A stretch of 64,000 nt of DNA, taken from NCBI GenBank assembly GCA_947625225.1, contig CANQNQ010000006.1:1-64000 (forward strand). The letters are read 5' to 3'. This stretch comes from an uncultured Clostridia bacterium. GTDB lineage: Bacteria; Bacillota; Clostridia; Christensenellales; CAG-917. Numbering within the stretch: position 1 is the first letter of the stretch; every line of letters starts with the position of its first letter. The translations under genes were made by a program, and so were the position numbers. The notes beneath the pieces are model-generated. The model was not told the origin of the DNA. It saw nothing but the letters and a program-made list of their open reading frames with translations, and did not search any database. Below, one piece after another: positions 1 to 64,000 of the stretch.

Positions 1-66
1 TACAAGGACGGAACAATTCGGATCTCATTAGAGGAAATCGAGCGTTCGGATTTGTTATCAAATGGT

Positions 67-139
67 GTACCAAAACAAGCCTATCTTGAATCACGTCAAG
101 ATAGGCTTGTTCTTTATAACGGAAACAGGGACTCGAACG
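67..139. repeat. 73-bp direct repeat, copy 1 (tRNA T-arm-like end plus hairpin)
   Basis: Identical over 73 bp to 284-356. It holds a perfect 16-bp inverted repeat (AACAAGCCTATCTTGA, 6-base loop, its complement), then CTTTATAA and a stretch whose minus strand reads CGTTCGAGTCCC, close to the tRNA T-loop consensus GGTTCGANTCC. On the minus strand this has the layout of a tRNA 3' end followed by a terminator, but no tRNA body is present. It may be an attachment-site remnant or a clade-specific intergenic repeat. Confidence 0.85.
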
Positions 140-283
140 CCGCGTTAAGAAAACCGTCCGGTGGACGATTTTCAGCGGCCGGCGTGATAGCGAAGGCAAC
201 GTATAGATGTACAGGACGAATGTGGCTAAAGTATAGATGTGTGAGGAAATTTTATATGCCGAGCGGAGCGAGTCCCTATGGGG

Positions 284-356
284 GTACCAAAACAAGCCTA
301 TCTTGAATCACGTCAAGATAGGCTTGTTCTTTATAACGGAAACAGGGACTCGAACG
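284..356. repeat. 73-bp direct repeat, copy 2
   Basis: Second perfect copy, 217 bp downstream of the first. Flanks differ immediately outside the 73 bp, so the boundary is sharp. It lies just past the end of the minus-strand membrane-protein gene, and its hairpin could terminate that transcript. Confidence 0.85.
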
Positions 357-372
357 GGATTGTTGAGAAATT

Positions 373-1173
373 TTACCTTTTTAATTTCTCATCGTCATTG
401 GACGGGGGAAGCTCAAGCGCCAATTCGTCCGCCAATTTGGGAGAGGATATGCCGCCGTTGCCAAGCGGCGTGAGGGTGAGAATCGCAAGCAACAGCGATA
501 TGCTGCCCATCGCGATGTAGTAAATTTTGAGCGGAGTTATAAACGATACCAGCACCAGCACCGCACCCGAAAACAGATATGCTCGCAGATTGGAGCGGCT
601 GAGCGCGGTTTCAAAAAACGCCTTGACAGAAAATTTGCGCTTTACGGGCTTGAGATCGGGCAGGGCGGAGTTCTTTTCCAGCAGCTTGTAAAACGCCTTG
701 ATCTTTATGAGGGACACGCGCACGTTGGTCGCCTGCGTCACGGCATAGGCTCGTCTGTCAATGCCGCGCGCAAGCACAAAGGCGTGATCTCTGCCGTGTT
801 TTTCGCACAGAGTTACTATGGCGCCGAGGTCTTGCAAGCCCAACGCGGAAAACTTGTATGCGGCTACAAATATACTGTTTTGAAGCAAAATATAGTTTTC
901 ACCATTCTTGATTTCGTCGTTTTTTATAATACTTTTCATCAATTTTATCTGATACGCGCTGCCGCGTATGGACAGCTCCAACGCCAGCCTGTCGTAGGGA
1001 TATGGTTTGCCTTTTTTGCTTTTTACATAGCGCACCGTGACCACCGCTATAAGAGTGAACGCGCACGAAAATATAAGCGCGCCCGCCGTGCTGTCAAACG
1101 CAAGGGCGGACCATACGAAGGTGAGCAGAAACAGCGTCACCGTAAGCGAAAAGTAGTCCAGCAGTTTTGCCAT
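373..1173 (-). CDS. Four-helix membrane protein with a possible nuclease-fold middle domain
   Basis: Hypothetical protein of 266 residues. Two hydrophobic segments near residues 5-25 and 28-50 and two near 197-238 bracket a soluble domain of about 145 residues. The middle part has the alternating strand-helix feel of Mrr-type restriction-endonuclease-like folds that are tethered to membranes in many Firmicutes, but I see no convincing catalytic D-E-x-K set, so this is only a shape resemblance. The tail is acidic and ends DDEKLKR. Transcribed divergently from nadD. The ATG at 1173 has only a weak ribosome site (TTGAG), so the start is uncertain. Function unknown. Confidence 0.6.
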   Translation of the reverse strand: MAKLLDYFSLTVTLFLLTFVWSALAFDSTAGALIFSCAFTLIAVVTVRYVKSKKGKPYPYDRLALELSIRGSAYQIKLMKSIIKNDEIKNGENYILLQNSIFVAAYKFSALGLQDLGAIVTLCEKHGRDHAFVLARGIDRRAYAVTQATNVRVSLIKIKAFYKLLEKNSALPDLKPVKRKFSVKAFFETALSRSNLRAYLFSGAVLVLVSFITPLKIYYIAMGSISLLLAILTLTPLGNGGISSPKLADELALELPPSNDDEKLKR

Positions 1174-1230
1174 AGCTCAATTGTTGCCGCAATTTGCGCG
1201 TACTAAACCTTTTTGGAGCTAACTTTGCAC

Positions 1231-1265
1231 TTGAAAACGCGCGCGCGATATTGTATAATACAGCT
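1231..1265 (+). promoter_or_regulatory. SigA-type promoter giving a predicted leaderless nadD mRNA
   Basis: TTGAAA at 1231-1236, a 17-base spacer, and TATAAT at 1254-1259, followed by exactly six bases (ACAGCT) before the ATG at 1266. Transcription would start at or next to the A of the start codon. No Shine-Dalgarno lies between promoter and ATG. Confidence 0.8.
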
Positions 1266-2387
1266 ATGACGAGGACGCTTGTATTCGGCGGGGCGTTCGA
1301 CCCCCCTCATTCCCAACACGTAGAGATGTGCAAGGCGGCAATGGCGCAGCTGGGCATATCCCGTCTTGTCATAGTCCCGACCTACCTTCCTCCGCACAAG
1401 CGCGCCGGTTATCTCGATTTCTCCGCGCGCGTGCGCCTTGTCAAGGCGGCGTTCAAGGGGCTGGATCCCATCGTGGACGAGATAGAAAACGAGCGCGGCG
1501 GCGACAACTATTCCTGCCGAATACTGCCCATTCTCAAGCGCAAATACGGCGATATAGTCTACCTTATAGGCGGGGACAGCCTTATGTATCTGGACAGCTG
1601 GTACAAGCCCGAAGAGGTCGTGGCGACGTGCCCCATCGCGGTGGCGGCGCGCAGCGGCTACGGCGGGATAGCGGACAAGATAGAGGCGCTGAAGGGCAGT
1701 CTGGGCGGCGAGTATATTCCCATTGATTTTGTGGGCAAGGACGTCTCCTCCTCAGTACTCAGGGCGGAGCTGCTGCTTTGCGAAAGTCCCGCCGACATCG
1801 CGTACGACGTGATGGAGATCATCCGCCGTGAGGGCATGTTCACGCGCTACGCGGATATGGTGGACAAACTGCGCGGATTTGAGACGGAGGAGCTGTTTGA
1901 GCACAGTAAGGCGGTGGTCAAGCGCGCCGTGGATTTCAACAGCAAGCATCATCTCGGGCAGGATTTCGACAGGGTATTTACGGCGGCGTTGCTTCACGAC
2001 AACGCCAAACAGAGGCGCTCGTTGGACGGGCTTGACGTGCCTGAGGACGCCGTTGGGACGCCCGTTTTGCATCAATTTCTGGGCGCGGCAAAGGCGGCGC
2101 GCGACTTTGGCATAAGCGACGATGGAGTGCTGGACGCCATACGCTATCACACCACCGCAAAGGCGGATATGACCATGCTTGAAAAGCTGATCTACACGGC
2201 GGACAGCCTCTCCGACGACAGGACTTACGACCCCATCCCCGCGCTGAGGCGCATTGCGGAAAAGGACTTTGAGGAGGGCTTCAGGGCGACGCTTGCGCAC
2301 ACCGTGGACAAGCTGAAGGCGAACGGTCGTCCCATATATCCGCTCACCCTCGACGCGTACGATTTTTATATCGGCGGACAGAAATAA
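1266..2387 (+). CDS. nadD: NadD-YqeK fusion: nicotinate-nucleotide adenylyltransferase plus HD hydrolase
   Basis: The N-terminal half (about 1-195) is NadD, which adenylates nicotinate mononucleotide in NAD synthesis. It shows the nucleotidyltransferase signature GGAFDPPHSQH and the GGDSL segment. The C-terminal half (about 200-373) is a YqeK-type HD domain with EHSK and LLHDNAK; YqeK enzymes cleave diadenosine tetraphosphate. In most Firmicutes these are two neighbouring genes upstream of rsfS; here one frame joins them and rsfS follows. An upstream in-frame ATG at 1194 would add 24 residues unrelated to NadD and would span the promoter, so 1266 is preferred. Confidence 0.93.
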   Translation: MTRTLVFGGAFDPPHSQHVEMCKAAMAQLGISRLVIVPTYLPPHKRAGYLDFSARVRLVKAAFKGLDPIVDEIENERGGDNYSCRILPILKRKYGDIVYLIGGDSLMYLDSWYKPEEVVATCPIAVAARSGYGGIADKIEALKGSLGGEYIPIDFVGKDVSSSVLRAELLLCESPADIAYDVMEIIRREGMFTRYADMVDKLRGFETEELFEHSKAVVKRAVDFNSKHHLGQDFDRVFTAALLHDNAKQRRSLDGLDVPEDAVGTPVLHQFLGAAKAARDFGISDDGVLDAIRYHTTAKADMTMLEKLIYTADSLSDDRTYDPIPALRRIAEKDFEEGFRATLAHTVDKLKANGRPIYPLTLDAYDFYIGGQK

Positions 2388-2445
2388 CAATTTGCGCGGG
2401 CGAATAAAAGCGACGCGTACTAAACATAAATAAAAGGAGAGCACT

Positions 2446-2802
2446 ATGGAATCAGATCAGATCAAGGACATAATTTGCAAGGAGCTTGACGAGCACAAGG
2501 CGGTCGACATCACGGTGCTGAATGTGAGGCACCTCACGGTCATGACCGACTACTTTATCATCTGCACCGCAAGGAGCGTCAAACAGGTGAAGGCGCTTGC
2601 CGAATTTGTTGAGGACAACCTGGAAGAGGAGTGCGACCTCAAACCCATCCATTCCGACGGCGTGGGCGAAAACAAGTGGTGCGTGCTGGACTACGGCGAG
2701 GTGATCGTGCACATTTTCAATGACGAAACGCGCATGTTTTACTGCCTGGAGAAACTTTGGTCGGACGGCGGAAACATTGAAAAATATCAGCCCAAAGAGT
2801 AA
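2446..2802 (+). CDS. rsfS: Ribosomal silencing factor RsfS
   Basis: A 118-residue protein of the RsfS/YbeB/Iojap family, which binds ribosomal protein uL14 and blocks subunit joining when growth slows. The family segments TDYFIICTARSVKQVKALAE and the C-terminal WCVLDYGEVIVHIF are clear, and the length is typical. A good ribosome site (AAGGAGAG) precedes the ATG. It follows nadD-yqeK as in other Firmicutes and shares its transcription unit, ending at the hairpin at 2896. Confidence 0.95.
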   Translation: MESDQIKDIICKELDEHKAVDITVLNVRHLTVMTDYFIICTARSVKQVKALAEFVEDNLEEECDLKPIHSDGVGENKWCVLDYGEVIVHIFNDETRMFYCLEKLWSDGGNIEKYQPKE

Positions 2803-2804
2803 AA

Positions 2805-2871
2805 CAGTGTTATAAAAATCGGCGATTTTTGTAATAGTTGTTGCCGATATTTGTCGCAAATCCACTGTTTA
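2805..2871. other. Long imperfect hairpin in intergenic DNA
   Basis: Outer arms AACAGTG and CACTGTT enclose an inner pairing between AAATCGGC and GCCGATATTT; an alternative small hairpin AAAAATCGGCGATTTTT also exists. ATTTTTGTAATAGT at 2825-2838 recurs identically at 27420-27433. May be a degenerate mobile palindrome or a structured RNA; no coding capacity. Confidence 0.5.
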
Positions 2872-2895
2872 CTTGCTTTTATGTTGTAAGGAAAT

Positions 2896-2919
2896 GCGGT
2901 CGTTGACGCGACCGCTTTT
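2896..2919 (+). terminator. Intrinsic terminator after rsfS
   Basis: GCGGTCG paired with CGACCGC around a short loop, followed by TTTT. It lies between convergent genes. Confidence 0.75.
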
Positions 2920-2926
2920 AAGTTTG

Positions 2927-3409
2927 TCAAATATTGTTGATCGCAAAATCATACAGAGCCTTTCGCTCTGCGTCGCTCATATCGGGACGTATGCGGCGAA
3001 ATATGTCCGTGCTGAAAGTCACAAACACTTTGTCGCCCGCAAGCTCGCGCAGTTGCGCCTCCAGCAGTTGCCTTGCGCGGTCGCGCTCGCTCTTTTGGAA
3101 AAACGGAGAGGTGAGCGTCGCAAGCACGTATTTGCCCTCACACTCAAACGCTCTTGCGGAGGAGACGTATTCCTCCTTCAGCGCGGCGGCGATAAGCCTG
3201 TCGCACATCTCCTCCGCGTCGGGCTGTGAAAAGCCGGGGTCTATGTCCTCCTCGTCGGTCAGAGCGGGCAGAGTGACGTCGAAGCCCTCGCCAAATGGCA
3301 GAAGTTTTGGCAAAAGCTCGGTGGGATAGGCGGGCAGCGGCTGCAATTCGGGGATGTCGACCTGTCGTATTTGCGCGCATGTCGTATTAATGTCAATAAA
3401 CGTCGTCAT
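2927..3409 (-). CDS. Unknown 160-residue protein, possibly YhcN/YlaJ-like
   Basis: I do not recognise it firmly. The C-terminal half (about 65-150) has two strand-helix units with KYVLATLTSP, a charged helix and KVFVTFSTDIFRRI. This resembles the sporulation-lipoprotein YhcN/YlaJ fold, but there is no signal peptide or lipobox. A proline-rich stretch at about 20-50 precedes it. ORF-wise a start at 3487 is possible, but that would run into the ribU promoter; the ATG at 3409 is preferred despite a poor ribosome site. It is divergent from the riboflavin transporter locus. Confidence 0.5.
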   Translation of the reverse strand: MTTFIDINTTCAQIRQVDIPELQPLPAYPTELLPKLLPFGEGFDVTLPALTDEEDIDPGFSQPDAEEMCDRLIAAALKEEYVSSARAFECEGKYVLATLTSPFFQKSERDRARQLLEAQLRELAGDKVFVTFSTDIFRRIRPDMSDAERKALYDFAINNI

Positions 3410-3459
3410 ACGCCTAGTTTGTCCAAAGCGCGCAATTTTTTGCATTTTTTTGATATCCG

Positions 3460-3488
3460 TTGACAATTGCGCGCGGCGGGCGTACAAT
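3460..3488 (+). promoter_or_regulatory. SigA-type promoter for the FMN riboswitch operon
   Basis: Consensus TTGACA at 3460-3465, 17-base spacer, TACAAT at 3483-3488. Transcription would begin near 3495, at the riboswitch 5' edge. Confidence 0.85.
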
Positions 3489-3492
3489 AATT

Positions 3493-3606
3493 ATGCTTCG
3501 GGGCGAGGTGAAATTCCTCACTGGCGGTACAGTCCGCGACCCTCTTTTTGAGGCTGACAGGGTGCGATTCCCTGACCAACGGTACAGTCCGGATGGAAGG
3601 AGCGGC
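3493..3606 (+). promoter_or_regulatory. FMN riboswitch (RFN element)
   Basis: The conserved FMN aptamer segments occur in order: CTTCGGGGC, GGTGAAATTCC, GGCGGTACAGTCCGCGA, a variable hairpin, GTGCGATTCC, and ACGGTACAGTCCGGATGGAAG. It precedes ribU, as this element usually does. Bound FMN is expected to reduce transporter expression. Confidence 0.95.
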
Positions 3607-3635
3607 ATCAAATCTGTTATCTTGCCGTTTGTACG

Positions 3636-3658
3636 CCTCGATATTGCGAGGTTTTTTT
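3636..3658 (+). terminator. Expression platform: short terminator overlapping the ribU ribosome site
   Basis: CCTCG (3636-3640) pairs with CGAGG (3647-3651), followed by seven T immediately before the ATG at 3659. The 3' arm holds the only Shine-Dalgarno-like GCGAGG and the T-run is the spacer, so one hairpin could both end transcription and hide the ribosome site. The stem is short (5-6 bp), so which mechanism dominates is open. Confidence 0.65.
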
Positions 3659-4879
3659 ATGGAAAATTCGCCAAATCGAGAGAGCAATGCGCCCGCTACT
3701 GCGGGCGAAGCGGGCCGCGGCGCGGCCGTAAGAGAGGGGCTGAAGAAGTACGGCAGCCAATTCAAGCGTTTCAGAAGCGCGCGCTTTTCGGCGGCGTACA
3801 TAGCCAAAATAGCTGTGCTGACGGCGGTGGCGTTTGTGCTGTACGCGTTTTGCAAGTTCAATCTGCCGTTTATGTTTCCCAGCTTCCTCGAGATGCAGAT
3901 ATCCGAACTCCCCGCGCTGCTTGCGGGATTCTCCATGGGACCGCTGAGCGGCTGTCTTGTGGTGGTGCTAAAGTGCCTGTTGAAGTTTCCGCTTACCTCC
4001 ACGGCGTATGTGGGCGAGGCGACAGATATGCTGTTGGGCGTGGCGTTTGTGTTGCCGGCGTCTCTGATATATCATCTGAGGCGAGACGCCTCGTCGCACA
4101 AAAGCGGCATAATACGCGCCATCGTGGGGCTTGCGGTCGGCAGCGTGGCGATCGCCGCCATGGCGGTGCTTGTCAACCGCTACATCTCGGTACCGTTTTA
4201 CGTCAAGCTGTATTTCGGCGGCACGTTCGAGGCGATACTCAACGTCGTGCGCCCCATATATCCCAAAGTTACAGTAGACAATTTTTACACCTACTATTTG
4301 TTGCTTGGGGTGTTGCCTTTCAACTTGCTTAGGGCTATAATAGTGTCGGCGCTCACCTTTTTGCTGTACAAGAGGCTGAGCGTAGTTCTGCATTGGGAGG
4401 GCACGTCCTTGACAAAGCAAAAGGGGATCGCGCGCACATACACGGTGCGTTCCGTTGAGGAGACTTACGATATTGCGCGCAAGCTGGCGGACGAGCTGGA
4501 CGGCGGCGAGGTGATATTGCTCAACGGCGAACTGGGCGCGGGCAAGACCACCTTCACCAAGGGGCTTGCGGCGGCGCTTGGCGTAAAGGCGGAGGTCACC
4601 AGCCCCACCTTCAATATCCTCAACGTCTATGAGGACGGCAGACTTAAACTCAACCACCTTGATATGTACAGGGTGGACAGCGCGGACGAGCTGGAGGAGC
4701 TTGGCATAAGCGAGTGCTTTGACAGCGACAGCGTCACCGTGATAGAATGGAACAAATTTGAACATATAGACTCAAAACGTTACGTGATAGACATATCCCG
4801 CGCGGAGAGCGAAGTCGGCGAGGACGACCTTGAGGACAATTGCAGGCGCGTCATAAAAATATCCGTGGAGGAAAAATGA
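3659..4879 (+). CDS. ribU: RibU riboflavin transporter joined in frame to TsaE
   Basis: One frame of 406 residues. Residues 1-40 are a soluble tail; about 45-245 form an ECF S-component with the hydrophobic helices of RibU, fitting the FMN riboswitch upstream. From about 255 the sequence is TsaE, the ATPase needed for tRNA t6A37, with Walker [15 protein letters not shown] and the HLDMYR segment. There is no stop between them. A TTG at 4409 in the same frame has GGGAGG eight bases upstream, so TsaE may also be made separately. tsaB follows with an ATGA overlap and rimI after that, a common t6A gene grouping. Confidence 0.9.
4409..4879 (+). CDS. tsaE: Possible separate TsaE product from an internal TTG start
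   Basis: Nested in the RibU-TsaE frame. GGGAGG at 4395-4400 sits eight bases before TTG at 4409, which would give a 156-residue protein, the usual TsaE length. It includes GAGKT (P-loop) and the Asp-rich switch region. Whether the cell makes the fusion, free TsaE or both cannot be decided from sequence. Confidence 0.55.
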
Positions 4880-5436
4880 ACTGTATTGCCATAGACACCA
4901 CATCCACACGTCTTACCGTAGCGCTCATAAAGGGCGACGAGACCTATTTTGACGAGCGCGAAGTGGGCAAATCGGGGCATTCGTCCCTGCTGATGCCCGC
5001 CGTGTCTGCGCTTATTGCGGAGCACGGCATGAGCGCCGGCGACATAGATACCGTTGCCGCCGTGGTGGGTCCCGGCTCCTTTACGGGCATACGCATAGGC
5101 GTGGCGGCGATGACGGCTATGGCGTACGCGCTGGGCGCAAAGCGCATTGCGGTGACGTCATTTGAACTTATTGCATACAATAGGGACGACGTGCTTGCGG
5201 CGGTTGACGCGGGTCACGGCAACGTGTACCTTGCCCATTGCGAGGACGGGCGCGTGGTGACCACGGAGTTTGCCGACCATCCCGTCGAGGGCGCGCAGTA
5301 CGATATATGCGGCGATCCCGCGCAGACTCTGGCGGCGGTAGTCAGGGCTAAGGCGGCGGCGGGCGAGTACGTCAAGGTACTGGAGCCGTTTTATATGCGC
5401 AAATCGCAGGCGGAGAGGGAAAAGGATGAAATTTGA
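4876..5436 (+). CDS. tsaB: TsaB, tRNA t6A37 biosynthesis scaffold
   Basis: TsaB is the inactive TsaD paralogue that holds the TsaB-TsaD-TsaE complex making N6-threonylcarbamoyladenosine in tRNA. The N-terminal IAIDTTSTRLTVAL and the GPGSFTGIRIG motif are diagnostic. At 186 residues it is shorter than the usual 220-230, mainly in the C-terminal half. GGAGG precedes the ATG, which overlaps the tsaE stop as ATGA. The start at 4876 was chosen over an upstream in-frame codon because of that ribosome site. Confidence 0.93.
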   Translation: MNCIAIDTTSTRLTVALIKGDETYFDEREVGKSGHSSLLMPAVSALIAEHGMSAGDIDTVAAVVGPGSFTGIRIGVAAMTAMAYALGAKRIAVTSFELIAYNRDDVLAAVDAGHGNVYLAHCEDGRVVTTEFADHPVEGAQYDICGDPAQTLAAVVRAKAAAGEYVKVLEPFYMRKSQAEREKDEI

Positions 5437-5872
5437 TACCCTCCGCAGCGAATATATACCTCAGATCGCGGCCATTGAGCGCGACAGCTTCGAGCGGCCC
5501 TGGAGCGAGCAGGCGTTTTTGCCGGAGCTTGCAGACGAGAACGCGCACTACGTCGTGGGCGTGCAGGACGGACAGGTGATATGCTATGCGGGCTTCCACA
5601 GCGTGGCGGACGAGGCGCATATGACCAACGTGGCGGTCAGGCGGGATATGCGCGGCAGGGGCGTTGGAAAGCTGCTTATGTGCGAGCTTCTGGACAACGC
5701 GAGGCGGCTGGGACTCAAACACGTCACGCTCGAAGTGCGGGACGGCAACGAGGCGGCGGTGAGGCTATACGCGGGATGCGGCTTCAAAGTCGAGGGCGTA
5801 CGCAGGAAGTACTACAACAACATGCACGACGCACTCATCATGTGGCTGCATTTCGGGGAGGATATTGGCTGA
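5426..5872 (+). CDS. rimI: Ribosomal-protein alanine N-acetyltransferase RimI
   Basis: A GNAT-fold acetyltransferase of 148 residues; RimI acetylates the N-terminus of ribosomal protein S18 in E. coli. The acetyl-CoA loop appears as RGRGVGKLL, and LEVRDGNEAAVRLYAGCGF is typical of the family. It starts inside the end of tsaB (11-base overlap) with GGAAAAGG before the ATG. The tsaE-tsaB-rimI order is widespread in bacteria. Confidence 0.92.
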   Translation: MKFDTLRSEYIPQIAAIERDSFERPWSEQAFLPELADENAHYVVGVQDGQVICYAGFHSVADEAHMTNVAVRRDMRGRGVGKLLMCELLDNARRLGLKHVTLEVRDGNEAAVRLYAGCGFKVEGVRRKYYNNMHDALIMWLHFGEDIG

Positions 5873-6614
5873 GGGCAAATTTACACATCCTGTCATAAAT
5901 TTCGAGGGGCGCAGAGTCGCCTACGAATGCTTCGGCAAGGGCAGAGATATTATATTTTTACACGGGTGGGGCGGCGACGCTTCCGCCTTTTTGTTTGCCG
6001 CGAAGGCGTTGGCGGACAGGTTCAGAGTGACCTTGATAGAGTTTCCGGGCTTTGGCGAGAGCGAACAGCCGCCGCGGGCGTATACGGTGACGGACTACGC
6101 GCGCTGCGTGCTGCGAGTAGCGTCTGCGCTGGGGATAGAGCGCGCTACGCTGGTGGGACACTCCTTCGGAGGCAGGGTGAGCCTGGAGATCGCCGCTAAG
6201 TTTCCGCATTTTGTTGACAAGTTGGCGCTGGTGGACAGCGCGGGACTTAAACCGCGCCGCGGGCTGAAATATTACTTTTTGATATACCTTCACAAAATTC
6301 TCGTAAGGCTGGGGCGCAAGGGGCTTGAAGGCTCCAAGGACTTCAGGGCGCTGTCGCCCGTCATGAAAAGCACCTTCAAAAACGTCGTCAACTACGACCA
6401 AACGCCGCTTCTTAAGCGCATAAGCTGTCCGACTGCGGTGTTTTGGGGGCGCGACGACAAGGACACTCCGCCTTATATGGCAAAAAAATTTGTGCGCAAC
6501 ATTGCGGATTCCCACATATTTTGGTTAAACGGCGGTCATTTTGCGTATATTGACGATATGGGCGCGTTTATGGCGGTGCTCACGGCGTTCGTGAGCGCGC
6601 GGGAGGAAGGATGA
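5865..6614 (+). CDS. Alpha/beta hydrolase
   Basis: A 249-residue serine hydrolase of the alpha/beta fold. The oxyanion region is FLHGWGGD, the nucleophile elbow GHSFGG, the acid likely in WGRDDKDTP and the histidine in NGGHFAY. It starts with TTG at 5865 eight bases before the rimI stop, preceded by GGGGAG. The substrate cannot be named; its place between t6A genes and murF does not settle it. Confidence 0.85.
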   Translation: MAEGKFTHPVINFEGRRVAYECFGKGRDIIFLHGWGGDASAFLFAAKALADRFRVTLIEFPGFGESEQPPRAYTVTDYARCVLRVASALGIERATLVGHSFGGRVSLEIAAKFPHFVDKLALVDSAGLKPRRGLKYYFLIYLHKILVRLGRKGLEGSKDFRALSPVMKSTFKNVVNYDQTPLLKRISCPTAVFWGRDDKDTPPYMAKKFVRNIADSHIFWLNGGHFAYIDDMGAFMAVLTAFVSAREEG

Positions 6615-8215
6615 TACTTGTAAGAGGCGATTGGTTTTACATATTGCTGGTGGCTATCGCGGCGTTTTTTATGACGCGCCCGTACCTGTACGCCATACAG
6701 CAGGACAACTACCGCGTCGGCGAGATATTCAAAAGCCGCAGGCTCGGCTTTGTATACCTCATAGATTGGTGCGCGGTGGCGGTGTTCGGCGGCATATGGC
6801 TGCTGTGCTATTTTTTGCAGGCTCGCGCATTCTGGGGATTTGTGTCTGTGTTGTTCTTTTTCATCGCTGAATTCGCAATGTACTTCATGGAGGACTTGCC
6901 CGGGCGCAAAAAGCCGCTGAGATATACAAAACGCGCGGTGAGATGTCTGATATTTGTTACGCTGTCCTCTACGGCGGCGGTGACGGCGGCGTTTGCCGTA
7001 GCCAATGCGCAAGTAAGCTCGGTATATCTGCGCTATCTTGTGCTGTTTGGCTTTCCGCCGGCATATCCTGTGTTGTTTATGATATCTGCGTCCACGATCA
7101 ATGTGTTTGAAAGGCTCAACAACGCGCGCTATATGCGCCGCACCCGCAAGCGCCTCGCCGCACAGCAGGGACTTATAAAGATAGCGATAACGGGCAGCTT
7201 TGGCAAGACGTCGGTAAAGAACTATCTGCACGCCATGCTCGCGCAAAAGTACAACGTGCTGTCCACGCCCGAAAGCTACAACACGCCCATGGGGATATCC
7301 AAGACAGTTAACGGACTGGACGAGACATACGATGTGTTTATCGCGGAATTCGGCGCGCGCAGAACGGGGGACATACGCACGCTGATGCGCATGGTGAGGC
7401 CGCAGTACGCCATACTTACGGGCATAAACCGCCAGCATCTGGAGACCTTCCGCACGGAGGATAACATTGCGCGCGAAAAGTGCCGCATACTCAACCTCGG
7501 GGAGAGCGGTCTTGCCGTCGTGGGCGGCGGCGCAAGGCAGATAGTCGAGCGCAATCTCGAGGGCAAGCGGAACCGCCCCGAAGTGATATATTGCGATCGC
7601 GAGGATGGTTACTACGCGGACAACGTGCGGCTTGGGCAGGCGGGCAGCGCGTTCGATCTGGTGCTGGCGGGCAAGGCGTACGAGGTGCGCACGCTGCTTA
7701 TAGGCAAGCACAACATAGACGACATAGTTATGGCGGCGACGCTGGCGTACGGCATGGGCGTGGAAGTGCCGTTTATACTTGACGCCATAGAGAAGCTGGA
7801 GCCTGTGCCTCATCGCATGGAGCTGCTGCACGGAAACGGCGTCACTATAATAGACGACAGCTTCAACTCCAATCCCGACGGCGCGGCGGCGGCTCTGGAC
7901 ACGTTGGCTTTGTTCGATATGCGCAAGGTGGTGCTCACCCCGGGGCTGGTGGAGCTTGGCGGCAGCGAGAGGGAAGAGAACTTCAAACTGGGCGTGCATA
8001 TGGGACAAGTCGCCGACCTCGTTTTGCTTGTGGGCGCAAAGCGCACGGATCCCATACGGCGGGGACTTGCAGAGAGCGGCTTCCACGGGGAGATACACAT
8101 CTACGACAGCCTTTCAGACGCCGAGGAGGATTTCAAAAACAGATTGCGCGTGGGCGACGCGCTGCTTATCTTAAATGACTTGCCCGACATTTATGACGAA
8201 AAATATATAAAATAG
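6611..8215 (+). CDS. murF: MurF-type ligase with N-terminal membrane domain
   Basis: A Mur ligase of 534 residues. About 1-175 hold five or six hydrophobic helices; from about 190 comes a Mur ligase core with P-loop ITGSFGKTSVKN, the N-[ST]P motif in ESYNTPMGIS, the DDSFNSNPDG substrate-binding motif and the C-terminal domain. MurF adds D-Ala-D-Ala to UDP-MurNAc-tripeptide. Membrane-anchored MurF proteins occur in many Clostridia, and no murF is present in the dcw cluster at 29-42 kb, so this is probably the functional gene. It overlaps the hydrolase stop as ATGA. Confidence 0.85.
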   Translation: MILVRGDWFYILLVAIAAFFMTRPYLYAIQQDNYRVGEIFKSRRLGFVYLIDWCAVAVFGGIWLLCYFLQARAFWGFVSVLFFFIAEFAMYFMEDLPGRKKPLRYTKRAVRCLIFVTLSSTAAVTAAFAVANAQVSSVYLRYLVLFGFPPAYPVLFMISASTINVFERLNNARYMRRTRKRLAAQQGLIKIAITGSFGKTSVKNYLHAMLAQKYNVLSTPESYNTPMGISKTVNGLDETYDVFIAEFGARRTGDIRTLMRMVRPQYAILTGINRQHLETFRTEDNIAREKCRILNLGESGLAVVGGGARQIVERNLEGKRNRPEVIYCDREDGYYADNVRLGQAGSAFDLVLAGKAYEVRTLLIGKHNIDDIVMAATLAYGMGVEVPFILDAIEKLEPVPHRMELLHGNGVTIIDDSFNSNPDGAAAALDTLALFDMRKVVLTPGLVELGGSEREENFKLGVHMGQVADLVLLVGAKRTDPIRRGLAESGFHGEIHIYDSLSDAEEDFKNRLRVGDALLILNDLPDIYDEKYIK

Positions 8216-8245
8216 CTGTCTCAAAACGCTATAAAATGCAAGACA

Positions 8246-8290
8246 AGTATTCCAAATTGCGACAAAAGCGGGAATACTTTTCTTATTTTC
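8246..8290 (+). terminator. Terminator-like AT-rich hairpin after murF
   Basis: AAGTATTCC and GGGAATACTT pair across a 16-base loop, followed by TTTCTTATTTT. The 5' arm shares AGTATTCCAAATTG with 27401-27414. Confidence 0.6.
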
Positions 8291-8309
8291 CGCTTATTTT
8301 GTAATACTT

Positions 8310-8338
8310 TTGCAAATGCGTAACCTTGCGCGCATACT
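8310..8338 (+). promoter_or_regulatory. Probable ddl promoter
   Basis: TTGCAA at 8310-8315, 17-base spacer, CATACT at 8333-8338, giving a leader of about 20 bases that retains the ribosome site GAGG. Confidence 0.55.
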
Positions 8339-8364
8339 CCGCATAAATTGAGTGCGAGGTGAAT

Positions 8365-9486
8365 ATGCGCAGGAAAGTTGCAGTGTTTTTCGGCGGCAGA
8401 TCACTTGAGAGTGACATCTCAACGATCACCGCAATGCAGGTGCTCAGGCACATCGACAGAAGCAAATTTATTGTGGAGCCGACGTTTATGTACGAGGGGG
8501 GATTTTACGTCAAGGGCGTGGACGACCTCGCCTCATTCAAGGCGTTCGACCCCGCCTTGCATATGCGCGTCATATTGGCAGACGGCGCGCTCAACTCCGT
8601 AAAGCGCGGACGCATAAGGGAATATTTCAAGCCCGACGTCGCGCTGGTGTGCTGCCATGGCGGAGAGGGCGAAAACGGCGTGTTGCAGGGGCTGTTGGAG
8701 TATAACGGCATTCCGTCTGCTTCGTCCTCGCTTGCCGCGTCGGCTTACACCATGGACAAACTGACTTCAAAGAGGCTGTTTGACGCGCTGGGATTGCCCA
8801 TTTTGCCTTATATCCCGCTTTCCTCGGAGGACGTAAACGGCGACATGGAGGGCGTGCTGGACAGGCTGGAGGAGAAGTTGGGCTATCCCGTGATAGTCAA
8901 GCCCGCGTCGCTGGGCAGCTCCATAGGCATTGGCGCCGCAAACGACCGCTCCGAACTTAAATTTGCGCTGGAAGTGTCCTCCAAATTTGACAGGAGACTG
9001 CTTGCGGAAAGGATGCTGGTGGACTTCAAAGAGGTCAATTGCGCCGCCTTTCGCGACCGAGACAGGATAATCGTATCCTCCACCGAACAGCCCGTCTCGG
9101 CAGGCGCGTTTTTGAGCTTTGACGACAAATATATGTCCGGCGGCAAGCTGAGCGAGGCGGGACGCATAATGCCTGCTGATATAGGCGTGGAGCTCAACGA
9201 ACGCGTAAGGCAGACCACGCGATATATCTACGAGGCGCTGGAGCTTGGCGGGGTAGCGCGCGTAGACTACCTTGTCGACGGCGACAGACTGTACGTCAAC
9301 GAGATTAACACCGTCCCCGGTTCCTTGGCGTTTTATCTGTTTGAGGAGGGCGGCATTGACTTTGCGTCCCTCATCACGTCGCTTATATCAAACGCCTGCG
9401 ACTATCAGGCGCTGCACAGGACGCTAAAGACCTTCCGCACGCAGGTGCTCAGCCGCTTTTCGGGCGGATTCAAGTTGAAAAAGTAG
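8365..9486 (+). CDS. ddl: D-alanine--D-alanine ligase
   Basis: An ATP-grasp ligase of 373 residues that makes the D-Ala-D-Ala dipeptide used by MurF. The N-terminal FFGGRSLESDIS, the CCHGGEGENG loop, VKPASLGSSIGI and the metal-binding NEINTVPGS are all present. The start is the ATG at 8365 with GAGG upstream; a GTG at 8359 is also possible. It lies directly after murF but behind a terminator-like hairpin and its own promoter. Confidence 0.95.
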   Translation: MRRKVAVFFGGRSLESDISTITAMQVLRHIDRSKFIVEPTFMYEGGFYVKGVDDLASFKAFDPALHMRVILADGALNSVKRGRIREYFKPDVALVCCHGGEGENGVLQGLLEYNGIPSASSSLAASAYTMDKLTSKRLFDALGLPILPYIPLSSEDVNGDMEGVLDRLEEKLGYPVIVKPASLGSSIGIGAANDRSELKFALEVSSKFDRRLLAERMLVDFKEVNCAAFRDRDRIIVSSTEQPVSAGAFLSFDDKYMSGGKLSEAGRIMPADIGVELNERVRQTTRYIYEALELGGVARVDYLVDGDRLYVNEINTVPGSLAFYLFEEGGIDFASLITSLISNACDYQALHRTLKTFRTQVLSRFSGGFKLKK

Positions 9487-9534
9487 GATTTTATACATTA
9501 TTCATACATTTGTCGATTTCCACGCGCAATATCA

Positions 9535-9572
9535 AAAAGTCTGTCGGGCGCTTTTTTGCTCGGCGGACTTTT
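9535..9572 (+). terminator. Hairpin terminator after ddl
   Basis: AAAAGTCTGTCGGGCG pairs over about 15 bp, with wobbles, with GCTCGGCGGACTTTT. The U-rich 3' arm is consistent with a bidirectional terminator. Confidence 0.65.
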
Positions 9573-9654
9573 CGACGGATTAGATTTACGATTACCCCAT
9601 ACGGTATATGAAACATTAAGATTTTTTCATAATTGGATATTTTGAATATTTATA

Positions 9655-9683
9655 TTGCCTTTGAGGCGGTTTTGATGTATAAT
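9655..9683 (+). promoter_or_regulatory. Orphan SigA-like promoter
   Basis: TTGCCT at 9655-9660, 17-base spacer, TATAAT at 9678-9683. No coding gene lies downstream on this strand. Confidence 0.5.
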
Positions 9684-9789
9684 TTGTCACTGTTGGGGGC
9701 GGAGTAGCATTTTTATGCATTTTCATTCCAAAGCCGCCAACGCCGCACATTGAACAATATAATATGAAAAATACGATCTTTTGCAGGAT

Positions 9790-10659
9790 TCAGTTCATGT
9801 CGTATTTTCCGCCCTCTACGGTCACAAGACCGCGATATATCTCGTTGAGATGTATCACGATTGTGCGCTCGGACAGGTTGCTGTGCAGTATGTCGCTCAG
9901 CCCCAGCATCAGTTCCGCTGTGGAGTCCTCGCGTTCGGGCTTGGGCGCTTCCGTCAGCAGCAGAACGTTTTGGCTCTTTTTGGGTGAAACGGCAATTTGA
10001 TCCTTGTAATTTGTGTAAAATTCAAGGGAGATATAGCCCGGGTCGTTGTCCTTGTCAAAATCTATCAACACACGCTTTGTGCGCAGGTTCAGCTTGATCT
10101 TGAGGGGGGCGTCCTCTGTGAGGAAAAAGTCCGCGCCCATGTACATTCCGCCGCCATCCTTTGCGACGGTGTACTTCAAATCGGATTTGAGAGTGCCGTT
10201 CTGATTGTAGCCGTGCGCGTCGCGGTAGGGGCCGGTGACCTTCACCCAATTGGCGCGGTCGGTGCAGCCAAGCGCCGCGGATATGATGATGAATACCGCG
10301 CCCAGCGCCATGATTGCCAGCGCGATGTTGGACAGCGAAAAGATGGAGGAGATATCCTTTTTGGTGCGGTAGGTGTTGGCGATATGCTCATTGTCGTTGG
10401 GAACAAGCAAAAAGCGCTGTATCAGCTTTTTTGCGACGTTTGCCAACGCCACGCAGAACGCCGCCATCAACAGCGCAAGCCCAAATATGACAAGCGCCAC
10501 CATTGCGGAGGAAAATGCGTCCACAGAGGCGCCGAAATACACCAGCAGCGCCATCGAAAGCGCCGCGCATCCCAGCGCGACAAGCAGGATGAGCGCCAGC
10601 AAAACGCCGTACCCGACACGTTTGGATTGAGACTGATCTTTCAAAGATGTGTTTTTCAT
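9790..10659 (-). CDS. Membrane protein with extracytoplasmic C-terminal domain, unknown
   Basis: A 289-residue protein not recognised. Three hydrophobic segments lie near 17-42, 49-75 and 108-132; the remaining 150 residues would be outside the membrane and look beta-rich. The start at 10659 is chosen because a good promoter ends six bases upstream; a longer frame to 10788 would cover that promoter. No function can be inferred from the neighbours. Confidence 0.7.
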   Translation of the reverse strand: MKNTSLKDQSQSKRVGYGVLLALILLVALGCAALSMALLVYFGASVDAFSSAMVALVIFGLALLMAAFCVALANVAKKLIQRFLLVPNDNEHIANTYRTKKDISSIFSLSNIALAIMALGAVFIIISAALGCTDRANWVKVTGPYRDAHGYNQNGTLKSDLKYTVAKDGGGMYMGADFFLTEDAPLKIKLNLRTKRVLIDFDKDNDPGYISLEFYTNYKDQIAVSPKKSQNVLLLTEAPKPEREDSTAELMLGLSDILHSNLSERTIVIHLNEIYRGLVTVEGGKYDMN

Positions 10660-10694
10660 GTCTCTATTATACGAAATCGCGCGCCCAAAGTCAA
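10660..10694 (-). promoter_or_regulatory. SigA-type promoter for a predicted leaderless mRNA
   Basis: On the minus strand TTGACT (10694-10689), 17 bases, TATAAT (10671-10666), then six bases AGAGAC and ATG at 10659. There is no Shine-Dalgarno. Spacing is the same as at nadD, rqcH, the phosphoesterase and rnhA. Confidence 0.85.
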
Positions 10695-10824
10695 TGCCAA
10701 ATGCATTTATGCCGTTCTTAAATGCGGCGGGGCAGCATACATTTTGGATATAGACCAAATTCGCGCTACGTCCGCAAAATATGCGCATTTTCGCGCCTAA
10801 AGGGGTCTATAATCGAGGTGTAAG

Positions 10825-11667
10825 GTGTTTTTGACGGTAAAGAGGCGCAACATTGTCATCGTGCTTGCGGTGGCGATAGTCGCGGCGGTGCTCATGTCCG
10901 CCGTGGGAGCGACGTCCACCGCGGCTGTGTTCTTTGGCAAGAGCACGCGCAAGATACCCGTTTACGGAGTCGCCGTTGAGGGTGAGGACAAGGTGATAGC
11001 GCTTACCTTCGACGCCGCGTGGGGCGCGGACAAGACGCAGGGCATACTTGACGTCATGGCGCAGTACGACGCAAAGGGCACGTTCTTTTTGGTGGGCTTC
11101 TGGATAGACAAGTTCGAGCAGCAGACCAAAGCCATTGCCGACGCGGGCTTCGACATAGGCAACCACTCCCGCAATCACCTCAATATGCCCAAGCTGGACA
11201 GCGAGGAGATACGCGCCGAGATAGACTACGTCAACGACAGAGTAAGGCAACTTACCGGCGTCACGCCAACATATTTCAGGGCGCCGTTTGGGGACTACAA
11301 CGACAGACTGCTCACCGTCGTGGAGGAGCAGGGCATGGTGGGTGTGCAGTGGTCCATAGACAGCCTGGATTGGAAGGGGCTGAGCGCAAAACAGATATAC
11401 GAGAGGGTCGTACCCAAGGCGAAGAGCGGCGACATAGTGCTGTTTCACAACAACAGCGACCACATCCTCGACGCGCTGCCCATGGTGCTGACGGGGCTTA
11501 GGGCAAACGGATTCAGATTTGTCCCTTTGCACGAGCTGGTGTTGACAGGCGGCTACACCGTGGACAACAACGGCATACAACATCCCGCAAATCAGGCGGG
11601 CAACAAAGTAAACAAAGCGGCAACCGCCGCAAATCAAATAAAGCGCATTTGCGCGGAGGAACAATGA
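10825..11667 (+). CDS. Polysaccharide deacetylase, PdaB-like
   Basis: A 280-residue carbohydrate esterase family 4 protein. Residues 9-33 form a signal or anchor helix. The catalytic region shows LTFDAAWG (the PdaB form of TFDDG), the zinc-binding HSRNH and RAPFGDY. PdaB-type enzymes act on peptidoglycan or cortex during sporulation, which suits this genome; the assignment to PdaB rather than another deacetylase is inference. It starts with GTG after GAGGTG and overlaps the next gene as ATGA. Confidence 0.85.
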   Translation: MFLTVKRRNIVIVLAVAIVAAVLMSAVGATSTAAVFFGKSTRKIPVYGVAVEGEDKVIALTFDAAWGADKTQGILDVMAQYDAKGTFFLVGFWIDKFEQQTKAIADAGFDIGNHSRNHLNMPKLDSEEIRAEIDYVNDRVRQLTGVTPTYFRAPFGDYNDRLLTVVEEQGMVGVQWSIDSLDWKGLSAKQIYERVVPKAKSGDIVLFHNNSDHILDALPMVLTGLRANGFRFVPLHELVLTGGYTVDNNGIQHPANQAGNKVNKAATAANQIKRICAEEQ

Positions 11668-12287
11668 GTTACGAACAGATGCAGAACAACAAAGTGTTCA
11701 TCACAGGCACTGTCGCGAGTACCCCGGAGTACTCACATTCGATGATGGGCGAGGGCTTTTACGACTTCACGGTCGCGGTCAAGCGCCTCAGCGGGCAAGA
11801 CGACGTCATCCCGCTCACCATATCCGAGCGACTTATGGACGGCGTAGACTTCTCCGTAGGCACGCTTATTGCCATCAACGGACAGTTGAGAAGCTACAAC
11901 AAGCTGGTCGGCGACAAGAGCAAACTGGTGCTGCGCGTGTTTGTGCGCGAGCTTGCCGAGGCAGACGAGCAGTCTCCCAACACGATAGAGCTGGAGGGCT
12001 TTGTGTGCAAGCCGCCCATATATCGTCAGACCCCGTTCAAGCGCGAGATAGCGGACATTCTGGTCGCCGTCAATCGCGCCTACAACAAGTCCGACTACAT
12101 CCCCTGCATAGCCTGGGGCAGGAACGCGCGCTTCGCGGGCAATTTCACCGTGGGAGACAAGGTGCACCTCATCGGGCGCATACAATCCCGCGTGTACCAA
12201 AAACAGTTGGCGGACGGCGTCGTTGAGGACAGAGTGGCGTACGAGGTGTCCATATCCAAGCTGGATCTCATCAAGCCGGAAGAGTAA
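11664..12287 (+). CDS. Single-stranded DNA-binding-like protein with two OB-type halves
   Basis: A 207-residue protein. The first half (about 5-105, NKVFITGTVASTPEYSH) and second half (about 107-205, NTIELEGFVCKPPIYR ... IPCIAWGRNARF ... VHLIGRIQSR) each look like an SSB-type OB fold, the second more like classical SSB. The acidic C-terminal tail of true SSB is missing, so it is probably not the main SSB. GGAGGA precedes an ATG that overlaps the deacetylase stop, so the two are co-translated. Confidence 0.75.
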   Translation: MSYEQMQNNKVFITGTVASTPEYSHSMMGEGFYDFTVAVKRLSGQDDVIPLTISERLMDGVDFSVGTLIAINGQLRSYNKLVGDKSKLVLRVFVRELAEADEQSPNTIELEGFVCKPPIYRQTPFKREIADILVAVNRAYNKSDYIPCIAWGRNARFAGNFTVGDKVHLIGRIQSRVYQKQLADGVVEDRVAYEVSISKLDLIKPEE

Positions 12288-12305
12288 CGTATTATGGTTT
12301 CACTT

Positions 12306-12350
12306 ACGCTCGTTTGGGGACGTCGAACGCGCCTCGGACGAGCGTTTTTT
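12306..12350 (+). terminator. Intrinsic terminator
   Basis: ACGCTCGT pairs with ACGAGCGT over a 24-base loop, followed by TTTTTT. Ends the deacetylase-SSB unit. Confidence 0.8.
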
Positions 12351-12501
12351 GTGCCGAAAAATATAACAATATACTTTGCTGCCCTTAAATTTTTAAGGAC
12401 AAAACGCAAGGAATATGCAAATTTTTCAAGTCAGGTGCGCATTTTGGCGCAAAATTTGTCTTGATTTTCTATCTAGCGCGCATTCAAGTTTTATCTTTCT
12501 A

Positions 12502-12530
12502 TTGTAAAATACAAAAATATGTTGTATAAT
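12502..12530 (+). promoter_or_regulatory. SigA-type promoter for the GH36-yggS unit
   Basis: TTGTAA at 12502-12507, 17-base AT-rich spacer, TATAAT at 12525-12530. Confidence 0.75.
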
Positions 12531-12569
12531 GACATAAATAATGGATAAATATCGCTTAAAAGGAGCAAT

Positions 12570-14267
12570 ATGGACATCAAAGATTATACACTGAAACTCA
12601 GCTATTCCGTGGGCGGAAAACAAGTAAATTGCGAGGTGGAGGCGTCTCAACTCAGCGGCGGCTACAGCGACGGCACAGTGTCCATAGCGGACAGATGCGA
12701 GCGCGAGGGCGTGCGCCTCGTCATGCGCGCCAACAAGCCTATAGACCTGCTTGAAGCAAAGCTGGTCTACTCCCACGCATACGACGGCGACGAGCTGTTT
12801 TTTGCCAACGGCTATCAGAGCTGGACTGTCTCCCGCGAATACGGCAGGGGGGACAGACAACTTGGGCTGAGGTCTGTGTGCAAACTGCCCGGCGTGGCGC
12901 GCACATTTGCGGGCGCCAGCGGAGACTACCACTTCACGCAGTACGGCAAGCTGTTGTACCACAGTTTTACCTATACCTATCTGCGCAAAGGCGGCACGGT
13001 GGAGCTGTTCGGCTCCCTCAACGAGCGCACGGGTTATACGATCTTTTACGCGGATATGCGCGAGGACGTGTTCGCCATCGTCAAGGATGTGGATGGGCTG
13101 CAGCTTGAGGGCGAATACGAGCTGTTTGACGTGGCGCGCTTTGTGGGCGACTACGACAGCGCGTTCGACCAGTACTTTGCCGCGCTTCCTCAAAAGCACA
13201 CGGGCAGGGTGAAGCACCTTGCGGGTTACACCAGCTGGTACAACTACTATCAGAAGATAAACGAAAAGATAATCCTGCGCGACCTCGAGGGCTTGCGCAG
13301 AGCGGGTGATGACGCCAACATCTTCCAGATAGACGACGGCTACGAAACCAAGATAGGCGATTGGGAGCTGGATGAGAAAAAATTCCCCAACGGCATGGCG
13401 TGCATTGTGGACAAGATACACGCGCAGGGGCTTATGGCGGGTCTGTGGGTGGCGCCGTTTGCGTCCCAATTTTCCGCAAAGCTCAATCAGGAGCACCGCG
13501 ATTGGCTCATTCCGGGCAAAAACGGCAAGCCGTTGGTAAGCGGCATAGCGTGGGGCGGCTTCTACGCGTTGGACTTTGAGAAGGAGGAGGTGCGCGAGTA
13601 TATCCGCGCCATATTCCGCAAGGTGTTTGAGGAGTGGGGCTTCGATATGGTAAAGCTTGACTTCCTCTACGCCACCGCCATATATCCGCGCAACGGCAAG
13701 ACGCGCGGCCAGCTGATGTGCGAGGCGATGGACTTTTTGAGGGAGTGCTGCGGCGACAAGATCATTTTGGGCTGCGGCGTGCCTCTCGGCCCCGCGTTCG
13801 GCGTGGTGGACGCCTGCCGTATAGGCTGCGACGCGGAGACCTCGTTTGCGGACAAGTTTTACGTGGCGATCACCAATCAGGAGATCGTATCCACCAAAAA
13901 CGCCATCAACGACACCATATTCCGCCGTCATCTCACGCGCATATTCGCAAACGATCCCGACGTGTTCTTCTTAAGAAACGGCGGCTTCAAGCCCGCGAAG
14001 TATACCATGCAGCAAAAGCGCCTGTTGGCAAAGATCAACCACGTCTTTGGCGACGTGCTGTTTGTCAGCGACGATATAGGCGAGTACGACGAGGAGAGGC
14101 TTAACATACTTCTCGATTCGTACAAACCGTTTGACGGCAGGGTGATCTCCGCCGAGTACATAGACAAAAACGCCATAGAGATAGTATACGAGCAGGGCGG
14201 CAATTTGCACACGCTGGCGTTCGACACCGTCACCGGCGAGGATCTGCTTGAAAAAGGCAGGATATGA
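12570..14267 (+). CDS. Alpha-galactosidase-like glycoside hydrolase (GH36, clan GH-D)
   Basis: A 565-residue cytoplasmic enzyme without a signal peptide. A beta-rich N-terminal domain (1-220) precedes a TIM barrel with FQIDDGYE, the nucleophile motif MVKLDFLYA and a later DACRIGCDAE carrying the likely acid/base, as in GH36. Substrate (alpha-galactoside or another alpha-glycoside) cannot be fixed. AAAGGAG precedes the ATG. It is the only carbohydrate-degrading enzyme in the window and overlaps yggS as ATGA, an unusual partner. Confidence 0.85.
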   Translation: MDIKDYTLKLSYSVGGKQVNCEVEASQLSGGYSDGTVSIADRCEREGVRLVMRANKPIDLLEAKLVYSHAYDGDELFFANGYQSWTVSREYGRGDRQLGLRSVCKLPGVARTFAGASGDYHFTQYGKLLYHSFTYTYLRKGGTVELFGSLNERTGYTIFYADMREDVFAIVKDVDGLQLEGEYELFDVARFVGDYDSAFDQYFAALPQKHTGRVKHLAGYTSWYNYYQKINEKIILRDLEGLRRAGDDANIFQIDDGYETKIGDWELDEKKFPNGMACIVDKIHAQGLMAGLWVAPFASQFSAKLNQEHRDWLIPGKNGKPLVSGIAWGGFYALDFEKEEVREYIRAIFRKVFEEWGFDMVKLDFLYATAIYPRNGKTRGQLMCEAMDFLRECCGDKIILGCGVPLGPAFGVVDACRIGCDAETSFADKFYVAITNQEIVSTKNAINDTIFRRHLTRIFANDPDVFFLRNGGFKPAKYTMQQKRLLAKINHVFGDVLFVSDDIGEYDEERLNILLDSYKPFDGRVISAEYIDKNAIEIVYEQGGNLHTLAFDTVTGEDLLEKGRI

Positions 14268-14950
14268 TAGACAGCAGGGGCATTGCGGAGCTTTGCCGCG
14301 CCATAGCCGATTGCGGAAGGAGCGTGACCATAGTCGCCGCAAGCAAAACAAGACCCATAGAGGAGTTGCGCGCGCTGAGCGAAATTATGCCCGAGGCGGT
14401 TTTCGGCGAAAACAGAGTGCAGGAGCTACTGTCCAAATACGACCCCGCGCTGAAGTGGCACTTTATAGGCAGGCTTCAGACCAACAAGGTGAAGTATATC
14501 GTGGACAAGGTGCAGCTTATCCACTCGTTGGACAGGCTTCCGTTGGCGGCGGAAATTGACAGACAGGCTGCAAAAACAGGCAAAATACAGGACTGCCTTG
14601 TGGAAGTCAATGTCGGCGGCGAACCTGAAAAGGGCGGAGTTTCACCTGAAGAGCTGTCGGATATGCTGGACGCGTTGGGGCAGTTTGAGCATATACGCGT
14701 GCGCGGACTGATGACAGTCATGCCCAATCTTGGCGAGGGCGAGGCGCTTGACGCGCTGTATCAAAAGTTGCAGCGGCTTTACCGGCACGAAATGGACGTA
14801 AAGCGCCCCAATGTTGCCATGGAAATTCTTTCCGCCGGCATGAGCGGCGACTACAAGACCGCGCTGAGATACGGCTCAAATATGCTTAGGCCGGGCAGGG
14901 CGATATTCGGCGAGCGGGCATACGCGACAAGCGATATAAGCGACAAGTAA
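14264..14950 (+). CDS. yggS: YggS-family pyridoxal-phosphate homeostasis protein
   Basis: A 228-residue PLP-binding TIM-barrel protein (YggS/YlmE/PROSC). The lysine that binds PLP is in VAASKTR, and FGENRVQEL, WHFIGRLQTNKVKY and the C-terminal MSGDYKTALRYGSNMLRPGRAIFG parts match the family. It controls free PLP rather than catalysing a reaction. It heads the canonical ylmE-sepF-lspA-rluD order of Firmicutes. Confidence 0.95.
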   Translation: MIDSRGIAELCRAIADCGRSVTIVAASKTRPIEELRALSEIMPEAVFGENRVQELLSKYDPALKWHFIGRLQTNKVKYIVDKVQLIHSLDRLPLAAEIDRQAAKTGKIQDCLVEVNVGGEPEKGGVSPEELSDMLDALGQFEHIRVRGLMTVMPNLGEGEALDALYQKLQRLYRHEMDVKRPNVAMEILSAGMSGDYKTALRYGSNMLRPGRAIFGERAYATSDISDK

Positions 14951-14983
14951 AATATAAGTCCCCATTTGCGGGCAGGAGAAAAT

Positions 14984-15388
14984 ATGGACGAAAGAAATTG
15001 GCAGGACGCGCGTTACGGCGCACAATACGGCAGGCAGAGCGCCCCGTATCAGCAACAGTATGCGCCAAATATCAATAACAATCAGAATGCGCAGAGCTAC
15101 GCGCCCTATGGCGGCGGGTATCAACAGCCGCGTCAGAGCGGCGTGGTGATCAACTCGCCCAAGACGTACGAGGACGTGCAGAGGCTTATTGACCACCTCA
15201 AACTGAGGGAGCAGGTCATTGTGGATTTTTCAAACGTAGACCAACAGTCTGTATATCGCATCCTCGATTTTATGAGCGGAGCGATATATGCGCTGGGCGG
15301 CAGCATACAGCCCATACACAAAAACATCTTTTTGTTTGCGCCCGCGGGCGTTACAATAACCATACCCCCGCAGTTCAACAGGAAATGA
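14984..15388 (+). CDS. sepF: SepF, FtsZ-bundling division protein, with a Tyr/Gln/Asn-rich N-terminus
   Basis: A 134-residue protein. The SepF core lies at about 53-132 (VVINSPKTYEDVQRLIDHLKLREQVIVDFSN, DFMSGAIYALGGSIQ), which bundles FtsZ at the inner membrane. Residues 1-50 hold seven Tyr and many Gln and Asn; the short amphipathic membrane-binding helix found at the N-terminus of B. subtilis SepF is not evident. AGGAGA precedes the ATG at 14984; upstream in-frame codons would absorb that ribosome site. Confidence 0.92.
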   Translation: MDERNWQDARYGAQYGRQSAPYQQQYAPNINNNQNAQSYAPYGGGYQQPRQSGVVINSPKTYEDVQRLIDHLKLREQVIVDFSNVDQQSVYRILDFMSGAIYALGGSIQPIHKNIFLFAPAGVTITIPPQFNRK

Positions 15389-15395
15389 CTTCAAA

Positions 15396-16172
15396 ATGAA
15401 AATAAATTTGTCAAAGGAATCCCTCAAAAAATTTGCAAAAAGCGCATATGAGGTCGTAAAAAAGCGCTGGTGGATCATTTTGATAGAGCTGGCGCTGCTG
15501 GCGTTGATACTTGTTGCGGATCAGCTTACAAAGATACATGTCATGGACGCGTTTGAAAAGCACGGCGACCCATACGAGGTCATGCCCGGCTTTTTGACGT
15601 TGACGTTCAGCGAAAATACCGGAGCGGGATTCGGGATATTCAAAAACAATACCACAGCGCTGACAGTCATCACGATTATAGTTGTTGTGGGCGTGCTGGG
15701 CTACCTTGCGGCGGCGCAAAAGCAGACCATGTGGCTGCGCATACCCCTCATCATGATAGCGGGCGGCGGCATAGGCAACACCATAGACAGGCTGGCGCTT
15801 GGATACGTGCGCGACTTTATGCAATTTGCCTTTTTGGAACATTTCAAATACATCTTCAACGTGGCGGACAGCTTTGTCACGGTGGGCGCCTTTATGCTTG
15901 TGATAGTGCTTGTCGTCATGCTGGTCAAGGAGGGCAGAAAAAACAAGAAGGAGTTTGAGGAGGAGCAGGCAAAAAAGGTTGCGGGCGGTCATGTCGAACA
16001 GCCTATGGACCCGCTGGACGCGCCAAAAAATATCAATCCCATGCTTAGCTCCCCAAACACATATAACTTTGTTGAACCCACCGAGGATAATACGGAAGCG
16101 ACCCCATCCGAGGACGGCGGCAAGCAAGATAGCGATGCGCAAAAAGACGACTCAGGTGCGCATTTTGAATGA
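15396..16172 (+). CDS. lspA: Lipoprotein signal peptidase with long acidic C-terminal tail
   Basis: LspA (signal peptidase II) cleaves prolipoproteins in the membrane. Four hydrophobic segments and the catalytic aspartates in the GNTIDRLALGYVRDF and NVADSF motifs are visible between about 115 and 160. Total length is 258 against the usual 150-170; the excess is mainly a cytoplasmic tail from about 175 rich in Asp, Glu, Asn and Pro. An N-terminal extension of about 25 residues is also present. Its substrates would include the large lipoprotein at 22853. Confidence 0.92.
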   Translation: MKINLSKESLKKFAKSAYEVVKKRWWIILIELALLALILVADQLTKIHVMDAFEKHGDPYEVMPGFLTLTFSENTGAGFGIFKNNTTALTVITIIVVVGVLGYLAAAQKQTMWLRIPLIMIAGGGIGNTIDRLALGYVRDFMQFAFLEHFKYIFNVADSFVTVGAFMLVIVLVVMLVKEGRKNKKEFEEEQAKKVAGGHVEQPMDPLDAPKNINPMLSSPNTYNFVEPTEDNTEATPSEDGGKQDSDAQKDDSGAHFE

Positions 16173-16173
16173 T

Positions 16174-17073
16174 ATGACGGCAGTTGTAGATGCACAAAAA
16201 ATCAGACTTGACGTGTTTGTCGGCGAAAAGTTTGCGCTGACGCGCTCTGCGGCGAAGAGCGCAATAGAGAAGTACGGCGCGACAGTCAACGGCGTGCTAA
16301 GGACAAAGAGCGGCTTCGAGCTTAAAGAGGGGGACAGCGTGGAGTTTGTCCCGCCCGCTCCGGAAGCGCTTGACGCCACAGCGGCGGACATTCCGCTTGA
16401 CATCGTGTATCAGGACGACAGCCTCGCTGTCATCAACAAGCCGCAGGGCATGGTGGTGCATCAGGCGTCCTCATATAAAAAGAGCGACACGCTTGTCAAC
16501 GCGTTGCTGTTCAATCTTGACAATCTCAGCGGCATCAACGGCGTAATACGCCCCGGAATAGTGCATCGGCTGGACAAGGACACGTCGGGACTTATCGTGG
16601 TCGCCAAAAACGACGCGGCGCATTTAAGCCTCGCGGCGCAGATCCAAAAGAAAACCGCGCGACGCATTTACGTAGGGCTTTGTGACGGCAACTTCAAACA
16701 GGACGAGGGCACCGTGGACGCGCCCATCGCCCGCAGCAAGAAGGATCGCAAGAAGATGGCTATAGACCCAAACGGCAGGAGGGCGGTGACGCACTACAGC
16801 GTTCTTGAACGATACGGACGCTACACGCTCGTGCGCTTCGAACTGGAGACGGGCAGGACGCACCAGATACGCGTGCACGCCGCAAGTCTGCACCATCCCA
16901 TCGTGGGCGACCCGCTGTACGGCGGCTCTACCGCGTTATATGACAAGGGACAGCTGCTGCATGCGTGCAGGCTGGAACTCACGCATCCCGTCAGCGGGGA
17001 GCGCATGACGTTTGAGTGTCCTCTTCCTCCGCACTTTCAGAGCGTGTTGGACAGGTTGAAACCGGTCGAATGA
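16174..17073 (+). CDS. rluD: RluD-family 23S rRNA pseudouridine synthase
   Basis: A 299-residue protein with an N-terminal S4 domain (KIRLDVFVGEKFALTRSAAKSAIEKYG), the catalytic motif HRLDKDTSGL and the ETGRTHQIRVH segment of the RluA/RluD family. The ATG at 16174 starts one base after the lspA stop; a TTG at 16165 in the same frame has better spacing from AGGTG and is an alternative. Last gene of the yggS-sepF-lspA-rluD unit. Confidence 0.93.
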   Translation: MTAVVDAQKIRLDVFVGEKFALTRSAAKSAIEKYGATVNGVLRTKSGFELKEGDSVEFVPPAPEALDATAADIPLDIVYQDDSLAVINKPQGMVVHQASSYKKSDTLVNALLFNLDNLSGINGVIRPGIVHRLDKDTSGLIVVAKNDAAHLSLAAQIQKKTARRIYVGLCDGNFKQDEGTVDAPIARSKKDRKKMAIDPNGRRAVTHYSVLERYGRYTLVRFELETGRTHQIRVHAASLHHPIVGDPLYGGSTALYDKGQLLHACRLELTHPVSGERMTFECPLPPHFQSVLDRLKPVE

Positions 17074-17160
17074 GTTTATACATTTTGAAACAGTCAATCT
17101 AAATCAAAAATATTCGATTAAATAACTTAAATTTGTTTGTTTTGAATATTCGATATTCTA

Positions 17161-17182
17161 ATCAAAATGCAATCGTTTTGAT
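17161..17182. terminator. Weak bidirectional terminator between rluD and rqcH
   Basis: ATCAAAA pairs with TTTTGAT around an 8-base loop in an AT-rich gap between convergent genes. The surrounding 80 bases also contain repeated AATATTCGAT palindromes. Confidence 0.4.
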
Positions 17183-17188
17183 AACAGC

Positions 17189-18886
17189 TTATTTCTTCAT
17201 AAGAAACTCCTCGTGAGCGTCGGGAGTGGACAACATCGTCCTGAAGTTGACGTAGATCACTTGCCCCGGATGTCCCATGGGCTTGCGCTTGACGTTGCGT
17301 CGCTCGGTGTAGTCCACGTCACAGCTTGCCTGCATGTTGGACGCGGCAATTTCGCCCGCGATCTTCAGCACATTGTCGGGGACGGAACGCCCCTCGGTGA
17401 TTATCACGGTGTGCGCGCCGTGCCCGTTTTTGATGTGTAGCCAGACGTCGTTGGAGGAGGCTATTTTGAAGGTCAGTTCGTCGTTTTGCAAGTTGTTTTT
17501 GCCCTTGTAAATGTCAAATCCGTCCACGCGATAGATGTAGGGCGGCTCCGCGGCCTCCTTGCGCACCTTGCCCTTGCTCGCCTTGCGCTTTATGCCGCCA
17601 AGTGAGGCAAGCTCCTCCTCTATGGACTGCGTGCCCGCGTCGTAGGGCAGCGCGCTTATCTCCTCCTCGATGGATTGCACGTAGCTCAGCAGCTCTCTGT
17701 CGGCGACAAGTTTTTTTTGAGTGAACTCCTTGGTGCGCTTAAGTTTGTTGTACTTTGCGTAGTACGCCGCGGAGTTTTTTGAGGGGATTAACCGTGCGTC
17801 TAATGGGATATCTACCTCTTGAGAGGAATAGTAGTCCAAGCAGTGCAACACCTCGTCGCCCTGCTTGATCTTGTAGATATTGTTGACCACCAGCTCGCCG
17901 TACAGCCTGTACTTGTCCATATTTTCGCATTCGTGCAGGCGCTCGAGGTCTATGGCGATATTTTTTTCCACTTTGGCGCGCAAGCGTTTTGCCTGTGTGG
18001 ACAGCGTTTTGAGGCGCGCGCGGTTGCGTATCTCCCTGTCGCCGGCGGTGTACAGCGCGTCGTACGCCTCGCTCATGCTGTCGAAACGTATGACGTTGCT
18101 CATGTCCGCAAGCGCAAGGCTACGATACAAGGTGGGGTATACCTCGCCGCCTATCATGCAGGGCGCGAAGTCTTCGCAATTTGTAAACGCGGCGAAGGTC
18201 TCCTTAAATTTGACGGACTGCGCTTCGCTCAGGCGTTCGCACTGATTTGAAAGTCCCGCCCTGAACAGCAATTCCGTGACGGTCGCGCCCGAAAAGCCGG
18301 ATATGTTGGCTAGGATATATTTGTGCAGATCGCCGCCGCTATATGCGGACAATATGCCGTTACAGTCGTTCAGATAGCTTGTTTTGGGCTGATTCACGGG
18401 AGAGTAGTGTATGCCGCGCATCACGACGTGTTCCCTTGCCTCCTCAAGAGGCAGGTGCTTCACCGCGTCAAGAATGACGTGCTGCGCGTCGGTGAACACG
18501 ATGTTGGAGTACCTGTTCATTATCTCCACAAACATAAAGTAGGTCGCCTCGTCCCTCATCTCGGTGCGCGCGTTGAAGCGCAGGTATATTATCCTGTCCG
18601 CGTTGAACACACCTATCTCGTCTATGGAGGCGTTGGATAGGTATTTGCGCAGCAGCATGCAAAGATTGGGCGCCGCCTGCGGGCTTGGTTTGCGCGACGA
18701 GGTGAGGTGTATGCGCGGCGCGGCGGCGTTGCAGGATATCACCAGACATTGATTTTTGCCCTGAGCGCGCACAAAAAAGCGCAGCTCGTCCGCTTCGGGC
18801 TGTTGGATCTTGTCTATTCGTGCGCCTTTAAGCTGCAAATTCAGCTCTTTCGCGAGGGCGCTGAGCGCATACAGGTCGCTTCCCAT
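17189..18886 (-). CDS. rqcH: RqcH, NFACT-family ribosome quality-control factor
   Basis: A 565-residue NFACT protein that binds stalled 50S subunits and directs C-terminal alanine tailing. The N-terminal segment LNLQLKGARIDKIQQPEADE matches the family start exactly, coiled coils occupy the middle (about 270-430), and the NFACT-R region follows with DVWLHIKNGHGAHTVI. Translation from the ATG at 18886 is preferred over upstream in-frame codons because a promoter ends six bases before it. It is divergent from tig. Confidence 0.93.
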   Translation of the reverse strand: MGSDLYALSALAKELNLQLKGARIDKIQQPEADELRFFVRAQGKNQCLVISCNAAAPRIHLTSSRKPSPQAAPNLCMLLRKYLSNASIDEIGVFNADRIIYLRFNARTEMRDEATYFMFVEIMNRYSNIVFTDAQHVILDAVKHLPLEEAREHVVMRGIHYSPVNQPKTSYLNDCNGILSAYSGGDLHKYILANISGFSGATVTELLFRAGLSNQCERLSEAQSVKFKETFAAFTNCEDFAPCMIGGEVYPTLYRSLALADMSNVIRFDSMSEAYDALYTAGDREIRNRARLKTLSTQAKRLRAKVEKNIAIDLERLHECENMDKYRLYGELVVNNIYKIKQGDEVLHCLDYYSSQEVDIPLDARLIPSKNSAAYYAKYNKLKRTKEFTQKKLVADRELLSYVQSIEEEISALPYDAGTQSIEEELASLGGIKRKASKGKVRKEAAEPPYIYRVDGFDIYKGKNNLQNDELTFKIASSNDVWLHIKNGHGAHTVIITEGRSVPDNVLKIAGEIAASNMQASCDVDYTERRNVKRKPMGHPGQVIYVNFRTMLSTPDAHEEFLMKK

Positions 18887-18921
18887 ACGCATATGATAGC
18901 ATCTTTTCGCGATATTTACAA
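18887..18921 (-). promoter_or_regulatory. SigA-type promoter for a predicted leaderless rqcH mRNA
   Basis: On the minus strand TTGTAA (18921-18916), 17 bases, an extended TGC-TATCAT (18898-18893), then six bases ATGCGT and ATG at 18886. No Shine-Dalgarno. Confidence 0.75.
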
Positions 18922-18961
18922 CACCCAAATGCGCGCCGCAAATTTTGTTGTTAAATTTGAG

Positions 18962-18990
18962 TTGCATTTTGTCGCGCCTTATGCTATAAT
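18962..18990 (+). promoter_or_regulatory. SigA-type promoter for tig
   Basis: TTGCAT at 18962-18967, 17-base spacer and extended TGC-TATAAT at 18985-18990, giving a leader of about 60 bases with GGAGGA before the tig ATG. Confidence 0.75.
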
Positions 18991-19059
18991 CCATTCTACT
19001 CATAAATTATATTGAATGGGCAGGCTTTTATAGTGAACAGGCTTGCATTCGGAGGATCA

Positions 19060-20478
19060 ATGGATTTCACTGTCGAAAAGCTCGAAAAGAGCCAAATCAA
19101 ATTCAACTTCGTCGCCGACAGCGCCGCTTTTGAAAAGGCTGTTGCGACTGTGTACGCAAAGACAAAGCACAAGTACAAAGTGCCCGGATTCAGACCCGGT
19201 CACGCGCCCAGAAGAGTCATCGAGGGCATGTACGGCGCAGGCGTGTTTTTCTCTGACGCGGTAAACGAACTCATCGACGACGCCATAGAGCAGTTGAGGC
19301 ATAACGAGGAGTACAGCATTGTGGAGTTTTCCGGCGTTGACAACGTGGACATCCCCGACGAGGGCGGCGTGAAGTTTACGCTGACCGCGGTGGTGAAGCC
19401 CGAAGTCAAGCTGGGCGCATACAAGGGCCTGTCCGTCGCCAAAAAGGCGGCAAAGGTCACCCAGAAGCAGATAGACGACTACATCGAGACGGCTCGCAAA
19501 AAGCAGGCGCGTCTTGTGGATATTGACGGCGAGGCCGCCATGGGCAACACCGTCGTGATGGACTTCGTCGGCAAGGTGGACGGCGAGGCGTTTGAGGGCG
19601 GCACAGCCGCAGATCACGAGCTTGTGCTGGGCAGCCATTCCTTCATCCCCGGCTTCGAGGAGCAGCTTGTTGGCGTTAAGGCGGGCGACAAGAAGGACGT
19701 CAACGTCACTTTCCCCGCAGACTATCCCGCAGAGGAGTTGGCAGGCAAGGAAGCGGTGTTTGACTGCACGATAAAAGCGGTCCGTATCGAGGAACTTCCC
19801 GAAGTGAACGACGAATTTGCCACCACAGTGTCCGAATTTGATACTCTTGCGGAGTACAAAGCGGACGTCAAGGCAAAGCTCGCCAAGGAGGAAGAGGACA
19901 AGGCGGAGCGCGCTTACGAGGACGACCTCATCCACGCCATCGTGGACAACGCCGAAGTCGAAGTGCCCGAAGCGATGAACAAGAACGAGGTGGAGGATAT
20001 GCTCGCCGAGTTTGAGCACAGGCTTTACCATGACGGTCTGAGCCTCGACGACTACTGCAAATACGTTGGCGTGACAGTGGACAAGATAAGGGAGGACTTT
20101 GCCAAGACCGCCGCTATCAACGTCCGCACCCGCCTCGTGCTGGAGGAGATCGTCAAGGCGGAGAACATCACGCTGGAGCAGGACGAGATAGAGGCAAAGA
20201 TAGCCGAATTTGCTCAGCAGGACGGAGTTTCCGCGGACGAAGTGAAGCAGAATCCCGAATATATTGAATACATAATCAATTCCGCGCTGTCCCACAAGCT
20301 TATCGACGTCATAAAGAGCTTCAACAAGCCCGCTGCAAAGAAGGCGAAGAAGGAAACCGAAGCTCCCGCAGAGGAAGCCAAGGAAGAGGCAAAAGAGGAA
20401 GTAAAAGAGGAAAAACTCGCAAAGAAAGCGGCAAAATCGACAAAAAAGGCGAAGCCGAGCGAGGCTGAAGGCGAATAA
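19060..20478 (+). CDS. tig: Trigger factor
   Basis: Ribosome-bound chaperone and prolyl isomerase of 472 residues. The ribosome-binding signature appears as GFRPGHAPRRVIEGMYG, the FKBP domain at about 145-230 (GNTVVMDFVGKVDGEAFEGGTA) and a helical C-terminal domain after it. Residues from about 425 form a tail of alternating Lys, Glu and Ala not usual for the family. GGAGGATCA precedes the ATG at 19060. First gene of tig-clpP-clpX. Confidence 0.96.
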   Translation: MDFTVEKLEKSQIKFNFVADSAAFEKAVATVYAKTKHKYKVPGFRPGHAPRRVIEGMYGAGVFFSDAVNELIDDAIEQLRHNEEYSIVEFSGVDNVDIPDEGGVKFTLTAVVKPEVKLGAYKGLSVAKKAAKVTQKQIDDYIETARKKQARLVDIDGEAAMGNTVVMDFVGKVDGEAFEGGTAADHELVLGSHSFIPGFEEQLVGVKAGDKKDVNVTFPADYPAEELAGKEAVFDCTIKAVRIEELPEVNDEFATTVSEFDTLAEYKADVKAKLAKEEEDKAERAYEDDLIHAIVDNAEVEVPEAMNKNEVEDMLAEFEHRLYHDGLSLDDYCKYVGVTVDKIREDFAKTAAINVRTRLVLEEIVKAENITLEQDEIEAKIAEFAQQDGVSADEVKQNPEYIEYIINSALSHKLIDVIKSFNKPAAKKAKKETEAPAEEAKEEAKEEVKEEKLAKKAAKSTKKAKPSEAEGE

Positions 20479-20637
20479 CATTTTCAGATGTTGTGTACAA
20501 TAATGTAACAGTGCCGCGCCTCACGTTGTTGAGGCGCGCATACAATAAGGTCGATCCCACTTATTTTAATGTTTGTTTTAGATTGATGGGTCACAATACG
20601 GCTGACGGGCGCAGAGGCGCGCAAATAAAGGAGAGAT

Positions 20638-21234
20638 ATGGACTTCAAAAATCAATTGATACCTATGGTCATAGAGCAGACGGGCAGAGGCGAACGCTCG
20701 TTTGACATCTTTTCACGCTTGCTGGAGGACAGGATAGTTTTCCTCACCGGCGAGATAGACGACAACGTGGCGGACCTCGTCGTGGCGCAGCTGATCTACC
20801 TTGAGGGCAAGGATTCCTCCAAGGATATCAGCCTTTACATCAACAGCCCCGGCGGCTCCGTTTCGGCGGGCTTTGCCATCTATGACACAATGAACTACAT
20901 CAAGTGCGACGTTTCCACCATCTGCATTGGCATGGCGGCGTCCATGGGCGCGTTCCTGCTGTCCTCGGGCACCAAGGGCAAGAGGTACTCCCTTCCCAAC
21001 GCCAAGATAATGATCCACCAGCCTCTCGGCGGCGCGCAGGGTCAGGCAAGCGACATCGCCATACAGGCAAGCGAGATACTCAAGACCAAGAGCCGTCTCA
21101 ACGAGATCCTCGCCGCAAACACCGGGCAGGAGCTGTCCAAGGTGGAAGTGGACACCGACCGCGACTTCTACATGACCGCGGAGGAAGCGGAAAAATACGG
21201 CTTGGTGGACAAGATATTCTATTCCAGAAAGTGA
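20638..21234 (+). CDS. clpP: ATP-dependent Clp protease proteolytic subunit
   Basis: The 198-residue serine peptidase that assembles into the ClpP tetradecamer. The nucleophile is in [11 protein letters not shown], the histidine in IMIHQPLGG, and the aspartate in the DTDRDF segment. AAGGAGAG precedes the ATG. It lies between tig and clpX, its partner ATPase, with a 159-base leader holding a GC-rich hairpin that lacks a U-run. Confidence 0.97.
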
Positions 21235-21305
21235 TATAAACAGGGCATCTAAAGGCATATATCGGACGTTTTGCGCATTTTGGCAAACGTAAGTGAGGAG
21301 AATAA

Positions 21306-22559
21306 ATGGATTATCACAAGGAACAACATTGCAGCTTTTGCGGCAAAGGCACCAGCGAGGTGGAAAAGATAATCTCCGGTCCCAACGACATCACTATCTG
21401 CAACGAGTGTATAGACGAATGCGTCTATCTGCTGGGCAGGGATGAGGAAGAGGAGGACAAGGGGCTTAGTCTTTACACCCCAAAGGAGATAAAGCAGAAG
21501 CTGGACGAGTATATCATAGGGCAGGACAGCGCAAAACGCGTGCTGTCCGTCGCGGTGTACAATCACTACAAGCGCATCTCCCAAAACAGGGACAAAAAGA
21601 GCGACGTCGTGCTTGAAAAGAGCAACGTGCTTATGCTGGGTCCCACGGGTTCGGGCAAAACGCTGCTTGCAAAGACGCTTGCGCAGATACTCAACGTGCC
21701 TTTTGCGGTGGCGGACGCGACCACGCTTACCGAAGCGGGCTACGTGGGCGAGGATGTCGAAAACATTTTGCTCAAGTTGATACAGGCGGCAAACGGCGAC
21801 CTCAAGCGCGCCGAGATGGGCATCGTCTACATTGACGAGATAGACAAGATCGCCAAAAAGAGCGAGAATGTATCCATCACCCGCGACGTCAGCGGCGAGG
21901 GCGTGCAGCAGGCTCTGCTGAAGATCATAGAGGGCACCATTGCCAGCGTGCCTCCGCAGGGCGGCAGGAAGCATCCCAATCAGGAGTGCTACCAGCTGGA
22001 TACCACCAACATACTATTCATCTGCGGCGGAGCGTTTGTGGATCTGGACAAGATAGTTGTCAGCCGTCGCGACAGCTCAAAGCTGGGCTTCGGCTCTTCC
22101 GTGAAGGGCACCGAGGACTACAAATACGACGAGCTTATAGAGGCGCTGCAACCCATAGACCTCATCAAATACGGCCTCATTCCCGAATTTGTGGGGCGCG
22201 TGCCAATAGTGGTGGGGCTCAACGCGCTGGACGAGGACGCGCTGGTAAGCATACTTTCTCAGCCCAAAAACGCGCTTGTCAAGCAGTACGAAACACAGTT
22301 TGCCATCGACGGCGTGGAGTTGGAGTTCGAGACGGACGCGCTTAGGGCGGTGGCTCGCAAGGCGATACAGCTGGACACGGGCGCACGCGGCTTGCGCGCC
22401 ATATTGGAGGAGGTTTTGCTGGATCTGATGTTTGAGATCCCCTCCGACAAGAGCGTGCAGAAGGTGGTGGTCACCCGCGACGCCATAGAGAAGCGCGGCA
22501 CGCCGTTGGTCATCAAAAAGCGCCGCCAGCTTGCCAATCCCGAGGACAAAATAGCGTGA
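21306..22559 (+). CDS. clpX: Clp protease ATPase subunit ClpX
   Basis: A 417-residue AAA+ unfoldase. The N-terminal C4 zinc finger (CSFCGKG ... CNECIDEC) binds substrates and adaptors, Walker A is [10 protein letters not shown], Walker B is [10 protein letters not shown], and the IGF-type ClpP-binding loop region falls in the large domain. GAGGAG precedes the ATG. It ends at a strong terminator. Confidence 0.97.
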
Positions 22560-22577
22560 TGATTTGACTTGCTTTTG

Positions 22578-22612
22578 CCGCGCGGAGAGTTTGCGCTCTC
22601 CGCGCGGTTTTG
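22578..22612 (+). terminator. Strong intrinsic terminator after clpX
   Basis: CCGCGCGGAGAG pairs perfectly with CTCTCCGCGCGG around TTTGCG, followed by TTTTGT. Confidence 0.9.
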
Positions 22613-22643
22613 TATTATATGCGGCAAAACAGGCGTTCTGAAC

Positions 22644-22713
22644 GCGTCGATTTGCCAAAGCGTATACGCGTTGAAATGCCAAACGGGTACGCACTGATGT
22701 GCCAAGCGGATAA
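22644..22713. repeat. Three tandem imperfect 23-24-bp repeats
   Basis: Units at 22644-22667, 22668-22690 and 22691-22713 share the pattern GCGTTGA..TGCCAA.CGG.TAC. They sit between the clpX terminator and the lipoprotein promoter. Tandem operator sites or a degenerate repeat are both possible. Confidence 0.65.
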
Positions 22714-22767
22714 TTTTATTAAATCTTATAAATATAAATTTAATGAATATATATGCGCAAAATACGC

Positions 22768-22797
22768 TTGACAAAACCTGCGCGTCAAGGGTAACAT
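22768..22797 (+). promoter_or_regulatory. Promoter of the repeat lipoprotein gene
   Basis: TTGACA at 22768-22773, 18-base spacer, TAACAT at 22792-22797, followed by an AT-rich leader and GGAGG before the ATG. Confidence 0.65.
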
Positions 22798-22852
22798 AGA
22801 CTGTAAAGATAATATATTTTTATAATTATACATTGATTCAGGAGGTAAACGT

Positions 22853-25800
22853 ATGAAACGTAATGTCTTTATCGGCGCGATATGCACACTGGTCGTCCTG
22901 CTGTTGGCGGCGTGCGTGTTTGTCGCCTGCAACGACAATAAGACTGAGACATACACAGTGACTTTCCGCGACGGCACTGCCAACATACGCGAAGTAAAGG
23001 TCAAGGCGGGCAGCGAGTTGAAGGAAGCGGACATCCCCGCGGGGCCTTTGCATGACGGCGAGGAGTTCGACGGCTGGTTTATAGAGGATGCGCAAGTTTC
23101 GGCGGGCTTCGTACCGCAGGCGGATTGTGTGGCTTTGGCGAAGTATCACGCCGTGGAGGAGCAGCCGGAGGACGATACTTTGGCGCCGCAAGTGCTTGAG
23201 TCTTTGCGTGGCAACATACTGTTTGAGGGCACGTTGACAGATCATTACACCGACGGCACGCAGGAGCCTTCCACCATACATTCGATGTATGACGCGCAAC
23301 TGAATCTTGTCCTGCAATACGAGATATGGAACGATCAAGTTTGGGACTATTTCCTTGTCACCACATTTGGCAACGACGGTTTGGCATATACGCCTTACCA
23401 CGACCAGTACGGAAATGTGAGATACATGCTGCCTACAAATAGCGAGGGGAATGAATTGCAAATCCAGTTTGCGGACATTGCAAACCCCTTTGAATATCTC
23501 ACTGCCAAGAAGTTGATAAAGGTCAGCGACACCGCATACACCGTGGACTCTGAGGACGCGGAATATATCATTTACGCGCTTACGGGTTACGAGTATCAAA
23601 ACGGCATAAAGACCTTTGAGATACAGGTGGAGGACGGCAAAGCCAAAAAACTGATATACACCACCGATTACCAAAATGATAACAACCTCACGTACTACGT
23701 TGGCGGCGATATCGACATCACCGGGGGCGTATCCCTGCCCGCGGAGTATGTGCATGATTATCCCGAACAGCCCGAACTGAAGGCGGCGCTTGAAAAGGCT
23801 GCTGCGGCGACCTCGTACACCGTTGATCAGACCGTTGAGGGCAGCGACGAGCACGTCAAGGCGTATTTCAAGGACGATCTGGTCTGGGTGGAGCAGCCGG
23901 GCGACAACTCCTACGGCTACGTAGTGCGCCCGGACGGCAACGCCTGGAGATTCCAATTCAACGGCAGCGATATGGTCATAGACTCCACGCCCGCGGCGGG
24001 CAACATTGCGGCGGTGGCGGCGACGTTTATCCCGCTGGTGGCGTCATATTCGATGTTCAAACTTGTGGACGGCAAGTATGTGCTGAGGCAGGAGGACATC
24101 GACAACTACGGCACTGCGTTGGTCAGCTACTGCGCCATGCCCTTTGCAACGGGTCTGGAACAGCAGAATTTGTTCAACAATTACGCGTTTGAGCTTGCCA
24201 TCATCCTCGACGATGAGGGCGATCTGGACAAGGTGGAAGTGACGTACGCCGTGGTGAGCAACACGATCTCCACAGTCACCCTCACGCTTGACTTCAACGA
24301 CTTCAACAGCGCGCAGCTGCCCACCGACCTGCACCTCGACAAAGACGTGATTAACGGTACGATCGAGGCGACATACGTCGGCACCTGGAGGGACTCAGTC
24401 AGCGGCATGCGCGTGGACGTCACCCCCGACAACATCGCCGTCAACGGCATTCCCGCAAGGAAAGTGACCAAGAGTGCAGACGGATATACCGCCGAGGTGG
24501 GCGGCTTGACCTACACCTTCAGCATGCAGAACGGCGTCCTCACTTTGCAGGAGGGCGGCAATTCGTACACGCTGAGGCGCCGCGCTTGCGATTGGGAGGA
24601 TATGTTGGGTACGTACAGCTACAGCGACGGCGATAACATCGTCCAACTTACCATAACGGAAAGCAATCTTACGCTCAGGATAAACGACAGTCAGGCTACC
24701 CTCAATGCCGAAAACTTCATGTTCAGCGAGGAGGACGGCGCCACCGAGATCCTGTTTATGGCAAGCACGGCGGAAGGCACGCAGTATGTTATAATCACCT
24801 TGCTCGCCAAGAATAAGGCGGTCAACGTCTGGATGGGCTTTGACGATGATGACTATACGCTCGACGCCAATTTGTACGCCGAGAACTATGATTTTGACGA
24901 TTGGAGCGAGTTTGTCGGCAGCTACAGCGACGGCACAAATACGCTTGAAGTGACTGCGGACAGCATCACTATAGTTTATGACGGCGAGACTCACACATTT
25001 GAAAAGGAAAATATCCTGTACGAGGCGGTGGAGTACGGCGCGCCGTCCTTCACTATGGTTGACGGCAGCACCACCTATGGTTTGCAACAGTACGGCTCCA
25101 CAACATACAAGATAGCGTTGTTTATCGCGCAGGGCAGCGATACAAGTCCCGATCGCGCCACCGTGTACGTCAGGGAAGGCTACGAGCCTGCGGATTGGAG
25201 CATATATGTGGGCAACTTCATCGACCAGGGTGACGAGAGCTACTCCGTGCGCATAACCGCAAGCGCGCTGTATCTGACGATAAGCGGCGTGGAATATACC
25301 GCAAGCGACATCGACTTTGACACCTATCTGTTCTATGCGCTGGACGGCAGTTCCATGTGGCTGGATCGTTTCGACTTCACGGCAAACGGCAAGGCATATT
25401 CCTTGCGTCAATACGCCGTGGGTAGTGTGGAATTGCTGTCGCTGCTTGAGGTAGGCGAAAGCAGCAACTTGCCGCTTGCCACGCTTGGCCGCGACGACAA
25501 GGAAGATTTGGAGGATTGGAGCAAGTACTACGGCACGTATGCGTGGAGCGACTACTCCATAACCGTGGCGGAGCAGGGGTTGACCGTAACGCTGGACGGC
25601 AGCGCGGTCAATGCGGAAAGAGTGACGTTCTACGGCAGGACGGACTACGTCAACGGCGGACTGATGTATGCGTTCGACTTTGTCGTGAACGATGACAACT
25701 ACACGCTGCAATTTGTCAGCGGACAGGCGGCGGCAATATTGACCTCCGACGCGCTCAAATTGATGTTGGTGGGCACGTCATACGAGCCCGAAACCAACCG

Positions 25801-26365
25801 CACGACTTGGGAAGGCTACTATGCCACCAAGGACAACAACCTCAAGTTCAAGCTCACTGCGGATGAGGTCAGCTTCGCAATGGACGGCGGCAAACTTGCC
25901 CCCGCAACGTTGGTATACTTTGCCTTTGTCGGCGAGGATGAATCATACAAAGAGGCTTTGGCTGTCATTGAATTCAATGGCGAACAGTATTTTGTGACGC
26001 TGACGGATCAGATCGTGTCAGTCTATGACGATACTGCGGCTGTATCTCATCACAAGGAAGAGCTGGACGTTGCCATAAGGACGGACGAGCCTGAAGAGGG
26101 AGACGCTTGGAAACAGTATGCGGGCACGTATACGGGCAGTAGCCCCGATAGCGTATTCAAAGTTGTCATAAGCGATTCCGGTATAACTTTGTCCATAGAC
26201 AACGGACCTGCAATGCAAGCAACCAATATTACGCTCAGCTACAATGCTGAAGATGATGAATACGACTTGAAATTCACCGTCAACGGCGTAAATTATACAA
26301 TGGCATTTTACAATAACGGTAGTATTGGTCTTAGTCCTGTTCGTGCCAATCTGCACAAGAACTGA
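22853..26365 (+). CDS. Large surface lipoprotein with seven ~100-residue beta-rich repeats
   Basis: A 1170-residue protein of unknown role. The signal peptide ends in a lipobox (LAAC, Cys21; VAC with Cys26 is an alternative), so it should be lipid-anchored outside. Residues 32-80 resemble an InlB/Flg_new-type repeat ending in DGWFI. From about 511 a unit recurs at 511, 580, 683, 781, 888, 985 and 1085; each begins with [DTA]W..y.G.Y and continues with a pattern of short strands (for example DWSEFVGSYSDG, DWSKYYGTYAW). The protein is acidic and Tyr-rich. It lies between clpX and ysxC, where many Firmicutes carry lon. GGAGG precedes the ATG. Ligand binding at the cell surface is a guess. Confidence 0.9.
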   Translation: MKRNVFIGAICTLVVLLLAACVFVACNDNKTETYTVTFRDGTANIREVKVKAGSELKEADIPAGPLHDGEEFDGWFIEDAQVSAGFVPQADCVALAKYHAVEEQPEDDTLAPQVLESLRGNILFEGTLTDHYTDGTQEPSTIHSMYDAQLNLVLQYEIWNDQVWDYFLVTTFGNDGLAYTPYHDQYGNVRYMLPTNSEGNELQIQFADIANPFEYLTAKKLIKVSDTAYTVDSEDAEYIIYALTGYEYQNGIKTFEIQVEDGKAKKLIYTTDYQNDNNLTYYVGGDIDITGGVSLPAEYVHDYPEQPELKAALEKAAAATSYTVDQTVEGSDEHVKAYFKDDLVWVEQPGDNSYGYVVRPDGNAWRFQFNGSDMVIDSTPAAGNIAAVAATFIPLVASYSMFKLVDGKYVLRQEDIDNYGTALVSYCAMPFATGLEQQNLFNNYAFELAIILDDEGDLDKVEVTYAVVSNTISTVTLTLDFNDFNSAQLPTDLHLDKDVINGTIEATYVGTWRDSVSGMRVDVTPDNIAVNGIPARKVTKSADGYTAEVGGLTYTFSMQNGVLTLQEGGNSYTLRRRACDWEDMLGTYSYSDGDNIVQLTITESNLTLRINDSQATLNAENFMFSEEDGATEILFMASTAEGTQYVIITLLAKNKAVNVWMGFDDDDYTLDANLYAENYDFDDWSEFVGSYSDGTNTLEVTADSITIVYDGETHTFEKENILYEAVEYGAPSFTMVDGSTTYGLQQYGSTTYKIALFIAQGSDTSPDRATVYVREGYEPADWSIYVGNFIDQGDESYSVRITASALYLTISGVEYTASDIDFDTYLFYALDGSSMWLDRFDFTANGKAYSLRQYAVGSVELLSLLEVGESSNLPLATLGRDDKEDLEDWSKYYGTYAWSDYSITVAEQGLTVTLDGSAVNAERVTFYGRTDYVNGGLMYAFDFVVNDDNYTLQFVSGQAAAILTSDALKLMLVGTSYEPETNRTTWEGYYATKDNNLKFKLTADEVSFAMDGGKLAPATLVYFAFVGEDESYKEALAVIEFNGEQYFVTLTDQIVSVYDDTAAVSHHKEELDVAIRTDEPEEGDAWKQYAGTYTGSSPDSVFKVVISDSGITLSIDNGPAMQATNITLSYNAEDDEYDLKFTVNGVNYTMAFYNNGSIGLSPVRANLHKN

Positions 26366-26384
26366 TTTCAAATCAACCTATCAA

Positions 26385-26409
26385 GGGCGCGGGATGATCC
26401 CGCGCCTTT
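26385..26409 (+). terminator. Intrinsic terminator after the lipoprotein gene
   Basis: GGCGCGGGATGATCCCGCGCC palindrome followed by TTTT. Confidence 0.9.
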
Positions 26410-26421
26410 TGCTTTCAATGA

Positions 26422-26450
26422 CTTGATAAAAAGTTTGAGATATGCTATTT
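26422..26450 (+). promoter_or_regulatory. Probable ysxC promoter
   Basis: TTGATA at 26422-26427, 17 bases, extended TGC-TATTTT at 26445-26450. Confidence 0.55.
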
Positions 26451-26482
26451 TAATTTAAGACCTTTTTGAGGAGGTGAAGCCA

Positions 26483-27085
26483 ATGATGATCAAACAGGCA
26501 AAATTTACGGTGTCGGTGGCGGATTTTCACAAAATTCCTGACTACGGCGCGCCGGAGATCGCGATCGCGGGCAAGTCCAACGTGGGCAAGTCCTCGTTTA
26601 TCAACTACATAGTCAACCAAAACAAGCTGGCAAAGACCTCATCGGAGCCGGGGCGCACGCGCCTTGTCAACTACTTTGAGCTAAACGCGGGGCAACTGTA
26701 CTTTGTGGATCTGCCCGGGTACGGCTACGCCAGAGTCAACCGCGCCGAAAAGCAAAAATGGGGGGAGCTGATAGAGGGATATTTGCAAAACAGCCCCAAC
26801 CTTATCAACGTGTTTGTGCTGATGGACATCCGCCGCGTGCCAAACGACGACGACAAGATGCTGCTGAACTACCTGTACCAATACGCGATCCCGTTTACGG
26901 TCATCGCCACCAAGGCGGACAAGCTGTCCGCTCAGCAGCGCGCAAACAGCCTGAAGGACATCGCCGCAGGCCTGGGCGTGGGCACGGGCGACATAATCGT
27001 AACGTCCTCTCAGGCAAAGACGGGCAGGGACAAAGTGCTCGCGCGTATGGAACAATTGCTGGAAGCGTGCAAGACAGAGCAGTGA
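26483..27085 (+). CDS. ysxC: YsxC/EngB ribosome-biogenesis GTPase
   Basis: A 200-residue GTPase needed for 50S assembly. G1 is GKSNVGKSS, G3 DLPGYGYA, G4 TKADK and G5 TSSQ; the length is normal. AGGAGGTGA lies before two ATG codons at 26483 and 26486; an upstream GTG at 26474 would overlap that ribosome site. Its association with clpX is conserved in Firmicutes. Confidence 0.96.
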   Translation: MMIKQAKFTVSVADFHKIPDYGAPEIAIAGKSNVGKSSFINYIVNQNKLAKTSSEPGRTRLVNYFELNAGQLYFVDLPGYGYARVNRAEKQKWGELIEGYLQNSPNLINVFVLMDIRRVPNDDDKMLLNYLYQYAIPFTVIATKADKLSAQQRANSLKDIAAGLGVGTGDIIVTSSQAKTGRDKVLARMEQLLEACKTEQ

Positions 27086-27463
27086 ATCGGCGGGCGACGC
27101 ATGGCATTGCAGAATCAATAGCGAATGCCTTCGCGTTTACGAACAATTGAACCTATAACTTCAACATCAACAACGATGATAATGCGCGGCGAACCGCCGT
27201 CGCGTGTAACAAACAGCAGAGCAGACTTAACTGCAACACATCGACAACAAAGAATTACGCAGCGGACGGATTTCCGTCGCGCATTAAAAAAAGGAAGGGC
27301 GAACCCTTCTTTTTTTTGAAATCGCTCATTTTTTTTGTACAGTTTTTCTGTTGGCAAAAATTGTGTTTTCATCTCTCAAAAGCGCATAAATCTAAAATGT
27401 AGTATTCCAAATTGTGGAAATTTTTGTAATAGTATTCCGATTTTTGGCGTTTTTAAGAACTCT
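27086..27463. other. Non-coding gap between ysxC and the phosphoesterase gene
   Basis: I see no gene. The first 200 bases contain short hairpins (for example ACGGATTTCCGT) and unusual AT-leaning triplets; an open minus-strand frame at 27115-27372 lacks a usable start. A terminator lies at 27286-27317. At 27401-27440 two AGTATTCC boxes and an ATTTTTGTAATAGT stretch repeat sequences found at 8246 and 2825. Confidence 0.5.
27286..27317. terminator. Bidirectional intrinsic terminator
   Basis: An A-run, then GGAAGGG, loop CGAA, CCCTTC and a T-run: a symmetric terminator serving ysxC on the plus strand and the phosphoesterase on the minus strand. Confidence 0.9.
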
Positions 27464-28231
27464 TTACAGCCCAAATATTTCCGTCAACTTGAATCCTACA
27501 AGGTCGCAGGACGTAAGTATATAGTCTATGCCGCGCTTGTTTACGATGGGCGTGACGCGCGCGTTTTTGCCGTGCAAGTGCCCGTAGATCACTTTGCTTA
27601 CGCCGTACTTTTCAAGCATTGCCGTGACCTCGCTGTCGGCGTAATCCGCGCCGAACGGGGGATAGTGGAGCATGGCTATAAGCGTGTCGCCCTCGCGCAT
27701 AAGCGCCTTTGCGGAGGACAGCGAAAACTCAAGGCGCAACAGTTCGTGCTTGAAAATTTTTACATCCGCTTCCTCGCTGTCCGCGTCGGGGATGTTCCAA
27801 CCCCTTGAACCCGCAATGACCACGGCGGGGGAGTCGCCCTCGGGTGGCTGTTGCTTTTTGCGCGCCGTGACGGAGTGGCTTACGGGCACGCCGTCCGCCT
27901 CTACGCGATACGCGTTGTTTTGCAAAAAGCTGAAGCCCTTGAAGCGCGCGCGCATCTTTTCAAGGGAGTTCCAGTAGTAGTCGTGATTGCCTTTGCCCAC
28001 TATCTTTATGCCGGGCAGCGCGTCGACAAGCGCGTAGTCGCTTGCCGCCTCGTCCATCGTAAGCCCCCACGACATATCCCCGCCCAGCAGCACGACGTCG
28101 GAGGGGCTCACTTTGTCGCGCCAATCGGCGGAAATTTTGTCAAAGTGGTTGTCCCATCCCTCGCCGAAAATATTCATGGGCTTGGGCACGGATGTGGACA
28201 GATGAAGATCGCTTATGGCAAACACTTTCAT
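27464..28231 (-). CDS. Calcineurin-like metallophosphoesterase
   Basis: A 255-residue phosphoesterase. Metal-binding motifs appear in order: DLHLS, GGDMSW, GNHDYYW, a later histidine in MLHYPP and GHLHG. The family includes UDP-2,3-diacylglucosamine hydrolase-like, nuclease and nucleotidase members, so the substrate is open. The start at 28231 is supported by a promoter six bases upstream; a longer frame to 28486 would run across that promoter and into the terminator of the next gene. Confidence 0.88.
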   Translation of the reverse strand: MKVFAISDLHLSTSVPKPMNIFGEGWDNHFDKISADWRDKVSPSDVVLLGGDMSWGLTMDEAASDYALVDALPGIKIVGKGNHDYYWNSLEKMRARFKGFSFLQNNAYRVEADGVPVSHSVTARKKQQPPEGDSPAVVIAGSRGWNIPDADSEEADVKIFKHELLRLEFSLSSAKALMREGDTLIAMLHYPPFGADYADSEVTAMLEKYGVSKVIYGHLHGKNARVTPIVNKRGIDYILTSCDLVGFKLTEIFGL

Positions 28232-28266
28232 ACCGCCATTATATCCCAAAACGCGCGGCGTTGCAA
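28232..28266 (-). promoter_or_regulatory. SigA-type promoter for a predicted leaderless phosphoesterase mRNA
   Basis: On the minus strand TTGCAA (28266-28261), 17 bases, TATAAT (28243-28238), six bases GGCGGT, then ATG at 28231. No Shine-Dalgarno. Confidence 0.85.
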
Positions 28267-28350
28267 GCGCCTTTACGGTAAAGATACTCAATAATGTGAA
28301 AAACAAGATACATATTGTAATTTTATATATATCAAACGTTTGCGTGCGCG

Positions 28351-28384
28351 TATAAAAAAAAGCGCAGCGCCTGTGGCTGCGCCC
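28351..28384 (-). terminator. Intrinsic terminator of the spore-surface-protein gene
   Basis: On the minus strand GCGCAGC and GCTGCGC pair across a 7-base loop and are followed by eight T. Confidence 0.9.
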
Positions 28385-28400
28385 CTTTGTCTGAAGTGGC

Positions 28401-29030
28401 TCAGGTCGGGAAGATGGGCAGATCGAATACGCCCTGGCACGCGTCCTGGCTGAATTCGGTGCACTGCGGTATCTTGCAGTAGCCATACGACGGGATAAGC
28501 AGATTTACATCCGCCTGCACCTTCAGTATAACCGTCACGCACGAGGTTATGTTGAAGGTGTTGTCGCCCGCATATGTACCTCTGGGCGCCGCCATGCTTA
28601 CCGTCGCGGCTATCGTAGGCGCTATAACGCTGCCTGTGGGCACGCACATGATGACGTCCTGCGCCACGGATACCGTTCCCGTCCCCGCGCCCGCGACGCC
28701 GTTGGCGTCCGTATAGGCGATCTGAACGGGTATTGCTATTGTTGTCGTCACTCTGGACAGTCCGGGTCTGTCGGCGATGGGCACAACGGACAGGGCGGTT
28801 ATGGCGCCCGTGTTGGACGTTGAGGACCCGCTGACGAAGGTGAGCGGCAGGGCAGGGTCCGCAGGCGCAAGGTCGGTCAGCGTGACCGTGCTGTCTATGC
28901 TGGTCTGTAGCATGCAGGCGTCAAAAATTTTTGTGGTCTGTATGCACACCTTTTCGCAAAGTCCGTTGAGAGGATTGCCGCTGATGTTCCCGGGACATCC
29001 CGCGTTTGAATTGTTGTTGCAAAAAGACAT
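28401..29030 (-). CDS. Cysteine-rich putative spore-surface protein
   Basis: A 209-residue protein without a signal peptide. It opens with an Asn/Cys-rich stretch, then CEKVCIQTTKIFDACM, a beta-rich body with repeated Thr/Ala/Val strands, and ends VPSYGYC-type (LIPSYGYCKIPQCTEF), a pattern I recall from conserved uncharacterised clostridial proteins. A SigK-like promoter precedes it and AAAGGAGG lies before the ATG. Soluble protein plus late mother-cell promoter suggests a coat or exosporium layer component; this is inference. Confidence 0.75.
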   Translation of the reverse strand: MSFCNNNSNAGCPGNISGNPLNGLCEKVCIQTTKIFDACMLQTSIDSTVTLTDLAPADPALPLTFVSGSSTSNTGAITALSVVPIADRPGLSRVTTTIAIPVQIAYTDANGVAGAGTGTVSVAQDVIMCVPTGSVIAPTIAATVSMAAPRGTYAGDNTFNITSCVTVILKVQADVNLLIPSYGYCKIPQCTEFSQDACQGVFDLPIFPT

Positions 29031-29049
29031 CTTTTTACCTCCTTTGCTG

Positions 29050-29076
29050 TACTATATGTCGTACGCCGCTTTTTGT
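29050..29076 (-). promoter_or_regulatory. SigK-type promoter
   Basis: On the minus strand AC (29076-29075), 16 bases, then CATATAGTA (29058-29050), matching the Bacillus SigK pattern AC-N16/17-CATANNNTA. A SigK gene is present at 46345. Confidence 0.6.
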
Positions 29077-29198
29077 TGCAAAACAGAGGCGGGCGACAGG
29101 AATACGGGATTTTCGACAAACAATTAACTTTGTAAACTATAGAAGCAAAATTTCTTAAAAAATTTTTTCAAAAAAATTGTCAAATATCCACTAAACAG

Positions 29199-29228
29199 TG
29201 GGAAAAGTGCAGGTGGGCAAAAATGGGT
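29199..29228 (+). promoter_or_regulatory. Probable MraZ operator boxes
   Basis: TGGG motifs start at 29199, 29214 and 29224. The last two (TGGGC-N5-TGGGT) have the 10-bp period known for MraZ sites, immediately upstream of the mraZ -35 box, consistent with autoregulation. Confidence 0.6.
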
Positions 29229-29235
29229 AAATCCC

Positions 29236-29264
29236 TTGACAGGGCATAATGTTGATGTTATAAT
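29236..29264 (+). promoter_or_regulatory. Consensus SigA promoter of the dcw cluster
   Basis: TTGACA at 29236-29241, 17 bases, TATAAT at 29259-29264. Confidence 0.9.
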
Positions 29265-29306
29265 ATTGCCATAATACGCTGAAGTAGTATCCGAGGAGTT
29301 GCAAAA

Positions 29307-29753
29307 GTGGCTTTTTTGACAGGCACATACCGCTATACGCTGGACGATAAAAACAGGGTCAGATTTCCCGCCGCGTTTGTTGAGGCGCTGGGGGACGGTC
29401 CCATTATGGCTCCGGGCGTGGGTGGCAGGATCAACGTGTACCCCAAGGATATGTTCGAGCGCATGCATCAAAAGCTGTTCGACCCCGACCCGTACAACGA
29501 GGCGGAGCAGGACGCGACGACATTCCTTATGACTCATTTGCAGACGCTTGAATACGACGCTCAGGGCAGGATCACCGTGGACGCCTCCTTCAGAAAGGAT
29601 CTGCAAGTGGAAAAGGAGCTGGTGTTTGTAGGAAAGATAAGCTTTGTGGAAGTGTGGCCGGCGCAGCTGTTTGACAGCAGGGACGAGTTGCTATCGCCCG
29701 CCAGCATAACGCAGATGCTTGCTTCCCTCAGCAAGACTCTTGACGAGAGATAA
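29307..29753 (+). CDS. mraZ: Transcriptional regulator MraZ
   Basis: A 148-residue protein with two MraZ/SpoVT-AbrB-like halves (TGTYRYTLDDKNRVRFPAAF and LEYDAQGRITVDASFRKDL). MraZ binds TGGG repeats ahead of its own gene and represses the division cluster, and such repeats are present. GTG start with GAGGAG upstream. Confidence 0.95.
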   Translation: MAFLTGTYRYTLDDKNRVRFPAAFVEALGDGPIMAPGVGGRINVYPKDMFERMHQKLFDPDPYNEAEQDATTFLMTHLQTLEYDAQGRITVDASFRKDLQVEKELVFVGKISFVEVWPAQLFDSRDELLSPASITQMLASLSKTLDER

Positions 29754-29764
29754 CCGCTTGCGCT

Positions 29765-30700
29765 ATGGAATTTGTACACATCCCCGTCATGCTGAGGCAG
29801 TGCATAGATGGACTTGACATAAAACCCGACGGCATTTACGTCGACGGGACCGTGGGCGGCGCGGGACACTCCGCCGAGATAGCCGCAAGGCTTGACGGCG
29901 CGGGCAGACTGATCGCCGTGGACAAGGACGAGGAAGCATTGCTTGCGGCAGGGCAGAGGCTGAGCGCGTATATGGACAGGGTGAGCCTTGTGCATGACGA
30001 CTTCAAAAACCTCACCTCCGACCTCGACGTGATGGGCGTGGACAAAGTGGACGGCATACTGCTGGACCTTGGAGTGAGCAGCTATCAGCTGGACAACGCT
30101 CAGCGCGGCTTCAGCTACATGCAGGACGCGCCGCTTGACATGAGGATGGACAAGGGGCAGTACCTGACGGCGTTCAATATTGTAAACGAATATTCCGTCA
30201 ACGAACTTGCCCGCATCCTTTGGGAGTACGGCGAGGAAAAGTTGGCGAGGCGCATTGCCGAAAACATTGTCAAGGCGCGCGAGCAGCACACGATATCCAC
30301 AACTTTGCAGCTAAGCAAGATCGTGGAGGACAGCTATCCCGCCAAGACAAGATGGAAATACGGACATCCCGCAAAACGCACATTCCAGGCGATCAGAATC
30401 ACTGTTAATGACGAGCTGACCGCGCTTGGAGAGACTATTAAGGATATGGCGGGACGCCTCAAAACGGGAGGAAGGATGGCGGTCATCACGTTCCACTCGC
30501 TTGAGGACAGAATCGTAAAAAATGCATTCAGGGAGCTCAGCACCGATTGCATATGTCCGCCGGATTTCCCGGTGTGCGTGTGCAACCATCATCGCAGCGT
30601 TGAGCAAGTCAATTCAAAGCCGATAACGGCAAGCGAGGAAGAGGTTGCCTCCAATCCCCGCGCAAAGAGCGCAAAGCTGCGCATAGTGCAGAAAGTGTAG
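29765..30700 (+). CDS. rsmH: 16S rRNA (cytosine1402-N4)-methyltransferase RsmH
   Basis: A 311-residue SAM-dependent methyltransferase. VDGTVGGAGHSAEIA is the SAM-binding loop, and GILLDLGVSSYQLD, RGFSYMQDAPLDMRMD and ITFHSLEDRIVK are family motifs. It methylates C1402 of 16S rRNA. Second gene of the dcw cluster, 11 bases after mraZ. Confidence 0.97.
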   Translation: MEFVHIPVMLRQCIDGLDIKPDGIYVDGTVGGAGHSAEIAARLDGAGRLIAVDKDEEALLAAGQRLSAYMDRVSLVHDDFKNLTSDLDVMGVDKVDGILLDLGVSSYQLDNAQRGFSYMQDAPLDMRMDKGQYLTAFNIVNEYSVNELARILWEYGEEKLARRIAENIVKAREQHTISTTLQLSKIVEDSYPAKTRWKYGHPAKRTFQAIRITVNDELTALGETIKDMAGRLKTGGRMAVITFHSLEDRIVKNAFRELSTDCICPPDFPVCVCNHHRSVEQVNSKPITASEEEVASNPRAKSAKLRIVQKV

Positions 30701-30772
30701 CGCTCAAAAACAAAAAAACGGCAGCCTAACCGAATGGAATCGGTGTAAAGCAGAAATTTATGGGAGAGAAAA

Positions 30773-31489
30773 ATGGCTATAACACTTGAGGATCTACTTA
30801 GCAAGAACAGTGCGGAAAGCAGTGTGGACGGCGCGTCCAACGGTCGTCCCACTTTTGAAGATTTCAAAGCCTCGCGCGAGATGTCGCGCGGTGATTTTGC
30901 CATGCGCGATCAGACGGCGCCCATGCGCGACAGAGTGGTTGAAAATTACGATCGCGCGCCTCAATACAATGTTGCGCCCACTCCCATTGCGCGTCCCGAC
31001 TTCAGCCGTCAGACGGAGCAGTATCGCGAATATAACAACAACAATTACGGCATGGGCGGCTACGGTTTGCTTGACAACAACGGCAGGCTGACTTCCCAAA
31101 ACGCCATTCCCGAGCAGGGGCAGGCATACTTCGATCCCTCTGCGCAGGCTACAAGGCCCATGGCATATGACTACACGGTAGCCGACGCCGCAAACGCAAC
31201 CGCAAACGCCAATGCGGACGACCTCTATCAGAGACTGTCCACGACGGGCAGCGCTCCCGTAAACGATGAGACCAATATGTACTACGAGGCGGCGCAGCGC
31301 AACAGGGAAGAGCAGCAGCGTCAACAGCGCAGACTCAACACCAAGGGCAAGATAATTATCGGTCTGTACGCCGCGGTGGTAGCGGTGGTGGTGGCGCTTA
31401 TAATAGCAAACGCCGCAAAGATAAACAAGGGCGAAGCGGTAACTCCCACTTCCAACATCGAGATAGTGCAGGAGGACGTCGAGCTGTAA
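30773..31489 (+). CDS. FtsL-position bitopic protein with a Tyr/Asn/Gln-rich cytoplasmic region
   Basis: A 238-residue protein between rsmH and spoVD/ftsI, the slot of ftsL. Residues 55-190 are low-complexity (QYREYNNNNYGMGGYGLLDNN and a Gln/Arg-rich stretch EEQQRQQRR), one transmembrane helix lies at about 194-215, and only about 23 acidic residues follow. Typical FtsL is short with a long outside coiled coil; here the proportions are reversed, so it may be a different divisome component. AGAGAAAA precedes the ATG. Confidence 0.75.
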   Translation: MAITLEDLLSKNSAESSVDGASNGRPTFEDFKASREMSRGDFAMRDQTAPMRDRVVENYDRAPQYNVAPTPIARPDFSRQTEQYREYNNNNYGMGGYGLLDNNGRLTSQNAIPEQGQAYFDPSAQATRPMAYDYTVADAANATANANADDLYQRLSTTGSAPVNDETNMYYEAAQRNREEQQRQQRRLNTKGKIIIGLYAAVVAVVVALIIANAAKINKGEAVTPTSNIEIVQEDVEL

Positions 31490-31520
31490 TATTTGGACCC
31501 CATCTCAAATAAATTTGAGT

Positions 31521-33443
31521 ATGAGGCACCAAAAAATCAAATCGCAATCATTTCATCTTTATAACCCAACGACAAGACTGCCGGCAGTTTTACTGCTGGT
31601 TGTCTTTTTATTTCTTGCGGTATTTGTCAAGATGTTTTGGGTGATGGCGGTAAGCGGCGGCGACCTTCAGCTGAAGGCGGCGGATCAGTGGCTGAGGGAC
31701 ATCCCCACCGACGCGCCGCGCGGACGCATACTTGACAAAAACGGAAACGTGCTTGCCGCAACTTCCACGCGCTACAATCTCTACGTACGCCCCGGCGACG
31801 CAGACGACAAACCCGCGCTTGCCGCGCTGCTGGCGCAGATATTCGGCTACGATCACGACAGCATACTTCAAAAGATCTCCAAAAAGACCTCCGAAGTGAC
31901 CGTCGCGACTCGCGCCACAAAGGAGCAGCTCAACGCCGTGTTTGCAAGCGGATTGAGGGGGGTGTACTACGCGGAGGACAACTTCAGATATTATCCATAC
32001 GGCGATTTTATGACGCAGGCGCTGGGTTTTTGCAGTTCGGACGGCTTCGGCCAGACGGGATTGGAGGCGTATTACGACAAGTATCTGACGGGCGTGAACG
32101 GCAGGATAATGACGCAAACGGATCTTATAGGCAGGGCGCTTGGCGGCAGCTACTACCAACCCGCGGTGGAGGGGCTGGACATTGTGACGGGGCTGGACGG
32201 CGGCATACAGCGCATTGTGGAGGGCGCGCTTAAAGAGGCGGTGGCGAAGTTCGATCCCAAGCGCGCGGCGTGCATAGTGATGGACTACAACAGCGGGGAG
32301 ATCGCCGCGCTTGCCGAGTATCCATCCTTCGATCTCAACGACGTGCCCCGCGACGACCTCGAAAAACTGTTTTCCACTTCAAAAAGTACCCTCATATCCT
32401 CAGTTTACGAGCCGGGTTCCACATTCAAGATACTCACCGCCGCGGCGGCGCTGGACGCGGGCGCGATAAGCACGTCCACGCGGTTTTACTGTCCCGGCTT
32501 CCACATTGTGGACGGGCAGCGCATACGCTGCTGGAAGGCAAAGGGGCATGGATCCATCGACTTCGCTCAGGGAGTGGCGGGCAGCTGTAACGTCGCGTTT
32601 ATGGAGAGCGCCATGAGGCTGGGCACGGACAAATTTTACGGCTATCTGCGCGATTTCGGGCTTATGAACAGGACGGGCGTGGATATGACGGGAGAGACGA
32701 GCGGACTGTTTATCCCTCAGAATGACGTAAAGACGGTGGATCTTGCGCGCATAGGCTTCGGGCAGGCGGTGGCGGTGACCCCGATAGGGATTATAAGCGC
32801 GACTTCGGCGGCGGTAAACGGCGGCACGCGCATAACGCCGCATCTGCTGACGGACGTGAAGGACAGACAGGGCAACAGCGTGCTTGCTCCCGCGCTGTCC
32901 GTCGAGGGGACGAGGGTGATAAAGCGCGAGACTTCCGAGACCTTGCGCGCGCTGCTTACAAGCGTCGTCACCGAGGGCAGCGGCAAGAGCGCCTACGTCC
33001 CGGGATATACCATCGCGGGCAAGACGGGCACGGCGCAGAAGTACGAAAACGGCAACATTGCCTCCGGCAAATATATATCGTCCTTCCTCGGCTTTTCGCT
33101 GACGGAGGGCGCGGAGTACGCGGTGCTTCTCATCGTGGACGAGCCAAAGGGATATATGTACTACGGCTCGCTGGTGGCGGCGCCGCTGGTGGGAGGCATA
33201 TTTGCGTCCGTGTTCGACTATCTGGGCGTGGCTCCGACGTACACGGGCGAGGAGGCAAAGATAGTGGGCGAACCATTTGCGCTTCCCGACTTTTGTGGGC
33301 TGGGCGTGAGCGAGGCGAGGCTGGAGCTTGCAAAGCTGGGACTGTATTGCGAGACGGACGGCGACGGCGACAAGGTGACGGGGCAATATCCCGCGGCGGG
33401 AGCCACTGTGGACAAGCGCAACGCGGTGCTGTTGCTGACATAG
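31521..33443 (+). CDS. spoVD: SpoVD/FtsI-type penicillin-binding protein 2
   Basis: A 640-residue class B PBP. One transmembrane helix (about 22-44), the PBP dimerisation domain with RGRILDKNGNVLA, and the transpeptidase with STFK, SCN and KTGTAQ. One PASTA domain lies at the C-terminus (about 575-640). Whether it serves vegetative division (FtsI) or cortex synthesis (SpoVD) cannot be told; it is the only such gene here. The ATG at 31521 is preceded by an inverted repeat CTCAAAT-AA-ATTTGAG and no clear ribosome site; TTG at 31515 is possible. Confidence 0.93.
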   Translation: MRHQKIKSQSFHLYNPTTRLPAVLLLVVFLFLAVFVKMFWVMAVSGGDLQLKAADQWLRDIPTDAPRGRILDKNGNVLAATSTRYNLYVRPGDADDKPALAALLAQIFGYDHDSILQKISKKTSEVTVATRATKEQLNAVFASGLRGVYYAEDNFRYYPYGDFMTQALGFCSSDGFGQTGLEAYYDKYLTGVNGRIMTQTDLIGRALGGSYYQPAVEGLDIVTGLDGGIQRIVEGALKEAVAKFDPKRAACIVMDYNSGEIAALAEYPSFDLNDVPRDDLEKLFSTSKSTLISSVYEPGSTFKILTAAAALDAGAISTSTRFYCPGFHIVDGQRIRCWKAKGHGSIDFAQGVAGSCNVAFMESAMRLGTDKFYGYLRDFGLMNRTGVDMTGETSGLFIPQNDVKTVDLARIGFGQAVAVTPIGIISATSAAVNGGTRITPHLLTDVKDRQGNSVLAPALSVEGTRVIKRETSETLRALLTSVVTEGSGKSAYVPGYTIAGKTGTAQKYENGNIASGKYISSFLGFSLTEGAEYAVLLIVDEPKGYMYYGSLVAAPLVGGIFASVFDYLGVAPTYTGEEAKIVGEPFALPDFCGLGVSEARLELAKLGLYCETDGDGDKVTGQYPAAGATVDKRNAVLLLT

Positions 33444-33501
33444 TTTTGGGGATATGAGGGCGTAAAAAGATATTCCGTTTGTGACTACTTTTGCGGTGCG
33501 G

Positions 33502-33530
33502 TTGATTATGCCCGCGCAGGCATTTATCAT
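33502..33530 (+). promoter_or_regulatory. Probable internal promoter before murE
   Basis: TTGATT at 33502-33507, 17 bases, TATCAT at 33525-33530 in the 116-base gap after spoVD. Confidence 0.5.
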
Positions 33531-33559
33531 AGACGATATCAACTTTCGGAGGTCGGATA

Positions 33560-35002
33560 ATGGACTTGAAAAAACTGCTGGAAAATGTGCGCGTGCTTGG
33601 CGGCAACGCGGACGCGGATACAAAGATAAACGACGTAAAAAGCAATTCGAATGAGGTGAGAGAGGGCGACTTGTTTGTATGCATGAAGGGCGGCAAGGAG
33701 GACGCATGGGAGCATCTTGGCGACATCCGCGTTCCGTTTGTGGCGCTTACGGACAGAGCGCCCTCCGACCCCGCCGTGCGCTACGTGCTGACGGACGACG
33801 TGAGGCTGGCGTACGCGCAGGTCTGCAAAAACAGGTTTCTGGACCCGCTTGCGGATATGAAACTTATCTCCGTTGTGGGCACCAACGGCAAGACGTCCAC
33901 CGCGCATTATATCGCTTCCATACTTGCCTATGCGGGCATAAAGTGCGGAGTTATAGGCACAGAGGGCCACTACATCCTTGGGCAAAAGGTGGGGGAGAGC
34001 CTCACCACTCCCGACCCGTACGAGTTTTACGAGCTGCTGTTCCGCATGCGCGCCAAGGGCTGCGAGGCGGTGGTGTCTGAGGTGAGCGCCCACGCCATCC
34101 ACTTCAAAAAGCTGGGCGACGCGGTGGCGGATATAGCCGTGCTCACCAACATTTCGCAGGACCATCTTGACTTTTTCGGCACGTTTGAAAAGTATGCGGA
34201 GACAAAGTTGTCCTATTTTACAAGCGAGCACGTGGTTACAGCCGTGGTCAACGCGGACGATCCCTTCGGCGGGCGGATCATGCGCGAGGCGGAAGCGCGC
34301 GGGATAGAGGCGCTTGGTTACGGGCTGTACGAGCCTGCGGACTGTTTTGCCGTCAACGTGCGCGAGGACATGGACGGGATAGGGTTTGTGTGCAACCTGC
34401 AGGACGATATAGCTCAGATAAGGTCGAGACTGTACGGCGAATTCAACGTGTACAATCTGCTTGCCGCGCTTTCGGTGGGGCATGCGATGGGGCTGGACGC
34501 GCGCACGCTTGCGCAAGCGGCGGTGCGCATAAAGCCCGTAAAGGGCAGATTCAGCGTACTGAGGTGCGAAAAAGGCAATGTGATAATAGATTTTGCCCAC
34601 ACGCCGGAGGGACTCAAAAGCCTGCTGTCCACGGCGCGCACGCTGACTAAGTCGCGGCTTATAACGGTGTTTGGCTGCGGCGGGGAGAGGGACAGGAGCA
34701 AGCGCCGCGTCATGGGCGAGGTGGCGTCAAAATACAGCGACAGCATCGTGCTTACCTCGGACAATCCGCGCGGCGAGGACCCCCGCGCCATCATAGAGGA
34801 CATAGAGAGCGGCGTGTGCATAAAGGACTGTAAGGTCATCGTGGACAGGCAGGAAGCCGTGAGATACGCGCTTTCGGAAATGGAGGAGGGCGACACGCTG
34901 GTGCTGGCGGGCAAGGGCAACGAGAGCTATCTTGAAGTCAAGGGAAAAAAACTGCCGTACAGCGACTTTGACGCGGTGGCGAGGTTCGGGCAACTGAGAT
35001 GA
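33560..35002 (+). CDS. murE: UDP-MurNAc-L-Ala-D-Glu ligase MurE (meso-diaminopimelate type)
   Basis: A 480-residue Mur ligase adding the third stem-peptide residue. P-loop VVGTNGKTSTAHYI, the carbamoylated-lysine region and the specificity motif DNPRGEDP are visible; DNPR indicates meso-diaminopimelate. GGAGG precedes the ATG. The stop overlaps the mraY start (ATGA). Confidence 0.96.
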   Translation: MDLKKLLENVRVLGGNADADTKINDVKSNSNEVREGDLFVCMKGGKEDAWEHLGDIRVPFVALTDRAPSDPAVRYVLTDDVRLAYAQVCKNRFLDPLADMKLISVVGTNGKTSTAHYIASILAYAGIKCGVIGTEGHYILGQKVGESLTTPDPYEFYELLFRMRAKGCEAVVSEVSAHAIHFKKLGDAVADIAVLTNISQDHLDFFGTFEKYAETKLSYFTSEHVVTAVVNADDPFGGRIMREAEARGIEALGYGLYEPADCFAVNVREDMDGIGFVCNLQDDIAQIRSRLYGEFNVYNLLAALSVGHAMGLDARTLAQAAVRIKPVKGRFSVLRCEKGNVIIDFAHTPEGLKSLLSTARTLTKSRLITVFGCGGERDRSKRRVMGEVASKYSDSIVLTSDNPRGEDPRAIIEDIESGVCIKDCKVIVDRQEAVRYALSEMEEGDTLVLAGKGNESYLEVKGKKLPYSDFDAVARFGQLR

Positions 35003-35997
35003 GCGATTTTGTAAAGATATTGCTGTACTTCATCGCCTCGTTTGCCATCGCGGCGGCGGCGGGAGCGCCCGTCATAAAGTTGATGTCCCGCCTCAAGGCA
35101 AAGCAGACGGTGCTGGGCTACGTCAAACAGCACGAGTACAAAAGCGGCACGCCCACGATGGGCGGAGTCATATTTCTGCTGCCCATGACGATTTTTTCGC
35201 TGGTGGAATTCACATCTTTTTCACTGGTGGCGATGGCGCTTACGCTGGGTTTCGGCGTGCTTGGATTTCTGGACGATTTTATAAAGGTGCATTATTCCCG
35301 CAACCTCGGGCTCAAGCCCTATCAGAAGATAATAGGACAGCTCGGCCTTGGGGTGGCGGCGGGCTATTTTGTATACGCGTCGCCCTTTGTGGGCAGTGGC
35401 GTAAACGTGCCTTTCGGCGCAAGCCCGGAGCTTGGGTGGGGCATAATCCCCGTGATTGCGCTGGTGTACATCGCGACCACCAATTCCGTAAACCTTACGG
35501 ACGGATTGGACGGACTTGCGGGCGGCTGTTCGGTGGCGTACTTCATAGGCTTTGTCGCGCTCACCCTCATGTGCGCATATGACGCTGCGCGCGCGGGGGA
35601 CGGCGAGTACGCAAAACAACTGACCTCTCTCGCGGCGTTTTCGGCAAGTATGCTGGGCGGCGTGCTGGGATATTTGCTGTTCAACGGCTATCCCGCAAAG
35701 ATAATGATGGGGGACACAGGCTCCCTCGCGTTGGGCGCGGCGTGCGCGTGCGCGGCGGTTTTCAGTCGAAATGCGCTTTTGATAATCACATCAGGCATAA
35801 TGTTTGTATGGTCGAGCATAACTGTTATATTGCAGGTGCTCTTTTTCAAGCTTACAAAAAAACGAATTTTCCGTATGGCGCCCTTCCATCACCATCTTGA
35901 GATGAAGGGCATGCATGAAAACCGCATTGTCGCGCTGTATTTTGCGATAAGCATGATCGGAGGAGCCCTGACACTTATTTTTGCGAGGGCAATATGA
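34999..35997 (+). CDS. mraY: Phospho-N-acetylmuramoyl-pentapeptide transferase MraY
   Basis: A 332-residue integral membrane enzyme that makes lipid I. It shows GTPTMGG, FLDDFIK, NLTDGLDGLA and the histidine motif APFHHHLEMKG. About ten hydrophobic helices. Overlaps murE and murD by four bases each. Confidence 0.97.
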   Translation: MSDFVKILLYFIASFAIAAAAGAPVIKLMSRLKAKQTVLGYVKQHEYKSGTPTMGGVIFLLPMTIFSLVEFTSFSLVAMALTLGFGVLGFLDDFIKVHYSRNLGLKPYQKIIGQLGLGVAAGYFVYASPFVGSGVNVPFGASPELGWGIIPVIALVYIATTNSVNLTDGLDGLAGGCSVAYFIGFVALTLMCAYDAARAGDGEYAKQLTSLAAFSASMLGGVLGYLLFNGYPAKIMMGDTGSLALGAACACAAVFSRNALLIITSGIMFVWSSITVILQVLFFKLTKKRIFRMAPFHHHLEMKGMHENRIVALYFAISMIGGALTLIFARAI

Positions 35998-37304
35998 ATC
36001 TTGTTGGCAAAACGGCGGTGGTGTACGGCGGGGGAGTCAGCGGACTTGCCGCGGCACAACTGCTTACCGCAAAGGGCGCGCGAGCCATAATTTACGACGA
36101 CGATCCCCACAACAAAAACGCGGTGAACAACCTCAATGTGTTTGCGGCGGCGGATATCATTGTGCTCAGCCCCGGCGTGGACTGCGCGAAGGATATACTG
36201 CTTGACGCCAAGCTGGAGGGCAGACCGGTCATAAGCGAGTTGCTGCTTGCCTCCCGACTGTGCGTGGCGGAGCAGATCGCCATCACGGGCACCAACGGCA
36301 AGACCACGACGACTATGCTTATCGAATCAATTCTACGCCAAGCGGGAAAACGCGCGCATGCGGTGGGAAATATAGGCAAACCCTTCAGCTGGCTTGCCGA
36401 CAGGCTGGACGCTACTGAGATAGCCGTGATAGAGGCGAGCAGTTTTCAACTGGAGAGCAGTCCCGACTTTTCGCCGGACGTGGCGGTGCTTCTCAACATA
36501 GCTCCCGACCACCTGGAGAGGCACGGCAGCATGCAGAAGTATATTGCCGCCAAAAGCATGATCTTCCGCAATCAGGGGGAGCAGGACTATATCGTATACA
36601 ACGCCGACGACGAGACCGTGTGCTCGCTGCTGCCCGAAATGCGCGCGCGCAAGGTGCCCTTCAGCGCAAGTCGTCCCGTGAGCGGCGGCGCGTACATATC
36701 CTCCGGCTTTGTGTGCTTTGACGGCAGACCCGTGATAGCGGTCGAGGATTCCGGTATGCGCGGCGCGGAGCTCGAGGATCTGCTTGCGGCGGTGGCGGTG
36801 GCAAAGTTGTACGACGCGTCCGACTACGACATATGCGCGGCGGTCAGCCGCTTCGAGCGCCCTCAGTTCAGACGGCAGACGGTCGGCAGCATTGACGGCA
36901 TACGCGTCGTCAACGACAGCAAGGCGACCAACGTGTCCGCGTGTCTGGGCGCGTGCGCGGCGGAGGACTGTCCCACTACGCTGATATTGGGCGGGGCGCG
37001 CAGAGCGGAAAACTTTGACCTGCTGTTTGAAAAACTGCCTTCCAACGTGCTGGCAGTGGCGGCGGTGGGCGACAACGCGCAGGACATCATGGGCAGCGCG
37101 CTGAGGAGAGGATTTGACCCGTCGCGAATAAAGATTTTCGACGACCTCAAGGACGCGCTTGCGGGCGCGCTGGAGTACGCGCGTACGCTGGGTTGCCAAA
37201 GCGTGCTGTTTTCGCCGGCTTCAAAAAGTTTTGACAGATATGCCGACTACGTAAGGCGCGGCAAGGCGTTCGACTGCGCGGCAAAGGAGTTGGGCGCAAA
37301 GTGA
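35994..37304 (+). CDS. murD: UDP-MurNAc-L-Ala--D-Glu ligase MurD
   Basis: A 436-residue Mur ligase adding D-glutamate. The N-terminal Rossmann loop VYGGGVSGLAAA, P-loop ITGTNGKTTTT, NDSKATN and the C-terminal domain are present. Starts within the mraY stop and ends within the ftsW start. Confidence 0.96.
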   Translation: MNLVGKTAVVYGGGVSGLAAAQLLTAKGARAIIYDDDPHNKNAVNNLNVFAAADIIVLSPGVDCAKDILLDAKLEGRPVISELLLASRLCVAEQIAITGTNGKTTTTMLIESILRQAGKRAHAVGNIGKPFSWLADRLDATEIAVIEASSFQLESSPDFSPDVAVLLNIAPDHLERHGSMQKYIAAKSMIFRNQGEQDYIVYNADDETVCSLLPEMRARKVPFSASRPVSGGAYISSGFVCFDGRPVIAVEDSGMRGAELEDLLAAVAVAKLYDASDYDICAAVSRFERPQFRRQTVGSIDGIRVVNDSKATNVSACLGACAAEDCPTTLILGGARRAENFDLLFEKLPSNVLAVAAVGDNAQDIMGSALRRGFDPSRIKIFDDLKDALAGALEYARTLGCQSVLFSPASKSFDRYADYVRRGKAFDCAAKELGAK

Positions 37305-38461
37305 AGGGCAAATTGCTTACCGCGCGTCCGTCCCGCGACGGGGGACTTGACAGACCCCTCTTAGCGGCGGCGTTGATTCTGAGCGCGTTGGGACTTGTGT
37401 TTATATATTCCGCGTCGTCTTACAGCGCCGCCTTACAGCTTGGCGACGCGTTTCATTATGTCAAGACGCAGGCAATCGCGTTGGCGATAGGGGTGTTCGG
37501 CATGGCGTTGCTGTCCTTTGCGGATATTGAGAAGTTTGAAAAGTTGTCTATTCCGCTGTATCTTGTGGGGCTGCTTATGCTGGGGCTGGTGTTTGTACCC
37601 GTGCTGGGCGTGGAGAGCTACGGCGCGCGCAGGTGGCTCAACCTCGGCTTTTTCACCATACAGCCCTCCGAATACGCCAAATTCTTTATGGTGGCGGCGC
37701 TTGCGTACTATGCCTCCCGCGCGGATATGAAGAAGGCGGGCAACGTCGCCGTAATGCTGCTTATGGGCGCGGCGGTTGCGGCGCTGTTGATGTTGGAGCC
37801 CAATATGTCCATCACGATGTGCGCGGTCGCCGTCATATTTATAATGCTGTTTGTAGGCGGCGCAAAGATGGGCGTGATGGCGGCATTGATTTTGCCCGTG
37901 ATAGGCGCGGCGGTCGTGCTTATAGTGGCGGAGCCGTACAGAATGCAACGCCTGCTGGCGTTTCTCGACCCGTGGCAGTCGCCGCTGGAGGAGGGATATC
38001 AGCTTATACAGTCCTACTACGCGCTGGGCAGCGGCGGGCTGTTCGGCGTGGGACTGTTTGCGTCAAGGCAGAAGTATCTGTTTTTGCCCTTTGCCGAGAG
38101 CGATTTCATACTGTCCGTCATAGGCGAGGAGACGGGGTTGGTGGGCGTAGCGACGGTGATGGCGCTGTTTATCCTCATTGCGGCGCGAGGCATAAAGATA
38201 GCGCGGCAGGCTCAGAGCAGATACGCTTGCTATCTCGCCGCGGGCATAACCGCCGTGACCACTGTGCAGGCGCTTGTCAATTTTGCGGTGGTGTGCGGCG
38301 CGATCCCGCCCACAGGTCTGCCTTTGCCATTTGTCAGCGCGGGCGGAAGCTCGCTTGTGGCGTACATGTGCGCGGTGGGTTTGCTGCTGTCCATATCGCG
38401 CAGGCGGGTGAGCTATATAAGCGCCAATGACGGAAAGCGCGCGCCCTTGCGCAGGGTTTAA
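37301..38461 (+). CDS. ftsW: SEDS glycosyltransferase FtsW/SpoVE
   Basis: A 386-residue polytopic membrane protein that polymerises glycan strands with its partner PBP (here probably the SpoVD/FtsI at 31521). It shows about ten helices, YGARRWLNLGFFTIQPSE and the C-terminal PPTGLPLPFVSAGGSS motif. GTG start overlapping murD (GTGA). No murG follows, unlike most Firmicutes. Confidence 0.95.
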   Translation: MKGKLLTARPSRDGGLDRPLLAAALILSALGLVFIYSASSYSAALQLGDAFHYVKTQAIALAIGVFGMALLSFADIEKFEKLSIPLYLVGLLMLGLVFVPVLGVESYGARRWLNLGFFTIQPSEYAKFFMVAALAYYASRADMKKAGNVAVMLLMGAAVAALLMLEPNMSITMCAVAVIFIMLFVGGAKMGVMAALILPVIGAAVVLIVAEPYRMQRLLAFLDPWQSPLEEGYQLIQSYYALGSGGLFGVGLFASRQKYLFLPFAESDFILSVIGEETGLVGVATVMALFILIAARGIKIARQAQSRYACYLAAGITAVTTVQALVNFAVVCGAIPPTGLPLPFVSAGGSSLVAYMCAVGLLLSISRRRVSYISANDGKRAPLRRV

Positions 38462-38493
38462 CACTTGAGGACGGCGCGCGCATACGGTGAAGT

Positions 38494-39762
38494 ATGAAGG
38501 ATATTTTTGTGGCAACGGGAGGCAGACCACTGAAGGGGAGCATACGGGTGCACGGCGCAAAAAATGCCGTGCTTCCTTTGCTTGCGGCGTCCATATTGAC
38601 GGACGAGGCGGTCGCGGTTGATGACTGTCCCTTCATCTCGGACGTTGACGCCATGACCTGTTTGCTTACGCGTATGGGCGCGCAGGTAGAGCGCATGGGC
38701 AGGCGTATTTGCGTGCGCGCAAAGGACGTCATGCCCGCCGAGGATATGAAGGAGTTGTGCGGAGCGATGCGCTCATCCATGTTTTTGCTGGGCGCGCTGT
38801 TGGCAAGGCAGGGCGAGGTGCGCGTTCCGCTGCCGGGCGGCTGCAAAATAGGGGACAGACCGCTGGATATACATCTTGACGGAATGGCAAAGCTGGGCGC
38901 GGAGGCGTCCGTAAGCGCGGGGGAGGTGCATTGCCGCTGTTCGCGCCTCAAGGGAGCGGACATAGTCATGCGCTATCCAAGCGTGGGCGCAACGGAAAAT
39001 CTGTTGCTTTGTGCCGCCGTAGCCGAGGGCAGAACGCGCCTTATAAACTGCGCGAGGGAGCCCGAAATAATCGCGCTTGCGCGCGCGCTCAACGCGATGG
39101 GCGGACGCGTGCGCGGAGAGGGCAGTTCGGTCATTACGGTGGATGGAGTTGACAAACTGCACGGCGCAACGCTTGTCCCCGATCCCGACAGGATAGTGGC
39201 GGGCACGCTTATACTTGCCGTCGCTCTCTTGGGCGGAGACGTGACGGTGTTTGGCGCAAGCAAGCGAGATTTGGACAGCCTTTTGCCATACGTCTGTTCG
39301 CCCGATATGCGCGCGAGCGCGGATGGTGCGGGCGTGCGCGTGGTCTGCGACGGCGGGCGTATGCGCGCGTTCGAGGCGTGTACGGCTCCTTATCCGCTGC
39401 TGGCTACGGATATGCAGCCCCAGCTGTTTGCCTGCGCCCTCAAGGCGAGGGGAGTGAGCAGGATAACGGAAACCGTGTTCCGCAACAGATTTGCCCATGC
39501 GCGCCAATTTGAAAAGATGGGCGCAAAGATATATCTGACGGGCAGCACAGCGACAATAGTGGGAGTGGACGCACTGCGCGGGGCGGCGCTGAAGGCGGAC
39601 GACCTGAGGGGAGGCGCGGGACTGTGCCTCGCCGCGCTTGCCGCAGAGGGCGAAAGCAGGATAGAGGGCGTGGAGTACATAGACAGAGGCTACGAGGGTC
39701 TGGAGGAGACGCTGTCCTTGCTCGGCGCGGACATAAGGCGGGTGCGCGTCGACGAAAAATAG
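38494..39762 (+). CDS. murA: UDP-N-acetylglucosamine 1-carboxyvinyltransferase MurA
   Basis: A 422-residue EPSP-synthase-fold enzyme for the first committed step of peptidoglycan synthesis. KNAVLPLLAASIL near the N-terminus and the reactive-cysteine loop GGCKIGDRPLDIHLDG (about 110-125) identify it; the cysteine implies fosfomycin sensitivity at this target. Located between ftsW and ftsA. Confidence 0.94.
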   Translation: MKDIFVATGGRPLKGSIRVHGAKNAVLPLLAASILTDEAVAVDDCPFISDVDAMTCLLTRMGAQVERMGRRICVRAKDVMPAEDMKELCGAMRSSMFLLGALLARQGEVRVPLPGGCKIGDRPLDIHLDGMAKLGAEASVSAGEVHCRCSRLKGADIVMRYPSVGATENLLLCAAVAEGRTRLINCAREPEIIALARALNAMGGRVRGEGSSVITVDGVDKLHGATLVPDPDRIVAGTLILAVALLGGDVTVFGASKRDLDSLLPYVCSPDMRASADGAGVRVVCDGGRMRAFEACTAPYPLLATDMQPQLFACALKARGVSRITETVFRNRFAHARQFEKMGAKIYLTGSTATIVGVDALRGAALKADDLRGGAGLCLAALAAEGESRIEGVEYIDRGYEGLEETLSLLGADIRRVRVDEK

Positions 39763-39918
39763 GGGGATATTTGCCCTCATATATACTTTTTGAGTTTCCA
39801 AAAAATCCCAAAACGCGCCTCATATCGCCAAAAACACTGTTGATATGCGCATATATTGCGGTGCGCGCCCTCATTTGAACACCATTGATTTTTTTTGAAA
39901 ATATTTTTGCCAAATCTG

Positions 39919-39947
39919 TTGACAGCCCTATATTATAAATATAAAAT
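39919..39947 (+). promoter_or_regulatory. SigA-type promoter for ftsA-ftsZ
   Basis: TTGACA at 39919-39924, 17 bases, TAAAAT at 39942-39947, in the 226-base gap after murA. The rest of that gap is AT-rich with no gene. Confidence 0.7.
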
Positions 39948-39988
39948 AAATTATGAGTAATACGCGCTTGCGCGTTTAGAGGGAAGCA

Positions 39989-41155
39989 ATGGGTCTGTTC
40001 TCCAAAGATATAGCGATCCTGGACGTCACGTCAAGGACGGTCAGCGTCATGATAGGCGTAAAAAAGGCGCGGGGTCCGTTTGTCGTAAAGGGCGCCACCG
40101 AAAAGCCGCATCAGGGTTACTGCAACGGCAAGTGGTACGAGCCTGCCGACACCTGCAAGGCGGTCGGCGACGCGCTGAGAGACGTGCTTGAACAAACGTC
40201 GTCGCGCACAAAAAAGATATATATAAGCGTCCCGGGCGAGTTCGCCAAGGTCGTCACCAAGGAGGTCGACCTCAATCTTGACAAATTGAGGCACATCACC
40301 GACGACGACATTGACGCTCTGTTCAGGACGGGCAACGATTTCAAGGACAGCGAATGCGACTACGTCGTTGCAAACACCTCCGCCATATACTACTCCGTTG
40401 ACGGCGAGGACAAGCTGTACGGCGACGTGCGCGGCGTGGAAGCAAGCTCGTTGCACGGCTGTCTGAGCTATATGCTTGCGGAAAAGGGCTACGTCGAGAT
40501 GTTTGACAAGATCGCGTCCGATATGGGCTTCAACGACGTGCGCTACATCTCCACCGAGTGGGCGGAGTGCGTAAGTTTGCTTGACGACAAGCAGCGCGAA
40601 AACGTGTTTGTGCTTATAGACACGGGATACATATCCTCGTCCATCACCATCGCCAAGGGAGAGGGCATACTGGATATGCGCTCGTTCTCCATGGGAGGCG
40701 GGCACATCGCGGGCGATATATGCGAGTTTCTCGGGGTTTCATTCGACGCCGCCGAGGACGCAAAACGACTTGTGGACCTCAACATGCGCTACGGCGCCGA
40801 TGAAGTGATAATAAGCGACGGCGAAAACGTCGTGTATGGCAACTATGCCGCGGAGATAGCCAAAAACAGGCTGGATATGTTCGCGGACATAATAAACGGC
40901 ATATTTAAGGAAGTGGAGGATTTTGCGCCCTCATATATGCCGATATATCTTACGGGCGAGGGCATCGCGCCGATGCGCGGCGCAAAGCGTTACCTCAGCG
41001 ACAAGATATCGAGAAAGGTGGAAATACTCACCCCCAAACTTCCCGGGTACGTCAAGCCCGAGGAAAGCTCCAAGGCGGCGTTGATACTCATGACGGACAG
41101 CCTCACGGAGCAGAACAACTTGTTGAAACGAATTTTCAAAGGAGATAAACGATGA
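39989..41155 (+). CDS. ftsA: FtsA, divergent actin-like membrane anchor of FtsZ
   Basis: A 388-residue actin-fold protein. AILDVTSRTVSVMIG is the first phosphate loop, VLIDTGYISSSITIA the second and YLTGEGIAPMRGAKRYLSDKI the adenosine part. A short C-terminal amphipathic segment (NNLLKRIFKGDKR) would bind the membrane. The sequence is divergent from well-known FtsA but the position before ftsZ, with an ATGA overlap, supports it. Confidence 0.88.
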   Translation: MGLFSKDIAILDVTSRTVSVMIGVKKARGPFVVKGATEKPHQGYCNGKWYEPADTCKAVGDALRDVLEQTSSRTKKIYISVPGEFAKVVTKEVDLNLDKLRHITDDDIDALFRTGNDFKDSECDYVVANTSAIYYSVDGEDKLYGDVRGVEASSLHGCLSYMLAEKGYVEMFDKIASDMGFNDVRYISTEWAECVSLLDDKQRENVFVLIDTGYISSSITIAKGEGILDMRSFSMGGGHIAGDICEFLGVSFDAAEDAKRLVDLNMRYGADEVIISDGENVVYGNYAAEIAKNRLDMFADIINGIFKEVEDFAPSYMPIYLTGEGIAPMRGAKRYLSDKISRKVEILTPKLPGYVKPEESSKAALILMTDSLTEQNNLLKRIFKGDKR

Positions 41156-42621
41156 CAAATTACGGTGATTACGGCTATTATCCCGACAACTACGGCAATC
41201 AACAGAGCGGGACGGAATATCCTACATACGAACAATTCAAGCAGGACAGCGCGCAGTACGCCGCGGGCGCTCAGCAGTATGCGGGCGAGCAGCAGTACGA
41301 CGGCTATGCGGACGCCAACTACGCCGCGGAGGAACAGTACGGCGAGTACGAACCTTCCGAGGATTTTGACGACGTCAAGACGGATTTTGAGCCTATCTCT
41401 CCCAAAAAGCGCGGCAAGGCGAACATTGTGGTGGTAGGCGTCGGCGGAGCGGGCAACAACGCGGTCAACAACATGTTGCGCGCAGGTCTCAAGAGCGCCA
41501 ACTTCGTCGCGATGAACACCGATCTGCAGGCGCTCAATATGGCGCAGGTGCCCCCTCAGTGCAAGATACAGCTTGGCGTTGAGACCACCGAAGGTCTTGG
41601 CGCAGGCTCCGATCCCGAAGTGGGCAGACGCGCCGCGGAGGAATCCCGCGAGCAGATCGAGGCCGCTTTCAAGGGAATAGATCTACTGTTTATCACTGCC
41701 GGCATGGGTGGTGGCACTGGTACGGGCGCAGCTCCCGTCATCGCAGAGATAGCCAAAGGCATGGGCATCCTCACGGTGGGCGTCGTCACAAAGCCCTTCG
41801 CATTCGAGGGACAAAGACGTATGCAGTACGCCGAGGAGGGCATCGCCAAACTGAAAGATTTTGTGGATACGTTGCTTGTTATCCCCAATCAGAAGCTGAC
41901 GGAACTTGACAGAAACGTGCCTTTGACCACCGCGTTTGAAATCGCAGACGACGTGCTCAGACAGGGCATACAGAGCGTCAGCGACGTCATCGCCAATCCC
42001 CAGCGCATCAACCTTGACTTTGCGGACGTGCGCACGGTGTTGCAGCACAGCGGCCTTGCGCATATGGGCATAGGCTCCGGCAAGGGCGACAACAGAGTGC
42101 TCGAAGCGGTGCGCGGCGCCGTCAACAGCCCTTTGCTTGAGGGCAACATAGAGGGCGCAACGGGCATCATAATCAACATAATCGGCGGCATGGATATGAG
42201 GCTGAGCGAGGTTGACGAGGCTTGTGCAATGGTCAAACAGGTGGTGGATCAGTCCGCAAATATAATTTTCGGCATGGACACCAGACCCGATAAGCAGGAC
42301 ATCGAGATCACCATCATCGCCACCGGCTTTGACAACAAAAAGAACAGGAGCATGGGTCCCACTATCATCAAGCCCATCAACGTTCCCGATCCCAGACAGG
42401 CGGTCAACGCGCCTCCTCAGCAGCCCGTCTACAACATGCAGCGCCCCACATTTGAAGGCTATCATGCGGCGGCAAGCGTAGTGGGCGACGCCCAGCGCCA
42501 ATTTGTGCAGGAGGAAACCGTCAATCCCGCGCCCGCACAGGCAGGCTCGCGCATGAACGTGCCTCCCAGACCGGTGCCGGCTTTTCTCAGAAAGATACAT
42601 CCCGACGACAACAACAGATAA
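41152..42621 (+). CDS. ftsZ: FtsZ with a ~77-residue Tyr/Gln-rich N-terminal extension
   Basis: The division tubulin homologue, 489 residues. The GTPase core starts near residue 90 (NIVVVGVGGAGNNAVNNML) and shows GGGTGTGAAPV and NLDFADVRTVL. The tail ends VPAFLRKIHPDDNNR, so the FtsA/SepF-binding peptide (PAFLRK) is kept. Residues 1-70 contain 14 Tyr and many Gln, Ala and Gly; standard FtsZ has about 10-15 residues ahead of the core. The ATG at 41152 overlaps the ftsA stop. No later in-frame start before the core has a better ribosome site. Confidence 0.96.
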   Translation: MTNYGDYGYYPDNYGNQQSGTEYPTYEQFKQDSAQYAAGAQQYAGEQQYDGYADANYAAEEQYGEYEPSEDFDDVKTDFEPISPKKRGKANIVVVGVGGAGNNAVNNMLRAGLKSANFVAMNTDLQALNMAQVPPQCKIQLGVETTEGLGAGSDPEVGRRAAEESREQIEAAFKGIDLLFITAGMGGGTGTGAAPVIAEIAKGMGILTVGVVTKPFAFEGQRRMQYAEEGIAKLKDFVDTLLVIPNQKLTELDRNVPLTTAFEIADDVLRQGIQSVSDVIANPQRINLDFADVRTVLQHSGLAHMGIGSGKGDNRVLEAVRGAVNSPLLEGNIEGATGIIINIIGGMDMRLSEVDEACAMVKQVVDQSANIIFGMDTRPDKQDIEITIIATGFDNKKNRSMGPTIIKPINVPDPRQAVNAPPQQPVYNMQRPTFEGYHAAASVVGDAQRQFVQEETVNPAPAQAGSRMNVPPRPVPAFLRKIHPDDNNR

Positions 42622-42672
42622 CTGTTTTGTCCGATTAGATTTACCAAATTAAGTTAAAATTTCAGCACATTT

Positions 42673-42712
42673 GCGGTACGGCGGATATTGTCCGCCATAC
42701 CGCGTTTTTTTG
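42673..42712 (+). terminator. Strong intrinsic terminator after ftsZ
   Basis: GCGGTACGGCGGA pairs with TCCGCCATACCGC around TATTG and is followed by seven T. Confidence 0.92.
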
Positions 42713-42771
42713 TTGCATGCCCTCGACAGGGACGGAAAGTATGCGCGCCCGATATGTATTATCCTGCAGCA

Positions 42772-43530
42772 GTGAGCGTGTACATAGAGGTGGTGATCTT
42801 CAACAACTTCGCCGTGGACGCGCTGTTGATGTTGTCCACAGCTGCGCTCAAAAGGCGCAAGTGCAGGTGGTGGCGGGTTCTTATCGGCGCGGCGGTGGGC
42901 AGCGCGGTAGCTACTGCATATCCGCTGATGCCGCTCGGTTGGCAGATAGCCGTACGAGCGTTGCTTGCGCCCGTGCTTACCGCCATATTTTTCAGCGCGC
43001 AGGGCAGGGATAAGCGGCGCAAATTGCTCGACGAGATATCCGCTTTGACGGTGTTTATGCTGCTCACTGCGCTGCTTGGCGGCGCGGTGTACGGGCTGTC
43101 ACATCTTACGGGCGTGGACGTAAACGCGTATCCCGTCTTGGGGCTTGTCGCCGCGACGGCGTGCATGCTGCCAATATGCGCGCGCACAGTAGCACGCAAG
43201 CGCGCAAAGAGCGTAAAGACGTGCGAGGCTACGCTCAGTTGCGACGGGGACAGCGTTACGCTGGAGGCGCTTTGCGACAGCGGCAATACGCTTGTGGACG
43301 GCGTGAGCGGTTTGCCGGTGGTCATGTTGTCCCGATATGCGGAGGAGAAGTTGGGCAAGCGACCGCCGGAGGGAATGATAGAGGTGGAGACAGTGGGCGG
43401 CAAAAGCAGTTTTGTCATCATCGACTTGAAAAGCGTGGAAGTAAACGGCGTCAGCTACCGCGCGTTGGGCGCGCTGACGCACAGGGACATAGGCGACTAC
43501 GACGTGATACTGCAAGGTTCAATGTTTTAA
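42772..43530 (+). CDS. spoIIGA: SpoIIGA, pro-SigE processing protease
   Basis: A 252-residue protein; the B. subtilis form is about 309. N-terminal membrane helices (VYIEVVIFNNFAVDALLML onward, about five) are followed by an aspartic-protease-like domain with the catalytic CDSGNTLVD. It cleaves pro-SigE at the septum. GTG at 42772 aligns with the family start; ATG at 42754 would add six residues. Neither has a clear ribosome site, and a TATTAT lies nine bases before the GTG. sigE follows directly. Confidence 0.88.
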   Translation: MSVYIEVVIFNNFAVDALLMLSTAALKRRKCRWWRVLIGAAVGSAVATAYPLMPLGWQIAVRALLAPVLTAIFFSAQGRDKRRKLLDEISALTVFMLLTALLGGAVYGLSHLTGVDVNAYPVLGLVAATACMLPICARTVARKRAKSVKTCEATLSCDGDSVTLEALCDSGNTLVDGVSGLPVVMLSRYAEEKLGKRPPEGMIEVETVGGKSSFVIIDLKSVEVNGVSYRALGALTHRDIGDYDVILQGSMF

Positions 43531-43570
43531 TCGTTCAGAACGCCCGTTTAACAAATTTGACGGAGGGAGT

Positions 43571-44281
43571 ATGGGCAAATTGAAGGACATCTGGCGCAAG
43601 ATATTGCAATTTCTCGGTATAAAAAGCGAGGGGAGCGTCAATTACATTTCGGTAGGCAACAGCCTGCCTTCCCCGCTGACTCCCGAAGAGGAGCAAGCTG
43701 CCGTCAAGCGCTTCCTTGCGGGCGACGAAGAGGCGAGGCTTACGCTTATCGAGCACAATCTGCGCCTTGTGGTGTACATTGCCAAGCGCTTTGACAACAC
43801 GGGCGTGGACATGGACGACCTTGTGTCCATAGGCACGATAGGACTTATAAAGGCGGTGGGCAGCTACGACCCCGATAAAAACATAAAATTGGCGACTTTT
43901 GCTTCCAGATGTATAGAAAACGAGATTTTGATGCATCTTAGAAAGACCAGCCGTCTGCGCAGCGAAGTGTCACTCGACGAGCCGCTCAATGTGGATTTCG
44001 AGGGCAATATGTTGCTGCTCAGCGACGTGCTGGGCACCGATCCCGATTGCGTGTACAACGACGTGGAGGGCAGCGCGGAAAAGGAGATGTTGCGCTCCAC
44101 CTTCGACAAGTTGCCCGCGCGCGAGAGGCAGATATTGGAGCTGCGCTTCGGGCTGTACGGCAAGGACGAGATGACGCAAAAGGAGATCGCCGATATGATG
44201 GGCATATCCCAATCCTACATATCCAGGCTTGAAAAAAAGATTGTGGACAACCTGCGCAAAAACATAGAAAAATTGGGATGA
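43571..44281 (+). CDS. sigE: Sporulation sigma factor SigE (pro-form)
   Basis: A 236-residue sigma-70 family factor for the early mother cell. The first 25-30 residues form the inhibitory pro-sequence removed by SpoIIGA. Region 2 (LIEHNLRLVVYIAKRFDNTG) and region 4 (MTQKEIADMMGISQSYISRLEKK) are clear. GGAGGGAGT precedes the ATG. Confidence 0.96.
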   Translation: MGKLKDIWRKILQFLGIKSEGSVNYISVGNSLPSPLTPEEEQAAVKRFLAGDEEARLTLIEHNLRLVVYIAKRFDNTGVDMDDLVSIGTIGLIKAVGSYDPDKNIKLATFASRCIENEILMHLRKTSRLRSEVSLDEPLNVDFEGNMLLLSDVLGTDPDCVYNDVEGSAEKEMLRSTFDKLPARERQILELRFGLYGKDEMTQKEIADMMGISQSYISRLEKKIVDNLRKNIEKLG

Positions 44282-44352
44282 GACAACTCATTTTTGTCAT
44301 ATGACTGCAAAAAACTCTTCAAGCGCCTACATACAAACGGAGGTGCTTTTTT

Positions 44353-45126
44353 ATGGCAAGAGTTACCATTTGCGGCATAGACACGTCCTCGCTGCCCAAG
44401 CTGAACTGCAAGCAGTGCGACGAGCTGTTGAAGCGCGTCAAGCAGGGAGATAACGAGGCGCGCGAGCTGTTTCTGATGGCAAATATGAGGCTGGTGCTGT
44501 CCTGCGTGGGCAGGTTTTCAAAGGCCAAGGAGAGCGCGGACGACCTCTTTCAGGTGGGCATGGTGGGGCTTCTGAAGGCGCTTGACAACTTCAACGTGGA
44601 TCTTGACGTGCGCTTTTCCACCTACGCGGTGCCCATGATTATAGGCGAGATAAAGCGCGCGCTGAGGGCAAAGACCACCATCAAGGTGTCAAGAAGCCTG
44701 CGCGACATCGCCTATAAGGCGCTGAAGGCAAGGGAGAAGCTGATAGAAAACTCCGTAAATGAGCCTGATATGATGGAAATAGCCGAGGAGATAGGCGTGC
44801 CCATAAAGGAAGTCGCCTGCGCCCTTGACGCCGTAAGCGAGCCCATATCCTTTTACGAGCCCGTGTACAGCGACGGCGACGACGCGGTGGAGGTATTAGA
44901 CCAGCTTGCGGACAAAAAGGAGACCAGTGAAAATTGGTCCGAGCGCATCTCCCTCTACGAGGCGTTGAAAAATGTGCCCCCGCGTGAGTTGGACGTCGTC
45001 AGGATGAGGTATTTCGACGGCAGGACGCAGACGGAGATAAGCAAACTTATAGGCATATCGCAGGCGCAGGTGTCAAGGCTTGAGAAGTCCGCGCTGGAAT
45101 GTATAAGGCAGGCTCTCATCGGCTAG
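44353..45126 (+). CDS. sigG: Sporulation sigma factor SigG
   Basis: A 257-residue forespore sigma factor, recognisable by the N-terminal VTICGIDTSSLPKLN and by LFLMANMRLVLSC. Region 4 ends GISQAQVSRLEKSALECIR. GGAGGTG precedes the ATG. The spoIIGA-sigE-sigG order is conserved in spore formers. Confidence 0.97.
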   Translation: MARVTICGIDTSSLPKLNCKQCDELLKRVKQGDNEARELFLMANMRLVLSCVGRFSKAKESADDLFQVGMVGLLKALDNFNVDLDVRFSTYAVPMIIGEIKRALRAKTTIKVSRSLRDIAYKALKAREKLIENSVNEPDMMEIAEEIGVPIKEVACALDAVSEPISFYEPVYSDGDDAVEVLDQLADKKETSENWSERISLYEALKNVPPRELDVVRMRYFDGRTQTEISKLIGISQAQVSRLEKSALECIRQALIG

Positions 45127-45132
45127 CGAAAA

Positions 45133-45154
45133 AAAATGCGCCGACGCGCATTTT
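45133..45154. terminator. Bidirectional terminator between sigG and ylmC
   Basis: AAAATGCGC and GCGCATTTT pair around CGAC with A- and T-rich flanks. Confidence 0.85.
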
Positions 45155-45180
45155 GAAAATTTGCATATGAGATGGCAAAT

Positions 45181-45636
45181 TTACAGTTCCTTGTACTTTG
45201 TGGGCGCCGCCTCTCCGCCTTGAGTGTGGTAAAATGTCTGCGCGCCGCCCTCTGCGGGCCGATCGTCGGCGTACTCCATCGTCTTTGCCGCCAGCGGGCT
45301 GTAGTGAGGCTCCGCAGCATACGCGGCGGGCTGTTCGGGCGGAGGACACGCCTCGTAAGGGGAGGGCTGCTTGCCGTGGGACAGCGAGGTTACGTCCGGC
45401 ATCTCTGTCAGGATTACGTCGCTGCCTATCTTGACTATCCTGTTCCAGGCTATGAAGATGTTGTCCGCTGATGTTATGCTTTTGAAAAAGCTCTTCTTGC
45501 CGGGCACGACGAAGCCCAGCACTCCGCCGCAGTTGTTGAACACCATATCGCATACGTGGCCCAGTTCGCGCCCGTCCGCGACGTTGATGACGGTCTTGCG
45601 GGACATTTCGGAAAACGTGTACTGTTTTATATTCAT
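45181..45636 (-). CDS. YlmC/YmxH-family PRC-barrel protein
   Basis: A 151-residue protein. Residues 1-80 are the YlmC/YmxH domain (FSEMSRKTVINVADGRELGHVCDMVF ... GVLGFVVPG), a PRC-barrel family linked to sporulation and often next to sigG. Residues 85-151 are a Pro/Ala/Tyr-rich tail absent from the usual 80-90-residue form. It is convergent with sigG. A TATCAT lies five bases before the ATG at 45636 and there is no Shine-Dalgarno. Confidence 0.82.
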   Translation of the reverse strand: MNIKQYTFSEMSRKTVINVADGRELGHVCDMVFNNCGGVLGFVVPGKKSFFKSITSADNIFIAWNRIVKIGSDVILTEMPDVTSLSHGKQPSPYEACPPPEQPAAYAAEPHYSPLAAKTMEYADDRPAEGGAQTFYHTQGGEAAPTKYKEL

Positions 45637-45729
45637 GCTAAATGATATTCCGCATCGCCGCATTTAAGACCAAAAATTTACAAAATATATAACAAAACGG
45701 TGATTTTTGCACAATTTTTTACAATTATC

Positions 45730-45758
45730 TTTACATTTACGCCCCGTTGATGTACAAT
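45730..45758 (+). promoter_or_regulatory. Probable nrdR promoter
   Basis: TTTACA at 45730-45735, 17 bases, TACAAT at 45753-45758. A second TATAAT at 45777 lies four bases from the ATG but has no -35 box. Confidence 0.55.
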
Positions 45759-45786
45759 TAAGACACTACTTAGGGGTATAATAGAT

Positions 45787-46251
45787 ATGAGATGTATTTA
45801 TTGCGGTTGCTTGGAAAGCAAGGTCGTTGACTCCAGACAGAACGAGGATGGCACTTCCATCCGCAGAAGGAGAGAGTGCATCGGGTGCGGCAAACGCTTT
45901 ACGACTTATGAGACCGTGGAGATCGCGCCCGTGATGGTCATCAAGAAGGACGGCAGTAGGCAGTCTTTCGATCCGGGCAAGGTCAAGATAGGCATCATGA
46001 AGGCTTGCGAGAAGCGTCCCATTCCCATCGCCAGCATTGACAAACTTGTGGACGACATCCAGCGCCACATCCTCAATTCGCTCGAGCCGGAAGTCCCGTC
46101 GGGATATATAGGAGATCTTGTCATGGAAGGTCTCAAAAAGATAGACGAGGTCGCCTACGTCAGGTATGCCTCCGTCCACCGCCAATTCAGGGACATCAAC
46201 ACTCTGCTTGACGAGATAGAAAGCCTTGTGAAGACCAAGGAAGACAATTGA
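45787..46251 (+). CDS. nrdR: Transcriptional repressor NrdR
   Basis: A 154-residue zinc-ribbon/ATP-cone regulator of ribonucleotide reductase genes. The zinc ribbon is MRCIYCGC...CIGCGKRFTTYE, and the ATP-cone (VIKKDGSRQSFD) follows. Length and motifs are standard. AGGGG lies ten bases before the ATG. Confidence 0.97.
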   Translation: MRCIYCGCLESKVVDSRQNEDGTSIRRRRECIGCGKRFTTYETVEIAPVMVIKKDGSRQSFDPGKVKIGIMKACEKRPIPIASIDKLVDDIQRHILNSLEPEVPSGYIGDLVMEGLKKIDEVAYVRYASVHRQFRDINTLLDEIESLVKTKEDN

Positions 46252-46265
46252 AACGTTTGAAAAAA

Positions 46266-46291
46266 TGCTCGCGTTATGCGGGCAATTTTTA
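46266..46291 (+). terminator. Intrinsic terminator after nrdR
   Basis: TGCTCGC pairs with GCGGGCA around GTTAT, followed by ATTTTT. Confidence 0.8.
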
Positions 46292-46344
46292 GCGCGTTTT
46301 TGCGTATAGAAACATCAACAACAGGCAATCTATTTGGTTGAAAC

Positions 46345-47040
46345 TTAAAACAATTCCTCTTTGTCCACATGCGCCTTTATCTTTTCGAGCGCATGTTTTT
46401 CTATGCGCGACACGTACGATCGCGATATGCCGAACTTTGCCGCCACCTCGCGCTGAGTGAGCGCGCCCGTACCGCCCAGCCCGTAGCGCAGACGGATGAT
46501 GTCATACTCTCTGTCGTCAAGCACGCTGCGCGTAAGTTTGACAAGCCTATCCATAAGTATGTTGTTTTCCACCTCGTCAATGACGGAACATTCGTCGGAC
46601 AGCATGTCCAGTATGGTCAGCTCGTTGCCTTCCTTGTCCACGCCTATGGAGTCGTTTAAGGACACGTTGGAGCGGTAGCGTTTGGAGGTGCGCATGGTCA
46701 TCAATATTTCGTTTTCTATGCAGCGGGAGGCGTAGGTGGCAAGCTGGGTGCCCTTGTCGGGGCGGAAACTCTCTATCGCCTTTATAAGCCCTATTGAGCC
46801 CACGGATATAAGTTCGTCGTTGTCGCCGTAGTTGGCGTACTTTTTGGCGATGTGTGCGACAAGGCGCAGGTTGTGCTTGACAAGTATCTCCTTTGCCTCC
46901 TCGTCGCCCGCCATCGCCTTTTGAAGGTATTCCTTCTCCTTGTCCTTGGAGAGCGGCTTTGGGAAGGAGCTTTTTTCCGTCACATAGGAAGAAAATATGA
47001 TAAGGTTTTTCAAAAGCGTCAACAGACTTTCCAAAGCCAT
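46345..47040 (-). CDS. sigK: Sporulation sigma factor SigK (intact)
   Basis: A 231-residue late mother-cell sigma factor. The N-terminal hydrophobic pro-sequence (LESLLTLLKNLIIFSSYV) is the substrate of SpoIVFB-type processing; regions 2 and 4 (LTQREVAAKFGISRSYVSRIEKHALEKIK) follow. The frame is continuous, so no skin-type element interrupts it. GGAGGG precedes the ATG at 47040. A TGTCGAA sequence matching a Spo0A box lies about 55 bases upstream. Confidence 0.96.
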   Translation of the reverse strand: MALESLLTLLKNLIIFSSYVTEKSSFPKPLSKDKEKEYLQKAMAGDEEAKEILVKHNLRLVAHIAKKYANYGDNDELISVGSIGLIKAIESFRPDKGTQLATYASRCIENEILMTMRTSKRYRSNVSLNDSIGVDKEGNELTILDMLSDECSVIDEVENNILMDRLVKLTRSVLDDREYDIIRLRYGLGGTGALTQREVAAKFGISRSYVSRIEKHALEKIKAHVDKEELF

Positions 47041-47242
47041 ACAAGCCCTCCGCGTTGTATATTCTATGGCGTCCGCAGCCAAATGTTGACACTTTTCGAC
47101 AGCAAAAAAACCTGCGCTCAGGCAAAATCTGTGCTTGACAGGACGGCGATTCGGGCTTATAATGCGTCCGTGCCCAAAAGGGCATAATTAAATGTAATAA
47201 GCATATAAAATAAAAAAGCGTTTGGCTTTTAAGCGGAGAAAA

Positions 47243-48655
47243 ATGAAACGTTACGACATCTGCATAGTGGGCGCGGGTCCCGCGGGTATATTTACGGCGA
47301 TAGAGCTGTTGCGCAACGGCTCCAAGGCAAAGATGTGCATCATCGAGAAGGGTCAGCCCGTCGAAAAGAGGGCGTGTCCCAAGGCGCGCGGCGGCGAGTG
47401 CCGCAATTGCAAGCCGTACTGCCACATCACAACTGGCTTTTCGGGCGCGGGCGCGTTTTCGGACGGCAAATTGTCGCTCAGCTACGAGGTGGGCGGAGAG
47501 CTGCCGCAGCTTATCGGCGCAGGCCTTGCGCAGGAGCTTATAGACTACACGGACGGCATATACCTCGAATTCGGCGCGGACGAACATATAGAGGGCGTCG
47601 GCAACGAAAACAAGGTGAAGGAGATACGCAAAAAGGCGATCAAGGCGGGGCTTAAGCTGGTGGATTGTCCCATACGCCACCTCGGCACCGAAAAGGCGCA
47701 GGAGCTGTATCTAGCCATAGAAAATTACCTCAAAAATAACGGCGTGGAGCTTATATTCGGCAGGCAGTGCGACAACATCATCCTTGACGGCGACGTGTGC
47801 AAAGGCGTGTATATAGAGGACGCCAAGGGCGACAACCGCGAGGAGATCTACGCCGATACGACCATCATCGCAACCGGCCGCCGCGGCGCGGAATGGCTGG
47901 AGAAGATGTGCGCGCAACACAACATTGCTCACGCTCCCGGCGTGGTGGATATAGGCGTGCGCGTGGAGGTGCGCAACGAGATCATGGAGGAGGTCAACGA
48001 CGTGCTGTACGAAAGCAAGTTGATAGGCTATCCCGAACCCTTCAAAAACAAGGTGCGCATATTCTGCCAGAATCCCGGCGGCTTTGTGTCGCAGGAAAAC
48101 TACGACAACGACCTGGCGGTGGTCAACGGGCACAGCTATAAGGAGAAGAAGAGCGACAACACAAATCTGGCGATACTTTGCTCCCACTCCTTCACCGAGC
48201 CATTCAAACAGCCCATAGAGTACGCGCAAAAGGTGGGCGAGCTGACAAATATGCTGGGCGCGGGCAAGATAATGGTGCAGCGCTACGGCGACATCTTGAG
48301 CGGCAAGCGCACCTGGCAGAAGGAGCTGAGCTTCTCCAACGTCCGTCCCACGCTTAAGGACGCGGTGGCGGGGGATATAACCGCCGCAATGCCTTATAGG
48401 GCGATGCTCAACATCATCAACTTCATTCAGGCGGTGGATCAGGTGGTGCCGGGATTCGCGGGCTACGAGACGCTGTTGTACAGCCCGGAGCTGAAATTTT
48501 ACAGCAACAAGATAAAGATGGACGAGCACCTCAACACCTCCATCAAGGGTCTGCATTGCCTCGGCGACAGCAGCGGCTGGACGAGGGGACTGATGATGGC
48601 GTCCGTGATGGGCGTGCACATGGCGCGCAACATACTTTCGGGCGACGCAAAATAA
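47243..48655 (+). CDS. FAD-dependent dehydrogenase-like protein (COG2509 type)
   Basis: A 470-residue flavoprotein. GAGPAGIFTAIELL is the FAD Rossmann loop; ARGGECRNCKPYCHITTGFSG with its Cys group and GDSSGWTRGLMMASVMG near the C-terminus are features of this uncharacterised family. The reaction is unknown. GGAGAAAA precedes the ATG at 47243. It is divergent from sigK. Confidence 0.85.
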   Translation: MKRYDICIVGAGPAGIFTAIELLRNGSKAKMCIIEKGQPVEKRACPKARGGECRNCKPYCHITTGFSGAGAFSDGKLSLSYEVGGELPQLIGAGLAQELIDYTDGIYLEFGADEHIEGVGNENKVKEIRKKAIKAGLKLVDCPIRHLGTEKAQELYLAIENYLKNNGVELIFGRQCDNIILDGDVCKGVYIEDAKGDNREEIYADTTIIATGRRGAEWLEKMCAQHNIAHAPGVVDIGVRVEVRNEIMEEVNDVLYESKLIGYPEPFKNKVRIFCQNPGGFVSQENYDNDLAVVNGHSYKEKKSDNTNLAILCSHSFTEPFKQPIEYAQKVGELTNMLGAGKIMVQRYGDILSGKRTWQKELSFSNVRPTLKDAVAGDITAAMPYRAMLNIINFIQAVDQVVPGFAGYETLLYSPELKFYSNKIKMDEHLNTSIKGLHCLGDSSGWTRGLMMASVMGVHMARNILSGDAK

Positions 48656-48673
48656 AATTGCAAAACTATCCCG

Positions 48674-48704
48674 CGCAGCGGTCTAAAGCCGTTGCGTTTT
48701 TTTT
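48674..48704 (+). terminator. Intrinsic terminator
   Basis: CGCAGCGG pairs with CCGTTGCG, followed by eight T. Confidence 0.85.
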
Positions 48705-48756
48705 ATTTACATAAATTTACACGCAAACTTCGCCGTGCCCTGCGCAATCTAAGCGT

Positions 48757-49929
48757 ATGCAAACAAACACTGTTTCAAGGGCCGAAAGGGCGGTAAGACT
48801 GACGGGAGTCGCGCTTGTGCTGATACTGACCGCACTGTGCATTGGCGGCCTGATCTGTTGGAGTACAGTTACAAAAAACGGCATAATTGAGAATACATCT
48901 TTGCCGATTTCCGCGCAGTTTGGAACGCGTAGACTGCTTGCGGCAAGCGATGGCGGAGACGGCTACGTACACATCGGCGGCACGCCGATAGGCATTTCCA
49001 TATGCGCGGACGGACTTATAGTGATGGGCGAATGCGGAGTGCAGACAGAGGGCGGCGTAGTGCATCCGCTTGCGGGCGCAGACGTCAGAAAGGGAGATAT
49101 ACTCACCGCCGTCAACGGCACAAGGGTTAGGTCGGTGTACCAGCTTAAAGTGCTTGTTGACAACGGCGACGGCGAGGCGCTTACGCTCACTCTAAAGCGC
49201 GGCGGCGAGGCTTACGAGGCAAAGGCGACCCCCGCAACGGACATCAACGGCGGACTTAAAAAGCTTGGATTGATGCTCAAAGAGGACATAGGCGGCGTGG
49301 GAACGCTCACCTTTGTCACGGAGGGCGGCAGATACGCGGCGCTTGGGCACTATATCACGGACGCGGACACGGGGCTTGGCGGCGAGCTTGACAACGGCAA
49401 GATATATCCCACCGAGGTGGACGGCGTCATCAGGGGAGAGCGTGGCAAGGCAGGCGGACTCATCGCGGACGTAAACAGACTGTCCAAAAGCGTAGGCGAC
49501 ATATGCGCAAACACGCTTATAGGCCTTTACGGCAACTACAGCGCGCCTCCACAGGGGGAGATGTATCGCGTCGCGCGCAAGGGCGAGGCTAAGCCCGGCG
49601 CCGCCAAGCTGTATACAACAATAGACGGCGACGCGCCCGCATTTTACGACATAGAGATTGTCAAAGTGGTGTCCCAGAACGAGGTGGGCGAAAAGGGTAT
49701 GGTGATACTTGTGCGCGACAAGCAGCTGCTTGCAAAGACGGGCGGCATCGTGCAGGGCATGAGCGGCAGTCCCATCGTGCAGAACGGCTCGCTGATAGGC
49801 GCGGTGACCCACGTGTTTTTGCAGGATCCCACGCGCGGATATGCTGTCCACAGCAGATTTATGTATGATTACGCCGTGGGCGGAACCTCTTTTGCGCCCG
49901 AAAGCGTACAATACGGTGAGGCGGCATGA
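48757..49929 (+). CDS. spoIVB: SpoIVB, forespore signalling serine protease
   Basis: A 390-residue protease secreted from the forespore that triggers pro-SigK processing. N-terminal membrane anchor at about 15-38, a PDZ domain (about 75-145), then the S55 peptidase with the histidine in ALGHYITD and the serine in GMSGSPIVQNG. No Shine-Dalgarno precedes the ATG, so an unleadered forespore promoter is possible (CAATCT six bases upstream). In other spore formers spo0A follows directly. Confidence 0.95.
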   Translation: MQTNTVSRAERAVRLTGVALVLILTALCIGGLICWSTVTKNGIIENTSLPISAQFGTRRLLAASDGGDGYVHIGGTPIGISICADGLIVMGECGVQTEGGVVHPLAGADVRKGDILTAVNGTRVRSVYQLKVLVDNGDGEALTLTLKRGGEAYEAKATPATDINGGLKKLGLMLKEDIGGVGTLTFVTEGGRYAALGHYITDADTGLGGELDNGKIYPTEVDGVIRGERGKAGGLIADVNRLSKSVGDICANTLIGLYGNYSAPPQGEMYRVARKGEAKPGAAKLYTTIDGDAPAFYDIEIVKVVSQNEVGEKGMVILVRDKQLLAKTGGIVQGMSGSPIVQNGSLIGAVTHVFLQDPTRGYAVHSRFMYDYAVGGTSFAPESVQYGEAA

Positions 49930-50030
49930 CGGCTCGTTATGCGCCCGACTTTGTTGGGAGCGTGCGTATATCATATAGCGGAAGCGGCGCATATCGCGCC
50001 GCTTCCGTCTTTTATGAGGTAAGTTATGAA

Positions 50031-50390
50031 TCACATCGCCCTCAGCGTCAGCCTCTCCGCCGCGGTCAGCACAAATTGTTTGTTGGTGGGTTTGCCCTTA
50101 TTTTCGTCCAGCGTTTCGCCGAATTCGCGGTACAGCACGTCTATATTTCCCCTCAGCCACGCGGAGGATATGGCGTTCTGGATGTCCTTTTCCACGCTGG
50201 CGCAGTCCACGCCGAATTCGTCGGACAGCCTGCGGTATCCATTATATTTGAGGGGCAGTATATCGTCACTGTTCAGTGCGATCTCGATGAGACGGCTGAG
50301 CAGTTTGTAGCCTTTCAGATTGGGCTGAAAACCCAGCTCCAGCAGATATTGTTTCACTTTTATTTCGGCGTCTGTCACGCTTTGGAGCAT
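50031..50390 (-). CDS. Receiver-less Spo0A-like DNA-binding protein
   Basis: A 119-residue protein equivalent to the C-terminal domain of Spo0A, the sporulation master regulator. LLELGFQPNLKGYKLLSRLIEIAL, SAWLRGNIDVLYREFG and GKPTNKQFVLTAAERL match Spo0A-C throughout. No receiver domain is encoded: an in-frame stop lies seven codons before the ATG and the plus-strand SpoIIM-like gene is next. Compared with my memory of B. subtilis Spo0A, several Arg/His of the recognition helix are replaced (CASVEKDIQNAI). It sits where spo0A usually lies after spoIVB, but on the other strand. A GTG at 50378 is an alternative start. Confidence 0.85.
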   Translation of the reverse strand: MLQSVTDAEIKVKQYLLELGFQPNLKGYKLLSRLIEIALNSDDILPLKYNGYRRLSDEFGVDCASVEKDIQNAISSAWLRGNIDVLYREFGETLDENKGKPTNKQFVLTAAERLTLRAM

Positions 50391-50490
50391 AGCACAGCGG
50401 CGCGCGACTTATGATGGCTTAATGCCTCTGAAATTATGTAATTTTGCCCCATTTTGTCATACGCCGTCCGTGGGGAGCATAGGTTATGGC

Positions 50491-51084
50491 ATGTCATCGA
50501 CGCGTTCAAGAGCAATATTGTCATACCTCAAAACCTTTTTCGAAAGGAACAAAAAAGTCATCATAAGCACGGCGGTCATATTTGCCGTGGGCATAATACT
50601 CGGCGTGGTGCTGGCGTACAGGGCGGTGGACGGGCAGTTTGAGCGCGTGCCGCGCGTGGACGCGGAAGTGGGCACGGCAAAGGTGTTTTTCCTCTCCGTT
50701 CTGAGCCTTGCGGGCTGTTACGGCGTAATACTTATATCGGGCATAAACAACAAGACGGCGGTCATTGTGTGCGTGCCGTTTGTGGTGTTGGGCTTTGTGA
50801 CGGGCAGGTTTTCCACGGCTCTTATAATGCGCTACGAGGGATTCGGACTTATAAATCTGCTGTTTGTGTATCTGCCGTTTTTTATATGCACTTACGCGTT
50901 TATGCTCGTTGCGGGCGCAAGGGTGCTGGGCGCGGGCTGTTACGAGCGCTGCGAGGGCAGCTCGCTTAAGCCGTCCTTTGTCGCAGCGGTGAAACTGTTT
51001 TTGCTCAACTGCGCCTGCGCGCTTGTATTTATTGCCATAATAGGCAGCATATGCGGCGGGGCGATAGTGGTAAAACTATTCTGA
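50491..51084 (+). CDS. SpoIIM-like membrane protein
   Basis: A 197-residue protein with about five hydrophobic helices (near 22-42, 68-86, 92-110, 120-142, 170-195), the topology and length of SpoIIM, part of the SpoIIDMP engulfment complex. Similarity in sequence is weak, so the name is a candidate. Start at ATG 50491; upstream in-frame codons lack a ribosome site. CATAGGTTA just before the ATG resembles a SigE/SigK -10 box with ATA 16 bases upstream. Confidence 0.6.
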   Translation: MSSTRSRAILSYLKTFFERNKKVIISTAVIFAVGIILGVVLAYRAVDGQFERVPRVDAEVGTAKVFFLSVLSLAGCYGVILISGINNKTAVIVCVPFVVLGFVTGRFSTALIMRYEGFGLINLLFVYLPFFICTYAFMLVAGARVLGAGCYERCEGSSLKPSFVAAVKLFLLNCACALVFIAIIGSICGGAIVVKLF

Positions 51085-51171
51085 ATTTCGCCGTATTTTT
51101 GAATACTCTTTGCCAAAATGAATATTTTTGCGGGAGGGTGGCACGCTAACAAAAAACAGTGAGGCCATATT

Positions 51172-52353
51172 ATGACGCGCAAAAAATGTTTGATATGTAT
51201 ATTTGCCACAGCGTTTGCCATGCTGCTGTTCGCCATGCCCGCATTGGGCGCAGGGATAGCGCAGGCGGCGACGGACATCAAGGCGGTTGGCAAGGCGGCG
51301 TACCTTGTGGACTGCGCCACGGGCACGGTGATGTACTCCCGCAACGAAAACGAGAGGCTGCCCATCGCCAGCATGGTGAAGATAATGACCGCCACGCTGA
51401 CGCTGGAGGCGGTTGAGAAAGGTGAAGTATCCCTTGACGACGACGTCACGGTGTCGGAGGAAGCGGCTTCCATGGGCGGTTCGCAGGTGTTTTTGCAGAC
51501 GGGAGACGTGCACAAGCTGGACGATCTGCTTAAAACCGTTATCGTGGCGTCCGCCAACGACAGCTGCGTCGCGCTTGCGGAGCATATAGCGGGTAGCGTC
51601 AGCGCCTTTGTGGCGCGCATGAACGAACGCGCCGCTCAGCTTGGCATGAGCAACACTCGGTTCAAAAACTGCACGGGGCTTCCGGCGCCGGAGAGCTACT
51701 CCTGCGCCAAGGACGCGGCGACTATGTTCGCGCAGCTTATAAGGCACAAGCGCTACTTCGACCACGCCTCCGTGTGGCTTGAGGACTACCTGCATCCCGA
51801 CGGCAGAAAGACCACCATCACCAACACCAACAAGCTGGTGCGCTTCTACAACGGTTGCGACGGCGGCAAGACGGGCTTCACTTCGGAGGCTAAGTTCTGC
51901 CTGACCGCCACCGCAAAGCGCAACGGAATGAGGGTCATCGCCGTGCTTATAGGCGCGGACAGTTCCAAGGAGCGCAACGCCGCAGTCAGCGCCATGTTCG
52001 ACTACGCGTTTGCAAACTTCGGCAACGACGTGCTGCTTAAGGCGGGCAGCGAAATAGACAACTGCGTAGAGGTCGTGGGCGGCAAAACGCGCAGCATGCG
52101 CCTGACCGTCGCCGAGGACATAACGGCGTTCAGAAGCGCCGCCGAAAGCGCGGATTACCGGATAAAATTTGAGCTTCCGTCCCGCATAAAGGCTCCCGTA
52201 AAGGCGGGGGGCGAGGTGGGCAAGGCGTACCTTGTCAAAAACGGCGAGATATTGCTTGAAAAACCCGTCGTTGCCATGGAGGACGTCGCGAGGCGCAACC
52301 TGTTTGACGCAATCGGCGAGATAGGCAGGCATTGGACGGGCAGCAAGGATTGA
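51172..52353 (+). CDS. dacF: D-alanyl-D-alanine carboxypeptidase, DacF type
   Basis: A 393-residue low-molecular-weight PBP. Signal peptide at 1-32, catalytic SMVK, SAND (SxN motif) and KTG in GGKTGFTSEAK; a beta-rich C-terminal domain follows from about 285. It trims stem peptides in the periplasm-equivalent space, in spores affecting cortex cross-linking. GAGG precedes the ATG. Confidence 0.92.
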   Translation: MTRKKCLICIFATAFAMLLFAMPALGAGIAQAATDIKAVGKAAYLVDCATGTVMYSRNENERLPIASMVKIMTATLTLEAVEKGEVSLDDDVTVSEEAASMGGSQVFLQTGDVHKLDDLLKTVIVASANDSCVALAEHIAGSVSAFVARMNERAAQLGMSNTRFKNCTGLPAPESYSCAKDAATMFAQLIRHKRYFDHASVWLEDYLHPDGRKTTITNTNKLVRFYNGCDGGKTGFTSEAKFCLTATAKRNGMRVIAVLIGADSSKERNAAVSAMFDYAFANFGNDVLLKAGSEIDNCVEVVGGKTRSMRLTVAEDITAFRSAAESADYRIKFELPSRIKAPVKAGGEVGKAYLVKNGEILLEKPVVAMEDVARRNLFDAIGEIGRHWTGSKD

Positions 52354-52373
52354 ATGAGGGAGGTTACAGCAGG

Positions 52374-52394
52374 GCGCCGCAATGCGGCGCTTTT
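52374..52394 (+). terminator. Intrinsic terminator after dacF
   Basis: GCGCCGC-AAT-GCGGCGC followed by TTTT. Confidence 0.85.
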
Positions 52395-52436
52395 GCGTAT
52401 TTATATATAATTTTTTTTGCGCCGCTTGCGCCGCGG

Positions 52437-52465
52437 TTGACTTTTGCCTTTAAGTGTGCTAATAT
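52437..52465 (+). promoter_or_regulatory. SigA-type promoter for scpAB
   Basis: TTGACT at 52437-52442, 17 bases, TAATAT at 52460-52465. Confidence 0.7.
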
Positions 52466-52515
52466 CCTATGATGTATGAAAGCGCACGTGCGCAAATTTA
52501 TAGCGGTGTTCGTAT

Positions 52516-53436
52516 ATGGCGGATCTTACGATCGAAACAATTGAAAACATGGACGCACAGCCCTCCGAGCAGGGCGATTTGAACGTTCAGCCCCTCGGCG
52601 ACGAGGCGGAGACCTACGTTGCGGATGGGGATATAGACGCGGGAGATCTGTTTATAGAGGACAAGACCATCACCTATCATATCGAGAACTTCGACGGCCC
52701 CATAGACCTGCTTTACACGCTGATTAAGGACGCAAAGATAGACATAGAGGACATCTTCATTTCGGAGGTCACAAGCCAATATGTGGAGATAGTCAAAAAC
52801 ACGCCCAAAGACAGCATCGACTACGAGTACGCGGGCGAGTTTATGGTGATGGCGGCGGAGCTTGTGTACTTCAAATCCATCCGCACGCTGCCCAGCGACG
52901 ACGATGAGGATTACGACGAGGACAGCCCCGAGTACGAGCGCCAGCAATTTATAAACAAGATAAAGGAATACGCGCTGCTGAAAGAGGAGAGCGAAAAGCT
53001 GAGAGGCCTTGAGACCATCAACCGCTTCTACCGCATGCCCGTGTACACCGACAAGGACTACAGGGTGGCGCTGGTCAACTTCTCGCTGCCCAAGCTGGTG
53101 GAGGCGTTTGCCAAGGTGCTTGCCAACGCCGACAGGCGCGAGCAGGAGATAATCCCCAAAAAAGTGGTCAAGGACAGGTTTTCCGTGCATGAGCAGATGG
53201 AGCGCATAGTCGTCATGCTTGGCGAACGCCGCAAGCTGCTGTTTACGGATCTGTTTGAGCCGGACTACGACAAGTCGGACATCGTGACCACCTTCCTCGC
53301 CGTGCTGGAGCTTATGAAATACGGCAGACTGCGCGCCGAGCAGGAAGAGGTGTTTGGCATCATCTGGTTGTTTATCGTCGAGGAGCAGGAGGGTCTGCCC
53401 ATAGAGTTTGAGGAGGGTGACGATGGAAAATATTGA
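52516..53436 (+). CDS. scpA: Segregation and condensation protein ScpA
   Basis: A 306-residue kleisin that links the heads of the SMC dimer. The family start ITYHIENFDGPIDLLYTLI lies at about 52, preceded by an acidic extension of about 50 residues not usual in ScpA. The C-terminal winged-helix part is FLAVLELMKYGRLRAEQEE. Ribosome site is weak. scpB overlaps by 14 bases. Confidence 0.94.
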   Translation: MADLTIETIENMDAQPSEQGDLNVQPLGDEAETYVADGDIDAGDLFIEDKTITYHIENFDGPIDLLYTLIKDAKIDIEDIFISEVTSQYVEIVKNTPKDSIDYEYAGEFMVMAAELVYFKSIRTLPSDDDEDYDEDSPEYERQQFINKIKEYALLKEESEKLRGLETINRFYRMPVYTDKDYRVALVNFSLPKLVEAFAKVLANADRREQEIIPKKVVKDRFSVHEQMERIVVMLGERRKLLFTDLFEPDYDKSDIVTTFLAVLELMKYGRLRAEQEEVFGIIWLFIVEEQEGLPIEFEEGDDGKY

Positions 53437-54178
53437 GAACGTTGTGGAGGCTATCATCTTTTCGAGCGGCACTCCCATTCAAAAATCCGATATTGTGGAA
53501 AAGGTGCCGGAGCTCACCACGCAAAAGCTGAACGGCATCATCAAAAACCTGCAAAAGCGCTACTGTGACGACTGCGGCATTCTGTTGCTTGAATTCAACG
53601 GCAAGCTGCAATTTTCCTCCAATCCCAAATACGGCGACGCGGTGGCGGACGTGCTGACTCCGCTCAAAGAGAAGGAGCTTACAAGGACTTTGCTTGAAGT
53701 GCTTGCCACAATTGCCTACAAACAGCCCATCACGCGCCTTGAGATAGACGATATGCGCGGCGGCACCAATTCGGAGTACGCCATATCCGGTCTGCTCCGC
53801 GCAGGACTGATAGAGGCGGTGGGCAGGAAGGACACCGTCGGCAGACCTCTGCTGTACGGCACCACGGACGGTTTTTTGAAGAAATTCCAGCTGAGAGACA
53901 TTGATTCCTTGCCCGACTACGCCGAAGTGCTGGACAAGCTGAAACTTATCAACACGGAGTTCAGCGGCGAATCGCTGTTCCACAACCGCTCCATCCTCGA
54001 CGGCGAGGAGACCGAAAGTTCGCTTGTCATCGGCGGCGAATCCATCCCCGTGGGGAACGGGCAGAGCGAGGAGGAAGCGGCGGCGGACAACGAGGCGGCA
54101 AAGACGGAGGACGACGACATATTCTCCGACGATATCCCGGACTTCCTTGTCGGCAAGGATTTCGACGTTTTCGATTGA
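53423..54178 (+). CDS. scpB: Segregation and condensation protein ScpB
   Basis: A 251-residue partner of ScpA with two winged-helix domains (ENVVEAIIFSSGTPI ... LATIAYKQPITRLEID ... GRPLLYGTTDGFL). From about 200 the protein is an acidic disordered tail ending DFDVFD. GAGGAGGGTG inside the end of scpA precedes the ATG at 53423. Confidence 0.95.
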   Translation: MENIENVVEAIIFSSGTPIQKSDIVEKVPELTTQKLNGIIKNLQKRYCDDCGILLLEFNGKLQFSSNPKYGDAVADVLTPLKEKELTRTLLEVLATIAYKQPITRLEIDDMRGGTNSEYAISGLLRAGLIEAVGRKDTVGRPLLYGTTDGFLKKFQLRDIDSLPDYAEVLDKLKLINTEFSGESLFHNRSILDGEETESSLVIGGESIPVGNGQSEEEAAADNEAAKTEDDDIFSDDIPDFLVGKDFDVFD

Positions 54179-54198
54179 CAATAATACATTTTACATTC

Positions 54199-54222
54199 AG
54201 CGCGGCGCGTCCGCGCTTTTTT
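54199..54222 (+). terminator. Intrinsic terminator after scpB
   Basis: AGCGCGG pairs with CCGCGCT, followed by six T. Confidence 0.85.
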
Positions 54223-54249
54223 AATATAATTTGCAAATTTACACACAAT

Positions 54250-54741
54250 ATGGCTATGCAATACGTTGTCGTTGTCATAGTCTGCATGTCGTTGCAGTTC
54301 ATATGCGTGCTGATCGCGCCCTTGGACTTGTCGCTTACGGGGCATTTTTCGCTGCGGAGGCGCTTTCTTGCCATAGACGTGCGGCTTATGGGACTGCGCG
54401 TATTGCGACTGCGCGTACGTCCGTTGGAGGATAGGTTCAAGGTGACGGTCAACGGCAAAAGACTACGCAGACCAAAGCGCCTGCGCATAGACGTTCCCGC
54501 CGCACTAAAGGCGCTGAGTCCTCTAAAAACGGAGACGAATATCGGCATTGTGGCGGGGGAAGACGCGCACATTGCCGCTATGGTTACGGCGGCGCTTGAG
54601 GTGGCAAGGCAGGTCTTTGGCTACGCCTGCAGGCTGAAAGCGGCGTGCTACACGGGCGAGGGCGTGGAAGCGGACGGCAGAGTGAAGCTGAGGCTTAGCA
54701 TATTGCGCGTTGCGGCGTGCGCGCTGGCGGCGATAGGCTGA
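54250..54741 (+). CDS. DUF2953 (YtfI-like) membrane protein
   Basis: A 163-residue protein with an N-terminal hydrophobic helix (MQYVVVVIVCMSLQFICVLI) and a basic middle part, resembling the DUF2953 proteins that neighbour ytfJ/gerW in spore formers. Assignment rests mainly on this context. Starts at ATG 54250 or 54256 without a Shine-Dalgarno. Function unknown. Confidence 0.65.
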   Translation: MAMQYVVVVIVCMSLQFICVLIAPLDLSLTGHFSLRRRFLAIDVRLMGLRVLRLRVRPLEDRFKVTVNGKRLRRPKRLRIDVPAALKALSPLKTETNIGIVAGEDAHIAAMVTAALEVARQVFGYACRLKAACYTGEGVEADGRVKLRLSILRVAACALAAIG

Positions 54742-54766
54742 TCGCTTTACATAATCGGAGGCAAAA

Positions 54767-55114
54767 GTGGAAAATATTGACGAGATGTTGAAGCGCGCCA
54801 TCGACTGTATAAAGGGCGCCGTGGGCAACGACGAGATGATAGGCAAACCCATAACCGCGTCGGACGGCAACATAATTTTGCCCGTCAGCAGGCTGAGTTA
54901 CGGCTTTGTTGTGGGCGCGGGGGAGTATGGCGACAAAAAGGACAAGTCCGACAACTATCCCTACACGGGCGCGGCGGGCGGAGGAGTCACGGTGACTCCT
55001 GTGGGCTTTGTCGTGTGCGGCAGGGACAAGCGCTATATAAACGCGGAGCGCCCAACGGACGGCAAGTGGACGGAACTGTTGCGCGCGGTGGTAAACACAT
55101 TGAAGAGGGACTGA
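54767..55114 (+). CDS. ytfJ: GerW-family sporulation protein (YtfJ)
   Basis: A 115-residue member of the GerW/YtfJ family, a forespore protein linked to germination in Bacillus. ENIDEMLKRAI, GKPITASDGNIILPVSR and the Gly-rich AAGGGVTVTPVGFVV are family landmarks. GTG start preceded by GGAGG. Confidence 0.92.
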   Translation: MENIDEMLKRAIDCIKGAVGNDEMIGKPITASDGNIILPVSRLSYGFVVGAGEYGDKKDKSDNYPYTGAAGGGVTVTPVGFVVCGRDKRYINAERPTDGKWTELLRAVVNTLKRD

Positions 55115-55115
55115 T

Positions 55116-56183
55116 ATGAAAAAGAACAACGGAACAATGGCGGTAGTGTTGGCTATGGTCATTATGCTGACGGCGGTGCTGGTCAACAGCATTTGGTTTG
55201 CCGACAGCGCGAGTTATGTGCCGAAATTGCTGAAAACTATTCTAAAAAACGACGCAATTTATAAATCGGACGACTCATTTGCGGACGTTTGCGAGGCACA
55301 TTCGCTTACGGACGCGCAGTATGCGGGCGGCGCGATGACGTCGGGCGTAGTGATGGAATGCAGCTCGCGCAGGGCGCTTATAGACAACAATATGCATGCA
55401 AAATGTTATCCCGCAAGCACTACCAAGGTGCTCACCGCGCTTGTGGTGTTGCAGCGCTTGCCGCTGGAGATGACCGTCACCGTGCCAAAGCGCGCGGTGG
55501 GAGTGGAAGGCTCCTCCATATATCTGAGGGCGGGACAGCGCGTGACGGTCGAGGACTTGCTGTACGGGCTGATGCTAAGGAGCGGCAACGACGCCGCGCA
55601 GACGTTGGCGTACGCCGTCGCGGGCAGCATAGACGCCTTTGCGCGGATAATGAACGAGGTGGCAAGGCAATGCGGCGCGCAGAACTCCAACTTTGTAAAT
55701 CCCCACGGCTTGCATGACGATATGCATTATACCACCGCTTACGACATGGCGCTTATAGCCTCAAAAGCCTACGAATACGAAGAGTTTCGCAAAATTGTAA
55801 ACACCAAGATAGCAAAGATATCCATAGACGGCGAAAGCGTTGCGATAGGCAACAAAAACAAGCTGCTAAAACAGTACAAGGGCGCCAACGGAGTCAAGAC
55901 GGGCTACACCAAAAAGAGCGGCAGATGTCTTGTGGGCGGCGCCGAGAGAGAGGATATGCAGCTTATATCCGTAGTAATGAATTGCCCCGATATGTGGCGG
56001 CAGACGGCAAATATGCTTGACGTGTGCTTTGAAAACTACCGCATGACCCCGCTTGACGAAGCGCTTGCGATGGACGGACAAAACGTGATAGAACTCAGCA
56101 AAGAGGACGTTATAGGCAGGGATTGGAAGGAGATTTTTTATCCCTTGAGAAAGGACGGCAGCGAATGCGTTCGCCTCGTATGA
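55116..56183 (+). CDS. D-alanyl-D-alanine carboxypeptidase (second)
   Basis: A 355-residue S11-family PBP. N-terminal membrane helix (about 8-30), catalytic STTK, SGN in LRSGNDAA and KTG in GVKTGYTKKSGR. No C-terminal amphipathic anchor is obvious, so the N-terminal helix probably holds it. It starts two bases after the gerW stop, suggesting a spore-related DacB-like role. Confidence 0.92.
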   Translation: MKKNNGTMAVVLAMVIMLTAVLVNSIWFADSASYVPKLLKTILKNDAIYKSDDSFADVCEAHSLTDAQYAGGAMTSGVVMECSSRRALIDNNMHAKCYPASTTKVLTALVVLQRLPLEMTVTVPKRAVGVEGSSIYLRAGQRVTVEDLLYGLMLRSGNDAAQTLAYAVAGSIDAFARIMNEVARQCGAQNSNFVNPHGLHDDMHYTTAYDMALIASKAYEYEEFRKIVNTKIAKISIDGESVAIGNKNKLLKQYKGANGVKTGYTKKSGRCLVGGAEREDMQLISVVMNCPDMWRQTANMLDVCFENYRMTPLDEALAMDGQNVIELSKEDVIGRDWKEIFYPLRKDGSECVRLV

Positions 56184-56201
56184 CACTCTGCGCCCATAAA
56201 T

Positions 56202-56241
56202 ACGCGCCCCCGCTGGTATATAGCCTTGCGGAGGCGTTTTT
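56202..56241 (+). terminator. Probable intrinsic terminator
   Basis: CGCCCCCGC pairs with GCGGAGGCG (one mismatch) over a 14-base loop, followed by TTTTTATTTT. Confidence 0.65.
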
Positions 56242-56257
56242 ATTTTGGCAAAACCGC

Positions 56258-56286
56258 TTGCGTACGCGCAAGTTTTAAGTTATACT
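56258..56286 (+). promoter_or_regulatory. Probable rluB-surE promoter
   Basis: TTGCGT at 56258-56263, 17 bases, TATACT at 56281-56286. Confidence 0.55.
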
Positions 56287-56317
56287 TACTACATTATAAA
56301 ATTATCGGCGGTTTTTT

Positions 56318-57121
56318 ATGCGTATCAACAAATATCTTGCCGAATGCGGCCTGTGTTCGCGCCGAAAGGCGGACCTGCTTGTGCAGGACGGGCGCGTCAG
56401 CGTAAACAAAAAAACAGTGCGCGAAGTGGGCACGGACATAGACGAACAAAACGACGTCGTGTATGTGGACGGCAAAAAGGTGGTCAGACCCACCCATTTT
56501 GACTATATAATGTTCAACAAGCCCAAGGGCTGTGTCACCACCGTCAACGACGACAACGACGACAAGAGCGGCAGACCGGAGCTGAGGACGGAGGATCGCG
56601 TTCCCGCCGATGGCAAAAGGCCGCGCAAGACGGTGATGGACTACCTCGACGGCGTAAAGAGCAAGCGCCTTTACCCCGTGGGCAGGCTGGACTACGACAG
56701 CGAAGGGCTGTTGATACTGACCAACGACGGCGACCTTACATACAAGCTGACCCACCCCTCAAGCGAGATACCCAAGACCTACGTCGTGCGCATAGAGGGC
56801 GGCATAGAGGAAAGCGACCTTGCCATCCTGCGCAAGGGCGTCAAGGTGGGCGACGTCAAGTACGGCCGCTGCAAGGTCAAAGTTACGGGCGTCGAGGAGG
56901 GCAGCACCCGCCTTGAAGTCGTGTTGTTCGAGGGCAAAAACAGGGAGATCCGCCGCATGTTCGAGGCGGTGGAGAAAAACGTCACCTTCCTCAAGCGCGT
57001 TGCCATAGGCGACCTCAGGCTGGGCGGACTGTCCCGCGGCAGCTACAGGGAGCTCAACGAAAACGAGATAGCCTATCTCAAGGGGTTGGGCGGCGTTGCG
57101 GACGACGGAGAGAGAGTATGA
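56318..57121 (+). CDS. rluB: RluB/RsuA-family rRNA pseudouridine synthase
   Basis: A 267-residue enzyme. N-terminal S4 domain MRINKYLAECGLCSRRKAD, catalytic GRLDYDSEGLLILTNDG and C-terminal EGKNREIRRMFEAV. RluB modifies U2605 of 23S rRNA in E. coli. GGCGG lies before the ATG. Overlaps surE as ATGA. Confidence 0.94.
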   Translation: MRINKYLAECGLCSRRKADLLVQDGRVSVNKKTVREVGTDIDEQNDVVYVDGKKVVRPTHFDYIMFNKPKGCVTTVNDDNDDKSGRPELRTEDRVPADGKRPRKTVMDYLDGVKSKRLYPVGRLDYDSEGLLILTNDGDLTYKLTHPSSEIPKTYVVRIEGGIEESDLAILRKGVKVGDVKYGRCKVKVTGVEEGSTRLEVVLFEGKNREIRRMFEAVEKNVTFLKRVAIGDLRLGGLSRGSYRELNENEIAYLKGLGGVADDGERV

Positions 57122-57879
57122 ACATACTTATCACAAACGACGACGGATATTGCGCGGCGGGGCTGAGGAAGCTGGCGATCGCGCTGGCGGCAAAGCACGA
57201 CGTGACGGTGGTGGCTCCCGAGCGGCAGAGTTCGGGCGCGGGGCATATGGTGAATTTTTTCGGAGGCATTGCGTATGAAAAAGCGGATATGCCCGACGGG
57301 ATCCCCACCTACGCGGTGGACGGCACACCCGCCGATTGCGTCATTTTTGCGGTGAGGTATCTGTTTGCCAACAAAAAATTCGACCTCGTGCTGTCCGGCA
57401 TAAACGACGTGCTCAATATAGGCTCTGACATAATATATTCCGGCACATTCGGCGCGGCGCAGGAGGGCACTTTTCAGGGCATTCCGTCCGTCGCGCTGTC
57501 CCTGCGCACGCACGGCAGCGAGGACTATACTTTCGCCGTGGAGTTTGCTGTGAACAACCTCGAAGCGTTTATGCGGCACGCAAACGGCGAGATAACCGTC
57601 AACGTCAACATCCCCTCCGTGCGCAGAGAGGATATAGTCGGCGTGCGGGTGGCGCCCGTGGCGTTCAGACCCTACGACGAGAGCTTTGTGACAGACGGCG
57701 TAGACGACAAGGGCAGGGACATTTACCGCGTGCACGGCAAGCCCATACGCGGCATACACGCGCCCGACAGCGACGTGGCGCTGAGTGAAAACGGATACAT
57801 AACGATAAGCCCGGTGCGGCTTATCCCCAACGACCTTGACGTGGTAAACGCCATGGCGGGGACGGAGTTCAGACTATGA
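57118..57879 (+). CDS. surE: 5'-nucleotidase SurE
   Basis: A 253-residue metal-dependent phosphatase of nucleoside monophosphates. ITNDDGYCAAGLRKL holds the metal aspartates, APERQSSGAGH and SGINDVLNIGSDI are conserved. Overlaps the genes on both sides by four bases. Confidence 0.95.
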   Translation: MNILITNDDGYCAAGLRKLAIALAAKHDVTVVAPERQSSGAGHMVNFFGGIAYEKADMPDGIPTYAVDGTPADCVIFAVRYLFANKKFDLVLSGINDVLNIGSDIIYSGTFGAAQEGTFQGIPSVALSLRTHGSEDYTFAVEFAVNNLEAFMRHANGEITVNVNIPSVRREDIVGVRVAPVAFRPYDESFVTDGVDDKGRDIYRVHGKPIRGIHAPDSDVALSENGYITISPVRLIPNDLDVVNAMAGTEFRL

Positions 57880-59099
57880 GCGCGCGCGTGGCGGTGATAG
57901 GCGGCGGCGCCGCGGGTATGGCGGCGGCTATAGCGCTTGCGGAGGGCGGCGCGGACGTTACGCTGTTTGAGCACAACGAGAAGTTGGGCAAAAAACTGTA
58001 CATAACGGGCAAGGGACGCTGCAACCTCTCAAACGACTGCGAGGCAGAGGATGTGCTCGCAAACGTCGTGCACGGCGACAAGTTTTTGCGCTCGGCAATA
58101 TACGGCTTCACGCCAAAGGACGCCATGGCGTTTTTTGAGGGGCTGGGGCTTAAGATAAAAGTTGAGAGAGGCGGGAGAGTGTTTCCCGTATCCGACAAAT
58201 CCTCGGACGTCATAAAGGCGCTGGCTTCACGCATAGATAGTTTGGGCGTGGACGTGCGCTTGCGCGCGCAAGTGAGCGACATACGGCGCGAGGGCGAGGA
58301 ATTTGTCGTGGACGCGTCCATCGGCAAGGAAAAATTCGACTTCGTTGTCATCGCAACGGGCGGCGCGAGCTATCCTTCCACGGGCAGCACAGGGGACGGA
58401 TACAAGTTTGCGGAGCGCTTTGGGCACGCCATAGTGCGACCTACGCCCGCGCTTACCGCGCTCAAAGTGAAGCAGAATGTGAGCGGACTTAAGGGATTGT
58501 CCTTAAAAAACGTGCGCCTCACGGCATTTTGCGGCGGCAGGGAACTGAAAAGCGACTTTGGCGAGATGATGTTCACCGATTGCGCCCTGACCGGTCCAAT
58601 CGCGCTGACGCTGTCCTCGTACGTGACGCGCGAAAGGGGGGTTACGCTGTCCCTCGACCTCAAGCCCGCGCTGGACGAAAAGACGCTGGACAACAGGCTG
58701 CTGCGCGAGTTCGACAGCCGCAAGAATCAGGATATAAAAAACGTCATGCGCGCGCTGTTGCCCGAAAGGCTCAACGTATATGCGCTTGAGCGCGCGGGCG
58801 TGGACGCGTCGCAAAAGGTGAACGCATTGCAGCGCGAGGAGAGAGCGCGCATAGTGGCGACTCTGAAGGACATGCGCTTTGACGTGACGGGCACCGCGCC
58901 ATTTACGGAGGCGGTGATCACTTCCGGCGGAGTTGCGCTCAAGGACGTAAAACCCGACGGGGAGAGCAAACTGCAGGCGGGGCTGTACTTTGCGGGAGAA
59001 GTGCTTGATGTGGACGCGCTGACGGGCGGATTCAATCTGCAGATAGCGTGGGCTACCGCGATCAACGCGGCGCGCAGCATACTCAAAAAAATGCGCTGA
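57876..59099 (+). CDS. HI0933/BaiN-type flavoprotein
   Basis: A 407-residue NAD(P)/FAD-dependent oxidoreductase. GGGAAGMAAAIALAEGG binds FAD, GRCNLSND and ATGGASYPSTGSTGDGY are family motifs, and the C-terminal LDVDALTGGFNLQIAWATG-like ending is clear. Physiological substrate unknown. Starts within the surE stop (ATGA). Confidence 0.92.
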   Translation: MSARVAVIGGGAAGMAAAIALAEGGADVTLFEHNEKLGKKLYITGKGRCNLSNDCEAEDVLANVVHGDKFLRSAIYGFTPKDAMAFFEGLGLKIKVERGGRVFPVSDKSSDVIKALASRIDSLGVDVRLRAQVSDIRREGEEFVVDASIGKEKFDFVVIATGGASYPSTGSTGDGYKFAERFGHAIVRPTPALTALKVKQNVSGLKGLSLKNVRLTAFCGGRELKSDFGEMMFTDCALTGPIALTLSSYVTRERGVTLSLDLKPALDEKTLDNRLLREFDSRKNQDIKNVMRALLPERLNVYALERAGVDASQKVNALQREERARIVATLKDMRFDVTGTAPFTEAVITSGGVALKDVKPDGESKLQAGLYFAGEVLDVDALTGGFNLQIAWATAINAARSILKKMR

Positions 59100-59210
59100 A
59101 ACGGCGTAAAGCATAAACAACCTTTTCAAAAAACGGCGAAAATAAGAATACTTTTCCGCTTTTACAGCGGATAAACTTCTTAAACGGGGCGCGTCCCCGC
59201 AGGAGGATAT

Positions 59211-60620
59211 ATGATAAACGTAGCAATTGACGGTCCCGCAGGCGCGGGCAAAAGCACAGTGGCAAAAGCCGTGGCAAGCCGGATGGGGCTTATATACCTC
59301 GACACCGGCGCAATGTACAGAGCGACAGCATATACTGCCTTGAGCAGAGGCATTGACGTGACCGACGAGGATAGCGTGAAGGCTATGCTTGAGGATATGA
59401 GCATGGACATCGCCTACGAAAACGGCGTGCAGCAGATATACGTCAACGGCGTAAACACAACGCCGTATCTCAGGGAGCATCGCATGTCAAAAGCGGCAAG
59501 CGACATCTCCGCGTTGCCTCCCGTCAGATATAAGATGGTGGAGCTGCAGCGGCTGTTCGCCGCCTCCCACGACGTGGTGCTGGACGGCAGGGATATAGGC
59601 ACGTTTGTGCTGCCCGAGGCAAACTGCAAGTTCTATATGACCGCCACCGCCGAGGAACGTGCGGACCGCCGCTACAAGGAGCTGGTGGAAAAGGGACAGC
59701 AGGTGGATCGCGACGCGCTGCTTAAGGATATAATGCAGCGGGACTACAACGATTCGCACAGGGAAGTCGCGCCCCTCAAGCAGGCGGAGGACGCAGAGTA
59801 TCTGGACACCACCAATATGTCCATAGACGAGGTGGTGCAACACGTTATGCGTCGCATACGCGAAAAGGTGGATCCTCATCCCGCCGAGGCGCCATCTGAA
59901 GTAGAGGCAAAAGAGGAAAACAAGGCGTCTAAAGGGAGCGACCGTATAAAAAAATATTATAAGCCCCTGAAGAGTTACGGCTTTTACAAGTTCATGCGCC
60001 TCATTCTGGTGCCCGTGCAGAAGCTGTTCTGGCCCATAAAGCTGGTCAATCCCCAAAACGCCGTGAAAGGCAGAGCGATATACATATGCAATCACTACTC
60101 CAAGGTGGACACCTTTCTGCCGCTTGTCAAGCTGTTCAAAAAGGAGCCGCACATCCTCGCCAAGTCGGAGCTGTTCGAGGTGCCCATAAGCGCGTGGTTC
60201 TTGTATCACATGGGCGCCATTCCCGTGAGAAGGGGCGAGGCGGACATAGATTGCGTGAAATGCGTGCTCAAACTGCTCAAAGACGATAAGCAGCTGATGA
60301 TGTTTCCGGAGGGCACGCGCAACAAGCAGGGCACTCAGCAGATGGCGGAGATCAAGTCCGGTGCGGCGCGCTTCGCAATAAAGACAAAGGCAACGGTGGT
60401 GCCCATGATGTACTACTCAAAGCCCAGACTGTTCAGGCGCAACTGGCTGTATATAGGCGAGCCGTTCACGCTGGAGCAGTTCTACGGCGCGCGGGACGTT
60501 GAGGGCAGACACGCCGCGACCGAGTTCATCGCCCAAAAGCTGGACGAAACGAGAAAGGCGCTCAACGAATACGTCGAGACGCTAAAGGACAAAAAGGGCA
60601 AGCCCGGAAAGGAGAAATAA
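59211..60620 (+). CDS. cmk: Cytidylate kinase fused to a PlsC-type acyltransferase
   Basis: One frame of 469 residues. Residues 1-220 are CMP kinase (IDGPAGAGKSTVAKAVA, LDTGAMYR, LDGRDIGTFVLP). After a charged linker (221-250) comes a 1-acylglycerol-3-phosphate acyltransferase-like domain with NHYSKVD at 294-300 (the HX4D motif) and FPEGTRN at 365-371. In many Firmicutes cmk, plsC and ispH are separate neighbours; here the first two are joined. AGGAGG precedes the ATG. Confidence 0.94.
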   Translation: MINVAIDGPAGAGKSTVAKAVASRMGLIYLDTGAMYRATAYTALSRGIDVTDEDSVKAMLEDMSMDIAYENGVQQIYVNGVNTTPYLREHRMSKAASDISALPPVRYKMVELQRLFAASHDVVLDGRDIGTFVLPEANCKFYMTATAEERADRRYKELVEKGQQVDRDALLKDIMQRDYNDSHREVAPLKQAEDAEYLDTTNMSIDEVVQHVMRRIREKVDPHPAEAPSEVEAKEENKASKGSDRIKKYYKPLKSYGFYKFMRLILVPVQKLFWPIKLVNPQNAVKGRAIYICNHYSKVDTFLPLVKLFKKEPHILAKSELFEVPISAWFLYHMGAIPVRRGEADIDCVKCVLKLLKDDKQLMMFPEGTRNKQGTQQMAEIKSGAARFAIKTKATVVPMMYYSKPRLFRRNWLYIGEPFTLEQFYGARDVEGRHAATEFIAQKLDETRKALNEYVETLKDKKGKPGKEK

Positions 60621-60622
60621 AG

Positions 60623-63001
60623 TTGAAGGTAACCGTTGCAAAGGGCGCCGGATTCTGCAAGGGCGTAGAGGCCGCCGTAAACAAGGCGCTGGCGCTTGCA
60701 AAGCAGTACGGACATATATATACGCTGGGCGAGCTTGTGCACAACGAGCTTGTCACCGACTACCTCAAGGGCGAGGGAGTGGAATGCCTGCGCGTCGAGG
60801 ACAGCGACAGCCTCAAGGCGGGCGACAGGGCGCTTATACGCGCGCACGGCATCACCCGCGAGCTGGAGGCGGAGCTTACCGCAAGGGGAGTTATCCTGTA
60901 CGACGCCACCTGTCCCGTGGTCAAGCGCAATCAGCAAATTGCGGCAAAACGCGCCGAGGCGGGCGACGAAATAGTCATAGTGGGCGACGAAAAGCATGAC
61001 GAAGTGGTCGCGCTGAAAAGCTACGCGGGCAAAGGAGCGCGCGTCGTGAGGGGCGTCGACGAGCTGGATTTGGGCAAAAATAACGTTTCGATACTGTTTC
61101 AAACCACTGTTTTGAAGCAAAATTTTGAAAAAGTTGAGGATTTCGTCGAAAATTTCAAAAATTTTCATAATAAATATAATATTTTAGTTGAGATTTTCAA
61201 CACTATTTGCTATACTACAATGGCGAAACAAGATGAAGCGCGGACTTTGGCGGCAACATCGGACGCATTGATAGTTTTGGGCAGCAGGACAAGCGCGAAC
61301 ACTCGCAGGCTGTTCGAGGTCGCAAAAGCCGTCAATGACAACGTGTTCTGGTTTGAAGACGCGGGACAGGCTGTTTCGGAAGCAAACAAAATTAAGGATT
61401 TTCAATGTGTATCAATTGTCGCAGGGGCTTCAACTCCGCCGTGGTTGATACGGGAGGTATCAAAACTTATGAGTGAAACTCAAACCGCAGAAACTGAAGT
61501 GATAAAAGAGGCAACACTTCAAGAGCAAACAACGACCGCAGAAGCTGAAGTCAAGGCCGAGTCTGCAATGACCATGGACGACTACATGAAGTCGGATCGC
61601 GCCGCCGGGTACATCGAGTACAGAGTGGGTAAGCGCGTAAAGGGAAAGGTCATCAACGCCAATGAGGACGGTATCAATGTGTGGATAGGCGGCAAAAACG
61701 ACGCCTTCATCGATAAGTCCGAAGCTACGCTTGACGGCAACTACGATCCTGCCGATTTCAAAAAGGACGACGAGATCCAGGCAGTGATCATCGAGGTCAG
61801 CAAGGGACAGGTCAAACTGTCAAAGAAGCAGATAGACGAGAAGAAGCAGGAAGAGGCGGAAATTGCTAAGGCTTTGAGCGGCGAGTTTTCACTCAAGATG
61901 GATGGCATTCTTACTACAAAAGAGGGCAAGAAGGTCGGTCTTGTCGGCAAGATGGGCAAGCACACGGTCTTTGTCCCCGCAAGCGAGATAAGGATAGGCT
62001 ACGTCAACAACCTCGAGGAGTACGTGGGCAAGACCCTGCGCCTTGAACTGTTGCCTCCCAAGGCAAAGCCGGCAAAGGCAAGCGAGGAAGCCGAAAACGC
62101 AGAAGCCGTTGAGGAGACCGCCGAGGTGGCAGAAGAGGTCGTCGAGGTCAAAGAGGAAAACGCAGAGCAGCCCGTGCGTCGCAATCTGCCCCTGTTTATA
62201 AGGGCGTCCCAGCGCAGGATCCTCGAAAGAGAGAAGCAGGCCAAAGAGGACGAATTCTGGAATTCGTTGCACGTCAACGACATCGTCACCGGTAAGGTCA
62301 AGAGATTTGCTTCCTTCGGCGCGTTCGTAAGCGTCAAGGGCTTCGATTGCCTCGCTCACAATACGGAACTTAGCTGGAACAGGATCTCCGATCCGTCCAC
62401 AGTGCTCACCATCGGCGAAAGCTATGACTTCGTCGTGCTCAAGTGCGACCGCGCCACCGGCAAGATCTCGCTGGGCTACAGGCAGCTGCAGAAGAAACCC
62501 TATGAGATCGCCAAAGAGAAGTATCCCGTCGGCACAGTAGTCAAGGGCAAGGTGGAGCGCATCTTCTCCTACGGTGCATTCGTGTCCATCGAGGACGGCA
62601 TAGACGGACTCGTGCACGTGTCTCAGATCTCCCACAACTGGATCAAGGACGCCAACGAGGCGCTCAAGGTCGGTCAGGAAGTCGAGGCGCAGATCATCAG
62701 CTTCGAGGACAACCGCATCACGCTGTCCATGAAGTCGCTCACTCCCGCACCCGAAGAGGGCGCTCAGGTCGAGGAAAGCGAAGCCACCGACGAGGAGAAG
62801 GCGGTCAAGCGCAGCTCCAGACTCAAGAAGTTCGAGCAGAAGGTCAACGAGGGCGAGGGCAGAAAAGAGCGCCGTCCCAGAAAGGAGACCTCCAACGAGC
62901 CCAAAGAGTGGGTGTCCGGCAACAGCTCCGCCACATTGGGCGACCTGTTCAAGGGCCTCAACCTCAACCTCGCCGAGGAAGAGAATTCCGACAACGAGTA
63001 A
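60623..63001 (+). CDS. ispH: IspH fused to ribosomal protein S1-like domains
   Basis: A 792-residue protein. IspH (about 1-282) makes IPP and DMAPP in the MEP pathway; its three cluster cysteines are in GFCKGV, DATCPVV and NTICYTT. After a linker (283-320) come four S1 RNA-binding units, the last two canonical (VTGKVKRFASFGAFVSV and VKGKVERIFSYGAFVSI). IspH-S1 fusions are known in Clostridia. TTG start with AGGAGAAAT upstream. Bases 61081-61200 inside ispH are strikingly AT-rich, and an ATG at 61469 with GGGAGG eleven bases upstream could start S1 alone. Confidence 0.95.
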   Translation: MKVTVAKGAGFCKGVEAAVNKALALAKQYGHIYTLGELVHNELVTDYLKGEGVECLRVEDSDSLKAGDRALIRAHGITRELEAELTARGVILYDATCPVVKRNQQIAAKRAEAGDEIVIVGDEKHDEVVALKSYAGKGARVVRGVDELDLGKNNVSILFQTTVLKQNFEKVEDFVENFKNFHNKYNILVEIFNTICYTTMAKQDEARTLAATSDALIVLGSRTSANTRRLFEVAKAVNDNVFWFEDAGQAVSEANKIKDFQCVSIVAGASTPPWLIREVSKLMSETQTAETEVIKEATLQEQTTTAEAEVKAESAMTMDDYMKSDRAAGYIEYRVGKRVKGKVINANEDGINVWIGGKNDAFIDKSEATLDGNYDPADFKKDDEIQAVIIEVSKGQVKLSKKQIDEKKQEEAEIAKALSGEFSLKMDGILTTKEGKKVGLVGKMGKHTVFVPASEIRIGYVNNLEEYVGKTLRLELLPPKAKPAKASEEAENAEAVEETAEVAEEVVEVKEENAEQPVRRNLPLFIRASQRRILEREKQAKEDEFWNSLHVNDIVTGKVKRFASFGAFVSVKGFDCLAHNTELSWNRISDPSTVLTIGESYDFVVLKCDRATGKISLGYRQLQKKPYEIAKEKYPVGTVVKGKVERIFSYGAFVSIEDGIDGLVHVSQISHNWIKDANEALKVGQEVEAQIISFEDNRITLSMKSLTPAPEEGAQVEESEATDEEKAVKRSSRLKKFEQKVNEGEGRKERRPRKETSNEPKEWVSGNSSATLGDLFKGLNLNLAEEENSDNE
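61188..61216 (+). promoter_or_regulatory. Promoter-like sequence inside ispH
   Basis: TTGAGA at 61188-61193, 17 bases, extended TGC-TATACT at 61211-61216, directly after an AT-rich stretch. It could supply extra transcripts of the S1 part. Confidence 0.4.
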
Positions 63002-63038
63002 TTTGAAAAAATCCTGTGGAAACAGGCTTATAACGTTG

Positions 63039-63070
63039 GTGGGAGAGCGATCGCTCTCCCACAATTTTTT
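63039..63070 (+). terminator. Strong intrinsic terminator after the IspH-S1 gene
   Basis: A perfect palindrome GTGGGAGAGCGA-TCGCTCTCCCAC followed by AATTTTTT. The remaining gap to 63264 is AT-rich without a gene. Confidence 0.92.
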
Positions 63071-63192
63071 ATACGATAGACATTTTGTTTTGAAGATTTA
63101 AGCATATGAGGTAAAAAAATCAATACATATCAACATTTTGCCCGCAAGATTTGATAGCGACAAGAATAAAATCAATGGCGCGTAAAAAAATC

Positions 63193-63216
63193 AAAAACCC
63201 CGCCGCAATGGCAGGG
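63193..63216 (-). terminator. Intrinsic terminator of rnhA
   Basis: On the minus strand CCCTGCC pairs with GGCGGGG (one wobble), then TTTTTGATTTTTTT. Confidence 0.75.
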
Positions 63217-63264
63217 CGCAAAATTATAGAATGGATTATAGTATAATTATATAATATTATTATA

Positions 63265-63753
63265 TTAAATGCCGTCCGGTATGGGAGGAACTGTGGCGGG
63301 CATAGTCTTTTGCAGCTCCTTTATCGCCTCGCGCGCCAGCTTGTCGCAAGTGTTGTTCAGCTCGTTGTCGGCGTGCCCCTTGACCTTGACAAACGTCACG
63401 TCGTGGATGTGGGTAAGATCAAGCAGTTGCAGCCACAGATCGACGTTTTTCACCTCTTCCTTGTTAGCGGTTTTCCAGCCTCGCATGACCCAGCCCTCTA
63501 TCCAATGGCTCAAAAACGGCTCCACGGAGTAAGCGCTGTCGCTGTAAAGCGTGACCTCACACGGATATTTCAGCTTTTTCAAGCCCATAATTATCGCGGT
63601 AAGTTCCATGCGGTTGTTGGTGGTGTCCTTCTCGGCGCCCTTTATCTTCAAATCGTGCTCGCCGTACAACAGCACTGCCGCCCAGCCGCCCACGCCGGGA
63701 TTGCCGGAGCACGCGCCGTCAGTATAAATATCCACGTGTTTTTTGTCGCTCAT
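63265..63753 (-). CDS. rnhA: Ribonuclease HI
   Basis: A 162-residue type I RNase H that removes RNA from RNA-DNA hybrids. The catalytic DEDD set is visible: YTDGACSGNPG (Asp), NRMELTAI (Glu), YSDSAYS (Asp) and HADNELNNTCDKLA (Asp). The start at 63753 is fixed by a promoter ending six bases upstream; a longer frame would run through the promoter and into the tRNA gene. Confidence 0.95.
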   Translation of the reverse strand: MSDKKHVDIYTDGACSGNPGVGGWAAVLLYGEHDLKIKGAEKDTTNNRMELTAIIMGLKKLKYPCEVTLYSDSAYSVEPFLSHWIEGWVMRGWKTANKEEVKNVDLWLQLLDLTHIHDVTFVKVKGHADNELNNTCDKLAREAIKELQKTMPATVPPIPDGI

Positions 63754-63768
63754 ATGGGTATTATAGCA
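63754..63768 (-). promoter_or_regulatory. Extended -10 promoter for a predicted leaderless rnhA mRNA
   Basis: On the minus strand TGC-TATAAT (63768-63760), then six bases ACCCAT and ATG at 63753. The -35 region is weak, compensated by the TGN extension. No Shine-Dalgarno. Confidence 0.7.
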
Positions 63769-63816
63769 TAGGTCGGGGCAAATTGATAGTACATTTATAC
63801 AATTTTCAACAAGTAT

Positions 63817-63845
63817 TTGACTTATTGCGATATGCTTGCTATAAT
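63817..63845 (+). promoter_or_regulatory. tRNA-Trp promoter
   Basis: TTGACT at 63817-63822, 17 bases, extended TGC-TATAAT at 63840-63845, 15 bases before the tRNA. Confidence 0.85.
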
Positions 63846-63860
63846 TACATAGCGTCAGAT

Positions 63861-63935
63861 AGGGGAGTGGCTCAATGGTAGAGCAACGGTCTCCAAAACC
63901 GTCGGTTGCGTGTTCGACTCGCGTCTCCCCTGCCA
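63861..63935 (+). tRNA. tRNA-Trp (CCA anticodon)
   Basis: A complete cloverleaf: acceptor AGGGGAG/CTCCCCT, D arm GCTC/GAGC, anticodon stem ACGGT/ACCGT with loop CTCCAAA (anticodon CCA), T loop TTCGACT, discriminator G and an encoded 3' CCA. It reads UGG codons. Confidence 0.97.
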
Positions 63936-63967
63936 AAAGAACGCCTCAACGAGGCGTTCTTTTGTTT
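63936..63967 (+). terminator. Intrinsic terminator of tRNA-Trp
   Basis: AGAACGCCTC-AAC-GAGGCGTTCT followed by TTTTGTTT, directly after the CCA end. Confidence 0.92.
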
Positions 63968-64000
63968 GCAGGGCAGTGTACATCGTACGCTGCGACGCGA

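Follow-up and report, generated by a model that had tools for sequence, protein, structure and literature searches.

A lone Spo0A_C gene at the spoIVB locus

The window analysed here is the whole 64,000-nt stretch of contig CANQNQ010000006.1 (GCA_947625225.1) from an uncultured Clostridia bacterium. Adjoining spoIVB, on the opposite strand, is a listed open reading frame of 119 aa (SPOAC; Table 1) that encodes the C-terminal effector domain of Spo0A by itself, and in both its content and its placement the gene is as the preliminary description of this DNA had claimed. The Pfam Spo0A_C profile is covered over its full length (positions 1–104 of 104; E 9.9e-21) with 74.2 bits against a Pfam cut-off of 25 bits, and no match to Response_reg was found in a Pfam scan of this ORF. 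The Spo0A equivalog model TIGR02875 aligns to SPOAC by its C-terminal 113 positions only (profile 146–258 of 262), giving 64.7 bits, below the curated whole-protein cut-off of 200 bits. Sequence comparison gives two Spo0A effector domains, 1lq1 and 1fc3, as the solved relatives of SPOAC, and an AlphaFold model (pLDDT 92.5) has 1lq1 as its best PDB match (TM 0.81/0.90); the modelled fold is the Spo0A-C fold.

Table 1. Features of the spoIVB–SPOAC locus (coordinates are those of the window).
Feature	Position	Strand	Evidence
spoIVB, classical upstream neighbour of spo0A	48757..49929	+	Peptidase_S55 217 bits; TIGR02860 287 bits
Terminator-like hairpin between convergent spoIVB and SPOAC	49978..50008	+	1 found, 0.9 expected by shuffling
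SPOAC, lone Spo0A_C effector domain	50031..50390	-	PF08769; 29-row family alignment; AlphaFold model; 1lq1 match
Extended -10 like element TGCTATGCT, 7 nt before GTG start	50386..50394	-	TGnTATnnT conserved in genus alignment
Tandem 0A-box-like site TGACAAA-N3-GGGCAAA, 10 bp period, putative operator	50443..50459	-	At about -80; present in most of genus
Sigma-E-like promoter GTCATACG-N14-CATAGGTT of divergent membrane gene, putative	50456..50485	+	Sequence, picked by eye; first element conserved
Divergent small membrane protein gene, conserved-block member	50491..51084	+	Syntenic in relatives
dacF-like D-Ala-D-Ala carboxypeptidase gene, conserved-block member	51172..52353	+	Peptidase_S11 234 bits; synteny
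scpA and scpB, end of conserved block	52516..54178	+	Named from sequence and synteny

The gene order spoIVB-SPOAC-(membrane gene)-dacF-scpA-scpB is kept among the relatives, the named members of which are likewise uncultured Clostridia (such as Candidatus Limadaptatus, Ca. Faecicola and Ca. Alloclostridium). Going by these names, the order is taken to be Christensenellales of GTDB. Within the genus of the window SPOAC is inverted relative to spoIVB; several further genera and families have the two genes co-directional, with SPOAC a few to some hundred bp after spoIVB, and a few families have SPOAC next to dacF or at some other place not adjacent to spoIVB (L044, L062, L063 and L065). Upstream of SPOAC in the window there are ∼110 bp to the divergent membrane gene, the ORF of which opens at 50422 and the product of which had no match in the Pfam scan. 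Such gaps are mostly too short to accommodate a receiver. Further lone Spo0A_C copies lie off the spoIVB locus (L064, L185, L190, L191, L205 and L206), and one genome (G049) has two adjacent, very divergent lone Spo0A_C genes (L060, 4704–5624).

A family sample of 36 genomes was drawn from 60 relatives searched together with the genome of the window itself. The lone domain is present in 25 of these, 19 of which also encode a complete Spo0A, and it mostly lies within the spoIVB-dacF-scpAB block. There is no case in the family of SPOAC without SpoIVB, and the two genomes with SpoIVB and no SPOAC each have it at a contig end; Spo0A, SPOAC and SpoIVB are all missing from three genomes (95%, 95% and 76% complete) that belong to a single genus. 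This co-occurrence is partly simple linkage, the two genes being neighbours. The coding sequence is under purifying selection, with a median pairwise dN/dS of ∼0.10 and a closest pair that differs by 11 synonymous and no nonsynonymous substitutions.

The assembly (1.52 Mb, 98% complete) carries a second Spo0A_C gene on contig C1, and this one does encode a receiver. Its product scores 85 bits for Response_reg, 140 bits for Spo0A_C and 274 bits for TIGR02875 (cut-off 200), and retains the acidic pair, the phospho-acceptor Asp and the Lys; a receiver with a phospho-acceptor Asp is thus a property of this complete Spo0A and not of SPOAC. The genome search thereby bears out the proposal that the true Spo0A lies elsewhere, and lends support to the associated reading of SPOAC as a competitor or specialised regulator, one of two options that had been offered. 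The other, that sporulation entry is independent of phosphorylation, is unsupported for the organism as a whole, since a complete Spo0A with its phosphorylation residues is also encoded and entry need not bypass them. A sporulation programme is likely in the genus because it carries SpoIIE, SpoIIGA (window ∼42778–43341), SpoIIAA-like proteins and SigK.

Receiver decay, recognition helix and orthology

Full-length Spo0A next to spoIVB is common in the class sample examined, and within the order the spoIVB-linked copies form a series in receiver score, from 80 bits (L003, intact) through 52 bits (L118) and a sub-threshold 26 bits (L121) to no match (L069). In two further copies, L186 and L189, the phospho-acceptor Asp (D56; residue numbering throughout is that of Bacillus subtilis Spo0A) is replaced by Glu and the acidic pair is lost, the L186 receiver still scoring 50 bits; both lie near scpAB, with no spoIVB in the stretch read. 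Judged by sequence, the linked spo0A thus shows a graded decay of the receiver in the order, from intact through D56 to Glu and undetectable to absent, and the receivers of L186 and L189 are possibly locked. These two genes (L186, 4121–4867 in G118; L189, 3709–4467 in G178) belong to single-contig genomes of 2.6–3.0 Mb in the same order, each of which has a second Spo0A elsewhere (L187, L188) that carries a receiver.

The recognition helix had been described as altered, and it is: the window protein has S211, K214, Q217 and N218 where B. subtilis has R211, R214, R217 and H218, so that it departs from the canonical pattern (R/K211, E213, R214, R217 and H218) at every position other than E213. 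The new residues are almost fixed among the lone domains (n = 30), with K214 in 30/30, Q217 in 29/30 and N218 in 28/30, and E213 retained in 28/30; A257 is changed to L, I or V in 24/30. The linked copies that still have a receiver keep R214 (7/7), R217 (7/7) and H218 (6/7). In these sequences the refixing of the helix is limited to the lone domains and coincident with the final loss of the receiver. The 29-row family alignment shows in addition a strongly conserved surface, FGET(L/I)DxxKGKPTNKQF.

A second full-length Spo0A, away from spoIVB, was found in several families of the class sample, and in class-level genomes (L168–L174) there is such an unlinked, full-length lineage with K211 and F161. 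In a tree of the C-terminal domain, a branch with 98/100 support splits the unlinked lineage from a group of B. subtilis Spo0A, the linked clostridial proteins and SPOAC; on the unlinked side fall the complete Spo0A of the window genome and nearly all receiver-bearing unlinked copies of the order. The lone domains carry the linked signature (K/R244 in 29/30, G245 in 30/30) and are without the hallmarks F161 and K211, which are present in 44/44 members of the unlinked lineage together with an acidic residue at 245. Approximately unbiased (AU) tests on these short sequences (trees of 122, 95 and 49 rows) do not reject a grouping of SPOAC with the unlinked lineage (p 0.20–0.28). The proposed orthology of SPOAC to the linked spo0A rests on its slot, the signature and the intermediates taken together, and SPOAC most likely belongs to the spoIVB-linked lineage. 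It probably represents the original spo0A gene after decay in place, a point absent from the preliminary description.

Upstream elements and candidate operator sites

The GTG at 50378 is probably the conserved start of SPOAC in the genus alignment, giving a product of ∼115 aa, and the ATG at 50390 probably falls within the conserved extended -10 element. The position of TGCTATGCT only 7 nt ahead of this codon suggests a leaderless mRNA. At spoIIGA (window ∼42700–42760; relatives L249–L262) a -10-like element likewise directly precedes a GTG start that is conserved in the genus, and leaderless transcripts may be common for its sporulation genes.

Further upstream is a tandem site, TGACAAA-N3-nGnCAAA, which repeats with a period of 10 bp, as tandem 0A boxes do, and to which SPOAC, the complete Spo0A or both may bind. 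Compared with the 0A-box core TGTCGAA, which is contacted at G2, C4 and G5 (PMC3485338), the first box of the SPOAC site keeps G2 and C4 and has A for G5. The site overlaps the putative sigma-E-like promoter of the divergent gene, whose first element, GTCATACG, is conserved in the genus alignment. Upstream alignments of other genera did not show the tandem site to be conserved there. Across the genome, the motif with at most one mismatch was matched 34 times, compared with 17 for a reversed control, while canonical tandem TGNCGAA boxes were not enriched (9 vs 21 for the control). The four exact copies are all in or near intergenic stretches, by rex, guaB/PI-PLC-like and MATE genes and SPOAC, and not at known sporulation genes, so the site is not assigned to a protein. 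No clean tandem box shared between spoIIGA, spoIIE and the complete spo0A emerged from the sequences preceding these genes; spoIIAA was left out of this comparison because its alignments had taken a wrong ORF at several loci. Three boxes of this type stand in a row upstream of the MATE transporter gene (G000:C20:8408–8434), and the other exact sites are at the rex-like gene (G000:C2:53337; L264) and between guaB and the PI-PLC-like gene (G000:C12:27878; L266). On the strength of these matches the MATE, rex-like and guaB/PI-PLC-like genes are possible regulon members.

Interpretation and relation to known systems

Somewhat favoured over the alternatives considered together is the reading that SPOAC is an ancestral spo0A, decayed in place, that now acts as a phosphorylation-independent DNA-binding regulator beside a receiver-bearing paralogue. 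According to this model, the order of uncultured Clostridia would have possessed two ancient Spo0A copies, of which the one not linked to spoIVB retained its receiver and is presumably where phosphorylation signals entry into sporulation. The other, occupying the ancestral slot, would have shed its receiver stepwise, after which its recognition helix and C-terminal helix would have been refixed to a new set of conserved residues. Freed of receiver inhibition, the effector domain would be active once made, its control would move to its own transcription, and it could bind tandem sites of the 0A type, its specificity or affinity being altered, and so tune sporulation-related genes. The isolated effector domain of Spo0A is known to bind its targets without phosphorylation, inhibition by the receiver being absent (PMC3485338), and for this reason a phosphorylation-independent, expression-controlled regulator is the default reading. 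Also in favour of the model are the complete Spo0A in the same genome, the number of family genomes with SPOAC and its conserved block, the linked position and signature, the graded receiver decay, the helix refixed only in lone domains, the low dN/dS and the upstream tandem site with 0A-box geometry. The evolutionary part of the explanation has good support, except that the orthology is not settled by AU tests alone; DNA binding by SPOAC, its constitutive activity, targets, timing and function, and the passing of the master role to the paralogue are what we infer beyond it. The broader proposition of a master-switch swap throughout the order, in which a receiver-stripped spo0A has its own DNA code and an ancient paralogue serves as the signal-responsive master, is given slightly less than an even chance.

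Several points count against the model: the AU tests do not reject a grouping of SPOAC with the unlinked lineage, the tandem site is not conserved in other genera, and its exact genome copies are not at known sporulation genes. Two features could further be read against a regulator of changed specificity. With three basic residues and R211 gone, DNA binding may be weakened and not redirected, and the frequent L, I or V at 257 recalls, by analogy, the A257V substitution of B. subtilis, which blocks sporulation and not abrB repression (PMC9195935). The main rival explanation, doubtful but the most serious of those considered, builds on both: SPOAC would antagonise the complete Spo0A or partner it. 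As a weakened DNA binder it would enter mixed dimers at tandem 0A boxes, or compete for such boxes, and the sporulation threshold would rise. The replacement of R211, R214, R217 and H218, the changes at A257 in 24 of the 30 lone domains, given the sporulation defect of A257V (PMC9195935), and the conserved surface would all suit such a role, whereas the retention of E213 and of the helix-turn-helix fold would not, and the near-invariance of the new residues is more in keeping with a refixed DNA code than with simple loss.

An alternative origin of SPOAC, in which the effector domain of the complete, unlinked Spo0A was copied into the spoIVB locus and displaced the ancestral gene, is compatible with the AU tests but improbable, given that SPOAC occupies the linked slot, bears K/R244-G245 and not F161 or K211, and belongs with a linked lineage that holds intermediates with decaying receivers. 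Descent from a domesticated phage gene is more improbable by far: effector-only Spo0A homologues have been described in gut phages (PMC10294663), but the inheritance of SPOAC is vertical and syntenic, no relative was found in viral contigs, and the best-matching entry of the phage collection is a bacterial contig that carries the spoIVB-SPOAC-dacF-scpAB block. A pseudogene, or a receiver hidden by a frameshift or assembly error, for which the missing receiver is itself the sole argument, has virtually no standing and was ruled out, as the same open lone-domain frame recurs in ∼30 independent assemblies, the gene has the low dN/dS and 11:0 substitution pattern given above, and the space to the divergent gene is insufficient; the refutation that had been proposed, a receiver regained once a frameshift is corrected, fails on these grounds.

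Like Spo0A of B. subtilis and C. difficile, SPOAC has the slot after spoIVB, the Spo0A_C fold, the linked signature and, with E213, the greater part of the domain core; unlike them, it has no receiver and has R211, R214, R217, H218 and A257 replaced, and unlike Spo0A as defined by TIGR02875 it scores far under the equivalog cut-off. It therefore fails the tests for Spo0A that rely on receiver, score and recognition helix, yet is a Spo0A_C domain protein. Clostridium thermocellum resembles the window genome in having two Spo0A proteins, a main one (Clo1313_1409) and a second (Clo1313_0637; Cthe_3087; PMC4890492, PMC3804516), but both of these are full length and the main one is more B. subtilis-like. 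We infer that the complete Spo0A of the window genome belongs with the second C. thermocellum type, to which the unlinked class lineage (L168–L174) is probably comparable. A literature search that covered a minority of the subscription journals turned up no account of a receiver-less Spo0A that is chromosomal and syntenic, has a refixed recognition helix and coexists with a complete paralogue.

Presence of the Spo0A_C domain or of spo0A is used to recognise Spo0A and to predict sporulation (PMC6136694; PMC11536998), and a gene can be misnamed Spo0A when annotation relies on nothing but its C-terminal domain. Spo0A is also regarded as one universal master regulator under phosphorylation control; here the classical slot holds a receiver-less relative with a changed recognition helix, and the complete Spo0A is of a second lineage. 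If the functional reading is true, a two-component master regulator could be replaced by a paralogue and then recycled, and the copies with intact, Asp to Glu, decayed and absent receivers would offer natural intermediates for studying the loss of phosphorylation control.

The gut-phage Spo0A homologues (PMC10294663) share with SPOAC an effector domain without a receiver; SPOAC differs from them in its chromosomal location, its synteny, its vertical inheritance and a helix motif of its own. Carriage of SPOAC by phage was rejected, no relative having been found in viral contigs: the human-faecal record MT835614.1 (L294), deposited as ‘Bacteriophage sp.’, contains spoIVB, SPOAC, dacF, scpA and scpB and is a bacterial contig, and hence an independent sighting of the same locus. 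Two other ‘Bacteriophage sp.’ records, MT835718.1 (L295) and MT835504.1 (L296), likewise carry chromosomal sporulation genes and contain full-length Spo0A, in one of them beside spoIVB.
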